Shown here one piece after another: positions 1 to 48,325 of a DNA stretch of 48,325 nucleotides (the first letter of the stretch is position 1; each line of letters starts with the position of its first letter). The translations under genes were made by a program, and so were the position numbers. Origin of the DNA: Acidimicrobiales bacterium (GTDB lineage Bacteria > Actinomycetota > Acidimicrobiia > Acidimicrobiales > Acidimicrobilacustridaceae); the NCBI GenBank assembly GCA_030830565.1, contig JAURMR010000022.1, positions 1 through 48,325 on the forward strand, given 5' to 3'. A model generated the notes under the pieces. The model saw only the letters and a list, made by a program, of their open reading frames with translations. It searched no databases and had not been told where the DNA came from.

Positions 1-270
1 GATCACGACTCGTACCTTCTCCCCATTCTCGTTCCGGCAAGCCGAATCGCGAATGAGCACGGGGAAGGCCGTTTGCGGTGATCGCCCGCACTGGCTTTTT
101 CGTCCTCTGTTCCGTTTTCAAGGAGCACGACCCGAGGAAGCTCAGTCACTGAGGACCGGCCAGAACTCGGTGCACCCGAAGGTGCGGCAGCCGACGAACG
201 ATTTCGCCGGAAACAACTTGGCTACCGGAACTGCTTCCGATTGTGGAAGCCGCCTCAGGAGCGGAGAGCC
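1..270 (-). other. rRNA operon leader region (16S presumably just beyond the edge)
   Basis: There is no credible protein gene in the first 480 bases; the short open frames are chance. The minus strand carries the promoter, a GCACC-TTCG-GGTGC hairpin (185-172) with a classic stable tetraloop, a GCTTCC/GGAAGC hairpin near 247-232, and the boxA-like motif. None of the conserved 5' end of 16S rRNA is visible, so the gene itself must lie left of base 1. tyrS immediately upstream of rrn is an inference from this leader. Confidence 0.55.
111..127 (-). promoter_or_regulatory. boxA-like antitermination / rRNA leader motif
   Basis: The minus strand reads TGCTCCTTGAAAACGGA. This resembles the boxA core (TGCTCTTTAA in E. 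coli) and the ctttgagaactc motif found in actinobacterial rRNA leaders. BoxA recruits the NusB/S10 antitermination complex, and nusB lies at 44179 in this window. It indicates that the sequence leaving the left edge is a pre-rRNA leader. Confidence 0.6.
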
Positions 271-299
271 ACTCTAGCGAGTGGGTCCGACCTACGCAA
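271..299 (-). promoter_or_regulatory. Probable rRNA operon promoter
   Basis: On the minus strand a -35-like TTGCGT (299-294) is separated by exactly 17 bases from a -10-like TAGAGT (276-271). It lies in the gene-free region downstream of tyrS and about 145 bases before a boxA-like element, which is where an rRNA promoter would be expected. The elements were read by eye. Confidence 0.55.
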
Positions 300-393
300 C
301 TCGACAGCGCAAGAAGCTCACGCATGTCGAAATCAGGGGGTCGACCTCCCCAGTGCGGCACTGCCGCCCCGAGGTGGTCAGAGCAAGATAGCC

Positions 394-411
394 GCACTCG
401 ACGACGAGTGC
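394..411 (-). terminator. Possible tyrS terminator hairpin without U-tract
   Basis: GCACTCG and CGAGTGC form a perfect 7-bp stem with an ACGA loop, about 70 bases after the tyrS stop codon and before the putative rRNA promoter. No T-run follows on either strand, so this is at best a U-less actinobacterial-type terminator. Confidence 0.35.
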
Positions 412-482
412 ACATCGATACCCCATGACGTTCGGCACATCGTCAAAATCGGAGTGGCCGAGCGCCCATAGAGAGAAGTCAC

Positions 483-1757
483 CTAGTGCAAATACTTCAG
501 AACAAAACGGTGTTTTTTACCCCTGCGGGCCATCGCGTAGCCATCGGCGCTGAAGTCCTCCGAGGCGAGACATTGTCCTTCGGTGACTGCGACATCGTTC
601 AGAGAAAGTCCAGATTGGGCAACGAGGCGTCGGCCTTCGCTCCGGGAAGCGAGGGCTCCATGATCGGCAAGAAACTCCACCAGATCTCGACCGATATCAG
701 CCGAAGAAACCGGCAAAGTCGGGAGGCTCGAGGCCAAATCGACCCAGTCAGCGGCGCTGAGTTCATCGGCAGATCGGGTGAATCCTTGGGATGCACCAGC
801 AGCCCGATCAGCTTCCGCCTCACCATGGACCAATGCGGTTACCGAGCGCGCCAGCAGTTGCTGTGCCCGTCGCTGACCTGGGTCGGCGGTGTGCTCTGCC
901 ATGGCCGAAGCGATCTCTTCAAGGGGAACCAAGGTCATTTGCAGAAGGAATCGCTCGACGTCGCGATCATCAACATTCATGAAGTATTGGAAGAACGTAT
1001 AAGGCGAGGTTCGATCAGCCGACAACCAAACGGCACCGTCAACGGACTTGCCAAATTTTTGACCATCGGCGCGAGTCACTAATGGGACGGTGAGTCCATG
1101 CACATGCGCTCCTTCAGTGCGACGAATCAAATCGATACCAGCAGTGATATTTCCCCACTGATCTGAACCTCCGACCTGCAATTCCACCTTCAATTCATTG
1201 AATAAATGGTGGTAATCGTTGGCCTGCAACAACATGTAACTGAACTCGGTGAACGAAATGCCGGCATCGGATTCAACCCGGGATTTCACCGACTCCTTGG
1301 CAAGCATCGTGTTTACCGTGACGTGCTTGCCAACATCGCGAAGGAAGTCGAGGACCCCAAGCGGCGCGGTCCAGTCGCGGTTATCGACCAAACGAGCTTG
1401 GGTTGCACCCGGCGTGAAATCGAGCAGCATCTCGAGCTGCGGTTTGATCGCAGCGAGATTCGCGTCGAGGGTCGCGGCATCGAGCAGATTTCGTTCCGAT
1501 GATCGACCGCCGGGGTCGCCGATCATTCCGGTAGCTCCCCCAGCCAATGCCACTGGCTGATGGCCAAAGAGTTGGAACCTGCGCAAGAGCAACAATGGCA
1601 CGAGGTTTCCCACATGCAGGCTGTCAGCGGTGGGATCGAATCCGGCATAGACCGCAACGGGCCCCTGCCCAAGTCGGTCACGCAACGCATCAATGGCGGT
1701 CGTGTCGTGGATCAGACCACGGGCACGGAGATCTTCAAGAATGTCAGCGGTACTCAC
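483..1757 (-). CDS. tyrS: Tyrosyl-tRNA synthetase
   Basis: A cytoplasmic class I aminoacyl-tRNA synthetase that charges tRNA-Tyr with tyrosine. The 424-residue product has the usual bacterial length. HVGN at residues 48-51 is the HIGH motif, KFGKS in the last half is the KMSKS motif, QWGN lies in the tyrosine pocket, and the C-terminal ~70 residues look like an S4 RNA-binding domain. The start is a GTG at 1757 with a purine-rich GGGAGAGAG stretch upstream at a rather long distance, so the start is slightly uncertain. No T-box leader was recognised in the 122 bases before it. An rRNA leader follows downstream. Confidence 0.97.
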   Translation of the reverse strand: MSTADILEDLRARGLIHDTTAIDALRDRLGQGPVAVYAGFDPTADSLHVGNLVPLLLLRRFQLFGHQPVALAGGATGMIGDPGGRSSERNLLDAATLDANLAAIKPQLEMLLDFTPGATQARLVDNRDWTAPLGVLDFLRDVGKHVTVNTMLAKESVKSRVESDAGISFTEFSYMLLQANDYHHLFNELKVELQVGGSDQWGNITAGIDLIRRTEGAHVHGLTVPLVTRADGQKFGKSVDGAVWLSADRTSPYTFFQYFMNVDDRDVERFLLQMTLVPLEEIASAMAEHTADPGQRRAQQLLARSVTALVHGEAEADRAAGASQGFTRSADELSAADWVDLASSLPTLPVSSADIGRDLVEFLADHGALASRSEGRRLVAQSGLSLNDVAVTEGQCLASEDFSADGYAMARRGKKHRFVLKYLH

Positions 1758-1879
1758 AGGGGGTCACTCTCTCCCGTCTTGGGCCTCCAGTCCAGCCGGT
1801 TTCGGTCCGCTCGTGGCGGATACGCGAGTTCCATTTGCCCCGCTTTGCCACCGGGGATCCCACGGACAACAGTTGAGCC

Positions 1880-2440
1880 ATGGACCTCGATGACAACGTC
1901 TCCCCCGTCACCGACGATGAGGTTGAGCCATTGTCCTTTCGTGCTCACACCGCGCGGATCTTGGCCCTTCTCGCCGTCCTAGTGATCATGGGTCTTTGGG
2001 GATGGGCACTGTTCTTCCCCCCTTCCGACACGCCACCAGCGACATTGAAGGATCGAACCTTCCCTGACGCAGCAGAAACGATCTGCACGAACGCCGCAGC
2101 GCAGATGGCAGAACTCCCGAAGGCCTATACGACACGGAACCCGGCTGAACGCGCTGAGGTCATCGCCAAGACCGATGTGATCCTTTCCACGATGCTCGAC
2201 AATTTGGGCGCGATTACTCCCCCCGCCGATCCCAATGAAGCCGCAAATGTCACCGAATGGCTTGGCGATTGGCGCATCTATGTCGGCGATCGAGCCGCCT
2301 ATGCCACCGCACTCCTGAGCGATCCCGGTGCGCGCTTCTATGTGTCAGTGAAGGAGAAGCAACAGATCACGAAGCCGATCGACTTCTTCGCCACGATGAA
2401 CAAGATGTACAACTGCGTGACACCTGACGACATTGAATAG
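1880..2440 (+). CDS. Conserved hypothetical membrane-anchored protein
   Basis: The 186-residue product has an acidic N-terminus (about residues 1-18), one hydrophobic segment (about residues 26-46, ending GWALFFPP) and a soluble remainder that should lie outside the membrane. The soluble part has two Cys (in ICTNAA and YNCVTP) that could form a disulphide. I do not recognise a named domain. Similar single-span proteins seem to occur in Acidimicrobiia, but that is recollection, not a search. It is one of few plus-strand genes here, divergent from tyrS and convergent with the Nudix gene (15-base gap). The start lacks a clear ribosome site. Confidence 0.75.
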   Translation: MDLDDNVSPVTDDEVEPLSFRAHTARILALLAVLVIMGLWGWALFFPPSDTPPATLKDRTFPDAAETICTNAAAQMAELPKAYTTRNPAERAEVIAKTDVILSTMLDNLGAITPPADPNEAANVTEWLGDWRIYVGDRAAYATALLSDPGARFYVSVKEKQQITKPIDFFATMNKMYNCVTPDDIE

Positions 2441-2455
2441 CCGCTCGCCAAAGCC

Positions 2456-3100
2456 CTAGTTCTGGGCCTCAATGGTTCTGGCGAACTCGAGTCCACGCTG
2501 CGCCAGTCGAGTGACGCTCACGTCAACATTGAGCGAATCGAGATCTTCGAAGGTCACCCAGCGAATGTCACGAGATTCGTGATTTCGAACCGGTAGCGAA
2601 CCAGTCGGCGCCAGCACAACGAATCGGACGTCGTAATGAAGATGTGGCGCTTCTTTCGGCGGACGGACTTCATGGATATCGAGATCGATAACCGGGAGAG
2701 CAACCTGAAGTCCGAGAATTCCGGTTTCTTCAGTGGCTTCGCGCAATGCTGCCGCTGGAAGATTCGAACTTCCGTCGACATGACCACCGGGCTGTAACCA
2801 CTTTTCCAGTTTGGTGTGGAACAGCACAATGAATCGGTCAGTACCACGTTCGACAACGATCGCCGATGCCGTGAAATGCCCTGGCTCACACGTTCGATGC
2901 AGTGATTGCTCACCACGTTCGTTCGCGAATCTCAGCATGTCGTCGCGAACGACTCGCTGACTTGCATCGTTGGTTTCGTAGGAAGAAAGAAGATCGGTGA
3001 CGCGATCAATTTCGACTGTTGAGGCAAGCATCTGCTCGTTCAAGAGACGAGGCGTGCCGCCAGTTGGAGACGTACCGCCACCAACCGGCGCCTCGGACAT
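2456..3100 (-). CDS. Nudix hydrolase family protein
   Basis: A 214-residue protein with a Nudix motif in which REATEETGI is intact. The Glu normally 8 residues before that Arg appears to be Ser, while the preceding GGHVDG is typical of one Nudix subgroup. It should hydrolyse a nucleoside-diphosphate-linked substrate, which cannot be named from sequence. The frame is open to 3148, but a start there would overlap argH by 47 bases. The ATG at 3100 sits one base after the argH stop (TGAGATG), so translation is probably coupled to argH and it forms the tail of the arginine operon. Confidence 0.85.
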   Translation of the reverse strand: MSEAPVGGGTSPTGGTPRLLNEQMLASTVEIDRVTDLLSSYETNDASQRVVRDDMLRFANERGEQSLHRTCEPGHFTASAIVVERGTDRFIVLFHTKLEKWLQPGGHVDGSSNLPAAALREATEETGILGLQVALPVIDLDIHEVRPPKEAPHLHYDVRFVVLAPTGSLPVRNHESRDIRWVTFEDLDSLNVDVSVTRLAQRGLEFARTIEAQN

Positions 3101-3101
3101 C

Positions 3102-4478
3102 TCAGGCACGAGCGCTATCGCGATCCACCTGCGCGCTGAAGGCGGCAAGTTGCGCCGCTACCGGCTGCGGACCCCCGCCACCGGGTGTCGTGCGGCGCGT
3201 TACGGCGACTCCTGGATCAACGAGAAAGACAGCGTCAGGGCCCAGTTCCGGCGAGGCAGAAACCAGATCCCGAAGCGCGATCCCCTCGTCGAGACTCCTA
3301 CGAACCAACGCGCCGACAATGGCGTGTGCATCTCGGAACGGTGTTCCGTTCGCGACAAGCCATTCAGCAAGATCGGTCGCCGCCGCTGTGGGCGCATTCG
3401 CTGCCTCGGCCATGGCATCAAGTCGGAACGTCGAAGAAGCCAGCAGGCCAGTCATTGCACCAAGGGCAAGGACCACCGTGTCGAGAGAATCGAACAGCGG
3501 TTCTTTGTCTTCTTGCAGATCGCGGTTATAAGCGAGCGGCAATGCCTTGAGCGTCGCAAGAAGGCCAGTGAGGTTTCCGATGAGACGGCCGGTCTTTCCG
3601 CGAGTGAGTTCGGCGATATCGGGATTCTTTTTCTGCGGAAGCATCGACGAGCCCGTCGAGTACGCGTCGGCGAGTCCAAGGAATCCAAATTCATCGGTCG
3701 ACCACAGGATGATCTCCTCGGCCAGACGCGACAGGTGCACACCGAGAAGCGCGAGATCGAACAGCGATTCAGCGACAAAGTCACGATCACTCACTGCATC
3801 AAGCGAGTTTTCGAAGACGCCGGCAAATCCAAGATCGGCTGCGGTTGCCGCTGGATCAAGCGGCAACGAGGAACCCGCGAGAGCGCCGGCACCTAATGGC
3901 GAAACGTCGAGCCGTCGACGGGCGTCAACAAGCCGATCGATATCGCGAGAAAGGGCCCAGCCGTGCGCGAGCAGATGATGGGCCAGCAACACTGGCTGTG
4001 CTCTTTGCATGTGCGTATAGCCCGGAACCGCCGCTTCGCCGACTTCTTGGGCGCGCAGAAGTAACACCTTTTGCATAGAGATGACTTTGTCGATGACGAC
4101 GCCAAGTTCACGCTTCGTGAACAGGCGAAGATCGGTCGCAACCTGGTCGTTGCGACTACGACCGGTATGAAGCTTTGCTCCTGCGTGACCAGCTATTTCA
4201 GTGACACGACGCTCGACCGCTGTGTGAATGTCTTCGTCTGACGGTACGAAGACAAAAGTTTCGTCACGAAGTTCAACTTCAACAGCATCGAGCGCAGAAA
4301 GAACAGATGCACACTCGTCCTCGGTGAGGATTCCGGCTCGAGCGAGACCACGCACGTGCGCGCGAGAACCAGTGAGGTCGTCAGCGGCGAGACGCGAGTC
4401 GAAGGGAAGACTCACGGTGAACGCCATCAGTTCCTCGGCTGGTCCACCCTCGAACCGACCGTGCCAGAGCGTGCTCAT
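3102..4478 (-). CDS. argH: Argininosuccinate lyase
   Basis: Last step of arginine synthesis: splits argininosuccinate into arginine and fumarate. The 458-residue product has full family length and carries HTGRSRNDQ (104-112), YTHMQRAQP (154-162) and the fumarase/aspartase-superfamily signature GSSMLPQKKNPD (276-287), which includes the catalytic Ser loop. The ATG start lies 6 bases after the argG stop, with GGAAAG as a likely ribosome site. It belongs to the argCJBDFRGH unit. Confidence 0.98.
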   Translation of the reverse strand: MSTLWHGRFEGGPAEELMAFTVSLPFDSRLAADDLTGSRAHVRGLARAGILTEDECASVLSALDAVEVELRDETFVFVPSDEDIHTAVERRVTEIAGHAGAKLHTGRSRNDQVATDLRLFTKRELGVVIDKVISMQKVLLLRAQEVGEAAVPGYTHMQRAQPVLLAHHLLAHGWALSRDIDRLVDARRRLDVSPLGAGALAGSSLPLDPAATAADLGFAGVFENSLDAVSDRDFVAESLFDLALLGVHLSRLAEEIILWSTDEFGFLGLADAYSTGSSMLPQKKNPDIAELTRGKTGRLIGNLTGLLATLKALPLAYNRDLQEDKEPLFDSLDTVVLALGAMTGLLASSTFRLDAMAEAANAPTAAATDLAEWLVANGTPFRDAHAIVGALVRRSLDEGIALRDLVSASPELGPDAVFLVDPGVAVTRRTTPGGGGPQPVAAQLAAFSAQVDRDSARA

Positions 4479-4484
4479 GGATTG

Positions 4485-5684
4485 TTACTTTCCGTTGGTG
4501 GCGGTCGATTGACGAGCCGCCCACGTTTGAATGCCCAAGCCCCAAAGCTTTACGAAGCCCTCGGAATCGGCGTGATTGAACGTATCTTCCGCGTCGTAGG
4601 TGGCGAGTCCGTAGTCGTACAGGCTCCACGGGCTGCGACGTCCGACGACATAGCAACGACCGGGTTCAAGACGGAGTCGAACTTCGCCGGTGACGTACTG
4701 CTGCGTGGAATCGACAAACGCATCAAGCGCGTTCTTGAGCGGCGAGTACCACATTCCGTCGTACACAAGATCGGCGTAGCGACCTTCGAGCCGCTGCTTT
4801 TCGTGCATGACATCACGCTCGAGACACAGCGATTCGAGATCTTGATGCGCAAGGATGAGAGCGAGTGCGCCTGGTGCTTCGTAGGTTTCACGGCTCTTGA
4901 TGCCAACTCGACGATTCTCGACCATGTCAAGACGACCCCAGCCGTACCCACCGACGATTTCATTCATTTCAACAATGAGCGATGCCAATGACTTGGTAAT
5001 GCCATCGATCGAGACCGGGATGCCCTGCTCGAATCCGATGACAACCTCGCGAGATTCCGAGGCCTTCACCGTTGTCATTGACCACACACCTTCGGGCGGG
5101 CGTGACCATGGGTCTTCCATTTCGCCACATTCAATAGCGCGGCCATACAGGTTGTCGTCGATTGAGTAGAGCTTCTCTTTGGTCGCCAGAACTGGGATGT
5201 CGTGCTTCTCGGCGTAATCGATCGACATCTCACGCGTCATGCCCCAGTTACGAACAGGAGCGAGAATTTCAAGATCCGGAGCGAGGGCCCGTGTTGCGAC
5301 TTCAAACCGAACCTGATCGTTGCCCTTACCGGTGCAACCGTGAGCAACGGCGTCGGCGCCATGCAAACGAGCTGCTTCAACGAGGTGCTTCACAATGACT
5401 GGCCGCGAGAGCGCCGATACGAGCGGGTACTTACCCTCGTACAACGCGTTGGCCTTGAGTGAAGGCGCAAGAAATTCATCGGCGAACTGCTCGCGACAAT
5501 CAACGACGATTGCTTCGATTGCTCCGGCAGCAAACGCCTTTGCCTGGAGACCTTCCCAGTCGCCTTCTTGTCCAAGGTTGCACGCGACGGTGATTACCTC
5601 GACGCCGTAGTTCTCGATCATCCAGCGAACTGCGACTGAGGTGTCGAGACCGCCGCTGTATGCCAGTACCACTCGTTGTGCCAT
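4485..5684 (-). CDS. argG: Argininosuccinate synthase
   Basis: Joins citrulline and aspartate at the cost of ATP to make argininosuccinate. The N-terminal AYSGGLDTS (8-16) is the PP-loop ATP site; ALSRPVI and GCTGKGNDQVRFE are conserved family blocks. I place the start at the ATG at 5684 (399 residues, MAQRVVLAYSGG), which follows GGAAGAGCA, rather than the longer frame beginning at 5729 that would run into argR. There is a 41-base gap after argR with no clear operator. Confidence 0.98.
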   Translation of the reverse strand: MAQRVVLAYSGGLDTSVAVRWMIENYGVEVITVACNLGQEGDWEGLQAKAFAAGAIEAIVVDCREQFADEFLAPSLKANALYEGKYPLVSALSRPVIVKHLVEAARLHGADAVAHGCTGKGNDQVRFEVATRALAPDLEILAPVRNWGMTREMSIDYAEKHDIPVLATKEKLYSIDDNLYGRAIECGEMEDPWSRPPEGVWSMTTVKASESREVVIGFEQGIPVSIDGITKSLASLIVEMNEIVGGYGWGRLDMVENRRVGIKSRETYEAPGALALILAHQDLESLCLERDVMHEKQRLEGRYADLVYDGMWYSPLKNALDAFVDSTQQYVTGEVRLRLEPGRCYVVGRRSPWSLYDYGLATYDAEDTFNHADSEGFVKLWGLGIQTWAARQSTATNGK

Positions 5685-5725
5685 TGCTCTTCCTTCGTTG
5701 AATCGAATGCGGATTGGTGCTGGCC

Positions 5726-6214
5726 TCAAAGACCAGCGAGATCAGAAAGCTGTGCCGCAATTGTTGCGCCACCGACCTCGGCAGCAACGACAATCAAGAT
5801 TGTGTCGTCACCGGCAACAGTGCCGAGGATGCCAGCGAGGCCCGAGCGATCGAGAGCGGAAGCAACGACGTGAGCGGAACCCGGGGGCGTGCGAATCACG
5901 ACCAGATTGTCCGAGGTTGCAACCTCGACCACCCAGTCGCCGAAGACGCGGCGCAAATGATCCTCGGGCGCACGCTGTTCCTTTGGAAGGGCTGGAATCG
6001 CGTAGGCAGATTCACCGCCAGGCATCCGGACTTTGATTGCTCCGAGGTCTTCGAGGTCGCGGGAGACTGTCGCCTGTGTCGCAAGAACGCCTTCGTCGGC
6101 CAAGAGATCAACAAGAGCTTGTTGATTTGCGACGAACTGCGATTCGATGAGCCGGGCAACGAGGTGCTGACGCTGGGTCTTGCCCAACTTCGAAGGTTCT
6201 TTCGTGTCAGTCAT
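5726..6214 (-). CDS. argR: Arginine repressor
   Basis: Arginine-responsive hexameric transcription regulator. In the 162-residue product the N-terminal winged helix-turn-helix contains TQATVSRDLEDLG (46-58) with the Ser-Arg pair that contacts DNA, and the C-terminal oligomerisation/arginine-binding domain has GTVAGDDTILIVV. The start is the ATG at 6214, which overlaps the argF stop as ATGA; the longer frame would overlap argF heavily. Its probable target is the ARG-box-like palindrome upstream of argC (11442-11458), giving autoregulation of the whole operon. Confidence 0.96.
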   Translation of the reverse strand: MTDTKEPSKLGKTQRQHLVARLIESQFVANQQALVDLLADEGVLATQATVSRDLEDLGAIKVRMPGGESAYAIPALPKEQRAPEDHLRRVFGDWVVEVATSDNLVVIRTPPGSAHVVASALDRSGLAGILGTVAGDDTILIVVAAEVGGATIAAQLSDLAGL

Positions 6215-7110
6215 CGTTGCTCCATGAGCCACACGAGTGCACCGCGGGCTGCGTGCATCCGATTCTCGGCCTGAGGCCACACCCGACTACGTGAACCTTC
6301 GAGCACTGAATCGGTGACTTCTTCTCCCCTATGAGCAGGGAGACAGTGCATGAAGATCGCATCGGGCGCGGCAGCATTCATGAGTTCATCGGTGACAGTG
6401 AAGCCTGCGAACAACTCACGCCGCTTTGCCGACTCATCTTCTTGCCCCATTGATGTCCATACGTCTGTGTAGATCACGCTGGCGCCGTTGACTGCCTCGA
6501 ACGGATCGTTGGTCGCCGTGAAGTCAGCACCAGTTGCGACAATCCGAGCAACGTCGGCCTCGGAGAATCCGAATCCGACTGGTGTCGCGACACGCACCGA
6601 CATGCCAAGCATTCCGGCACCGAGAGCAAGACTGCGAGCAACGTTATTTCCGTCGCCGATGTAGGCCACGGTACGACCAGCAAGCGCGCCAACGCCGCCG
6701 AACTCGTCGGCCATCGTGAGAAGGTCAGCGAGCGCCTGCAATGGATGTGCTTGGTCAGAAAGCATGTTGACGACCGGAACCGAACTGACCGCTGTCATTC
6801 GTTCGAGTTTGGAATGTTCAAAAACTCGGGCACCAATCGCTGCGTGGTAGCAGCACAGCGTTCTGGTCACGTCTTCGACGGTCTCGCGAGTGTCGAGTCC
6901 GACCTCGTCGGGCCGAATCGTGAGTGGGTGTCCGCCCAACTGCACGACTGCCATTTCCATCGAGTTGCGGGTCCGAGCCGAAGGCTTCTCGAAAAGTAAC
7001 GCCATCCCGAGACCGTCGAGACTGCGCGGAACAGTCGCAGCGCGTCCGAGGTCGAGGATGTCGCCCAATTCCGTTGTCGAGAGGTCGTCGACCTCGAGCA
7101 GATGTCTCAT
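6211..7110 (-). CDS. argF: Ornithine carbamoyltransferase
   Basis: Transfers carbamoyl phosphate to ornithine, giving citrulline. The carbamoyl-phosphate motif SARTR (44-48), HPLQ (122-125) and the ornithine-side HCLP near residue 256 are all present. At 299 residues it is close to the family norm. The start codon follows the argD stop after 2 bases, and the 3' end overlaps argR by ATGA. Its carbamoyl phosphate must come from carAB, whose only copy seen here is in the pyr operon. Confidence 0.98.
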   Translation of the reverse strand: MRHLLEVDDLSTTELGDILDLGRAATVPRSLDGLGMALLFEKPSARTRNSMEMAVVQLGGHPLTIRPDEVGLDTRETVEDVTRTLCCYHAAIGARVFEHSKLERMTAVSSVPVVNMLSDQAHPLQALADLLTMADEFGGVGALAGRTVAYIGDGNNVARSLALGAGMLGMSVRVATPVGFGFSEADVARIVATGADFTATNDPFEAVNGASVIYTDVWTSMGQEDESAKRRELFAGFTVTDELMNAAAPDAIFMHCLPAHRGEEVTDSVLEGSRSRVWPQAENRMHAARGALVWLMEQR

Positions 7111-7112
7111 AC

Positions 7113-8315
7113 CTACGCCTTGGAGAGATGATCGGCGAGTACCGCCGAAAGGAGATCGACTGCTTGCGCAATCTCGGTTTCAGAAACAATTAATGGCGGG
7201 GCAAATCGGAGCGCGTTTGGAGACACTGCGTTCACGATGAGCCCTTGGGCAAGAAGATCGGCCGCAATCACCTTTGCATCGAGTCCGTCTGCAAGTTGCG
7301 CTGCCAGGAGCAAACCCAGGCCCCGCACTTCCACGACGCCGTCGACAGTGTCAAGAAGGTGACGGAATTCGGCTCCCGCGCGTTCGGCAAGTTGTGGCGC
7401 GTTCAGTCGCTCAAGGATTTGCAGCGTTGCGCGAGCGGCTGATGCCGCCAACGGTTGACCTCCGTAGGTCGTGCCGTGATCACCCGGTTGAAAAACCGCC
7501 GCCACATCACGCTTGGCCCAACACGCACCAATCGGCATGCCGTTACCAAGCGCCTTCGCCATCGTGACGACATCGGGTTCCACACCAAAGTGTTGGAAAC
7601 CAAACCATTCACCAGTACGACCGAGACCGGTTTGAATTTCATCGACGATCATGAGGAGACCACGCTCGTCGCAAAGACGGCGCACGCCCTCGAAGTACTC
7701 GGCGGTTGCCGGATGCACGCCGCCTTCACCCTGAATGGGCTCAAGCAGCACAGCTGCAACCGAGGGATCAATAGCGGCCTCTAGTGCGGCGAGGTCGTTC
7801 CAAGCCACATGCCGGAATCCCTCAGGCAACGGCTGGAATCCTTCCCACTTGGCGGGTTGACCGGTTGCATGCAACGCACCGAGGGTTCGGCCGTGGAACG
7901 AGCCGTACGCACTCACGATGCCGTAACGACCATGCCCGCCCCACTTACGTGCAAGTTTGATTGCGCATTCGATCGCTTCGGCTCCGGAGTTGGTGAAGAA
8001 GATCTGGCCTCCCCCGCCGAGCAACCGATCGAGCGTGATCGCGACATCGGTGCCAGGCACGGTGCCGTAAAGATTCGAAACGTGCACCAAGGTGCGCGCC
8101 TGTTCAGCAATGGCGTCTGCGATTTCGGGGTTGGCATGTCCGACACCGACGACGGCGATGCCAGCAAGGAAATCGAGATACTCGTTTCCATCCTCGTCCC
8201 AGAGTTTGCAACCTTCACCACGCACGATACGAACTGCCGGCGCGCCATAGGTCGGCATGAACGGACAGTGGTCGAGACCGACGGGTGCATGCATCACTTC
8301 TGAATGCGTGCTCAT
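7113..8315 (-). CDS. argD: Acetylornithine aminotransferase
   Basis: PLP-dependent class III aminotransferase converting N-acetylglutamate semialdehyde to N-acetylornithine. The 400-residue product has LLEPIQGEGGV, VDEIQTGLGRTG (cofactor-contacting Asp) and MAKALGNG, whose Lys carries PLP. ATG at 8315 overlaps the argB stop as ATGA. An 8-base inverted repeat (8293-8300 with 8328-8335) surrounds the start codon, which may make its translation depend on argB. A succinyl-diaminopimelate side activity is known in the family but cannot be judged here. Confidence 0.97.
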   Translation of the reverse strand: MSTHSEVMHAPVGLDHCPFMPTYGAPAVRIVRGEGCKLWDEDGNEYLDFLAGIAVVGVGHANPEIADAIAEQARTLVHVSNLYGTVPGTDVAITLDRLLGGGGQIFFTNSGAEAIECAIKLARKWGGHGRYGIVSAYGSFHGRTLGALHATGQPAKWEGFQPLPEGFRHVAWNDLAALEAAIDPSVAAVLLEPIQGEGGVHPATAEYFEGVRRLCDERGLLMIVDEIQTGLGRTGEWFGFQHFGVEPDVVTMAKALGNGMPIGACWAKRDVAAVFQPGDHGTTYGGQPLAASAARATLQILERLNAPQLAERAGAEFRHLLDTVDGVVEVRGLGLLLAAQLADGLDAKVIAADLLAQGLIVNAVSPNALRFAPPLIVSETEIAQAVDLLSAVLADHLSKA

Positions 8316-9223
8316 GAGTTCACCTCTGAAGTGATCATCGTTCCGACACCAGCTTTGGTGAACAACTCAAGGAGGACGACGTGTGGAACTCTTCCGTCGA
8401 GCATGTGAGCAGCAGGCACCCCGGCGTTAATGGCATCGAGACACGCATCGACTTTGGGAATCATTCCGCCAGACAGAACACCGTCAGAGATGAGCGTTGC
8501 GATTTCGCTCGGAGTCGTTTGCGCAATGAGGCTCGACTGATCCGAAACGTCACGCAATAGACCGGCGATATCAGTGAGATAGATCACCTTCGCCGCACCC
8601 AGCGCGCCAGCGAGAGCACCAGCAACAGTGTCGGCGTTGATGTTGTAGGACTGACCACTGAGATCGGCACCGATGGTCGAGACCACAGGAATCAGATTCT
8701 GCGCCAAGAGCGACTCAACAATTGCTGGATTCACGTTGGCGACGTCGCCAACGAATCCAAGGTCTGGGTCCCGCCGGCTGGCTTCGATGAGTCCGCCGTC
8801 TTCACCAGAGAGGCCAACGGCGAGAGCCCCATGCGTCGTGATCGCCGCAACAATGTCGCGGTTGACCTTGCCCACCAACACCATTCGAGCGACATCAAGC
8901 GTGTCCGCGTCAGTGACCCGAAGGCCGTCTTTGAATTCGGACTTCATGCCAAGCCGATCGAGAAGATCGCCAATCTGTGGTCCTCCGCCGTGTACGACGA
9001 CAACCCGAATACCAACCGAATGCAACAACACAATGTCGGCGGCGAATGAATCAGCAAGTGCAGGATCGGTCATCGCGTTCCCGCCGTACTTCACGACAAT
9101 GGTTTGGCCCCAGAACTCGCGAATGAATGGGAGCGCCTCGATAAGTACTTCTGCGGTCGCCATAGCAGGACCAGCATGCGAGGAAGGAGCGGACGCTCCT
9201 GGCTTTGCGGATGCTTCGCTCAT
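8312..9223 (-). CDS. argB: Acetylglutamate kinase
   Basis: Phosphorylates N-acetylglutamate, the usual feedback-controlled step. Amino acid kinase fold: VKYGGNAM (phosphate binding), VVHGGGPQI, and NINADTVAGALAGALGA toward the nucleotide site. It has an Ala/Ser-rich N-terminal extension of about 20 residues before the conserved domain; N-terminal helices mediate hexamer formation and arginine sensitivity in inhibited forms. The ATG at 9223 overlaps the argJ stop (ATGA). Confidence 0.97.
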   Translation of the reverse strand: MSEASAKPGASAPSSHAGPAMATAEVLIEALPFIREFWGQTIVVKYGGNAMTDPALADSFAADIVLLHSVGIRVVVVHGGGPQIGDLLDRLGMKSEFKDGLRVTDADTLDVARMVLVGKVNRDIVAAITTHGALAVGLSGEDGGLIEASRRDPDLGFVGDVANVNPAIVESLLAQNLIPVVSTIGADLSGQSYNINADTVAGALAGALGAAKVIYLTDIAGLLRDVSDQSSLIAQTTPSEIATLISDGVLSGGMIPKVDACLDAINAGVPAAHMLDGRVPHVVLLELFTKAGVGTMITSEVNS

Positions 9224-10383
9224 GATGTGCCCATGTTCTCGTCGATGTACGCGTGCGAAAGATCGTTCGTAAGAATCGTTGCGGTGCCGGTTCCGAGCCC
9301 GAGATCGGCGACGATCTCGAGATTCCGACCAGCCATATGCGCAGCAACTGCGGCCGCATCGTGATCGACATCAATTGCTCCGCGACACACAGTGATTCCG
9401 CCATACGAAACAGAGAATGTTGAAGGATCGAATTCGATGCCACAGGATCCGAGATCGCTCGCGATCCGACCCCAATACGGATCGCATCCGTACCAGGAAC
9501 ACTTCACCAAATTGCTGCGTGACACATACCGAGCACCGACAAGCGCTTCGGCATCGGAAGCTGCGCCGGTGACGGTCATTCGAACGACTTTGGTTGCCCC
9601 TTCCGCATCGGCACACATTTGAGCAGCGAGACTCGCGCATGCTTTTGCCACGGCGTCATTGAGAGCGGCGTCGTCGACGGGGCCAGCGAGTCCGCTTGCG
9701 AGCAGGAGAACCGTGTCGTTTGTTGAGGTGCAACCATCGACATCGAGAGCGTTAAACGAATCGGCAACGCCAAAAACGAGTGCTGCTTTAAGTTGCTCTG
9801 GAGTCGCAGCGGCATCAGTCGTAAGAACAGCGAGCATCGTGGCCATATCGGGAGACAACATTGCGGCCCCCTTCGCCATACCACCAACGACGAAACCGTC
9901 ACCTTCGACAACGACCTGCTTGGCGACCGTATCGGTTGTCATGATCGCCGTGGCAGCCGCTTGGCCGCCATCGGCAGAACGCGCGGCAACGACTGACGGA
10001 ATTCCAGCAGCGATGACATCGATCGGCATTGGAATACCGATGAGGCCTGTCGAACACACAAGGACCTCGTTTGCGTCGACACCAAGTTCCGACGCAACTG
10101 CTGCACACATCGCTTCGGCATCATCGAGACCCTGCTGACCCGTTGCCGCATTCGCGTTGCCGCTATTGAGCACAACGGCGACAGCCTGACCAGCGGTGGC
10201 TTCAAGGTGCGCCCGAGTCGTAATGACCGGTGCTGCTGTCATTTTGTTGCGAGTGAAAACGCCTGCAGCTGCCACTGGTTTCCCATCGGCAGTTGCAACA
10301 AGAGAAAGATCAGGATTGCCCGACGCCTTAATGCCGGCAGCGACACCAGCGGCAACGAATCCAGGAGCAGCGGTGACGCTCAC
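9220..10383 (-). CDS. argJ: Glutamate N-acetyltransferase / ornithine acetyltransferase
   Basis: Recycles the acetyl group from acetylornithine to glutamate, and in bifunctional forms also uses acetyl-CoA. The precursor self-cleaves before the Thr of MATMLAVLTTDA, giving alpha and beta chains; the preceding KGAAMLSPDMAT block is conserved. I start it at GTG 10383 (387 residues, MSVTAAPGF), which overlaps the argC stop as GTGA; the longer frame to 10446 would intrude 67 bases into argC. Its presence makes a separate argA or argE unnecessary. Confidence 0.96.
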   Translation of the reverse strand: MSVTAAPGFVAAGVAAGIKASGNPDLSLVATADGKPVAAAGVFTRNKMTAAPVITTRAHLEATAGQAVAVVLNSGNANAATGQQGLDDAEAMCAAVASELGVDANEVLVCSTGLIGIPMPIDVIAAGIPSVVAARSADGGQAAATAIMTTDTVAKQVVVEGDGFVVGGMAKGAAMLSPDMATMLAVLTTDAAATPEQLKAALVFGVADSFNALDVDGCTSTNDTVLLLASGLAGPVDDAALNDAVAKACASLAAQMCADAEGATKVVRMTVTGAASDAEALVGARYVSRSNLVKCSWYGCDPYWGRIASDLGSCGIEFDPSTFSVSYGGITVCRGAIDVDHDAAAVAAHMAGRNLEIVADLGLGTGTATILTNDLSHAYIDENMGTS

Positions 10384-11423
10384 GGGTAGACCCCAATCGA
10401 AGAAAGGCCGGTTGCTTCGGGCAACCCAGCAAGAATGTTGGCGCATTGCACGGCCTGGCCCGATGCACCCTTTGTGAGATTGTCGATTGCGCCGATCGCC
10501 ACGATGTGACCAGTGCGGGCGTCGGCCCGGACGGTGACGTGCGCGGTATTCGAACCCAAACAGGCTTTGGTTGATGGAGAACCGCTCGTCACGACAACAA
10601 ATTGTTCGTCGGCATAGAACTCTTCGTAGATCTCGAGCAACTGCTCGGTGGTGTACTCACCTGTCGGCCGCAGGTAACAGGTGGCGAGCATTCCCCTATT
10701 CATTGGCGCAAGGTGAGGCGTGAACAAAACTGACACAGAGGATGAGTCAGCAGATGCAAGCGACGCGACGTTCTGTTCGATCTCTGGCGTGTGCCGATGA
10801 TTCAGAAGTCCGTAGGCGGTGAAATCCTCATCAACGGTACAAAAGGTGGTGTTCGGCTTTGGTGGCCGACCGGCGCCCGATACGCCACTTGCGGCGTCGA
10901 CAACGATGCCGTCGAGTTTTACGAGCCCGTTGACGAGGAGCGGAGCAATCGCGAGCGAGGTACACGTCGGATAGCAACCGGGCACTGCAACCGCTGACAA
11001 AGCAGCGATCTGGGAGCGATACAACTCGGGAAGTCCGTAGGCGAACTGCGGCAGCAATTCGGGACACGGATGCGTATCGCCGTACCACTGCGGATACAGC
11101 GTGGCGTCTTGTAACCGGAAGTCGGCGGCGAGATCGACGACCCATTTCACCTTTTGAACCAGCGTCGGCATGAGCGCTTGCGATGCACCGTGTGGAAGAC
11201 CGCAAAAAACCAGATCGACGCCATCGAGCAATGAGTCGTCGTAGGCCGCAAAGTCGAGCCCTGCGTAGGCCGCCGAGAGACTCGGATAGAGCTCGGCGAC
11301 GGCAACGCCCGCCTGGCTATCGCCAGTCGCGAACGCGAGCTCAAACTGCGGATGCGCAGCAACCAGCCGAAGAAGTTCCGCTCCGGTAAACCCCGAGGCG
11401 CCGATGATTCCAACAGAAGTCAC
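10380..11423 (-). CDS. argC: N-acetyl-gamma-glutamyl-phosphate reductase
   Basis: NADPH-dependent reduction of acetylglutamyl phosphate, the first gene of the arg operon. The Rossmann motif GASGFTG is at residues 7-13, and PGCYPT holds the catalytic Cys. The open frame reaches 11654, into pheT, but homology starts at MTSVGIIGASG, so I place the start at GTG 11423 (347 residues). There is no Shine-Dalgarno before it; a TACTTT element ends 6 bases upstream, which fits a leaderless mRNA, while a second, perfect TATAAT lies further up. Confidence 0.95.
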   Translation of the reverse strand: MTSVGIIGASGFTGAELLRLVAAHPQFELAFATGDSQAGVAVAELYPSLSAAYAGLDFAAYDDSLLDGVDLVFCGLPHGASQALMPTLVQKVKWVVDLAADFRLQDATLYPQWYGDTHPCPELLPQFAYGLPELYRSQIAALSAVAVPGCYPTCTSLAIAPLLVNGLVKLDGIVVDAASGVSGAGRPPKPNTTFCTVDEDFTAYGLLNHRHTPEIEQNVASLASADSSSVSVLFTPHLAPMNRGMLATCYLRPTGEYTTEQLLEIYEEFYADEQFVVVTSGSPSTKACLGSNTAHVTVRADARTGHIVAIGAIDNLTKGASGQAVQCANILAGLPEATGLSSIGVYP

Positions 11424-11429
11424 CAGGCC

Positions 11430-11465
11430 AAAGTACAAGATAATGCATCTTAATGCAAGATTATA
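11430..11465 (-). promoter_or_regulatory. arg operon promoters and ARG-box-like operator
   Basis: On the minus strand a perfect -10 TATAAT (11465-11460) is followed by TTGCATTAAGATGCATT (11458-11442), an inverted repeat TGCAT-N4-ATGCA resembling Streptomyces ARG boxes. A second -10-like TACTTT (11435-11430) then sits 6 bases before the argC GTG; TTGCAT at 11458-11453 could serve it as -35 with a 17-base spacer. ArgR bound here would block both promoters. Confidence 0.7.
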
Positions 11466-11493
11466 CAGAACGCAGAACCATCGCAGCGTTTTT

Positions 11494-13860
11494 CTACCCT
11501 CGCAGCGGTGCACCAACTGCGGCCAACGCCGAAACGACTGCGTTCTGAACCCCGCTGAGATCTTGCTCAGTAAGGGTTCGGTCAAGGGACTGCAAACGCA
11601 AACGGTAGGCCAGGCTGCGTCGTCCATCGGGGACCGGTTGCCCGCGGAAGACATCGAAGAGGGACAGGTTGACCAAGAGTGGGCCAGCCGCCTCGCGAAT
11701 CGCGTTGGCGATTGTCGCTGCAGTCACTGAGTCGCCGACTTCGAACGCGAGATCGAGGTCGCTCGATGGATAGCGACTGATGTGGTGATACCGGTGCTCA
11801 CCATGCGGGACCGCAAGAGCAGCTCCAAGATCGAGTTGCAACCACGCAACCCGTTCGCGAAGTCCAAGAGCATCGAGAACACCAGGATCGATCTCCCCGA
11901 TCTCACCAATAGTTACTCCCCCGCTCATCAACACACCACTGCGACCTGGGTGCAAACCGGCCGGAGGAGTTGACTGATCGATCACGACCTCGTGCAACCC
12001 AAGCGTTTGGGCCAACACGGTCCAGATCTTCGCCACTGCTGTTGCATCGGAACCAGCGAGTGCAACTGCAAGATGTTCACGTTCATCGGGAAGCGTGTTT
12101 CCTTCAGACGGAACGCCGAAAGCCTTTCCGATTTCAAACAGCGCTGCCGAATCGATTCGATGCGATTCGTTATAGGCGATGGCACGCAATAAACCCGGAC
12201 GAAGCGACGTGCGCAGAATGCTCTCTTCAGCAGCGAGCGGATTCGTGACCGTCACTGCTTCGGCAGGAAGGCCGCAACGGGCAAGGTCACCCGGAGCAAG
12301 GAACGGCAGTGGCATCGCCTCATGCACACCGAGGCCCACGAGAATCTGGCGAATGATGCGACGGTCGCGTTGAAGCGGTGTCAGCGAACCCGTATGAGCT
12401 GAGGTTGGTGCACGCCCCACAATGCGGCTGTAACCGAAATGGCGCGCGATTTCCTCAATGACATCGGTTTCGGTGGTGGTGTCGGGCCGGAATGTGGGAA
12501 CGCTGACCGCGAGGACATCGGCCTCATCGGAAGGAGCGCATGAGAAGCCAATCGGCGTGAGGAGTGAAACAATGTCATCGGTACTGATGGCGGTACCGAG
12601 CAATTGATTCACGCGCTGTGTACGCACACGAATAGCGGGCGTGACAGGAAGGTCGCCGTCGACAGTGACGGCACCGCTGACAAGACGTGCACCTGATGGC
12701 GCCAGCAGTTCTGCAAGACGTCGCGCAGCAAGATCAACAATCTCCGGATCGACGCCGCGTTCAAATCGAGCAGACGCTTCCGAACGAAGCCCCATGAACT
12801 TCGATGAGCGAGCGATCGCCATTGGCTGCCACCACGCGCACTCAAGCAAAACGGTCGATGTGGTCTCGGAAATTTCCGTTGACGCGCCACCCATAACTCC
12901 AGCGATACCAATAGGAGAATCTGCAGCATCGGCGATCACGCCATCGCGTCCAGCGGTAAGGGTGCGTTCAATTCCATCGAGGGTGGTTATCGTTTCGCCG
13001 TCGCGCGCCCAGCGGACCCGAAGCGCACCATTTGCAACCTTGGCAAGGTCGTAGGTGTGATTGGGCTGACCAAGTTCAAGCATGACGTAATTCGATGCAT
13101 CAACCACGTTGTTGATAGGACGCATACCGAGCGCAGTGAGACGGTCAGCGATCCAACGCGGCGAGGGCTCAACGTTGATTCCTTCGATCACGCGAACATG
13201 AAACAAGCCGCAGAGGTCAGGGTCGATGATGTTGACAGACGCAATCGACGCTGCATCGCCCGCCACCTCGTCGACAACTGGCGTTGGAATTGCAAAAGGA
13301 AGACCGAGGCGTGCAGCGAGATCACGAGCAACGCCAGCGACTGACATTGCATCGGGTCGGTTGGGATTGATTTCAAGATCAAACAGCACGTCGGGGGTGA
13401 TGCCGAGCGCTTCGACAATTGGCGTACCCAACGAAAGCGATGGATCGAGAATGTAGATACCTGAATGATCTTCCCCCAAGGCGAGTTCGCGGCCGGAGCA
13501 CAACATCCCGTTCGACCATTCACCACGCATCTTGCGTCGCGCGATCTCCATGCCATCGGGCATCGTGGTGCCGAGCGTTGCGAGTGGAACGATGTCGCCA
13601 ACGGTGAGGTTGGTTGCTCCACAACAGATCTGCAGTGCTTCGCCATCGCCAAGATCGACATCGACGAGTTGGATTTTGTCAGCATCGGGGTGCTTGCGAA
13701 GTTCAAGCACTTTGGCGGTGACGATGCCGTCGAGCCCTTCGCCGATACGTTCGATCGATTCGACTGCCATACCGAGATCGCTCATGACGTCTCCCAAAGC
13801 AACGGGATCGTCGCTGGGGAATGGAGCGAACTCCTGCAACCAGGAAAGGAGAACCTTCAT
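11494..13860 (-). CDS. pheT: Phenylalanyl-tRNA synthetase beta subunit
   Basis: Large subunit of the (alpha-beta)2 PheRS. The 788 residues show the EMAP-II-like tRNA-binding domain (about 40-150, with KVLELRKHPDADKIQ), then B3/B4 editing and B5 domains, a pseudo-catalytic core, and a C-terminal ferredoxin-fold anticodon-binding domain (HHISRYPSSDLDLAF onward). The start ATG at 13860 overlaps the pheS stop (ATGA). The arg promoter lies directly after its stop codon, with no obvious terminator between. Confidence 0.98.
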   Translation of the reverse strand: MKVLLSWLQEFAPFPSDDPVALGDVMSDLGMAVESIERIGEGLDGIVTAKVLELRKHPDADKIQLVDVDLGDGEALQICCGATNLTVGDIVPLATLGTTMPDGMEIARRKMRGEWSNGMLCSGRELALGEDHSGIYILDPSLSLGTPIVEALGITPDVLFDLEINPNRPDAMSVAGVARDLAARLGLPFAIPTPVVDEVAGDAASIASVNIIDPDLCGLFHVRVIEGINVEPSPRWIADRLTALGMRPINNVVDASNYVMLELGQPNHTYDLAKVANGALRVRWARDGETITTLDGIERTLTAGRDGVIADAADSPIGIAGVMGGASTEISETTSTVLLECAWWQPMAIARSSKFMGLRSEASARFERGVDPEIVDLAARRLAELLAPSGARLVSGAVTVDGDLPVTPAIRVRTQRVNQLLGTAISTDDIVSLLTPIGFSCAPSDEADVLAVSVPTFRPDTTTETDVIEEIARHFGYSRIVGRAPTSAHTGSLTPLQRDRRIIRQILVGLGVHEAMPLPFLAPGDLARCGLPAEAVTVTNPLAAEESILRTSLRPGLLRAIAYNESHRIDSAALFEIGKAFGVPSEGNTLPDEREHLAVALAGSDATAVAKIWTVLAQTLGLHEVVIDQSTPPAGLHPGRSGVLMSGGVTIGEIGEIDPGVLDALGLRERVAWLQLDLGAALAVPHGEHRYHHISRYPSSDLDLAFEVGDSVTAATIANAIREAAGPLLVNLSLFDVFRGQPVPDGRRSLAYRLRLQSLDRTLTEQDLSGVQNAVVSALAAVGAPLRG

Positions 13861-14894
13861 GACGGGAACTGCTCCAGGAATCGAACGTCACCGGTGTACA
13901 TCTCGCGAATGTCATCGACGCCGTGCCGCATGAGGGCCAATCGATCAAGGCCGAATCCGAATGCGAACCCTGACCATTCTTCGGGATCGAGTCCGACGTT
14001 GGTGAGCACCGTTGGGTGCACCATTCCGCAACCGCCGAGTTCAAGCCACCCGGTTTGCCCGCAGGTACGGCAACCGTTGCCTTCGCAGAACACACAGTTG
14101 ATGTCGTATTCAGCAGATGGCTCGGTGAACGGGAAATACGACGGACGCAAGCGCGAATGAATCGAGCCACCGAAGTAGGCGCTGGTGAATGCTTCGAGGG
14201 TTCCGGCCAAATCGGCGAACGAAATGTTTCGATCGACGACAAGGCCTTCTATCTGGTGGAACACCGGCATATGTGATGCATCGGCAGTATCGCGGCGATA
14301 CACGCGACCGGGCATGACCGCATAGATCGGTGGTTCACCATCGGTCATCACGCGAATCTGTACAGGAGAGGTATGTGTGCGAAGCAGGACGGTCTCGGGA
14401 TCGCCGAGGTCGACATACAAGGTGTCCCACATACCGCGCGCCGGATGCGCAGCTGGAATGTTGAGTGCTTCGAAGTTGTACCAATCGGTTTCGACTTCAG
14501 GCCCCTCGGCAACGGTGAAACCCATACCGATGAACACGTCGACGAGACGATCCCAGGTTTGGGTCACCAGATGCAATGAGCCGCGTTCGGGCAGATCGAC
14601 AAGTTCTGTGAGGTCAAGTCGTTCCGAGGCAACCGTTGCTGCGCGTTCGACGGCTTCGAGTTCTGTTCGGCGCGTTGCAAGTGCAGTTTCGATGGACTCG
14701 CGCGCCTCGTTCAGCGCCGCGCCGGCAACTTTGCGACCTTCGGGATCGAGTGCTCCCATCCCCTTCTTCAGAGAAGTGAGCTCACCTTTCTTGCCCAAAA
14801 GGTCAGCTTCGACCGCGCGCAGTTCTTCGACCGACGTCGCTGCGGCGATTCGGGCGGGAGCATCGGCCCCGATTCGTGAGATGTCATCAATCAT
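13857..14894 (-). CDS. pheS: Phenylalanyl-tRNA synthetase alpha subunit
   Basis: Catalytic class II subunit, 345 residues. An N-terminal coiled-coil arm (about 1-90) binds tRNA. LLRTHTSPVQIR is motif 2 and FGFGLDRLALMRHG is motif 3. A Cys-rich insert (CEGNGCRTCGQTGWLE) matches the metal-binding-like loop seen in many bacterial PheS. It forms one unit with pheT and lies 55 bases after the rRNA methyltransferase gene. Confidence 0.98.
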   Translation of the reverse strand: MIDDISRIGADAPARIAAATSVEELRAVEADLLGKKGELTSLKKGMGALDPEGRKVAGAALNEARESIETALATRRTELEAVERAATVASERLDLTELVDLPERGSLHLVTQTWDRLVDVFIGMGFTVAEGPEVETDWYNFEALNIPAAHPARGMWDTLYVDLGDPETVLLRTHTSPVQIRVMTDGEPPIYAVMPGRVYRRDTADASHMPVFHQIEGLVVDRNISFADLAGTLEAFTSAYFGGSIHSRLRPSYFPFTEPSAEYDINCVFCEGNGCRTCGQTGWLELGGCGMVHPTVLTNVGLDPEEWSGFAFGFGLDRLALMRHGVDDIREMYTGDVRFLEQFPS

Positions 14895-14949
14895 CGGAGC
14901 GAAAGCCTTCTAGCCACGGGTCTGTGGGTCCAATTCATTTTGCGGTTAG

Positions 14950-15774
14950 TCATGCGTTCCGGCGCTGACGCGCCGCTTCGAAGAGTACGACGGCACCAGC
15001 CACTGCAGCGTTCATTGATTCGACTGTCGACTGCATCGGGATCGTGACTGAAATGTCGCAGCAGGCCACCACTTCAGCGGAAAGCCCATGGGCCTCTGAT
15101 CCGATCACGAGCGCTATCGGAGCGGAGAGGTCGGTGAGATCGGGCGCCACTCCCCCGCTGACGACAGTGGCAACAACGGTGCGTCCCGCATGGCGTAGTT
15201 CCTCGATCGTTTCGGAGATGTCCGTCACCTCGGCAACAGGAAGCCGAACGATCGACCCTGCCGCCGCACGAACAGCCTTGGGGCCGAAGGGGTCGGTCGA
15301 GGACCCAGCGAACACCACACCAACACAACCGGCGGCTTCTGCGGCGCGCACCAATGTTCCGGCGTTGCCTGGGTCGGAGATATCGGCGAGGACGAGCACC
15401 GGGCCATCGAGTTCGATTACCGCACTGATCGGGACAACGGAGCGGACTGCGAGAGCGAGTGCTCCTTGCGGAGCATTTGTGTCAGACACCGAGGAAAAGA
15501 CCGATGTGGTCAGACCCCAGACGGGGACTCCTGCAGCATCGGCGTCGCGAACCACACTTCGTAAGGGCGATCGATCGTCGACCTGAGCCCATTGCTCAAG
15601 ATCGACATAGAGCTCAACGAGTTCGGCGCCCGCTGCGAGAAGTTCGCTGATAGGCACCGGACCTTCGAGAACAAATCGACCGGCCTCAAGACGCGCCTTA
15701 CGGCGCCCCGAAAGGCGCCGTAAGGATGCAATTCTTGGATTACTCGCCGAAAGCGGCGTCGGTTCGACGGCCAC
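14950..15774 (-). CDS. SpoU/TrmH-family RNA 2'-O-methyltransferase
   Basis: SAM-dependent ribose methyltransferase with a knotted (SPOUT) fold. ADISDPGNAGTLVRAAEAAG is motif 1, LVIGSEAHGLS motif 2, and VTIPMQSTVESMNAAVAGAVVLFEA motif 3; the N-terminal LRRLSGRRKARLEAGRFVLEG is the substrate-binding domain start. The usual start in this family supports the GTG at 15774 (274 residues), 16 bases after rplT, not the longer frame inside rplT. The rRNA target is likely 23S or tRNA but not assignable. A perfect 12-bp inverted repeat lies in codons ~17-26. Confidence 0.92.
   Translation of the reverse strand: MAVEPTPLSASNPRIASLRRLSGRRKARLEAGRFVLEGPVPISELLAAGAELVELYVDLEQWAQVDDRSPLRSVVRDADAAGVPVWGLTTSVFSSVSDTNAPQGALALAVRSVVPISAVIELDGPVLVLADISDPGNAGTLVRAAEAAGCVGVVFAGSSTDPFGPKAVRAAAGSIVRLPVAEVTDISETIEELRHAGRTVVATVVSGGVAPDLTDLSAPIALVIGSEAHGLSAEVVACCDISVTIPMQSTVESMNAAVAGAVVLFEAARQRRNA
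15696..15725 (-). repeat. 12-bp perfect inverted repeat inside 5' coding region
   Basis: CCTTACGGCGCC (15696-15707) and GGCGCCGTAAGG (15714-15725) flank a 6-base loop. It lies about 65-95 bases after the rplT stop and inside the methyltransferase coding sequence. There is no T-run, so if it acts on expression it would be as a U-less attenuator, an RNase barrier or a translational brake between highly expressed rplT and its downstream neighbour. Confidence 0.8.
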
Positions 15775-15790
15775 CGGGGCGAAGAATGAT

Positions 15791-16153
15791 TCAGGCGCTG
15801 GCCGCAGCAGCAGATGCTGCCTCGACCAGGGCGGTGAACGCCGCCGGATCAGTGACAGCGAGATCGGCAAGAACCTTGCGATCGACCTCGATGCCAGCAT
15901 CCTTCAGGCCGGCAATAAACCGGCTGTAGGTGGTGCCGTTGAGTCGGCAGGCAGCGTTAATACGCTGAATCCAAAGCTGACGGAAATCGCCCTTGCGTGC
16001 GCGACGATCGCGGAACGCGTACTGGAGCGAGTGCATGACCTGCTCGTTGGCGGCGCGGTACGAACGGCTCTTGTTGCCGTAGTACCCCTTTGCGCGTTCG
16101 AGCGTCTGTTTACGGTGCTTCTTGCTGGCGACAGCGCGCTTGACTCTTGCCAT
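15791..16153 (-). CDS. rplT: 50S ribosomal protein L20
   Basis: Binds 23S rRNA early in 50S assembly. The 120 residues begin [30 protein letters not shown] and include [25 protein letters not shown], both diagnostic of L20. The C-terminus is Ala-rich. GAGGAG precedes the start at good spacing. Third gene of infC-rpmI-rplT. Confidence 0.99.
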
Positions 16154-16205
16154 CGGTGTCTCCTCTTCGTGTGAGATTCAGTAAATGATCGGAAATCGGG
16201 TGGAG

Positions 16206-16400
16206 TTAGATGCCGAGCTGGCGTCGGACACGAGCGGCATCGCCGGGAGCGAGCACGTAGTCGCCTTCGAGGTGACGCTTTGTCTTCGGTGACTTCTTTT
16301 CAAGGATGTGGTTCAGGCCTGCCTTGCGGCGGGTGATCTTTCCGGTGCCAGTGATCTTGAAACGCTTCTTGGCACCGCTGTGGGTCTTCATCTTCGGCAT
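16206..16400 (-). CDS. rpmI: 50S ribosomal protein L35
   Basis: A 64-residue basic ribosomal protein: [20 protein letters not shown] and a C-terminal half rich in Lys/Arg match L35 throughout. AGGAGG lies 6-11 bases before its ATG, one of the strongest ribosome sites in the window. It lies between infC and rplT as in most bacteria. Confidence 0.99.
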
Positions 16401-16439
16401 ATCTGCCTCCTGCTGTGATCCGCTCGGGGCGGGTGGGTT

Positions 16440-17132
16440 TCAGGCTTCGTCGGTGGCGACTGGTTCGGTCGCCTCGACCGGGGCTGCTGCGGGTGCAGTT
16501 GCAACTGCTTCGACCGGGGCCGATGGGGTTGCGACTGGTTCGACTGGAGTGGAAGCCGCCGGGGAATCCGAGTCGTCGGTGTGGCGTCGCTTTTCGGCGG
16601 CGGCCTGTGCCTTCTTGTCGGGTCCGAGGACCATCGTCATGTTGCGGCCATCAAGCCGGGGGTAGATCTCAACCTTGGCGACCTCAGTGACCGCTTCGGC
16701 GACCTGGTCAAGAATCTTGCGACCCAGTTCCGGATGCTGCATCTCGCGGCCTCGGAACATGATCGTGATTTTGACCTTGTGCCCTTCGTTTAAGAACTGC
16801 TCCACCTTCTTGGTCTTGGTATCGAAGTCACCCATGCCGATCTTCGGCCGGTACTTCATTTCCTTGACCACGACGTTGGTGCTCTTCTTACGGGACTCCT
16901 TCGCCTTCTGCGCGGCCTCGTACTTGTACTTGCCGTAATCCATGATTCGGCAGACAGGTGGGTTGGCCTTATCGGCCACCTCAACGAGATCGAGTTCAAG
17001 CTCAGAAGCCATCCGAAGTGCTTCGGGTAGCGGCGTAATTCCGATCTGGGCGCCATCGGGTCCGACGAGTCGCACTTCGCGTGCGCGAATGCGATCGTTG
17101 ATCCGGGGCTCGGTATTGGCGGCCGTAGCTAT
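16440..17132 (-). CDS. infC: Translation initiation factor IF-3, probable AUA start
   Basis: Binds the 30S subunit, prevents subunit joining and rejects wrong start codons. The conserved N-domain opening [20 protein letters not shown] continues upstream of the first GTG (17075), so the usual gene call would lose 19 residues. An in-frame TGA lies just before, leaving no ATG/GTG/TTG. The only well-placed start is ATA at 17132-17130, nine bases after AGGAG (17146-17142), giving 230 residues. A non-AUG start fits the autoregulation known for E. coli infC (AUU). The C-terminal ~45 residues form an Ala/Pro/Val-rich tail. Confidence 0.9.
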
Positions 17133-17141
17133 GGCCGGTCA

Positions 17142-17146
17142 CTCCT
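17142..17146 (-). promoter_or_regulatory. Ribosome binding site deciding the infC AUA start
   Basis: AGGAG on the minus strand, 9 bases before the ATA codon and partly overlapping an in-frame TGA. It supports initiation at 17132 rather than at the internal GTG at 17075, which has no ribosome site and would truncate the conserved IF-3 N-domain. Confidence 0.75.
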
Positions 17147-17222
17147 CATTCGTGCCAGGTCCTCCCTGCGCATGGTGATTGGGACGTGGCGCCTTGTGTT
17201 GATCGCAATCGGAACGAGCCCG

Positions 17223-17266
17223 AAAATGAAAAACGGTAGGCGCCGGACGAAAGCCGACACCCACCG
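17223..17266 (-). terminator. Intrinsic terminator (attenuator) in the infC leader
   Basis: On the minus strand a ~13-bp stem (CGGTGGG 17266-17260 pairing with CCTACCG 17240-17234, extended inward by GTCGG/CCGGC, with a few G-T wobbles) ends in a 7-base loop and is followed directly by TTTTTCATTTT. No minus-strand gene precedes it, so it must act on transcripts entering infC. A second hairpin, ACTCCGA/TCGGAGT (17288-17269), lies just upstream. Confidence 0.75.
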
Positions 17267-17525
17267 AAACTCCGATATGCGTCGGAGTGACCTGCCAGAC
17301 CCAGCGTGCAGAAGCACGGCTGCGACGAGCAGAAAGGAGAATGTTGCGACCCGGGCGCATGATTCACAGCGATGAAACTGCTCTGAGATGGCCGGGTGGG
17401 AGCCGAGGCCCCGCTTCCGTTCAGTTGTGAGGCGCCTACGATACTGGGTCCAACCCACCCGAGCGCAATACGAGCCAAATCCGGCTCTGCTGCTTGGGGC
17501 CGAACGGCACGAAAGAGAGCCCCCG

Positions 17526-17942
17526 ATGAGCCTGTGGACACCAGATGGAGAGGTTCCTGTCGACCGTTCCGGAGCCGCAGAGCGCCCGGCAACCAGCGCC
17601 TCGGAAATGCTCGGGGGCCCCGATCTCGATGACCTCACTCCCGAGGAACGTGCCCAGGCCGAGGAAATGATCGCCCGCATGGCCGAGGTTCAGCGTCAAC
17701 TGCTGTCACATCCTGCCTCGGCATTCGTGGCCAACCACCTCATGGGTCTCTATGAACTGGCCGCCGTTCACCTCGACCAACCCGAGCCGAAGTACGAAGA
17801 GGTTCGGTTGGCCATCGATGCGATGACTGCGATGCTCGACGCGACCGAGGACCGACTTCCCGAAAGTGGTTCCGAGCTTCGTCAGGCCCTAACGGTCCTT
17901 CAGACCGTTTATGTGCAGCGCGTCAGCGCGTCCGAGTCCTGA
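17526..17942 (+). CDS. DUF1844 domain protein
   Basis: A 138-residue soluble protein of unknown function. SAFVANHLMGLYELAAVHL followed by RLAIDAMTAMLDATEDRL and a C-terminal LRQALTVLQTVYVQ is the DUF1844 pattern, all helical. I start it at ATG 17526 (MSLWTPDGEVPV), after GAAAGAGAG, rather than the longer frame from 17388. Its divergent position beside infC is a recurring actinobacterial arrangement, suggesting but not proving a translation-related role. Confidence 0.88.
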   Translation: MSLWTPDGEVPVDRSGAAERPATSASEMLGGPDLDDLTPEERAQAEEMIARMAEVQRQLLSHPASAFVANHLMGLYELAAVHLDQPEPKYEEVRLAIDAMTAMLDATEDRLPESGSELRQALTVLQTVYVQRVSASES

Positions 17943-17975
17943 GAACCACCCACAACGACCCGGAACGAATCTGAA

Positions 17976-18785
17976 TTAGTTCGACAGGTTGCGTCGATCG
18001 AACCGAACGATTCCGATCGCCAATGCCACCGCGCCTGCGCCGGCCAGCACCAGGCCATGCCACCACGTGTAGCCATGAACGAGTGGCGCGCCATCGTTGG
18101 CATAGAAAAACGGTGAGACCCATTTCGCGTTGTGGAGAAAATCGACAAGCCCCGAAAGCGAACCAAGCAAGTACGTGATCGCTGCCAATGATCCGGTACT
18201 CGCCAATGCGAGGCTTCGGGATCCGGTTGCGGCTCCAATCGCGAGCGCGGTCCAGCCAAGCGCCATGCCAAGCAACACAATCCCGGACGCCGCGCCGACT
18301 GAATGCGCGAACGCAATCTGCAAGTCAGCCAACGGCGTCGCAATCGCCAATGTCACGACAATGACGATTCCGAAGAGAACTGCTTCTACGGCCACGAGTG
18401 CGGCGCTTTGCAGCAACACTCGTCGGCGACTCACCGGATGAGAAAGCAGGAGGTCGAGTGTTCCGCGTTCCTCTGCACCACCTATTGCTGCCGCACCTGC
18501 TCCGATCGTGAGTATGAGGATGAAGATGGGAATCATGAATCCGAACAGTTCGCCTGAGACGTACCCAGCTCCTGTCGAAATGTCGTAGTCGGACGCGCCC
18601 ATCAGATCGAGGATCGGCTGAGGCAATTGGCTCATGATGTCGCTCAACCCTGCCGCTCCCCGGATCGATGGCCACATCGAAGCGATGACGCCGATGTAGA
18701 CGGCGACGCCCACCGACCACCACACGAGCGACTTGCGACGGTCCCGCACTCCCTGGGCAAAGACCGGAAATCGTTGAGCGATCAC
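17976..18785 (-). CDS. ABC transporter permease (ABC-2 type)
   Basis: An integral membrane partner of the adjacent ATPase, 269 residues with about six hydrophobic spans. The block GGAEERGTLDLLLSHPVSRRRVLL is typical of ABC-2 permeases of the antibiotic/unknown-substrate export class. The start ATG at 18785 overlaps the ATPase stop as ATGA. The substrate cannot be inferred. It is convergent with the DUF1844 gene (33-base gap). Confidence 0.9.
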   Translation of the reverse strand: MIAQRFPVFAQGVRDRRKSLVWWSVGVAVYIGVIASMWPSIRGAAGLSDIMSQLPQPILDLMGASDYDISTGAGYVSGELFGFMIPIFILILTIGAGAAAIGGAEERGTLDLLLSHPVSRRRVLLQSAALVAVEAVLFGIVIVVTLAIATPLADLQIAFAHSVGAASGIVLLGMALGWTALAIGAATGSRSLALASTGSLAAITYLLGSLSGLVDFLHNAKWVSPFFYANDGAPLVHGYTWWHGLVLAGAGAVALAIGIVRFDRRNLSN

Positions 18786-19687
18786 GCGTCAGTCCCCCGA
18801 TACAGGGAGAGAAATACTTCGTCGAGATCGGCGGCGCGACTCAGCAAGTCAATCACTGGCAGTTGACCGAGTCCCGCTAACACCGACGAGTACGAACCGA
18901 CGACGGCAAACTCGAAGACGTCACCACGACGGTTGATATCTGAGATGCCGTCGAGCGCGAGTAATTGCCCTTCGACTGCGTCACCCGAGCCCGCCGCCAC
19001 CGTCAGCGTGACGCGTCGAACTCCACGGCCTCGCAGGTCGTCGACCGTTTCGACCGTGACGAGGTGACCATCGCGAATAATTCCAACGCGATCGGCAGTG
19101 TGCTGCACCTCGTCAAGAGAATGTGAAGAAAGAAAGACAGTTCCGCCTTCAGCGACGTAGTCGCGTACGAAACGATGAAATTCATCCTGCATCAGCGGGT
19201 CGAGTCCGCTTGTAGGTTCATCGAGAATCACGAGCTCGGGCGAATGTTGAAACGCTTGCACCAAACCAATCTTCTGCCGATTGCCCTTCGAAAGTTGCTT
19301 CATTGGACGATCAAGTTGCACTGCGAACCGCTGAACAAGTTCTTCTCGGCGAACCGGTGGCGTATTCGGTCGGAGCGAGGACAACCAATCGAGGACCTGC
19401 GCTCCCGTAAGCGAAGGAGGAAGAGAAAAGTCGCCCGACAAGTAGCCAGTGCGTTCACGAATCCTGAGCGACTCACCGTGACTATCAAGGCCAAACACCG
19501 AGACCGAACCCGCAGTTGGCCGCAGAAAGTCAAGAAGCACACGGATCGTTGTCGTTTTACCGGCGCCATTGGGACCGAGGAATCCGAAGACCTCTCCGGT
19601 ACGTACTTCAAGATCGACGTCGTTAATGCCACGTCCGTGTCGATACGCGAAGGTGAGTCCCTGGGTGCGAATGGCCGGCGCACCCAT
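18782..19687 (-). CDS. ABC transporter ATP-binding protein
   Basis: A 301-residue ATPase with Walker A GPNGAGKTT (~38-46), signature LSKGNRQKIGL, Walker B LVILDEPTSGLDP and a switch His in SSHSLDEV. The C-terminal ~80 residues form the extra domain common in DrrA/CcmA-like exporters. It begins 4 bases after the cold-shock-domain gene, so hisG, the CSD protein, this ATPase and the permease seem to be one transcript, although no functional link to histidine is evident. Confidence 0.93.
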   Translation of the reverse strand: MGAPAIRTQGLTFAYRHGRGINDVDLEVRTGEVFGFLGPNGAGKTTTIRVLLDFLRPTAGSVSVFGLDSHGESLRIRERTGYLSGDFSLPPSLTGAQVLDWLSSLRPNTPPVRREELVQRFAVQLDRPMKQLSKGNRQKIGLVQAFQHSPELVILDEPTSGLDPLMQDEFHRFVRDYVAEGGTVFLSSHSLDEVQHTADRVGIIRDGHLVTVETVDDLRGRGVRRVTLTVAAGSGDAVEGQLLALDGISDINRRGDVFEFAVVGSYSSVLAGLGQLPVIDLLSRAADLDEVFLSLYRGTDA

Positions 19688-19691
19688 CAGT

Positions 19692-19931
19692 TCAGTCGCC
19701 TACTTCCACAATCGAGATCGCTTCCCACCGTCCCAGTCTGCCCGCTGCGACCGAGAATTGGACGATCGTTCCAACCGCAATTGATCGAGAACCGTTTGCA
19801 ACCGCCGTGCAATGAAACGGATATTCCGTTCCGTCATCGCGCCGAATAACGCCAATTCCCCGTGGATCATCGAACGACGCAACCACTCCCCTGCCATCAC
19901 TAAGCGGCACGGTCTGGGGGATCGTCGACAT
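19692..19931 (-). CDS. Divergent cold-shock-domain protein
   Basis: A 79-residue single OB-fold protein: GVVASFDDPRGIGVIRRDDG gives an RNP1-like RGIGVI, EYPFHCTAV is an RNP2-like strand, and VQFSVAAGRLGRWEAISI closes the fold. It is clearly divergent from standard CspA (the RNP1 Phe residues become Ile/Val), so nucleic acid binding is likely but its strength uncertain. It starts 2 bases after hisG and ends 4 bases before the ABC ATPase. Confidence 0.8.
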   Translation of the reverse strand: MSTIPQTVPLSDGRGVVASFDDPRGIGVIRRDDGTEYPFHCTAVANGSRSIAVGTIVQFSVAAGRLGRWEAISIVEVGD

Positions 19932-19933
19932 CG

Positions 19934-20809
19934 CTAGGGAACGATCTTAGAAATGGGCAATTCGAGAATATCGGTGGCCCCGGCGTCGGATAGCGCTGGA
20001 ATGAGCACGTTGATGCCGCTCTTTTCGACCACAGACTCAACGGCATAACCGGCGCCACCGAACAGTTCATTCACTGTCGGCGACTTCATCGAGGGAAGAA
20101 CGGAGATGACCGAATCGAGGCGATCGGTTGGAACGTTCAACTTCACAAGGACCTTGCCGCGGGCGTCAAGCACGCCTTCGAGCAATGTGCGGAGTTGATG
20201 CATTGCATGAGCCTTGACCGGATCAGCATATGAATGCGGATTCGCGATCATCTCGGTGTAGGAGACAAGGATCGTGTCGATGATTTTCAGGCCGGCCGCA
20301 CGCAACGCGCTTCCGGTTTCGGTGATGTCGACGATGCAATCAACGATGTCTGGCACCTTGGCTTCAGTCGCACCGTAAGAAAGCTTGATATCGGCGTTGA
20401 TGCCCTTGTCGGCAAAATAGCGGCGAGTGAGTTCGGGGTATTCGCTCGAAACACGAACTCCCTGCGGAAGTTGCGCAACGCTCTCATAGGGCGAATCCTT
20501 CGGAACGGCGACAATGATTCGAACTGGATTGCTGGTGACCTTCGAGTACTTCAGTTCGCCCAGGGACTCAACGGTTGAGTTCGTCTCTTCGATCCAGTCG
20601 CGGCCAGTGATGCCGAGATCGAACAGACCTTCGGCGACATAGACCGGGATTTCTTGGGGGCGCAGAATGCGAACGTCGACGACACGCGGGTCATCGATTG
20701 TGGCTTTGTACTGAACGGAAGAATCGCGAGACACCTTGAGGTCGGCGGCTTCGAACAGTTCGAGCGTCGCCTTTTCGAGAGATCCCTTTGGCAGTACAAG
20801 CTTGAGCAT
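19934..20809 (-). CDS. hisG: ATP phosphoribosyltransferase, long form
   Basis: First step of histidine synthesis, joining PRPP and ATP; normally inhibited by histidine. The 291-residue length and the C-terminal ~75 residues (VLVKLNVPTDRLDSVISVLPSMKSPTV onward) mark the long, self-regulated form that does not need HisZ. LFDLGITGRDWIEE and the PRPP loop DCIVDITETGSAL are present. The ATG has no Shine-Dalgarno; TAGGTT ends 6 bases before it, suggesting a leaderless mRNA. No hisE or other his gene lies nearby. Confidence 0.97.
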   Translation of the reverse strand: MLKLVLPKGSLEKATLELFEAADLKVSRDSSVQYKATIDDPRVVDVRILRPQEIPVYVAEGLFDLGITGRDWIEETNSTVESLGELKYSKVTSNPVRIIVAVPKDSPYESVAQLPQGVRVSSEYPELTRRYFADKGINADIKLSYGATEAKVPDIVDCIVDITETGSALRAAGLKIIDTILVSYTEMIANPHSYADPVKAHAMHQLRTLLEGVLDARGKVLVKLNVPTDRLDSVISVLPSMKSPTVNELFGGAGYAVESVVEKSGINVLIPALSDAGATDILELPISKIVP

Positions 20810-20821
20810 GGGACCAACCTA
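20810..20821 (-). promoter_or_regulatory. hisG: Leaderless promoter -10 of hisG
   Basis: TAGGTT (20821-20816) followed by exactly 6 bases and the hisG ATG. Transcription would start at or next to the A of ATG. No good -35 was seen. Confidence 0.5.
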
Positions 20822-20879
20822 CCGTCCGACTCTCAAAATCTTGAAACCCATTTCGGGTCCGAACCGACAGTTAGGGCCT

Positions 20880-20891
20880 TAGGCTGTCGAG
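20880..20891 (+). promoter_or_regulatory. Leaderless promoter -10 of the VIT-family gene
   Basis: TAGGCT (20880-20885) followed by 6 bases and ATG at 20892. It mirrors the divergent hisG arrangement 82 bases away. GACAG (20866-20870) and CTGTC (20884-20888) form a spaced inverted repeat that overlaps it and might be an operator. Confidence 0.5.
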
Positions 20892-21587
20892 ATGGTTGGG
20901 CACAAAGAACGCCACTTCACGCATCGCACCGGTTGGATTCGAGCGTCAGTGCTTGGAGCAAACGACGGAATTATCTCGACCGCTGCCCTCATTCTCGGTG
21001 TCGCTGCTGCTGATTCCGGCAGGACCGCAATCCTGACTGCAGGTGTCGCCGGACTTACTGCAGGTGCGCTTTCGATGGGTCTCGGCGAGTACGTCTCGGT
21101 GAGCTCCCAGCGCGACACCGAAGAAGCCGACATCGCCAAAGAGAAGTGGGAACTCGAACACACTCCTGAGCGAGAGCTCGCTGAGTTGACTGCGATCTAT
21201 CAAGAGAAGGGCTTGAAACATGAGCTCGCCCGGCAGGTCGCCGTGGAACTCACGGCGCACAATGCCCTTGGAACTCACCTGATCGAGGAACTCGGCATTA
21301 CTGAAGCGACTCGGGCTCGCCCACTGCAAGCTGCATGGTCCTCGATGGCATCATTCGCAGTTGGGGCGCTCCTTCCGTTACTTGCTGCCGCATTTGCTCC
21401 CAGTGGCGCACGGATCCTCACGACCTTGTTCGTTTCCGTTCTTGCGCTTATCGCTCTCGGCTACGCCGGGGCGCGCGCCGGTGGAGCCGAACCCACACGC
21501 CCAATGCTGCGCGTTGTCGGCGGCGGCATCATGGCCATGGCCGTCACCATGGCCATCGGCAAACTCTTTGGTGCTGCAGTCGGTTAG
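20892..21587 (+). CDS. VIT1/CCC1 family transporter
   Basis: Membrane protein of 231 residues related to vacuolar iron transporters, which move Fe2+ or Mn2+ out of the cytoplasm in exchange for protons. VLGANDGIISTAALILGVAAA and GLTAGALSMGLGEYVSVSSQRDTEEAD are the two family-defining helices, with the metal-contacting Asp, Met and Glu residues. A hydrophilic Glu/Lys-rich cytoplasmic loop (~80-125) follows and three C-terminal helices finish the protein. It is a lone plus-strand gene between hisG and the rib genes. Confidence 0.93.
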   Translation: MVGHKERHFTHRTGWIRASVLGANDGIISTAALILGVAAADSGRTAILTAGVAGLTAGALSMGLGEYVSVSSQRDTEEADIAKEKWELEHTPERELAELTAIYQEKGLKHELARQVAVELTAHNALGTHLIEELGITEATRARPLQAAWSSMASFAVGALLPLLAAAFAPSGARILTTLFVSVLALIALGYAGARAGGAEPTRPMLRVVGGGIMAMAVTMAIGKLFGAAVG

Positions 21588-21610
21588 TTGCGTTTTACTG
21601 TTTTGCAACT
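21586..21610. terminator. Weak bidirectional hairpin between convergent genes
   Basis: AGTTGC (21586-21591) and GCAACT (21605-21610) flank a 13-base T-rich loop across the 7-base gap between the VIT gene and ribH stops. The stem is short, so terminator function is only possible. Confidence 0.3.
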
Positions 21611-22083
21611 GAACGCAGAAGGTTCACCATCTCGAGGCCAGTGCGAACGCATTCCTCGCCCTTGTTGTCATCCTCAGAGGAACGAGCGAGTGCTTGTTCG
21701 AGATTTTCGGTCGTGAGAACGCCAAAAATCACCGGAACACCAGTTGTCAACTGAACGTCCATGATTCCGCGCGCGCATTCGCCAGCAACGAAGTCGTAGT
21801 GCGAGGTCTCGCCGCGGATCACTGCACCGAGACACACCACCATGTCGACCTTGCCACTGTCGATCAGGGCCTTGGCCGCCATGGGGGCTTCGTACGCACC
21901 TGGTACCCACACCTGAAGAACATCGGCCTCGGCGACACCATGAACTGCAAGCGCGTTCTCGGCGCCTTCGATCAGGCGATTGGTGATGTGGTCGTTCCAG
22001 CGCCCACAGACCAATCCAACGCGAATGCCAGAGCCATCAACGTTTCCGGTGAGTGAGTTCGCAGCACGAAAGTTCGATGACAT
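21595..22083 (-). CDS. ribH: 6,7-dimethyl-8-ribityllumazine synthase
   Basis: Condenses the RibA/D-derived pyrimidine with the RibB-derived butanone phosphate, forming lumazine. The 162-residue product has VGLVCGRWN, VWVPGAYEAPMAA, CLGAVIRGETSHYDFVAGE (catalytic His) and PVIFGVLTTEN, all family hallmarks; it forms 60-mer or pentamer shells. Its ATG overlaps the ribBA stop by one base (TGATG). Confidence 0.98.
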   Translation of the reverse strand: MSSNFRAANSLTGNVDGSGIRVGLVCGRWNDHITNRLIEGAENALAVHGVAEADVLQVWVPGAYEAPMAAKALIDSGKVDMVVCLGAVIRGETSHYDFVAGECARGIMDVQLTTGVPVIFGVLTTENLEQALARSSEDDNKGEECVRTGLEMVNLLRSVAKQ

Positions 22084-23321
22084 CAGTCGAGTCCCTCAAG
22101 CATGTGCCCCATCTTTTCCCGCTTCGTACGCAGGTAACCGATGTTCTCGGGGTTTGGGATCGTTTCCAAAGGCACGCGTTCAACGATGTCGAGTCCGAAC
22201 CCGTCGAGGCCGCCGTACTTCGAAGGATTGTTCGTGAGCGCACGCATTGTGGTGATGCCGAGATCTACAAGGATCTGTGCACCAATTCCGTACTCACGCG
22301 AGTCGATCGGTAGCCCAAGGCTCACATTCGCTTCAACGGTGTCTTGGCCCGCATCTTGCAATGAATAGGCGCGAATCTTGTGACCAATCCCAACGCCGCG
22401 GCCCTCATGGCCACGTAGGTACACGACAACGCCGAGACCTTCGTTGTCGATGAGTTCCATTGCTTTGTCGAGTTGAATGCCGCAGTCGCAACGGAGCGAA
22501 CCAAAAACGTCACCCGTGAGACATTCTGAATGCACCCGAACCAAAACGTTGTCTTGCCCCTGAACCGCGCCCTTCACAAGTGCAATGTGTTGCTGTCCGT
22601 CAAGAACGTTTTCGTAGACATAACAGGTGAAGTCGCCCCAATTCGTGGGGATGCGCGCTTCGGAAATTCGCTTCACCAGTTTTTCGGTCTGGCGACGATA
22701 ACGAATGAGTTCGGCGATAGAAATGAGCAGTAGACCGTGTTCCTTGCAGAACTCAACGAGGTCAGGGACGCGCGCCATCGTGCCGTCATCGTTCACGATT
22801 TCGCAGAGCACACCGGACGGGTACATGCCCGCCATACGAGCGAGGTCGACTGCGGCTTCGGTATGACCAGCGCGCTTTAATACTCCGCCCTCGGCGTAAC
22901 GCAATGGGAAGATGTGGCCAGGACGAGCAAGGTCGCCGGGGCGAGTATTGGGATCGATAAGCGCCTGAATCGTTGCGGCGCGGTCGGCAGCAGAGATACC
23001 GGTTGAGGTGTCATGGCGATAATCAACCGAATAAGTGAACGCTGTGCGCTGTGCCTCGGTGTTGTCGCGAACCATTAGCGGAACTTCGAGTTCGTCAAGA
23101 CGGTCGCCCGTAAGTGGCGTGCAGATCACGCCCGACGTGTGACGAACGAAGAACGCGATCTTTTCCGCAGTTGCCGATTCGGCAGCCATGATGAGATCGC
23201 CTTCGTTTTCGCGGTCTTCATCATCAACAACGACAACGATTTCACCGCGCGCAATTGCGGCGATTGCATCAGGGATGGTCGCGAAATGCTCTGACCAATC
23301 GGAACGTTCCTGTGTGGACAT
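22083..23321 (-). CDS. ribBA: Bifunctional 3,4-dihydroxy-2-butanone 4-phosphate synthase / GTP cyclohydrolase II
   Basis: Supplies both precursors of the riboflavin ring. The N-terminal half (about 1-205) is RibB, with DDEDRENEGDLIMAAE carrying the metal ligands. The C-terminal half is RibA, with SECLTGDVFGSLRCDCG providing the zinc Cys residues and LRGHEGRGVGI the catalytic loop. 412 residues is the usual fused length. It overlaps ribE and ribH by one base on either side. Confidence 0.98.
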   Translation of the reverse strand: MSTQERSDWSEHFATIPDAIAAIARGEIVVVVDDEDRENEGDLIMAAESATAEKIAFFVRHTSGVICTPLTGDRLDELEVPLMVRDNTEAQRTAFTYSVDYRHDTSTGISAADRAATIQALIDPNTRPGDLARPGHIFPLRYAEGGVLKRAGHTEAAVDLARMAGMYPSGVLCEIVNDDGTMARVPDLVEFCKEHGLLLISIAELIRYRRQTEKLVKRISEARIPTNWGDFTCYVYENVLDGQQHIALVKGAVQGQDNVLVRVHSECLTGDVFGSLRCDCGIQLDKAMELIDNEGLGVVVYLRGHEGRGVGIGHKIRAYSLQDAGQDTVEANVSLGLPIDSREYGIGAQILVDLGITTMRALTNNPSKYGGLDGFGLDIVERVPLETIPNPENIGYLRTKREKMGHMLEGLD

Positions 23322-23920
23322 CAGTCCTCCTCGGACCGGGTAAGAGAAGCAAGCTGCGCCTCAATGAGACGCTCGGTGTACTTGGCCATGACATCGACTT
23401 CGAGGTTCACCGGCGAGCCGGGACCTTTGTGGCCGAGTGTTGTCACTGCCGACGTGTGCGGGATAACCGCAACGGTGAATCCATCGTCAAGAGGTTTGAC
23501 GACAGTGAGCGAAATGCCGTCGACTGTGATTGAACCTTTCTCGACGACATACCGAAGAAGCGATTCAGGCATTCGGATCTGCAGGTGGGGAACGCCCTGC
23601 ACGATTTCCCCGACCGCATCGACGTGGCCCTGCACGAGATGACCGCCAAGGCGATCTTCAAGGCGAACGGGCCGTTCAAGATTGACTGGATCACCTGCAG
23701 AGAGCGCCCCGAGGTTCGTGCGGTTGAAGGTTTCATCACTGACGTCTGCATCCCACCAACCGGCAGCAGCATCGAATGCAACAATCGTGAGACAGCAGCC
23801 ATTCACCGCGGTGGAATCGCCGATCGAAGCTCCATCGAGAACCTTCGAACAGTTGATGCGCAGGCGCGAACCGTCACGGGATGCAACGGTTCCGAGTTCT
23901 TCAACAATTCCGGTGAACAT
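23321..23920 (-). CDS. ribE: Riboflavin synthase alpha chain
   Basis: Dismutates two lumazines into riboflavin. The 199 residues form the two tandem lumazine-binding barrels: MFTGIVEELGTV ... VNGCCLTIV and GGHLVQGHVDAVG ... VDGISLTVV, each with the GhV/Sl-TV-type motifs. It starts 2 bases after ribD. Some genomes name this gene ribC. Confidence 0.97.
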   Translation of the reverse strand: MFTGIVEELGTVASRDGSRLRINCSKVLDGASIGDSTAVNGCCLTIVAFDAAAGWWDADVSDETFNRTNLGALSAGDPVNLERPVRLEDRLGGHLVQGHVDAVGEIVQGVPHLQIRMPESLLRYVVEKGSITVDGISLTVVKPLDDGFTVAVIPHTSAVTTLGHKGPGSPVNLEVDVMAKYTERLIEAQLASLTRSEED

Positions 23921-23922
23921 AG

Positions 23923-24906
23923 TTAGGCCTCAATCTCCAGCCTGAGATCGTCCCCCACCCGGGCCACGTCCACAATTCGACCCCTCCAGAGGTCGCCGAG
24001 GGTCGGAGCTCCCTTGCCCGAGAACAGGCTCAAGGCGTCGTCACCGCCGAACAACGCCGGCGCCATGTAAAGAACGTAACGATCGACCAAACCGGCCTCA
24101 TGAAAGGCCTGGGCAACCGTTGGGCCGCCTTCAATCATCAATTGAAGAACTCCGTGAGCGCCCAAGTCATCGAGAATGACCCCAAGGTCCCCGGAAACTT
24201 CGAGACAGGGCTGAACGGCAGCACCAGCTGGGGCGGTTCCAAGTACGACTCGGAGCGGTTCGGTGTCATCGATTGAGCGCTCGCCCTCGGGAAGTCGAAC
24301 TGTGAGGGCGGGATTATCGGCCCGGACGGTGCCGGCCCCAACGAGAATCGCGTCGCTCTCTGCTCGGAGTCGATGTGCATCGATGCGAGCAGCATCGCCC
24401 GTTATCCACTGGGACGTGCCATCGGGAGCGGCCGTGCGACCGTCGAGTGTGGAGGCCAACTTCAGCACAACATACGGACGGCCCGTCGAACGATGGTGGA
24501 GATAAGGCGCGAGTTGGCGGGCAACGTCATCGGCTCGGCACCCAACTTCGACATCGATACCCGAAGCCTGAAGTCGGTCGATGCCTTGGCCCGCCACCTT
24601 TGCGTCGGGATCGGAAATCGCGATCACCACTCGTGCCACACCGGCGTTGACCACCGCTTCGACACAGGGAGGGGTGAGTCCGTGATGCGAACAGGGCTCG
24701 AGGGTCACATAAAGCGTCGACCCTTTTGCCGTCTCGCCCGCTGCGGACAACGCGACAACTTCTGCATGGGGGCCGGTTCGGCCATCGGTGGCGCCTTCAA
24801 AACCGGGATGTTCAGGTTGACCAGCCGGCACCACAACCGCTCCCACCCACGGCCGAGGCGCGACGCAGCGACGAACTTTGGCCGCAGCAGTCATTGCCTG
24901 ACCCAT
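23923..24906 (-). CDS. ribD: Riboflavin biosynthesis deaminase/reductase
   Basis: Deaminates and then reduces the GTP-derived pyrimidine. The N-terminal deaminase has HAEVVAL and PCSHHGLTPPC (zinc ligands); the C-terminal reductase has VVLKLASTLDGRTA and VGAGTVRADNPALTVR. The frame is open to a TTG at 24987, but homology begins near MGQAMTAAAKVRR, so I prefer ATG 24906 (327 residues). The ATG lies in the loop of a small ACCC-GTAT-GGGT hairpin. No FMN riboswitch is present upstream. Confidence 0.94.
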   Translation of the reverse strand: MGQAMTAAAKVRRCVAPRPWVGAVVVPAGQPEHPGFEGATDGRTGPHAEVVALSAAGETAKGSTLYVTLEPCSHHGLTPPCVEAVVNAGVARVVIAISDPDAKVAGQGIDRLQASGIDVEVGCRADDVARQLAPYLHHRSTGRPYVVLKLASTLDGRTAAPDGTSQWITGDAARIDAHRLRAESDAILVGAGTVRADNPALTVRLPEGERSIDDTEPLRVVLGTAPAGAAVQPCLEVSGDLGVILDDLGAHGVLQLMIEGGPTVAQAFHEAGLVDRYVLYMAPALFGGDDALSLFSGKGAPTLGDLWRGRIVDVARVGDDLRLEIEA

Positions 24907-24944
24907 ACGGGTCTCGTCGGTGGGTGTGGTTGCGATAGAGGTCG

Positions 24945-24950
24945 ATCGTA
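24945..24950 (-). promoter_or_regulatory. Possible rib operon -10 element
   Basis: TACGAT on the minus strand, about 39 bases before the preferred ribD ATG. Its position supports the short ribD start, since a transcript from here could not include the TTG at 24987. The -35 is poor (TGAACC at 18-base spacing). Confidence 0.35.
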
Positions 24951-25011
24951 CCGGGTAGGTCCGATGGCGGTTCAGTCCGAAACCCAACGAACAGCGCTGT
25001 GCGCTGGGAAT

Positions 25012-25503
25012 TCAGTCACCTGCAAGGAGGCGAATCGCATGCGGGATGACATCGAGAACCGCCTCGAGACACTCGATTGTTCCTGCCGTGGAGCCCGGGG
25101 TGTTGAGTATGAGGGCTTGGCCTCTAGTGCCTGCAACCCCTCGCGACAAACGTCCGAGTGGGTTCACGCCTCGCATCGCCTCGGCAAGCCCCGGTGCTTC
25201 GCGATCAAGAATCATCTTGGTGCCCTCGGGTGAAAGATCACGCGGGCCAAATCCGGTGCCGCCAGTGGAAATGATGAGTCCATTAAAACCTTCGGACATT
25301 TCGAAAATCGCTTCGCCGACAGTCTGAATGCCATCGGCAACGACGCGGTGCTCCACCACGTTGAAACCTTCGGCCGTAAGGCGCTCGACAAGTGCGTGAC
25401 CACTCTTATCCTCGCGGGTCCCGGCGACAACGCCATCAGAAACGGTGAGCACTTTGGCCGCCAAACCGTCAGTCGGAGTTGTTGTTGCTGCGTGGTCAGT
25501 CAT
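25012..25503 (-). CDS. MoaB/Mog family molybdopterin adenylyltransferase-like protein
   Basis: The 163-residue product has STGGTGFGPRDLSPEGT and the NTPGSTAGTIECLEAVLDVIPHA block of the MogA/MoaB/CinA fold, which activates molybdopterin with ATP before metal insertion. MogA and MoaB cannot be told apart with certainty by eye. It overlaps rsmB by 8 bases and no other molybdenum cofactor gene is in the window, so its pathway partners must be elsewhere. Confidence 0.9.
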   Translation of the reverse strand: MTDHAATTTPTDGLAAKVLTVSDGVVAGTREDKSGHALVERLTAEGFNVVEHRVVADGIQTVGEAIFEMSEGFNGLIISTGGTGFGPRDLSPEGTKMILDREAPGLAEAMRGVNPLGRLSRGVAGTRGQALILNTPGSTAGTIECLEAVLDVIPHAIRLLAGD

Positions 25504-26704
25504 GCATCGATTCTTTCTCGTTCATCGGAACACCGAGTCGAAGTATGTACATCCCGTCGGTGCCGGCGTCTTGCGGAAGGAGAAGTGCGCCACGCCCTAG
25601 CGCCGTCCACGGGGACTCATCAAGGGGACGAGCGATAAGTGCAGAAAAAGTCTCTGCTGCCCATTCGTCGATGCCCAGGGTTTCTGCTGCGGTGATCGTG
25701 CAAACGCTGTAAACGAGTTCGCCGCCGGGACGAACGAGTTCCAAAGCTTGAGTAAACAGCTCACGCTGCACCTGCACGAGTTCGTTGATGTCCTTCTGTA
25801 CGATCCGCCAACGAGCATCCGGACGACGGCGCAGCGCGCCAAGACCGGAACACGGGGCATCAAGCAGGACCCGATCGAACGTGTGCGATCGAAAAGGAGG
25901 AGCGGTTCCGTCCGCTCCAACGATGTGCATGTCACTTGCGCTGATATCAAGTCGATCTCGATTACTGGACAACAACGTCAAGCGTGACGGGCGCAAATCA
26001 GCTGCGACAACAGTTGCTCCGTCGGAAACGAGCGCAGTTGCCTTGCCGCCGGGAGCGGCACACATGTCAAGCACGATCTCACCTGGCTGCGCATCTACAG
26101 CCGCAGCAACAAGTTGCGAACCCTCATCTTGGATGTATCCATCTTCTCGAGTCGTAACGCTTGCCGCTTCGTTCATTGACTCAAGCGCAGCGACGGCTCG
26201 ATCACTGCCGAGATCTTCAGTGAGGCGATTTACGATCCAATCAGGCTGCGAAAGTCGAACCGATTCGTTCGGCCATTCAACGGGGAGCGAGGTTGCAACT
26301 TTTCGCAGCACAGCGTTGCAAAGTCCGCTGATCTTCCGAGGCGCAGCTTCGACCGTTGCACTTACTGCGGCGTGTGGTGGGGTTCCCAGGAACGCCAACT
26401 GGAAGGCTCCCAGTCGTAGCCACGTGCGTGCTGTGAGATCGACGCGTTCAGGATCAGGGAGAAAACGGTCGACGAGCCAATCACAGGATCGACGCATACG
26501 AGTCGTTCCGTAGACGAGCTCCGTCACAAAGCCGCGGTCACGTTGTTCAAGTGTGCTCTTTGAGAGCATGGGCGACAGAACGATGTTCGCGTAGGCACCA
26601 TCGCGCTCGATACGAATGAGCGCATCGGCAGCAAGTTGTCGCGCCGCAACTCCGGCAACATCACCTCGATTCCCGCTGGGCTTTCGCTTCGGAGTAGCGG
26701 TCAT
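25496..26704 (-). CDS. rsmB: 16S rRNA (cytosine-C5)-methyltransferase
   Basis: 402 residues. The N-terminal ~130 residues are a NusB-like RNA-binding domain (RQLAADALIRIERDGAYANI). The C-terminal Rossmann domain has the SAM motif DMCAAPGGKA, LLDAPCSGLG with one catalytic Cys, and VYSVCTITAAE with the second. The RsmB assignment (C967 in E. coli numbering) rests on the NusB fusion. It starts in an ATGA overlap with fmt. Confidence 0.95.
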   Translation of the reverse strand: MTATPKRKPSGNRGDVAGVAARQLAADALIRIERDGAYANIVLSPMLSKSTLEQRDRGFVTELVYGTTRMRRSCDWLVDRFLPDPERVDLTARTWLRLGAFQLAFLGTPPHAAVSATVEAAPRKISGLCNAVLRKVATSLPVEWPNESVRLSQPDWIVNRLTEDLGSDRAVAALESMNEAASVTTREDGYIQDEGSQLVAAAVDAQPGEIVLDMCAAPGGKATALVSDGATVVAADLRPSRLTLLSSNRDRLDISASDMHIVGADGTAPPFRSHTFDRVLLDAPCSGLGALRRRPDARWRIVQKDINELVQVQRELFTQALELVRPGGELVYSVCTITAAETLGIDEWAAETFSALIARPLDESPWTALGRGALLLPQDAGTDGMYILRLGVPMNEKESMHD

Positions 26705-27597
26705 TGTCCCAATCGATCGTCGGAGGTCGGCCTCGCACCATTACGCCAAGCGGTTGCCTCTTGGCGAGCCTTACCTTCAGGCTGCACAACGATGAGTTCG
26801 AGTCCGCCCTCACCACAGGACACAACGAGTCCGTCGATGCAACCGGGCACGCCCGCCGACGAACTGATCGCAACTTCATGAATCTTCAATCGCGTTCCAC
26901 GAAAGAGTGTCCACGCACCGCCGAGCCGCACAAGGCGATCGATGGTTGTCGCCGGCAACGTCCAATCGATCTCAAGTTCTGCGGGTGAAATCTTCTTGGC
27001 ATAGGAAACCTCGCCCGTTTGTGGCATCGGAGCCGCCAAGCCAGTGGTCAGCGTTTCAACAAGAAGATCGGAGCCCATAGCGACGAGTCGACCCCGCAAT
27101 GACGACAATGTGTCGTCGACAGCAATTGGAGTCACCGTCTGTGCGTAAATATCGCCGGTATCAAGTTCGATCCCGATGTCCATGATGCAGACACCCGTCT
27201 CGGAGTCGCCGGCTAAGAGCGCTCGCTCAACAGGTGCAGCCCCACGCCACTTTGGTAATAGAGAAAAATGAATGTTGATCATCGGGACAACTTCGAGAAT
27301 CTCCGCCGGGATGATCCGCCCGAAGGCAACAACAACGGCAAGATCTATCTCAACACCAAGTACATCATCGAGTTGGTCAGAGACACGAAGACCCAACTCC
27401 TGTGCAGCCGCTTTGACTGGAGAGGGTGACAACTCTCCCCCACGTCCTCGTCGCTTATCGGGGCCGGAGATCACAATTGGAATTTCGAAACCGGCTCGCA
27501 CCAAGGCGCGTAACGGTTCCACCGCAACATCGGGAGTGCCTAGGTACGCGAGTCGCTTTGGATGCGCGGGGGCACGCGCCAAGGTTGGTTCAGTCAT
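26701..27597 (-). CDS. fmt: Methionyl-tRNA formyltransferase
   Basis: Formylates initiator Met-tRNA with 10-formyl-THF. In the 298-residue product INIHFSLLPKWRGAAPVERALLAG carries the catalytic Asn and His, with the conserved Asp in IELDTGDIY; the C-terminal domain binds tRNA. I start at ATG 27597 (MTEPTLARAPAH), 7 bases after the def stop; the frame upstream would overlap def. def and fmt together form the usual formyl-Met cycle pair. Confidence 0.96.
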   Translation of the reverse strand: MTEPTLARAPAHPKRLAYLGTPDVAVEPLRALVRAGFEIPIVISGPDKRRGRGGELSPSPVKAAAQELGLRVSDQLDDVLGVEIDLAVVVAFGRIIPAEILEVVPMINIHFSLLPKWRGAAPVERALLAGDSETGVCIMDIGIELDTGDIYAQTVTPIAVDDTLSSLRGRLVAMGSDLLVETLTTGLAAPMPQTGEVSYAKKISPAELEIDWTLPATTIDRLVRLGGAWTLFRGTRLKIHEVAISSSAGVPGCIDGLVVSCGEGGLELIVVQPEGKARQEATAWRNGARPTSDDRLGQ

Positions 27598-27604
27598 GAA
27601 GTTC

Positions 27605-28147
27605 TCAGGGCAACCGAAGTCGGCCAATGCCAACTTCAGGTTCCGGAAGCTGCCCGACGCCGCGAGCCCGCAACAGACGGAGTGCTTCTCGACTTTCGGC
27701 GAGCTGTTCTGGAGTCAGGTGCTTCTCCATGAGGACGCCTTCGAGGTGGTCGATCTCATGCTGGAAGACCCGGGCTGCGAAATCATCAAGTTCGAGATCG
27801 ACTTCTTTGCCATCGAGGTCATAGCCCTTCACATGAATTTCCGCCGGTCGGATGATCTCGAAGTGGAGACCCGGGATGGAAAGGCAACCCTCGGTGAACT
27901 CCGCCTCTCCTCGGGACTCGACAATGACGGGATTGATGATCACACCAGGCGCATCGTCGTGATCAAAAACGAAGAAGCGCTTTTGAACACCGATCTGCGG
28001 TGCCGCGAGCCCGACCCCAGGGGCGTCGTACATCGTGACGAACATGTCCTGGACAAGCTTTGCCATTGCCCCATCGACGTTGGTCACGTCAGCAGCGCGC
28101 TGCGTGAGCACAGGGTCACCGATAATGCGGATCGAGTGCGGGGCCAT
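27605..28147 (-). CDS. def: Peptide deformylase
   Basis: Removes the formyl group from new proteins. All three metal-site motifs are present: GVGLAAPQIG, EGCLSIPG (Cys ligand) and HEIDHLEG (two His and the catalytic Glu). The ATG at 28147 (180 residues) is supported by the TACCCT element ending 6 bases upstream, which implies a leaderless mRNA, and by homology starting at HSIRIIGDPVL. A longer frame from 28171 overlaps the divergent methyltransferase. Confidence 0.97.
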   Translation of the reverse strand: MAPHSIRIIGDPVLTQRAADVTNVDGAMAKLVQDMFVTMYDAPGVGLAAPQIGVQKRFFVFDHDDAPGVIINPVIVESRGEAEFTEGCLSIPGLHFEIIRPAEIHVKGYDLDGKEVDLELDDFAARVFQHEIDHLEGVLMEKHLTPEQLAESREALRLLRARGVGQLPEPEVGIGRLRLP

Positions 28148-28169
28148 GACGCAAGGGTAGCGTCGTGAC
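28148..28169. promoter_or_regulatory. Overlapping divergent leaderless promoters (def / methyltransferase)
   Basis: Only 22 bases separate the two ATGs. Minus-strand TACCCT (28159-28154) lies 6 bases before the def ATG; plus-strand TAGCGT (28158-28163) lies 6 bases before the methyltransferase ATG. The two -10 elements share the TA at 28158-28159. Any -35 would have to lie within the coding sequence of the opposite gene. Confidence 0.6.
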
Positions 28170-28817
28170 ATGTCCGGCTCCTCGTCTCAGTACTTCTCTC
28201 GGACTCCGGCAGTAGATTCCGACGAGCGCGAAATCGGACTCTCGCTCGCCGATCTTGAACTTCGGTTTACGACTGATACCGGCGTTTTCTCAAATAGTCG
28301 CGTCGATGCAGGGACTCGACTCCTTCTCCAGGAAGCGCCACACCCCACCTCCGAAATGGCCAATGTCTGCGACCTCGGGTGTGGCTACGGGCCCATCGCG
28401 GTAAGTCTGGCCAAACGCTCCCCCGCAACCGCCGTTTGGGCCATCGATCTCAACGAACGCGCCGTCGCACTCACTGCCCGCAACGGCGAACTCAATGCCT
28501 GCTCTGATATTCACGCCGTTGTCGTTGACGCCGATGGCAATGCGATCGACGGAACTGCGGAAGACATTGCGGCTCTTGCCGACACACGTTTCGACGGTCT
28601 GTGGTCGAATCCTTCCATTCGCATCGGCAAGCCGGCCATGCACCGCATGCTGACGCTCTGGCTTGATCGCCTTACACCCACTGGTACCGCGTGGCTTGTG
28701 GTGCAACGTCATCTCGGTGCTGATTCCCTGGCCGACTGGATGACAGCGCAGGGCTGGGCAACATCTCGCGTGTGTTCGCGCGCGGGCTACCGACTTCTTG
28801 AGGTGAAAGCCCGATGA
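28170..28817 (+). CDS. RsmC-like small methyltransferase
   Basis: A 215-residue class I SAM methyltransferase. VCDLGCGYGPIAVSLAKRSP is the SAM motif, AIDLNERAVALTARNGELN the ribose-contacting loop, and WSNPSIRIGKPAMHRML the catalytic block. The usual N-P-P-[IFYW] motif reads NPSI here. RsmC relatives methylate guanine in 16S rRNA, but the target is inferred. It overlaps the next gene as ATGA and is divergent from def. Confidence 0.88.
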   Translation: MSGSSSQYFSRTPAVDSDEREIGLSLADLELRFTTDTGVFSNSRVDAGTRLLLQEAPHPTSEMANVCDLGCGYGPIAVSLAKRSPATAVWAIDLNERAVALTARNGELNACSDIHAVVVDADGNAIDGTAEDIAALADTRFDGLWSNPSIRIGKPAMHRMLTLWLDRLTPTGTAWLVVQRHLGADSLADWMTAQGWATSRVCSRAGYRLLEVKAR

Positions 28818-29344
28818 CACGGAATCTTGGCGGCACGGAACTGAAGCGACTTCACCGTGATTGGCGTCGACGCAATGATCGCAAGATGGCGCTCATGCTC
28901 GACGGGGTTCAAAACCCCTTCAACCTCGGTTCAATCCTGCGAACCGCAGCCGCGTACAGCGTCGACCACCTTTGGCTTGTCGGTTCGCCTTCACCCAACG
29001 ATGCAAAGGTGCAAAAAACCGCCCTCGGTTCCCAAAAATTCGTCATGACCACCTCCTGCGACACATCAGCTGAAGCGCTCGCGGCTGCTCAGAAGGCTGG
29101 ATATCGCGTTGTTGGCGTGGAACTGGCAGAAGGAGCGGTGCCGCTTCACGAAACCGACCTCTCTGGGAACGTGTGCATTGTCATGGGACACGAAGACCGA
29201 GGGTTATCGAAAGAACTTCTTGCTGGGGCTGATGCACTTGCGTACATCCCCCAGTTGGGCAAGATCGGATCGCTCAACGTCGGCACTGCCGCCGCAATCG
29301 CGATGTACGAAACACGCCGCGCCGGTTGGACGTCCGAAGACTGA
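28814..29344 (+). CDS. TrmH-family tRNA/rRNA 2'-O-methyltransferase
   Basis: A 176-residue SPOUT methyltransferase, shorter than rRNA-type SpoU enzymes and lacking an N-terminal extension domain. Motif 1 is NPFNLGSILRTAAAY, motif 2 CIVMGHEDRGLS, motif 3 IPQLGKIGSLNVGTAAAIAMYE; these match TrmH-like enzymes. It is coupled to the methyltransferase upstream and converges with priA over a long inverted repeat. This is the second SPOUT enzyme in the window. Confidence 0.93.
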   Translation: MTRNLGGTELKRLHRDWRRRNDRKMALMLDGVQNPFNLGSILRTAAAYSVDHLWLVGSPSPNDAKVQKTALGSQKFVMTTSCDTSAEALAAAQKAGYRVVGVELAEGAVPLHETDLSGNVCIVMGHEDRGLSKELLAGADALAYIPQLGKIGSLNVGTAAAIAMYETRRAGWTSED

Positions 29345-29348
29345 TGCC

Positions 29349-29390
29349 TTGATCCACTGCGCTTTCGATCTCAAAAGCGCAGTGGATCAA
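29349..29390. terminator. 17-bp perfect inverted repeat across convergent gene ends
   Basis: TTGATCCACTGCGCTTT (29349-29365) and its exact reverse complement (29374-29390) flank an 8-base loop that contains the priA stop codon. One arm encodes the last priA residues VDPLRF; the other lies in the gap after the trmH-like gene. It probably stops transcription from both sides. It has no T-run outside the stem, so it would be a U-less hairpin. Confidence 0.75.
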
Positions 29391-31227
29391 CTTCGATGCG
29401 GAGTCGGCCTCCGGGCCGCGGTGCCGCCGCAAGCGAGTCACAGAGAAGTTCGTGAGTCGCAGCACGAACGATCCATTGCCCCTCAGACGGCCCGAGCAAC
29501 TCGACGCCTCTGGGTGCCACGAAGGCATCGACCCATGCCGGCGCCGATGCACCGGAAACGACCGCCATTGCTTTTGCCGGCGGGTAACCGAGTAATTGAC
29601 GACGGTCTCGTTCGGCGTCGGACACACGGGTTGGTTCCGCCAACAACGCACCTTGCAACACTTCGTGTTGGGGCTGTCGAGTCTGCACAAGCACGCGTCC
29701 GCCGCCGGCACGAGGTCCCACAACGCGTGCGGCACGAACGAGGAGCGCCATCGCTTCTTCGGCGGCTCTGTACCGCGGAGCAAGTAATTCTTGATCGAAA
29801 TCGAGAAATGCCACCACATCGGCTTTGTGAATTCGGTGGAGCGCCGCCTCAGTGCCCACAACGATGCGAGTCCCGGTACCACCAGCATCAGTGCCTCGTT
29901 CGCCCGTCACTTCGGCGACCGGTTCACGGGCCAGTGCTTCAAGTTCCTCGCGCACTCGATTGACGCCCGCGCGCAGATTCTTCATCTTCGTACCACCGCA
30001 CTTCGCACACAGCATCGGTCGGACGGTGTCGCATCGAAGACATACAAGCGATCCGTCATCACCTTGGATGACAGCGGCAGCACATTTCTCGCAGGATGCA
30101 ACTTCACCGCACGCAACGCACGATGACAGACGAGAGCGTCCTTTGCGATTCAGAATGCACACAACTCGGCCATCACCACGAAGTACCTGAACGAAGCGCT
30201 CGCTAAAGAGACCTGAACCAGGCGGTTCATCCCGGCGATCAACGATGTCGAAAAGCGGCCAACCTGCGCGTTCTGCGCTACGCGATTGAGTCAGCAACGT
30301 TCCCACATTCAGAGCTTCGAGCGAAGGTGTGGGACTCACGAGCAGGCATGGGATTGCGCATCGACGCGCTCGTTCAATCAGGACGTCACGCGCGTTCCAT
30401 GTCGGTGTTTGTTCTTGCTGAAACGATTCATCGTGTTCGTCCAGCACGATGACCGCTGAAGGCGCCGCTATCGGAGCAAACGCCGCCGATCGCGAGCCAA
30501 GAACGTTCGCCCAACCCGCACGAGCAAGTGACCAATCGTCCGGCAGCATCGCAACAGGTAACCCCGCTCGACGAAGTCGCACTCCGAGGTGTCGGGCCAT
30601 TGACGCAACCGGAGCAGCGAGAAGAATTGGTCCGAGTGCCGCAGCCGCAAGCAGAAGTGGGTAAGGGTCAACCGCTGGAGCAAGTCGTACCGTTGCGACC
30701 GAACGTGCCAATGCTTCTTTGGCGAGTTCTTGGACTTCGTCGGATGTCACCGGTTGTGGAGGTGGGGTTCGAACCGGTGAACGCGGCAAACCCCGAACGA
30801 CTGCGGGAGGAGATGCCGTTCGCAACAACGCAGCAGGACGACCAGCCCAGCGCCACGAGGCCCAGTCAGCAAGATCAAAGAGTTCAGGAGGTGGTCCCCA
30901 TCCGCTCACCTTCGAAATCGGCTGAAGCGTGACCCCGCTTGGCGGCACAACTCGGTCTTCAACAACCCAGCCACCGACTCGACGACCATGAAGCGGAATC
31001 CGCACCATTGTTCCGACGCGAATTTGTTCAGACATCGAAGGAGGAACGAGGTAGTCGAAGGTTTTGTCGATCGCAGGTTCGTCGGGGCGAACGCGCACGA
31101 CATGTTGACCAACAGCTACCTCCGGTTCGACAGAGGATGCTTCTTTCGGAACCACTGCAGACACGTTTGATCCGCCCGATTCGGGCGGATCAAAGGAAAG
31201 CGTTGGTTGATCCGGATCGGACGCCAT
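29371..31227 (-). CDS. priA: Probable replication restart protein PriA, ATPase-inactive type
   Basis: The 618-residue product has the N-terminal 3'-DNA-binding domain (FDYLVPPSMSEQIRVGTMVRIPLHGRRVGGWVV) and eight zinc-binding Cys (CVACGEVASCEKC and CLRC-LCAKC), and ends GYPPAKAM... as PriA does. Where helicase PriA has Walker A, this has LLLAAAALGPILLAA with no Lys-Thr, and the DEEH box reads DEHDESF. Loss of helicase motifs is typical of actinobacterial PriA. The N-terminal ~40 residues are a Pro/Ser/Glu-rich extension that contains a 29-base palindrome in its DNA. Confidence 0.92.
   Translation of the reverse strand: MASDPDQPTLSFDPPESGGSNVSAVVPKEASSVEPEVAVGQHVVRVRPDEPAIDKTFDYLVPPSMSEQIRVGTMVRIPLHGRRVGGWVVEDRVVPPSGVTLQPISKVSGWGPPPELFDLADWASWRWAGRPAALLRTASPPAVVRGLPRSPVRTPPPQPVTSDEVQELAKEALARSVATVRLAPAVDPYPLLLAAAALGPILLAAPVASMARHLGVRLRRAGLPVAMLPDDWSLARAGWANVLGSRSAAFAPIAAPSAVIVLDEHDESFQQEQTPTWNARDVLIERARRCAIPCLLVSPTPSLEALNVGTLLTQSRSAERAGWPLFDIVDRRDEPPGSGLFSERFVQVLRGDGRVVCILNRKGRSRLSSCVACGEVASCEKCAAAVIQGDDGSLVCLRCDTVRPMLCAKCGGTKMKNLRAGVNRVREELEALAREPVAEVTGERGTDAGGTGTRIVVGTEAALHRIHKADVVAFLDFDQELLAPRYRAAEEAMALLVRAARVVGPRAGGGRVLVQTRQPQHEVLQGALLAEPTRVSDAERDRRQLLGYPPAKAMAVVSGASAPAWVDAFVAPRGVELLGPSEGQWIVRAATHELLCDSLAAAPRPGGRLRIEVDPLRF
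31166..31194. repeat. 29-base near-perfect palindrome in the priA 5' coding region
   Basis: TTTGATCCGCCCGA (31166-31179) and TCGGGCGGATCAAA (31181-31194) are exact reverse complements around a single central T. It encodes FDPPESGGS near residue 12-20 of PriA and begins about 64 bases after the metK stop. It could act as a hairpin in mRNA or as a protein-binding palindrome; no T-run follows. Confidence 0.85.
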
Positions 31228-31257
31228 CTCAGCGCCGTTCCGACCGAAACGAGATGA

Positions 31258-32451
31258 TCAGAGTCCGAGTTCCGACTTCAGAGCGTCGACGCGGTCGGTG
31301 CGCTCCCAAGTGAACGCATCGCCGGTGCGACCGAAGTGGCCATAGGCCGCGGTCTCTTTGTAACGAGGCTTGCGTAGATCGAGGTCTCGAGCGATTGCGG
31401 CGGGGCGAAGGTCGAAGACCTCGCGAACTGCTGCAGCGATCTTCTCTTCATCGACGTTGTTGGTGCCGAAGGTTTCCACCATGATCGAAACCGGATGAGC
31501 AACACCGATGGCGTAGGCAACCTGCACCTCGCAACGATCGGCGGCACCAGCAGCGACGACGTTCTTGGCAACCCAACGAGCGGCGTAGGCAGCCGAGCGA
31601 TCGACCTTTGACGGATCCTTACCCGAAAATGCTCCACCGCCATGGCGAGCCATGCCGCCGTAGGTATCGACGATGATCTTTCGGCCGGTGAGGCCCGCAT
31701 CGCCAACCGGACCGCCGATAACAAAACGGCCGGTCGGATTTACGAGCACCTGGTAGTCGTCATTGGCGAACTGCGCCGGAATGACGGGACGAATGACGTG
31801 TTCAATCAAGTCAGGACGAATGGCGTCTTCACGATCGATGCCATCGTCGTGCTGCGTCGAGATCAAAACCGTGCGCAAGCGAACGGGCTTGCCGTCTTCG
31901 TAATCGAAGGTGACCTGGGTTTTGCCGTCGGGGCGAAGGTACGGAACCGTTCCAGCCTTGCGAACGTCGGCCAGTCGCTCAGCCATGCGATGGGCGACAT
32001 GGATCGGAAGCGGCATGAGCACATCGGTCTCGTTGCACGCATAGCCAAACATCATTCCTTGGTCGCCCGCGCCCTGCTTGTTAAGGATGTCTTCGCCAGA
32101 GGTTCCAGTGCGGACCTCTTCAGAGTCGTCAACGCCTTGAGCGATATCGGACGACTGCGCGTCAAGACTGACCATGACACCGACAGTTTCACCGTCGTAA
32201 CCGTAGGACTCGCGGTCGTACCCGATGCCCTTGATGGTGTCGCGCACGATGCTGGGAATATCGACATAACCCGAGGTGGTGACCTCTCCGGCAATGATTG
32301 CCAGACCCGTGGTGACGAGCGTTTCGCATGCGACACGACTCATAGGGTCGTTGGTCAGCATTGCATCGAGGATGGCATCAGAAATCTGATCAGCCATCTT
32401 GTCTGGGTGGCCCTCGGTAACAGATTCCGAGGTGAAGGTCCAGCTGCTCAC
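31258..32451 (-). CDS. metK: S-adenosylmethionine synthetase
   Basis: Makes SAM from methionine and ATP. In the 397-residue product [20 protein letters not shown] (catalytic His), [16 protein letters not shown] (methionine-loop hexapeptide region) and [19 protein letters not shown] are diagnostic. I start at GTG 32451, which follows CAGGAG, instead of the longer frame to 32529 that would run into coaBC. There is no SAM riboswitch in the 52-base gap upstream. Confidence 0.98.
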
Positions 32452-32482
32452 GGGATGCTCCTGTGTCGTTGGTTCGGGGAGA

Positions 32483-32488
32483 AACCTA
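32483..32488 (-). promoter_or_regulatory. metK: Possible metK -10 element
   Basis: TAGGTT on the minus strand, about 32 bases before the metK GTG and between coaBC and metK. It lies within a spaced inverted repeat GTCGTTG / CAACGAC (32465-32471 and 32495-32501). No good -35. It would allow extra SAM synthetase expression independent of the upstream genes. Confidence 0.35.
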
Positions 32489-32503
32489 GTCGGGCAACGA
32501 CCC

Positions 32504-33712
32504 TCAGCGGTCGGACCTGATGGCCACAACTGCGTCGAGTACCGCCTTTGCCACCGCCCGTTTGTCGGTAAGGGCGATCGACGTGGCCTCGCCCGAAGCC
32601 GAAAGGATCGTTACCGCGTTGGTGTCGTGCTCAAAGCCGACGCCATCGGCACCAACATCGTTGGCCACGATGAGATCTAGGTGCTTGCGGGTCAACTTGC
32701 TGCGAGCGTTGTCGAGGACGTTGTCGGTCTCGGCAGCAAAGCCCACGAGCACCTGTGTCGGTGACTTGCGTTCGCCAAGGTCAACAAGGAAGTCATGCGT
32801 TGGTTCAAGAACAATTTTTCGATCACCTTCGGCGCCGAATTCGCCCTTCTTAATCTTGTGATCAGACACAATTGCTGGTCGGAAATCAGCGACAGCGGCG
32901 GCCATCACGATGACATCGTGCTCATCGGCACGAGGCATGACTGCAGCTTCCATGTCCGCAGCGCTTACGACGTCGATGATGTCTGCACCTGGAGGAGCGG
33001 GAAGATTCGCTGTCGTAACAAGCGTGACCTTTGCACCACGAGACAACGCTTCAGCGGCGATCGCGTAGCCCTGTTTGCCCGATGAGCGATTGGTGATGAC
33101 TCGAACCGGATCGATTGCTTCGCGAGTTCCTCCAGCGGTGACAAGCACACGAACGCCAGCGAGGTCGTCATTTACAGAGAGCACCCGCTCAATAGCGGCA
33201 ACGATGTCTGCGGGCTCGGCAAGACGGCCGGTGCCAACATCGCCGCCGGCAAGCCGACCTTCACCTGGCGGCACGATGATCACACCACGTGATGCGAGCA
33301 ACACAAGATTGTCTTGCACCGCCGGGTGTTCCCACATCTCGGTGTGCATCGCCGGACAAAGAACAACTGGCGCGCGCGTTGCGATGAGCGTTGCAGTGAG
33401 AAGGTCGTCGGAATAGCCATGCGCGTAGGCTGAAATCAATCGCGCGGTCGCCGGTGCCACAACAATGAGATCGTTGTCTTGACCCAAACGGGTGTGCGGA
33501 ATCGGAGATGTTTCATCCCACAGCGATGTCTGCACCTTTTCCGATGCAAGTGCTGAAAGCGTGGTTTCACCGATGAAGTGGTTTGCACCTTCGGTCATGA
33601 TCGGCACGACGTGCGCGCCAGCATCGACAAGTCGACGACAAACGTCGACCGCCTTGTACGCGGCGATGCCCCCGGTTACGCCCAGGACGATGCGACGGGA
33701 TGTGAGGGTCAT
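32504..33712 (-). CDS. coaBC: Phosphopantothenoylcysteine synthetase/decarboxylase
   Basis: Bifunctional flavoprotein of coenzyme A synthesis, 402 residues. The N-terminal CoaC half has [13 protein letters not shown] (FMN), PHTRLG (active His) and CPAMHTEMW; the C-terminal CoaB half has [29 protein letters not shown] and VGFAAETDN. The start is ATG 33712 ([15 protein letters not shown]), 25 bases after rpoZ. The CoaC flap reads [10 protein letters not shown], with Gly where E. coli has the catalytic Cys158 (ACGD). Confidence 0.96.
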
Positions 33713-33737
33713 GCCCGCAGAACCGACAACAGGTCGG

Positions 33738-34076
33738 TCAGTCAGCCTCAGGTGCTTCGTCGATGGCCTCGGCCAGTTCGACGGTTTCATCAATACCTTC
33801 GACGACATCCTCGAGGAGGAGTTCGGCGGGATCGACGCGCACGGGAATGATCTTGTCGGCCGAGATTTCCTCGAACGCAATCGAAAGCGGCTTGCGGGCG
33901 AGCGAGGTCACCTGCGGAGGAACGTTTGAGCCCTGACCTTCACCAAGTTGGTTGAAGTAGGCGTTGATCTGCCGAGCGCGCTGCGCTCCGAGCGACACCA
34001 GCGTGAAACGCGAATCGACCTTCGAGAGAAGGACTTCAATTCGGGGATTCACCATCGAGTCATGGATCTGGGCCAC
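33738..34076 (-). CDS. rpoZ: RNA polymerase omega subunit
   Basis: A small assembly subunit of RNA polymerase, 112 residues. DSRFTLVSLGAQRARQINAYFNQLGEG and RKPLSIAFEEISADKI are the conserved actinobacterial omega blocks; the C-terminus is acidic (ELLLEDVVEGIDETVELAEAIDE). It starts at GTG 34076 after GAAGG. A TAGGCT element at 34171-34166 could give its own ~80-base leader. The gmk-rpoZ-coaBC-metK-priA order is classical. Confidence 0.96.
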   Translation of the reverse strand: MAQIHDSMVNPRIEVLLSKVDSRFTLVSLGAQRARQINAYFNQLGEGQGSNVPPQVTSLARKPLSIAFEEISADKIIPVRVDPAELLLEDVVEGIDETVELAEAIDEAPEAD

Positions 34077-34221
34077 GGCACACCTTCGTTACGGATTGAG
34101 AACGGACGACTTGCGAACTGACATTCCTGCAGAGACCCGAGAAACGGCCTGCGAGAGGAGAAATGAGCCTACCGCAGGTACCCGCTCAGACCACATTGCT
34201 GTCGAGGGCGGGTGCTGATCA
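34077..34221 (-). promoter_or_regulatory. gmk-rpoZ intergenic region with possible rpoZ promoter
   Basis: A 145-base gap, large for this cluster. The minus strand has TAGGCT (34171-34166) as a -10 candidate with no good -35. No other feature was recognised. Confidence 0.3.
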
Positions 34222-34767
34222 CTAACCGTTCGAGGTGCTGCGGCGCTCAGCAATGAGGGCCTCGACCTCGGCGACCGTGCGATCGAGATCATCATTCACG
34301 ATGCAAATGGCGCCCAACCGCCGACCCTCGGCCAATTCGGCCTGAGCCACAGCAATGCGCCGTTCTGCCTGCTCAGGAGGGTCTCCTCGGCCTCGGAGGC
34401 GCTTGGCCTGGACCTCGGCCGAAGGTGGCTCAAGCAGGATGAAGAGACAATCGGGGACCCGATCAAGGACCTGCGCGGCGCCCTGGACATCGATTTCGAG
34501 GATGACATCGCGCCCATCGGCGCCATCGGGCCACGGCGTTCCGTAGAGATTGCCGAGAAATTCGGCGTATTCCAGGAATCCACCCTCGGCGGCATGGGCC
34601 TCAAATTCCTCGCGGGTACACCAGACATAGGCGTCTTCGCGTTCACTCGGACGCCGTTCGCGGGTGCTCCAAGACCGAGAGAGCCACAGCCTGGGATCGG
34701 CTGCGACGAGACGAGCAACGACCGTGCCCTTCCCTACTCCACCGGGTCCACAAACGACGATGATCAC
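34222..34767 (-). CDS. gmk: Guanylate kinase
   Basis: Phosphorylates GMP to GDP. In 181 residues the P-loop is GPGGVGKGT (usually GPSGVGKG), with SRSWSTRERRPSEREDAYVW as the GMP-binding region and LGNLYGTPW and ILEIDVQGAAQV further on. The start is GTG 34767 without an evident ribosome site, 9 bases after mihF, so coupling is likely. Confidence 0.96.
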   Translation of the reverse strand: MIIVVCGPGGVGKGTVVARLVAADPRLWLSRSWSTRERRPSEREDAYVWCTREEFEAHAAEGGFLEYAEFLGNLYGTPWPDGADGRDVILEIDVQGAAQVLDRVPDCLFILLEPPSAEVQAKRLRGRGDPPEQAERRIAVAQAELAEGRRLGAICIVNDDLDRTVAEVEALIAERRSTSNG

Positions 34768-34776
34768 GAAACTGGG

Positions 34777-35094
34777 TCAGCTGCCGAACGAGGCCAACAG
34801 GGCTTTGCGCTGTTGATCGCCAAGACCACGCAGGCGGCGAGTGTCGGCGATGCCGATCTCGGTCATTGCTCGGCGGGCCTTGACCTTGCCGACGCCAGGA
34901 AGTGACTCAAGGATTGCGAGCACCTTGATACCAGCAACGAGTTCATCGGAACCAGCAAGTTCAAGCACCTGACCAAAGTTGAGCTCGCCCGACTTCAATT
35001 TGTCCTTGACGATGGCACGGGCACGGCGCGCTTCGGCGGCTTTCGCGAGCGCGGCCTGCCGTTGTTCTGGAGTAAGTGCAGGAGGCTGCGGCAT
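34777..35094 (-). CDS. mihF: Integration host factor, actinobacterial type (mIHF)
   Basis: Nucleoid-associated DNA-binding protein essential in Mycobacterium. The 105-residue product has PALTPEQRQAALAKAAEARRARAIVKDKLK, then LESLPGVGKVKARRAMTEIGI, a helix-two-turns-helix backbone-binding motif, and RRLRGLGDQQRKALL. The start is ATG 35094: TAGGGT lies 7 bases before it, suggesting a leaderless mRNA, so this gene probably heads the mihF-gmk-rpoZ-coaBC-metK-priA unit. Confidence 0.95.
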   Translation of the reverse strand: MPQPPALTPEQRQAALAKAAEARRARAIVKDKLKSGELNFGQVLELAGSDELVAGIKVLAILESLPGVGKVKARRAMTEIGIADTRRLRGLGDQQRKALLASFGS

Positions 35095-35107
35095 GGGCGA
35101 GACCCTA
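35095..35107 (-). promoter_or_regulatory. mihF: Leaderless promoter -10 of mihF
   Basis: TAGGGT (35107-35102) is followed by 7 bases and then the mihF ATG. No ribosome site is present between them and no strong -35 was seen. Confidence 0.45.
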
Positions 35108-35150
35108 GCCGTTGCCCTATGGCAGTCGTCCGGGCCCACTCACCTGCGGT

Positions 35151-35876
35151 TCAGCCAAGAGCAGAAGCGACCTCGGCCGCAATGGAAATCGCAGCAGAAA
35201 TGGGGTCCTCAGCTCGGGTGACGGCGCGTCCGATCACAAGAACATCGGCACCCGAAGCAATCGCCGAAGTCGGGGTCGCGGGACGTGCCTGATCATCGAC
35301 ACCGACGCCCGCTGGTCGGATACCTGGCACGACGGTGACGACATTTGGCGCAATCGCGCGCACCGTTGACAAGTCGCTTGCCGAACACACCAACCCGCCA
35401 CAACCCGCGTCGAGCACAAAGCCCACGCGCTGTTCAAGCGCGACGAGATCGGCCTGCTCGCTCGTCAACACCGTGATGCCCAGACTCGTCGGAGCGGGAA
35501 GTCCCGCCGCAGACGCGCCGTCAGCCACGCCTTCAACACCAGCGCGAAGGTGATCAACACCTGCACGAGTGTGCACCGTGAGATACGACACGCCCAATGA
35601 ACCCATGACTCGCGCCGCTTTGTTCACTGTGGTGGGAATATCGAGGAGTTTGAGATCTGCGAACACCTCGAATCCGTCCCCGATCATCGCCTCAACTGCT
35701 TCTGGACCTGCAGCACTGAACAGTTCAAGTCCGACTTTGGCCACACCGAACCATGGCTGTAATGCGTGGGCAATTCGCCGAGCTGTGACAATGTCATCGA
35801 CATCGAGCGCAAGGGCCAGACGTGAACGAATGACCTCGGGGGCCCCATCGCTGAATTCACTTTTGTCAGCGGGCAT
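35151..35876 (-). CDS. pyrF: Orotidine 5'-phosphate decarboxylase
   Basis: Last step of UMP synthesis. The 241-residue product begins its barrel at LALALDVDD, with KVGLELFSAAGPE, the catalytic FADLKLLDIPTTV (Asp-Lys-Asp) and VVPGIRPAG; a group I enzyme. Its ATG lies 11 bases inside the pyrD end. It closes the pyr operon. Confidence 0.97.
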   Translation of the reverse strand: MPADKSEFSDGAPEVIRSRLALALDVDDIVTARRIAHALQPWFGVAKVGLELFSAAGPEAVEAMIGDGFEVFADLKLLDIPTTVNKAARVMGSLGVSYLTVHTRAGVDHLRAGVEGVADGASAAGLPAPTSLGITVLTSEQADLVALEQRVGFVLDAGCGGLVCSASDLSTVRAIAPNVVTVVPGIRPAGVGVDDQARPATPTSAIASGADVLVIGRAVTRAEDPISAAISIAAEVASALG

Positions 35877-36810
35877 GAACCACTCCGATCAATTCGCGCA
35901 CTGAACGAACTCCGTGGCCGGAACACCAGTCTTCGATTTCGTACTGGACGCGGGCGACGCTTCGCGGGTCGGCGAAAGAAGCGGTTCCAACTTGAACTGC
36001 ACTTGCGCCGGCCATCAGCAATTCGATTGCGTCAACACCACGAGCAACGCCCCCAACACCAACGATCGGAATTTCAGGATGCGCGGCATAGACGTCATGA
36101 ACTGCGCGCACTGCAACGGGATGAATCGCAGGGCCAGAGAGTCCGCCGCCTCCATTGCCAAGTCGATAGGTGCGCGTTTCTGGATCGATCGCCATTCCGA
36201 GGACGGTGTTCACCAGAGTGACTGCGTCGGCACCTGCTTCATGCGCAGCTTTTGCGATCGACGCGAGATCCGACACATTGGGGCTGAGCTTCGCCCACAT
36301 CGGTCGACCGCATACCGACGACGCTCGAATCGCTTCAGCAGTGCTCTGCGGTGCATGGGCAAACATTCGATTTCGGTCGTGATGATTTGGACATGACACA
36401 TTGACTTCAACCGCAACAACTTCAGGCGGTGCATCGCGCAACATCTCTGCGGCTCGCGCATAGTCGTCGATAGTTGATCCCCAGATACTCGCGACGACTG
36501 TGGCGCCGGCTGCGATCACAGCAGGCAGTTCTTCGTCGAGCCATTTGCGAACGCCTGGGCCTTGAAGTCCGACGCTGTTGAGCATGCCGGCAGGCGTTTC
36601 GTGAACACGCGGCGCTGCATTTCCAGCCCACGGTTCGGGGTAGAGCGACTTCACGACGACTGCACCAAGCGACGAAAGGTCGACATAGGCGCCGAGTTCA
36701 TCGCCGTGACCGGCGGTGCCTGATGCCGTCATCACTGGAGCGCGAAGCGTGAGTGAACCCACAGTGGTCGTGAGATCAACCGATGCTCCAGAACGACGGC
36801 GGCGAGCCAT
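35866..36810 (-). CDS. pyrD: Dihydroorotate dehydrogenase, class 1B type
   Basis: Oxidises dihydroorotate to orotate using FMN. In the 314-residue product the catalytic base is the Cys of VEVNVSCPN, as in class 1 enzymes, and there is no N-terminal membrane helix as in class 2. Other blocks: ASGTAGHGDEL, KSLYPEPWAGN, NSVGLQGPG, IVGVGGVARG, VQVGTASFADP. Class 1B enzymes normally work with PyrK (FAD, 2Fe-2S) for NAD+ reduction, but no pyrK is next to it: carB ends exactly where it starts. Confidence 0.95.
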   Translation of the reverse strand: MARRRRSGASVDLTTTVGSLTLRAPVMTASGTAGHGDELGAYVDLSSLGAVVVKSLYPEPWAGNAAPRVHETPAGMLNSVGLQGPGVRKWLDEELPAVIAAGATVVASIWGSTIDDYARAAEMLRDAPPEVVAVEVNVSCPNHHDRNRMFAHAPQSTAEAIRASSVCGRPMWAKLSPNVSDLASIAKAAHEAGADAVTLVNTVLGMAIDPETRTYRLGNGGGGLSGPAIHPVAVRAVHDVYAAHPEIPIVGVGGVARGVDAIELLMAGASAVQVGTASFADPRSVARVQYEIEDWCSGHGVRSVRELIGVVHAR

Positions 36811-39800
36811 CAGGAGGCTCCCCCGGTGCGGACACCGCGGTGATACTCCTGCAGTGGTCGCACCTCAAGCGGATGCGCTGCTCGATCAGCCATGCCGTTC
36901 ACTGCAGCGAGACCAGCAGCGCCAGTCGTGAGCAACGGAATGTTGTGCTTGCCAGCAGCGGCCCGGATATGCGCGCCGTCGGCGCGTGGACCACGCCCAC
37001 GTGGAGAGTTGACGACAAGGACAACCTCGCCGCTCTCAATCAGATCAACCGCGTCCTGTCCGTCGGGCTCACCGATCTTTGCGACCACGGTCGCGACATC
37101 GATGCCGTTGCGAGTCAGATGCTCGGCGGTTCCTGAGGTGGCAGCGATAAAGAATCCGAGTTCACGGAATCGCTGGGCCGTTTTCACGCCAACGTCTTTG
37201 TCTCGATCGGCGAGCGAGAGAAACACGGTGCCTGATGTCGGGAGGTTCGTACCCGCAGCCAACTGACTCTTCGCGAACGCAAGACCAAAGGTGAGATCGA
37301 TGCCCATGACTTCACCAGTTGAACGCATTTCTGGACCGAGCAGTGCATCTGCTTCGGGGAAACGACTGAACGGAAGAACCGCTTCCTTTACTGCGATGTG
37401 ATCGCCCTGCACAGGCTCAGATAACAACCCCTCAGCACGCAGTTCGGTGAGCGTTGCCCCGAGCATCACACGCGCCGCAACCTTTGCCAGCGGAACACCG
37501 GTGGCTTTGGCCACAAATGGAACGGTGCGGCTCGCTCGAGGATTGGCTTCAATGACAAAGACCTGGCCGCTCTTCACCGCGTACTGGACGTTGAGTAGAC
37601 CAACGACACCGAGCGCATCAGCAATGCGATGGCTGTAGTCAGCAAGGACTGCCATAGTTTCTGCGGAAAGCGAATAGGGCGGAATCACACAGGCCGAGTC
37701 ACCGGAGTGGACGCCAGCTTCTTCGACATGTTCCATGATTCCGCCGATAACGAAATCTCCGTTGACGTCGCGAATGGAGTCGACATCGACTTCGGTTGCA
37801 TCTTCGAGGAAGCGGTCGACAAGAACAGGACGCTCGGCAGAGAGTCCGCCTTCTTTCCCCAAACTTCCGAAGCTTGCGAGTTGGGCCATTGCGACACGGA
37901 GACCTTCGTCGTCGTACACGATCTCCATCGCTCGACCACCGAGCACGTAACTGGGTCGTACAAGTACTGGGTATCCGATCTTCGATGTGATTGCGAGTGC
38001 AGCGTCGATATCGACAGCAGTACCACCGGCAGGCTGCGGAATTTCCAGACGCGCACAAAGCGCGTTCCAGAGCTCCCGGTCTTCGGCCGCATCGATTGAT
38101 GCAGGCGAGGTCCCGGCGATGAGTTCGACAGGCAATGTGTTCGACAGTTTGAGCGGCGTCTGCCCGCCAAGGGAAACGATGACGCCAACGGGCTTCTCCG
38201 CATCAATCACATTCATGACGTCTTCATGGGTAAGCGGTTCGAAGTACAAGCGGTCGCTGGTGTCGTAATCCGTTGAAACGGTTTCCGGGTTGCAATTCAC
38301 CATGATGGTTTCGAAACCGGCGTCGCGCAGCGCAAAAGAAGCATGCACACAGCAGTAATCAAATTCGATGCCCTGACCGATCCGGTTGGGGCCCGAACCG
38401 AGAATGACAACTTTTTTGCGGTCCGATGGCGCAACCTCGTCGGTATCTTCCCATGTTGAATAGTGATACGGCGTCTTCGCATCGAACTCAGCAGCACACG
38501 TATCAACTGTCTTGTAGGTAGGTACAACGCCAAGCTCAAGTCGACGCAATCGAACCTCGGCTTCGGTGCGACCCCACAACCACGCGAGCTGCGCATCGGA
38601 GAAGCCCAGTCGCTTCGCACGCTTCCATCCGGCTCGAGTCAGATCCTGAAAGCCGACTTCGGCGAGGTAGGAGCGCTCTTCGGTGATTGCGCTCATCTGA
38701 TCAAGGAACCAAGGATCGACTTTTGTAGCCGCGTAGACCTCATCAATTGATTTGCCGCGACGCATGACCGCTTCGAGTTGGAAGATGCGTTCCGGAGTTC
38801 CGATGCACGCCTTGGCAAGCAATTCGTCAAGCGGAATCTCGTCGTACTCGGCTTCGCCTGGATCACAGTTGAGACCAAGGCGACCTTGCTCAAGCGATCG
38901 CAAACCCTTTTGCAATGACTCGGGGAACGTCCGGCCGATCGACATGACCTCGCCCACCGATTGCATTTGCGTTCCAAGCACACCGCTCGTTCCCGGGAAC
39001 TTTTCGAAGGCCCAACGCGGAATCTTGGTAACGACATAGTCGATCGTGGGCTCAAAAGATGCCGGCGTCATCTTGGTAATGTCATTTGGAATTTCATCGA
39101 GTGTGTAACCAACCGCGAGACGCGCGGCAATCTTGGCGATCGGGAAGCCCGTGGCCTTCGAGGCCAACGCCGAGGAACGTGACACACGCGGATTCATTTC
39201 GATAACAACCATGCCGCCATTTTCGGGATTCACGGCGAACTGAACGTTCGAGCCACCCGTTTCGACACCGACTCGGCGCATGACAGCAAACGCAGCGTCG
39301 CGCATGAGTTGGTATTCGTAATCCGAAAGAGTTTGCGCGGGGGCGACAGTGATGGAGTCGCCGGTATGCACGCCCATGGGATCGACATTTTCGATCGAGC
39401 AGACGATCACGCAGTTATCGGCGTGATCGCGCATGACCTCGAGTTCGTACTCTTTCCAGCCGGCGATCGACTGTTCGACGAGGATTTCGGAGATCGGGCT
39501 CGACTCAAGGCCATACGCTGCGATCTTTTCGAACTCTTCCATGTTCGAGGCAATACCGGTTCCGCGACCACCCAAGATGTACGCGGGCCGTATGACGGCG
39601 GGAAGCCCGATGGAACCGATGACATCCATTGCTTCTTCAAGGGTGTGTGCGGTTGCCGAGATAGGTGTGGCTAATCCGATTTCCGCCATCGCCTGTTTGA
39701 AGAGCTCACGATCTTCAGCCGTTGCGATCGCAAGAGCATCAGCGCCAATCATTTCGACGTTGTACTGCGCGAGGACACCGGCTTCTTCAAGGGCCATCGC

Positions 39801-40094
39801 AAGGTTGAGAGCCGTCTGACCGCCAAGAGTCGGAAGGAGTGCGTCGGGTCGTTCACGCTCAATAATGCGAGTGAGTACCTCGATATCAAGCGGTTCGACA
39901 TAGGTCGCGTCCGCGAAGTCGGGGTCGGTCATGATCGTCGCCGGATTCGAATTCGCCAGCACGACGCGGTATCCCTCTTGACGAAGAATCCGACACGCCT
40001 GTGTCCCCGAATAGTCGAATTCACATGCCTGACCAATCACGATTGGCCCGGAGCCGATCAGCAGAATGGTTTCGATGTCAGTACGGCGCGGCAT
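36810..40094 (-). CDS. carB: Carbamoyl-phosphate synthase large chain
   Basis: 1,094 residues, full length. Two homologous ATP-grasp halves: the first begins [23 protein letters not shown], the second [24 protein letters not shown]; each has an ATP-grasp Arg/Glu/Asn set (VEMNPR / [10 protein letters not shown]). The C-terminal ~140 residues are the allosteric domain, which binds UMP or ornithine in other bacteria. It makes carbamoyl phosphate for both pyrimidines and arginine. Start in a TGATG overlap with carA. Confidence 0.99.
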
Positions 40095-41206
40095 CAGTTG
40101 GTTCCCTTCACGGAATCCATGAGTTCATCGAACATGGTGAACAAGTAGGCAGCATCGTGCGGACCGGGGCCCGCTTCGGGGTGGTACTGCACACTGAACG
40201 CAGGGATATCGAGGCAGCGGATGCCTTCGACGACTCCATCGTTCAGGTTCCGGTGCGTCACTTCGACCTTCGGGCCAATAGAACCGTCGTCGACGGCGTA
40301 GTTGTGGTTCTGACTCGTGATCTCGACGGTTCCGGTTTCGAGACGGCAGACGGGATGGTTGCCGCCGTGATGGCCGAACGGGAGTTTGTAGGTTTCAGCG
40401 CCGAGCGCGGTTGCGAGTAACTGGTGACCTAGGCAGATTCCGAAGATAGGAACTTCACCGAGCAAGCCATCAATGATCTGCGGTGCGCCAACGACGGCCG
40501 CGGGATCGCCCGGGCCGTTCGAAAGGAAGACACCGTCGGGATTGCGGGCGAGAACTTCCGATGCCGGGGTGCCTGCCGGAACCACTTCAACGGTGGCGAT
40601 CCCTGACAGGTGCCGAAGGATTGTTGTCTTGATTCCGAAGTCATAGGCAACAACACGCTTGGGAGTGCGCCCATCAGGGCCCGTGAATGCGTAGTCATAG
40701 GGTGAGGCGCATGTAACCGATCCGACGAGATCAACGCCGCTGGTTCCGTGTTCAGCTTTTGCTGCGGCCAGCAGTGCCGATTCCGACGCAGTTCCAAACG
40801 CACCGGGCATCGCGCCGAGGTCTCGGATGTGACGGGTAAGGCGACGAGTGTCGATGCCGGCGATTCCAGGAACGCCCGCTTTCTGCAGGAATGATTCAAG
40901 ATCGCCTTCGGCCCGCCAGTTGCTGCGGCGACGTGCCATGTCGCGAATGATGATTCCACGAGTGAACGGCCGACGAGATTCATCGTCATACGCAGTGACG
41001 CCGTAGTTGCCGATATGCGGATAGGTGAACGTGATGAGCTGTCCGGCATAGGAGGGGTCGGTGATGATCTCCTGATAGCCCGTTAGCGCTGTGTTGAACA
41101 CGACCTCACCTGAGGTGATGCCATCATCGCGTCGAGCGCCAATTGCTTCACCTTCGAATACTGTTCCGTCGGCGAGCACCAAAAGTGCTTCTTCGATACC
41201 GCTCAT
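40094..41206 (-). CDS. carA: Carbamoyl-phosphate synthase small chain
   Basis: Glutaminase subunit feeding ammonia to CarB; 370 residues. The class I amidotransferase triad is Cys of [11 protein letters not shown] with His and Glu in [31 protein letters not shown] is the N-terminal domain signature. I start at ATG 41206 ([14 protein letters not shown]), overlapping the pyrC stop as ATGA. Confidence 0.98.
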
Positions 41207-42570
41207 CGTTGTGCCTCTCCGTCGAACACGGTCGGGACACCACAAAGGAGCGTGTGGCGAACTTTGCCGCGAACGACGCGCCCTGCATAGGGCGTGTTGT
41301 CGGATTTACTTGCCAGTGCCTTTGGGTCGACCGTCCATTCCTGGGCCGGATCAAAGATCACGAGATGCGCAGGGGCACCGGTTTCAATAGTGCGCCCGTG
41401 GACGTCGTCGATGCGGGCGATCGCAGCGGGATTCCACGACATCTTTGCCATGAACTCGGTCATCGAAAGCACCCCCGGTTCCACCAATTCAGTAATGCCG
41501 AGAGCAAGCGCTGTTTCCAGACCGAGCATTCCGCATGGAGCGTGATCGAACGGCGCTTCCTTGACGTCGGCTGTGTGTGGCGCGTGATCGGTAGCGATTG
41601 CATCGATCGTTCCGTCGGCAAGGCCTGCTTTCACTGCAGCGACATCTTCAGCCGAGCGCAACGGTGGATTCACTTTAAACACAGGGTCGTACGAAACGAC
41701 TTCGGCATGAGTGAGCGTGAAGTGATGCGGTGTTGCTTCAGCAGTGACATTGAGGCCTCGGGCCTTTGCGTCACGCACGAGCGCAACTGCGCCGGCTGTC
41801 GACAGATGCTGGAAGTGCACCGCCATGCCCGTAAGTCTCGAAAGGGCGATGTCGCGGAAGACCATGAGTTCTTCGGCTTCGGCAGGGATGCCGGGGATAC
41901 CGAGTCGGCTCGACCATTCGCCTTCGTGCATATGGCCGCCATGACTCAGAGCCTCGACCTCGCAATGTTGCGCGAGTACCACAGGCTCGGGAAGACCTGA
42001 GGCGTATTCAAGAGCACGTCGCATGAGGCGATCGTCCTGAACGCCACAACCGTCGTCGGTAAAAATTCGAACGCCAGCGGCAGCGAGTTCCGCCATTGGT
42101 GAAAGAGCATCACCTTCGCGACCAATTGTGATCGAACCCGAAGAGCGAACGTCGCAAAGGCCAGCGGCGATGCCGGCATCAAGTACCTGACGAACGACCG
42201 CGACCGAGTCAATGGTTGGTTCGGTGTTGGGCATTGCGACGACTGCGGTGTAACCACCAAGCGCGGCAGCACGACTACCGGTTTCGATCGTTTCGGCTTC
42301 TTCGCGACCTGGTTCACGCAAATGGGTGTGAATGTCGACAAATCCAGGAGCAACCACGCATCCGGTGGCGTCGATCACGGGCGCGTCTGCGAGTCCGAGG
42401 GCATCGAGATCAATCGAGGAACCAACCCCGGCGATTGTCCCGTCCGGTCGAACTGCGACATCGGCAATTCGTTCGCCAGTTCGGTCAACGACCAGACCGC
42501 CGGTGATGATCCATCCTGCTGACTCGGACACAGTTGCCTTTCGGTCGGTGGCGTTGCGTGGTTCAGACAT
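41203..42570 (-). CDS. pyrC: Dihydroorotase
   Basis: Zinc amidohydrolase cyclising carbamoyl aspartate; 455 residues, the type I form. [23 protein letters not shown] (metal His pair), [10 protein letters not shown], the metal-site histidines in AQHCEVEAL and [10 protein letters not shown], and IATDHAPH are present. The start is ATG 42570 after GGGAGGAGAAG, overlapping pyrB by 8 bases. A short N-terminal extension (~20 residues) precedes the barrel. Confidence 0.98.
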
Positions 42571-43543
42571 CGGCTTCTCCTCCCCATGTTGTTCCGCTTC
42601 CGAGAAGCAGGAACAGCACCGCCATACGGACGGCCACACCGTTACGTACCTGATCGACGATCACGGTGTTGGGGTGGTCGGCAACCGCAGCGTCAATTTC
42701 AACACCGCGGTTCATGGGACCGGGATGCATGATCAGAGCGTGGTTCGGGAGCAACTCCGCTCGCTTTTCATTTAGCCCGAATCGATTGCTGTATTCACGA
42801 ATGCTGGGGATGAGCGCTTCAGTCATTCGTTCGCGTTGCATTCGCAGGAGGTAACAAACATCGACCGTTGGCAAGACAGCATTGATATCGGTGCTCACTT
42901 TGACCGGCCAACCTTCGAGGCTGGGTGGCAGCAATGTGGGTGGAGCAACAAGCGTGACATCGGCACCAAGCGTTGTGAATGCTGCGACATTGCTTCGGGC
43001 GACTCGTGAGTGGCGAATATCGCCAACGATTGCAATGTGCTTTCCAGAAAGGTCGCCAAATCGTTGGCGAATTGTGTAGCAATCCAGCAACGCCTGGGTT
43101 GGGTGTTCGTGCCAGCCGTCGCCGGCGTTGATCACTGCGCTTGTGGCCCATTGCGCAACCTGGCGAGGAACCCCAGCAGAAGCGTGGCGAACAACGATTG
43201 CGTCGACCCCCATTGCCTCGATTGTCTCAACGGTGTCGCGGAGCGATTCACCCTTCTTCACTGAAGAAGTGCTGACGCTGAAATTCATGGTGTCCGCAGA
43301 AAGCCGTTTCGCAGCCGTTTCAAAACTCAGTCGGGTACGCGTTGAGTCTTCAAAGAAGAGCGACACCACTGTGCGACCGCGAAGCGCTGGGACTTTTGGG
43401 ATTGTCCGTTCGCTGACTTCAACAAAGGAATCGGTAAGCGTCATGACCTCGTCGATGCCTGCGGCGACATCGGGACCAAGGTCGGAGATCGAAAGAAGAT
43501 TTCGCAAGCGACCGTGACGTGGATTGCTGAGAAGTCGACTCAT
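42563..43543 (-). CDS. pyrB: Aspartate carbamoyltransferase catalytic chain
   Basis: Transfers carbamoyl phosphate to aspartate; 326 residues. FFEDSTRTRLSFE holds the carbamoyl-phosphate loop, SVKKGESLRDT the loop that closes over the neighbouring active site, GDGWHEHPTQALLD the central His, and HPGPMNRG the aspartate side. No pyrI is present, as expected in this phylum. ATG at 43543 overlaps the pyrR stop. Confidence 0.98.
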   Translation of the reverse strand: MSRLLSNPRHGRLRNLLSISDLGPDVAAGIDEVMTLTDSFVEVSERTIPKVPALRGRTVVSLFFEDSTRTRLSFETAAKRLSADTMNFSVSTSSVKKGESLRDTVETIEAMGVDAIVVRHASAGVPRQVAQWATSAVINAGDGWHEHPTQALLDCYTIRQRFGDLSGKHIAIVGDIRHSRVARSNVAAFTTLGADVTLVAPPTLLPPSLEGWPVKVSTDINAVLPTVDVCYLLRMQRERMTEALIPSIREYSNRFGLNEKRAELLPNHALIMHPGPMNRGVEIDAAVADHPNTVIVDQVRNGVAVRMAVLFLLLGSGTTWGGEADV

Positions 43544-44106
43544 TTGAGCATCTCCCCCAGTTCGACGCCGTCAGCAGTGACATCGACAACCTCGTCACGC
43601 CTTGTCGGCAGGTTCTTCCCCACGAAATCGGGTCGGATCGGGAGTTCCCGGTGACCGCGATCGACCATGACCGCAAGCTGCACTGCTCGGGCTCGTCCGT
43701 AGTCCGAGAGCGCATCAAGCGCCGCACGAATTGTGCGGCCAGTGAAGAGCACATCGTCGACGAGAACCACCGTGCGTCCGTCAAGGTCACAGGGAATATC
43801 GGTCACCGCTTCGGGCAGCACGGGGCGTAAACCGATGTCGTCTCGGTAGAAGGCAACATCGAGACATCCGACGGGCACATGCGTGCCATCGATGAGTTCA
43901 AGTGCTTCGCAAAGGCGAGCCGCCAGTGGGACTCCACCGGTCTGCAGACCAATGACGACGACATCGTCGAGGCCCTGATTTCTCTCGATGATCTCGTGAG
44001 CCATGCGCTTGGTGGCCCGTTGCATGTCATCGGAACTCATGACCCGGGTCCGTGCAACAAAAACGCCCCCATACGGGGGCGTCAAGCGTCGTTCACGTTC
44101 AGCCAC
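43540..44106 (-). CDS. pyrR: PyrR regulator / uracil phosphoribosyltransferase
   Basis: UMP-dependent RNA-binding regulator of pyr genes with PRTase fold. VVLVDDVLFTGRTIRAAL is the PRPP loop; RMAHEIIERNQGLDDVVVIGLQTGG opens the domain. Two starts are possible. GTG 44106 (188 residues) follows GGAAGG at 9 bases and is preferred; ATG 44040 (166 residues) is where strong similarity begins but has no ribosome site. Between the two starts the coding sequence itself forms a hairpin plus T-run (44082-44056), so the N-terminal ~22 residues may serve mainly as a translated leader. Confidence 0.94.
   Translation of the reverse strand: MAERERRLTPPYGGVFVARTRVMSSDDMQRATKRMAHEIIERNQGLDDVVVIGLQTGGVPLAARLCEALELIDGTHVPVGCLDVAFYRDDIGLRPVLPEAVTDIPCDLDGRTVVLVDDVLFTGRTIRAALDALSDYGRARAVQLAVMVDRGHRELPIRPDFVGKNLPTRRDEVVDVTADGVELGEMLK
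44056..44082 (-). terminator. Intrinsic terminator hairpin inside the first pyrR codons
   Basis: ACGCCCCC and GGGGGCGT form a perfect 8-bp GC-rich stem (44082-44063) with a GTAT loop, followed by TTTTTGTT. It starts 22 bases downstream of the GTG at 44106 and in that frame encodes TPPYGGVFV. Ribosomes translating from the GTG would run over it. Confidence 0.75.
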
Positions 44107-44112
44107 GTTCGT

Positions 44113-44145
44113 GGTCCTTCCTGTCCGTTCGGGCCTCACGGGACC
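44113..44145 (-). promoter_or_regulatory. PyrR-binding-like RNA hairpin covering the pyrR ribosome site
   Basis: GGTCC (44145-44141) pairs with GGACC (44117-44113). Between them lies CGTGAGGCC, matching the GNGAGG core of PyrR binding loops, and the right arm is GGAAGGACC, matching their AAGGA side. GGAAGG is also the Shine-Dalgarno for GTG 44106. PyrR binding would therefore hide the ribosome site, as reported for M. smegmatis. Confidence 0.7.
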
Positions 44146-44157
44146 CGCTTCACGGTC

Positions 44158-44171
44158 AGAGAGAGAGTATA
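44158..44171 (-). promoter_or_regulatory. pyr operon promoter
   Basis: TATACT (44171-44166) is the best -10 element near pyrR. It is followed by eight alternating pyrimidines (CTCTCTCT) and then G, so transcription must begin within or right after a pyrimidine run. No clear -35. The leader to the GTG would be about 50 bases. Confidence 0.6.
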
Positions 44172-44178
44172 TCGCGAG

Positions 44179-44586
44179 TTATCGGACCGCGCCTGCGACA
44201 GCGGAGAGCACGCCATTCACGTATCGACTGCTGTCATCTGTGCTGTAGGACTTCGCCAGTTCAACGGCCTCGGAGATCACCACAGCGGTCGGAACATCGG
44301 GCCGATGGATGAGCTCGTAGGTCGCAAGGCGAAGGATCGCACGGTCGAGCGCAGGCATTCGGTCGACATCCCAATTGCGGGCATGGGAGGCAATCACTGC
44401 ATCGAGATCGTCCTGGTTCTCCCCCACCCCAACAACAAGTTCAGCGGCGAACTCGTCGGGGCCAACAGGTAGAGAGGCGAGAACATCAGCGATTGCATCG
44501 CCCTTCATCTCTGTTTCGTAGAGAAGATGAAATGCACGCTCTCGGGCGTCGTGTCGATTGGTTGCGTTTCCGAGGTCGTCGCTCAC
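44179..44586 (-). CDS. nusB: Transcription antitermination protein NusB
   Basis: All-helical RNA-binding protein of 135 residues that binds boxA RNA with S10 during rRNA transcription. NRHDARERAFHLLYETEMKG and MPALDRAILRLATYELIHRPDVPTAVVISEAVELAKSYS are characteristic. It starts at a GTG overlapping the efp stop (GTGA). The boxA-like element at 127-111 is a plausible target in the same window. Confidence 0.97.
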   Translation of the reverse strand: MSDDLGNATNRHDARERAFHLLYETEMKGDAIADVLASLPVGPDEFAAELVVGVGENQDDLDAVIASHARNWDVDRMPALDRAILRLATYELIHRPDVPTAVVISEAVELAKSYSTDDSSRYVNGVLSAVAGAVR

Positions 44587-45146
44587 GCCCGGGTCAGGTA
44601 TTCGCCGGTACGGGTGTCGACCTTGACGCGATCGTTGGGCTCGACAAACAGCGGAACCTGGATCACAAGGCCAGTTTCAAGCGTTGCCGGCTTGCGGGCA
44701 CCCGAAACACGGTCGCCCTGAATGCCAGGTTCAGTTTCGGCGATGTTGAGCTCAACGGCAGCAGGAAGTTCGACGCCGACGATTTCGTCGCCGTACATCT
44801 TGAGAACCGCTTCGCCATTTTCCACGAGGTAATTCGAGGCGTCACCAAGCGAAACCGGCCCCACGTTGAGCTGGTCGTAGGTGGCATTGTCCATGAAGAC
44901 GTAGTCGTCGCCCGAGCGATACAGGAACTGCATCTCGCGCTTATCGATCATCGCCCGCTCGACCTTTTCACCGGCGCGGAAGGTGCGCTCGACAACGGCG
45001 CCATTGCGAGCGTTCTTGAGCGTGGTGCGCACGAATGCGCCACCCTTGCCCGGCTTCACGTGCTGGAACTCGACGATTTCGAACAAAACGCCTTCAATGT
45101 CGAGCGCCATGCCGTTCTTGATGTCGTTCGTGGTGATGGTGGGCAT
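44583..45146 (-). CDS. efp: Elongation factor P
   Basis: Relieves ribosome stalling at polyproline. In 187 residues the three OB-like domains are present; the tip loop KPGKGGAFVR holds the Lys that is modified in some bacteria. MQFLYRSGDDYVFMDNATYDQ and the C-terminal VIQVPLFVEPNDRVKVDTRTGEYLTR are family signatures. AGGAAGG precedes the ATG. Confidence 0.99.
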   Translation of the reverse strand: MPTITTNDIKNGMALDIEGVLFEIVEFQHVKPGKGGAFVRTTLKNARNGAVVERTFRAGEKVERAMIDKREMQFLYRSGDDYVFMDNATYDQLNVGPVSLGDASNYLVENGEAVLKMYGDEIVGVELPAAVELNIAETEPGIQGDRVSGARKPATLETGLVIQVPLFVEPNDRVKVDTRTGEYLTRA

Positions 45147-45179
45147 GAGGGCCTTCCTGGGCCGGCACCGTGAGAGGGA

Positions 45180-46316
45180 TCAGGGTGTCGGTGACTTCGT
45201 TGTGTGAGTGAGGGGTCGACACCCATCAGGGGTGACGACGACGCTGTCTTCCATACGGACACCGCCGTGCGCCGGGAGGTAAACACCCGGTTCAACGGTG
45301 ACGACGTCGCCGATCGAAAGCGTATCAGTGCTGGTCCCGGCAACTCTCGGGGCCTCATGAATGTCCAAACCCACACCGTGTCCGGTGCCATGGGTAAAGG
45401 AATCGGCCCAACCCGCTTCGGTAATCACCGCACGAGCTGCAGCGTCGATCTCGCTGGTGGCAACTCCGGGGCCTACGGCCGCAACCCCAGCAGCATTGGC
45501 CGCGGTAACAACGTCGAGCATTCGCAAACAGGTTTCGTCGACCTCGCCGATGGCCACGGTTCGGGTCATATCGGAGCAATAGCCATCGACGATGCAGCCG
45601 AAATCGAGCACGACAAGATCGCCGTCTCGAAGTCGCCGGTCAGTCGGGCGAGCATGCGGCATGGCTCCGTTCGGCCCCGAAGCAACGATGGTCTCAAAAC
45701 TCGTACCCGAGGCACCCAGTCGGCGCATTTCCGAATCAAGTGCAAGTGCGAACTCGGATTCAGTGAGCCCATCAAGAAGTGTTGACCTTCGCGTTGCGAG
45801 AGCAGCATCGGCAATAGCCGCAGCGAGTTCCATTCGTGCCAATTCGGCATCGTCTTTCGATCGACGAAGTTGCTCAACAAGTCCGGCCGTAGGAACAACT
45901 TCAGATCCGACGAACCAGTCATCGGCGTAGCGACGTTGCGCGGACCATGTGATGTGATCGGCTTCAAGCCCGATTCGAGCGCCGTCGCTGATCATCGACG
46001 AAATCACTTCGCGTTGCGCTATCGAGGTGATTTCCAAACGCGCGGGCGACGCTGAAACAGAAAGTTGATCGGCCGCTTGTTCGGTATAGCGACCGTCGGT
46101 CACCAGCACCATGTCCTCAGCGGTTACAACGACGATGCCAGCACTACCTGTGAAACCGGTGAGGTAGCGAATATTGCTCGTTGCTGTTACCAGCAGTGCA
46201 TCAAGTTGCGCATCAACCATCGATGCTCGCAACCGATCACTACGCTCGCCCACCAGTAATGGCGGAAGTTGAGCAAAGCGCTCGGCTATCGACAACACCG
46301 AAGAACTTGCGCTCAT
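45180..46316 (-). CDS. Xaa-Pro aminopeptidase/dipeptidase (M24 family)
   Basis: A 378-residue metallopeptidase. The N-terminal creatinase-like domain (ATSNIRYLTGFTGSAG) precedes the pita-bread catalytic domain with metal ligands Asp (VVLDFGCIVDGYCSDMTRT), His (FTHGTGHGVGLDIHE) and Glu (VTVEPGVYLP, VRMEDSV). The start is ATG 46316, 5 bases after aroQ. The aroQ-pepQ-efp-nusB order is conserved widely among Gram-positives, where it may support EF-P-related proline metabolism. Confidence 0.95.
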   Translation of the reverse strand: MSASSSVLSIAERFAQLPPLLVGERSDRLRASMVDAQLDALLVTATSNIRYLTGFTGSAGIVVVTAEDMVLVTDGRYTEQAADQLSVSASPARLEITSIAQREVISSMISDGARIGLEADHITWSAQRRYADDWFVGSEVVPTAGLVEQLRRSKDDAELARMELAAAIADAALATRRSTLLDGLTESEFALALDSEMRRLGASGTSFETIVASGPNGAMPHARPTDRRLRDGDLVVLDFGCIVDGYCSDMTRTVAIGEVDETCLRMLDVVTAANAAGVAAVGPGVATSEIDAAARAVITEAGWADSFTHGTGHGVGLDIHEAPRVAGTSTDTLSIGDVVTVEPGVYLPAHGGVRMEDSVVVTPDGCRPLTHTTKSPTP

Positions 46317-46321
46317 GTCAT

Positions 46322-46765
46322 TCACTTCACCAGCGGTGCCACAGCGTCGACGGCGAGGCGATAGCCGTCGCCACCAAAGCCGGCGATGGTTCCAGTCGCG
46401 ACCGGCGCAATAACCGAGGTCTTGCGCCATTCCTCACGAGCCGCTGGATTCGAGAGATGAAGTTCGATAATCGGACCATCAAATGCTGCCAGAGCATCGT
46501 GGAGCGACCACGCGTAATGAGTAAACGCTCCCGGGTTGAAAATGATCGCGGCGCAGCGATGTCGGGCGCCGTGAATAGCTTCGACAAGTTCTGATTCGGC
46601 ATTTGATTGCAAATGTTCGATCGTGAGTCCGTGCGCTTCGGCCGCAGAAGTTGCCGTCGCGACATGATCGGCAAGAGTGGCGGTGCCGTAGATCTCAGGC
46701 TCACGGTCGCCAAGAAGATTGAGATTCACCCCAGAAAGCAAAAGAACAATGGGAGCATTCGACAT
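46322..46765 (-). CDS. aroQ: 3-dehydroquinate dehydratase, type II
   Basis: Dodecameric type II dehydroquinase of the shikimate pathway; 147 residues. NLNLLGDREPEIYG contains the catalytic Arg/Tyr lid, IIFNPGAFTHYAWSLHDAL the Asn and substrate loop, and ELHLSNPAAREEWRKTSV the catalytic His region. ATG overlaps the aroB stop by one base (TGATG). Confidence 0.98.
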   Translation of the reverse strand: MSNAPIVLLLSGVNLNLLGDREPEIYGTATLADHVATATSAAEAHGLTIEHLQSNAESELVEAIHGARHRCAAIIFNPGAFTHYAWSLHDALAAFDGPIIELHLSNPAAREEWRKTSVIAPVATGTIAGFGGDGYRLAVDAVAPLVK

Positions 46766-47781
46766 CAGCGGTCTCCTTCGGCACGGATTGCATTGATCGA
46801 GTCTTCGATGAGCGACACGTCGACTCCGGTCACTGATTCAACTCCATTGGGGCCGTCAAGAACGAACGTAATTCCGTCGAGTGCCTTTTTATCGCGGCCC
46901 ATCAACGCAATGAGTTCCTCATTTCGAAGGCCTAAAGGCAACGTCATTGGCAAGTCATACGCACCAACAACACGGCGATGTTCTGCGACGCGATCGGCGT
47001 CAATGCGCCCCAAACGCTGCCCGAGTTCCGCAGCAAAGATCAGACCAATAGCAACAGCTTCGCCATGGCGTAGGTCGTGATCGCCAGCGATCTCGATGGC
47101 ATGGGCCAACGTGTGCCCATAGTTGAGCGTTGCGCGAGCCCCGCCCTCACGTTCATCGCTCGCTACGACAGAAGCCTTGATTGCGACACATGCAGCGACT
47201 TGCTCGTCGATCGGCAGAGCGTCGAGAGCTTCACCACCAAGGAAGTGGTACTTCGCAATTTCGCCCAAACCACATCGATACTCACGCGGAGGCAACGTCG
47301 CGAGAAGACTGGTATCACACACCACACCCGACGGCTGCCAATAGGCGCCGATCAAGTTCTTTCCTTCCGGAATGTTCACACCGGTCTTGCCGCCGATTGC
47401 CGCGTCAACCTGTCCAACCAACGTCGTCGAGACATGTACCACGGGTACACCTCGGTGATACGAGGCAGCTGCGTAACCAGCGGTATCGGTAACGATTCCT
47501 CCACCGACCGCAACCACGCAATCGGCGCGAGTGAGACCCCATTGCGCAAACTGTCGGCAAAGCGACTCAACCGTTGACATCACCTTTGACTGTTCACCGT
47601 CGCCCATCGTGAACACCTTGTGCTCGCGCCCCGGGTCGACCTCGACCCCGAGCCCCTCCTGGGTGACAATCGCAACTCGCTTTGCCCGTTCAGGTATCAG
47701 CCGAGATAACTCGGAACGAACTCCGTCACCAACGAGAACCTCGTAGGAACGGTCAGCGAGTTGAACCGGAACCACGATCAT
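46765..47781 (-). CDS. aroB: 3-dehydroquinate synthase
   Basis: NAD-dependent cyclisation of DAHP; 338 residues, slightly short of the common 350-365. VVAVGGGIVTDTAGYAAASYHRGVPVVHVSTTLVGQVDAAIGGKTGVN contains NAD and substrate sites; the zinc ligands are in GLGEIAKYHF, NYGHTLAHAIE and RHGEAVAIG. It overlaps the aroK end by ATGA and the aroQ start by one base. Confidence 0.98.
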   Translation of the reverse strand: MIVVPVQLADRSYEVLVGDGVRSELSRLIPERAKRVAIVTQEGLGVEVDPGREHKVFTMGDGEQSKVMSTVESLCRQFAQWGLTRADCVVAVGGGIVTDTAGYAAASYHRGVPVVHVSTTLVGQVDAAIGGKTGVNIPEGKNLIGAYWQPSGVVCDTSLLATLPPREYRCGLGEIAKYHFLGGEALDALPIDEQVAACVAIKASVVASDEREGGARATLNYGHTLAHAIEIAGDHDLRHGEAVAIGLIFAAELGQRLGRIDADRVAEHRRVVGAYDLPMTLPLGLRNEELIALMGRDKKALDGITFVLDGPNGVESVTGVDVSLIEDSINAIRAEGDR

Positions 47782-48314
47782 TGCGCATCAACCTCGTTCA
47801 CCGAACGAATAATGACACTGACAACACTGGCAATCGGCGCAGTGGAATCCACGGTGAGGTCGGCGACTTCGCCATAGAGGGATTCTCGGTCAGTTTCCAT
47901 TTGCGTCAATGTTGTCCGTGGGTCGTCAGCGAGTGCGGGACGGTGAGTTCCCCGTGAGGTTCTGTCAACGAGTACATCGACAGGCGCCCGCATCCACACG
48001 ACGGTTCCTGACTTGCGCAGGCGCGCACGGGTCTCTGCGCTTAGGACTGAGCCGCCGGCAGCAGCAATTACTGACGGCGTTGACGAGGAAAGCAGATCGG
48101 CCATGACTTCCGCCTCAATCCTACGGAATGCCTGTTCGCCATCGGTCGCGAAGATTTCACTCACAGCACGTCCGGTACGAGACACGACCTCATCATCGGA
48201 ATCGACAAACGGTCGCGAAAGTTCCTTGGCCACGCGGCGACCCACGGTGGACTTTCCAACGCCCATCATCCCGATCAGCACAATGTGAGCCGAACGAGTC
48301 GCCGCTGTGTTCAC
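47778..48314 (-). CDS. aroK: Shikimate kinase
   Basis: Phosphorylates shikimate; 178 residues. GMMGVGKST is Walker A, PFVDSDDEV the DxD shikimate-binding pair, AAAGGSVL the GGG-like motif (here GGS) and RGTHRPAL the lid Arg. It starts at GTG 48314, which overlaps a possible TGA of the previous gene as GTGA. Confidence 0.97.
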   Translation of the reverse strand: MNTAATRSAHIVLIGMMGVGKSTVGRRVAKELSRPFVDSDDEVVSRTGRAVSEIFATDGEQAFRRIEAEVMADLLSSSTPSVIAAAGGSVLSAETRARLRKSGTVVWMRAPVDVLVDRTSRGTHRPALADDPRTTLTQMETDRESLYGEVADLTVDSTAPIASVVSVIIRSVNEVDAQ

Positions 48315-48325
48315 GCTTTTGGCGC
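48311..48325 (-). CDS. C-terminal tail of an upstream gene (partial, possibly aroC)
   Basis: In one minus-strand frame the last 15 bases read Ala-Pro-Lys-Ala-stop, with the stop overlapping the aroK GTG as GTGA. The operon context (aroC-aroK-aroB-aroQ) makes chorismate synthase the obvious candidate, but four residues prove nothing. Confidence 0.25.
   Translation of the reverse strand, partial: APKA

Follow-up and report, generated by a model that had tools for sequence, protein, structure and literature searches.

The window, by which the whole stretch of 48,325 nucleotides analysed here is meant, is part of a 2.0 Mb draft genome (44 contigs) from the order Acidimicrobiales. On its minus strand, the genes efp and nusB are followed by pyrR, pyrB, pyrC, carA, carB and pyrD, with pyrR heading a pyrimidine operon (Table 1). 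The pyrR product is a member of the PyrR family according to its NCBIfam model, and its best match in the PDB is 1ufr, which we take to be the PyrR protein of Thermus. An earlier note on this DNA had listed a TATACT promoter, a PyrR-binding hairpin, a Shine-Dalgarno sequence, a GTG start codon and a terminator hairpin inside the gene; all of these are present and follow each other in this order.

Table 1. Features of the pyr operon and its leader in the window.
Feature	Position	Strand	Basis or remark
-10 box TATACT, probable pyr operon promoter	44166..44171	-	sequence; position conserved among same-order loci
PyrR-binding hairpin (predicted)	44125..44155	-	fold, covariation and R1 matches
Shine-Dalgarno AGGAAGG	44116..44122	-	sequence; abuts the PyrR hairpin
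GTG start codon of pyrR	44104..44106	-	start codons at the homologous codon in 103/127; downstream codon periodicity
Intrinsic terminator stem-loop, pyrR codons 8-15	44062..44083	-	score d; synonymous-shuffle test; wobble covariation
U-tract TTTTTGTT, codons 15-17 Val-Phe-Val	44056..44063	-	GTT bias
pyrR	43540..44106	-	188 aa; NCBIfam NF003549, 218.9 bits vs curated cut-off 138; N-terminal extension = residues 1-14
pyrB, aspartate carbamoyltransferase	42563..43543	-	overlaps pyrR
pyrC, dihydroorotase	41203..42639	-	predicted start
carA	40094..41245	-	predicted start
carB	36810..40094	-	
pyrD, dihydroorotate dehydrogenase	35866..36810	-	

The comparison covers 127 pyrR loci of the order of the window (same-order loci), namely 110 of the 111 matches of a first search, the window included, and 17 from another search; G055, which is a contig-edge fragment, was excluded. 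Together with 40 loci from other orders of the class, among the matches listed, this amounts to 167 class loci. From outside the class, 45 loci were taken from the best-scoring model matches and not at random. Four of these (L227, where the locator had taken a wrong site, L241, L246 and L247) had no pyrR frame and were dropped, which left 41 usable loci. The PyrR site was located by a regular expression, which missed 4 and scored 11 low among the 167 loci, and it was rechecked with R1, a covariance model of the hairpin trained on 50 rows that all stem from the same loci. Terminators were scored with a d'Aubenton-type value d and were counted at d>0 between the PyrR site and the PyrR core.

A TANNNT box was detected in 123 same-order loci, and in 115 of these it lies 7-11 nt upstream of the lower stem of the PyrR hairpin (raw count). 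Therefore, transcription probably begins near the hairpin foot, and little leader is left upstream of it. The hairpin itself consists of a lower stem CCGU/ACGG (44155-44152 / 44128-44125, minus strand) and an upper stem CGGGUC/GGCCCG (44147-44142 / 44135-44130), with a 5' bulge GAAG and the loop CCGUGA. These pairs covary; the GGTCC/GGACC pairing named previously is not the conserved one. The leader folds with a z of -2.31, and 5 of 200 shuffles fold equally well. In 50 diverse relatives, 96.2% of the cells are paired and 68 double changes are present vs 15.5 in shuffles; in slid structures, used as a control, just 25-45% of the cells are paired. The two-part stem, the purine-rich 5' bulge, the covariation and the CNGNGA loop, presumably the consensus of known PyrR-binding loops, are those of a PyrR-binding hairpin. 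An Rfam search of the leader gave nothing at gathering, and RF00515, the PyrR motif, was absent from the 4 matches at E<=10. R1 matches the window, itself a training row, at 44160-44117 on the minus strand (56.5 bits, E 4.6e-13). At E<=0.01 it matches 166 of the 167 class loci, the window included and the other-order loci being among the matches listed (L114 was missed), and at E<=0.001 it matches 183 of 396 genomes sampled across the phylum.

The Shine-Dalgarno sequence, thought before to lie inside the right arm, starts 2 nt past the lower stem, and only an extra CUG/CAG extension, present in some loci, overlaps it. The distance from the lower stem to the start codon could be measured in 82 d>0 loci and is 8-19 nt in 77 of them. 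A PyrR hairpin overlapping or abutting the ribosome-binding site, as found here, is the arrangement of the Mycobacterium smegmatis type.

The GTG at 44106 is favoured as the start of pyrR, as had been claimed, and both this start codon and its ribosome site are conserved in relatives. ATG, GTG or TTG is present 22 codons before the position of 44040 in 103 of the 127 same-order loci, counted without selection (51 GTG, 28 ATG, 24 TTG). At the 20 codons between codon 1 and the final codon before 44040, start triplets occur in at most 22 of 127 loci at any position; the final codon itself is a start triplet in 52 of 127 loci, owing to GTG codons for valine. A codon table was made from 98 loci picked by their best-ranked start at codon 1, which makes its fixed NTG circular; in these loci, codons 2-6 (Ala-Glu-Arg-Glu-Arg) show third-base entropies of 1.1-1.8 vs 0.1-0.7 at bases 1 and 2. 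The alignment of solved PyrR structures to the window protein begins at residue 20-22. A model predicted from 15 sequences (mean pLDDT 81.5) has residues 1-12 at pLDDT<50 and its first strand at residues 15-23. According to the earlier note, a start at ATG 44040 (residue 23) with no translation before it would overturn its reading; this start is disfavoured, since it would remove the first strand, and by the codon periodicity and the start codons at codon 1. Because of these start codons, the third-base variation and the strand, together with the solved structures, translation very probably crosses the terminator region. A pyrR-frame start codon is located between the PyrR site and the terminator in 84 of 85 d>0 loci, the exception being L164; the translated frame in L164 and L165 is probably a leader ORF. 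The Ala-Glu-Arg-Glu-Arg motif (44103-44089, minus strand) is also strongly conserved as protein (R4 in 94, E5 in 95 and R6 in 93 of 98 loci) and falls within the residues predicted to be disordered.

The terminator of the window has a 9-pair stem, counted as 8 bp before, followed by TTTTTGTT (44083-44056, minus strand), and is located in pyrR codons 8-17, as the earlier note had it. From the start codon, the frame reads GTG-GCT-GAA-CGT-GAA-CGA-CGC-TTG-ACG-CCC-CCG-TAT-GGG-GGC-GTT-TTT-GTT-GCA. A terminator scan over 13.3 kb gave 4 terminator-like sites, of which this one alone has more than 6 pairs; shuffles give 12.8 sites, and the scan therefore proves nothing by itself. The comparison carries more weight. 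A d>0 terminator is present in 85 of the 167 class loci, the other-order ones being among the matches listed. Among same-order loci, 73 of 127 reach d>0 vs 4.98 expected from synonymous-codon reshuffling with matched usage. Among other-order loci it is 11 of 39 vs 0.45 (among the matches listed; L168 was excluded from this test), and control windows in the gene body gave 0 of 668.

Furthermore, both wobble pairs examined over 126 distinct hairpin windows covary, in permutation tests that ignore relatedness. Within the 66 windows having Pro10, Gly13 and Gly14, the third positions of P10 and G13 are paired in 58 (permutation mean 42.0, maximum 51) and those of T9 and G14 in 61 (mean 54.1, maximum 60), with 9 and 4 double changes against permutation means of 1.80 and 0.48. 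In the U-tract, GTT is used for V15 in 63 of 82 and for V17 in 58 of 80 same-order loci; elsewhere it is used for V22 in 5 of 87 and in the gene body for 235 of 2743 valines (8.6%). With 80 named loci mixed in, some of them from the same genomes, the counts are 89 of 116 for V15 and 79 of 110 for V17. Where the amino acids differ, the hairpin is often kept in new letters (L015, L024, L050, L080, L113, L121, L125), and hairpins of differing sequence occupy the same place in L024, L080, L112, L113, L121 and L125. The stem starts 25 nt past the start codon in 56 of 84 loci. This is an intrinsic terminator inside an ORF and near its start, the ORF being translated by comparative evidence, and the comparisons indicate that hairpin and U-tract are selected as RNA beyond the protein sequence. 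Covariation in both hairpins among relatives, proposed earlier as a check, is found for the PyrR hairpin as well as for the terminator.

The PyrR hairpin is near-universal, while the terminator is a frequent but losable partner. It is dispensable, since 54 of the 127 same-order loci lack a d>0 terminator and 17 of the 58 sampled families have no such locus, at least one being present in the other 41 (counted by anonymous family labels). Some of the same-order loci at d<=0 retain the hairpin with a poor U-tract (L007, L019, L039, L085), and in many loci the U-tract is only TTTTCGTT. Terminator and N-terminal extension occur together: by length of the extension, d>0 is found in 0 of 7 loci with up to 12 codons, 1 of 5 with 13-19, 72 of 114 with 20-26 and 0 of 1 with more. 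A d>0 terminator is also seen in 37 of the 80 named loci, a set that in part repeats genomes; IMCC26207 (L295, d 39.2) and Candidatus Microthrix (L259) are two of the 37. It had been stated that relatives conserving one hairpin alone would speak against a joint switch; some do keep just the PyrR hairpin, among them all 7 with a short N-terminus, and others keep both.

Outside the order, the terminator is found in separate leader ORFs. In a sister family (L171-L175, of which L171 comes from the genome of L165 and L173 from that of L164) and in several outside-class loci, a short ORF stands downstream of the PyrR hairpin; it includes the terminator hairpin, and its end lies at or within the pyrR start. 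In L172 this ORF is MLRLRMQAAHRAAFFVDRPGEKT, with its stop TGA within the GTGA of pyrR; further examples are L213, L242 and L244. Among the 41 readable outside-class loci, 22 have a hairpin at d>-30 (18 at d>0) and 19 have none; in several of these 19, pyrR starts right behind the PyrR hairpin. Of 27 loci (the 22 outside-class and 5 sister-family loci, all at d>-30), 25 have an ORF running across the hairpin vs 14.0 in shuffles, a moderate excess for a count that takes the best of several start candidates. In one family, L177-L181, a leader ORF between PyrR hairpin and pyrR ends directly at the pyrR start, and no terminator was detected in these leaders. This is perhaps a variant with translational coupling only.

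A second PyrR site is located before carA in two same-order genomes, L187 (G002) and L192 (G102), where both ORFs match carA families; G161 is a third genome with a second site. Leader ORFs of 24 codons (L187) and 35 codons (L192) overlap the carA start. The former contains a GC hairpin with a poor U-tail, the latter a long inverted repeat TGCATGTTCGTGCAC...GTGCATGAACATGCA without a U-tail.

The simplest account of these arrangements is that the leader ORF of an older leader-peptide attenuator was probably fused to pyrR as an N-terminal extension in the main order. On a wider scale, we lean slightly toward a phylum-wide ancestral PyrR switch in the form of a ribosome-gated attenuator. In it, the hairpin would have stood over the start of a terminator-bearing leader ORF handing ribosomes to pyrR; in one order of the Acidimicrobiia this ORF would have become part of the regulator, whose first codons would thus encode an RNA switch for the whole operon, which keeps its place in 41 of the 58 families while its sequence changes.

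For the window and its order, a translation-gated PyrR attenuator is the best explanation, and we consider it likely. In it, we infer PyrR binding, a steric block of initiation, suppression of the hairpin by the ribosome and UMP/UTP as the signal. Transcription would begin at about the foot of the PyrR hairpin. At low UMP/UTP, PyrR would be free and a ribosome would initiate at GTG 44106; advancing over the next codons, it would cover the left arm of the terminator, and RNA polymerase would continue into pyrR-pyrB-pyrC-carA-carB-pyrD. At high UMP/UTP, PyrR would clamp the hairpin beside the Shine-Dalgarno sequence and keep the 30S subunit from loading, the ribosome-free terminator would fold, and transcription would end about 50 nt into pyrR. 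In this way, translation of pyrR and transcription of the operon would be halted jointly by PyrR. A spacing of 8-19 nt is within a 30S footprint; therefore, bound PyrR should block loading. Since the stem starts 25 nt past the start codon, a ribosome a few codons into the gene should cover the left arm. The earlier note had proposed such a two-stage switch on the whole operon. Its parts, their conservation and covariation, the start and the lack of a detected antiterminator in the same-order leaders stand, while the terminator is missing from a large share of the order and the switch itself is what we infer.

In E. coli, a ribosome on pyrL prevents the pyr terminator, as stated in the excerpt of PMC5021804. 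For another E. coli terminator, 30 bp past an AUG, the excerpt of PMC4824070 gives a loss of only about 10% of efficiency upon translation. According to its authors, the first ribosome comes too late, and they name pyrBI as an exception via pausing. This result speaks against the gated reading. With a stem 25 nt past the start, a polymerase pause or fast initiation would therefore be needed here.

The same result also bears on the first alternative, that PyrR represses translation alone and the in-gene terminator is a fixed attenuator, which stops an unvarying fraction of transcripts regardless of the ribosome. It would fit the E. coli terminator in the first 100 bp that kept about 90% of its efficiency despite translation (PMC4824070, as excerpted), and the lineages that possess the PyrR hairpin without a terminator. 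It leaves unexplained why loci of the order have the terminator in a translated ORF, and those of the sister family and outside the class have it in separate leader ORFs, when an untranslated position would serve equally. We regard it as unlikely. Alternatively, the terminator might serve the release of a short RNA, which acts as PyrR decoy or small RNA. Judged from the coordinates, the terminated transcript would be about 100 nt long with an intact PyrR site; for such a role, however, the terminator need not be translated, and this reading appears very unlikely.

A classical attenuator of the Bacillus type, in which the left arm of the terminator is the pairing partner of a competing antiterminator, while an anti-antiterminator is stabilised by PyrR, has a still smaller chance, although this mode is documented for PyrR of B. 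subtilis in the excerpt of PMC4347634. The pairing of the sequence from PyrR loop to terminator with the terminator 5' arm was scored in 71 of the 73 same-order d>0 loci. The mean z was +1.55 with 0 of 71 loci below -2, which means that these leaders are on average less complementary to the 5' arm than their own shuffles. Neither the sequence 5' nor that 3' of the PyrR hairpin yielded an antiterminator in the same-order leaders, which fits the earlier reading; the antiterminator pairing that defines the Bacillus type is thus not seen there. Furthermore, there is little leader between the -10 box and the PyrR hairpin, and PyrR hairpin and terminator have no bases in common. Elsewhere, the mean z was +0.67 in 12 other-order loci (among the matches listed) and -0.10 in 18 outside-class loci. 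In some leaders outside the class, the 3' arm of the PyrR hairpin could form an antiterminator (L233 with the lowest z, -1.92; L239, -1.36), and therefore both modes may coexist in the phylum. Least probable is that the hairpin is a by-product of the protein motif TPPxGGVF without any RNA role: this motif is conserved in many loci, but the synonymous-shuffle null, the synonymous wobble covariation, the GTT bias, the persistence of hairpins despite amino-acid changes (L015, L024, L050, L080, L121) and the predicted disorder of residues 1-12 disfavour a protein-only origin.

Ribosome-blocked terminators (pyrBI), PyrR attenuation and translational repression by PyrR are already known, and their combination has reportedly been proposed for Thermus. 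In 1997, Van de Casteele and colleagues reportedly proposed for the pyrR-pyrB-bbc-pyrC leader of Thermus ZO5 a PyrR-controlled terminator without antiterminator, kept open by a translating ribosome. The mechanism favoured here would share these traits. It differs in that the Thermus proposal reportedly concerns one leader, whereas here the terminator is within pyrR and selection is seen across an order. For M. smegmatis, Fields and Switzer are said to have described in 2007 translational repression by PyrR, with the PyrR hairpin beside the ribosome-binding site of pyrR and no terminator. The window likewise has its PyrR hairpin adjoining this site; in contrast to that reported system, a terminator is present just downstream in the coding region and is under selection in the lineage of the window.

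In E. coli pyrBI, UTP acts via polymerase pausing, and the loop consensus of B. subtilis PyrR is alike that of the window. The B. subtilis attenuators also combine PyrR with an intrinsic terminator; in contrast to the same-order leaders, they use antiterminator/anti-antiterminator pairing (PMC4347634, as excerpted). In E. coli pyrBI/pyrL, a ribosome on a leader ORF likewise prevents the intrinsic terminator of a pyrimidine operon (excerpts of PMC5021804 and PMC4824070), whereas PyrR is absent, the leader peptide is separate and the initiation block is the proposal for the window. The earlier division of PyrR systems into antiterminator switching and ribosome-site masking is therefore incomplete, since ribosome-blocked terminators are described for pyrBI in these excerpts and a PyrR version has reportedly been proposed for Thermus. 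In the literature searched, which was covered in part, no report of a PyrR terminator inside pyrR was found, nor comparative evidence for such a type in actinobacteria.

If this reading is true, one RNA-binding protein would shut off translation and transcription via the ribosome, with no competing RNA fold, and much of a bacterial order would carry a regulatory terminator dual-coded within a protein gene. An in-gene site would be missed by terminator searches that cover just short ORFs and intergenic regions, such as the survey excerpted from PMC2965389. The E. coli finding that a terminator within the first 100 bp evades the ribosome (PMC4824070, as excerpted) should then fail here, and transcription-translation coupling over early codons becomes a testable question.

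Immediately upstream of pyrR are nusB and efp (44179-45146, minus strand), efp being two genes upstream. EF-P eases Pro-Pro codons, and this neighbour may matter, since the left arm of the terminator encodes Pro-Pro in the genome of the window. Arg-Pro replaces Pro-Pro in some variants (R10 in 16 of 98 same-order loci), and Pro-Pro is therefore not required. Finally, two records outside the sampled class by title carry pyrR genes of the Acidimicrobiales type and are probably mislabelled: L252 (CAMCTW010000008.1), titled a Bifidobacterium breve MAG, with a pyrR 92% identical to that of the window, and L254 (JAGWYK010000003.1), titled an Acidobacteria bacterium, with one 85% identical.
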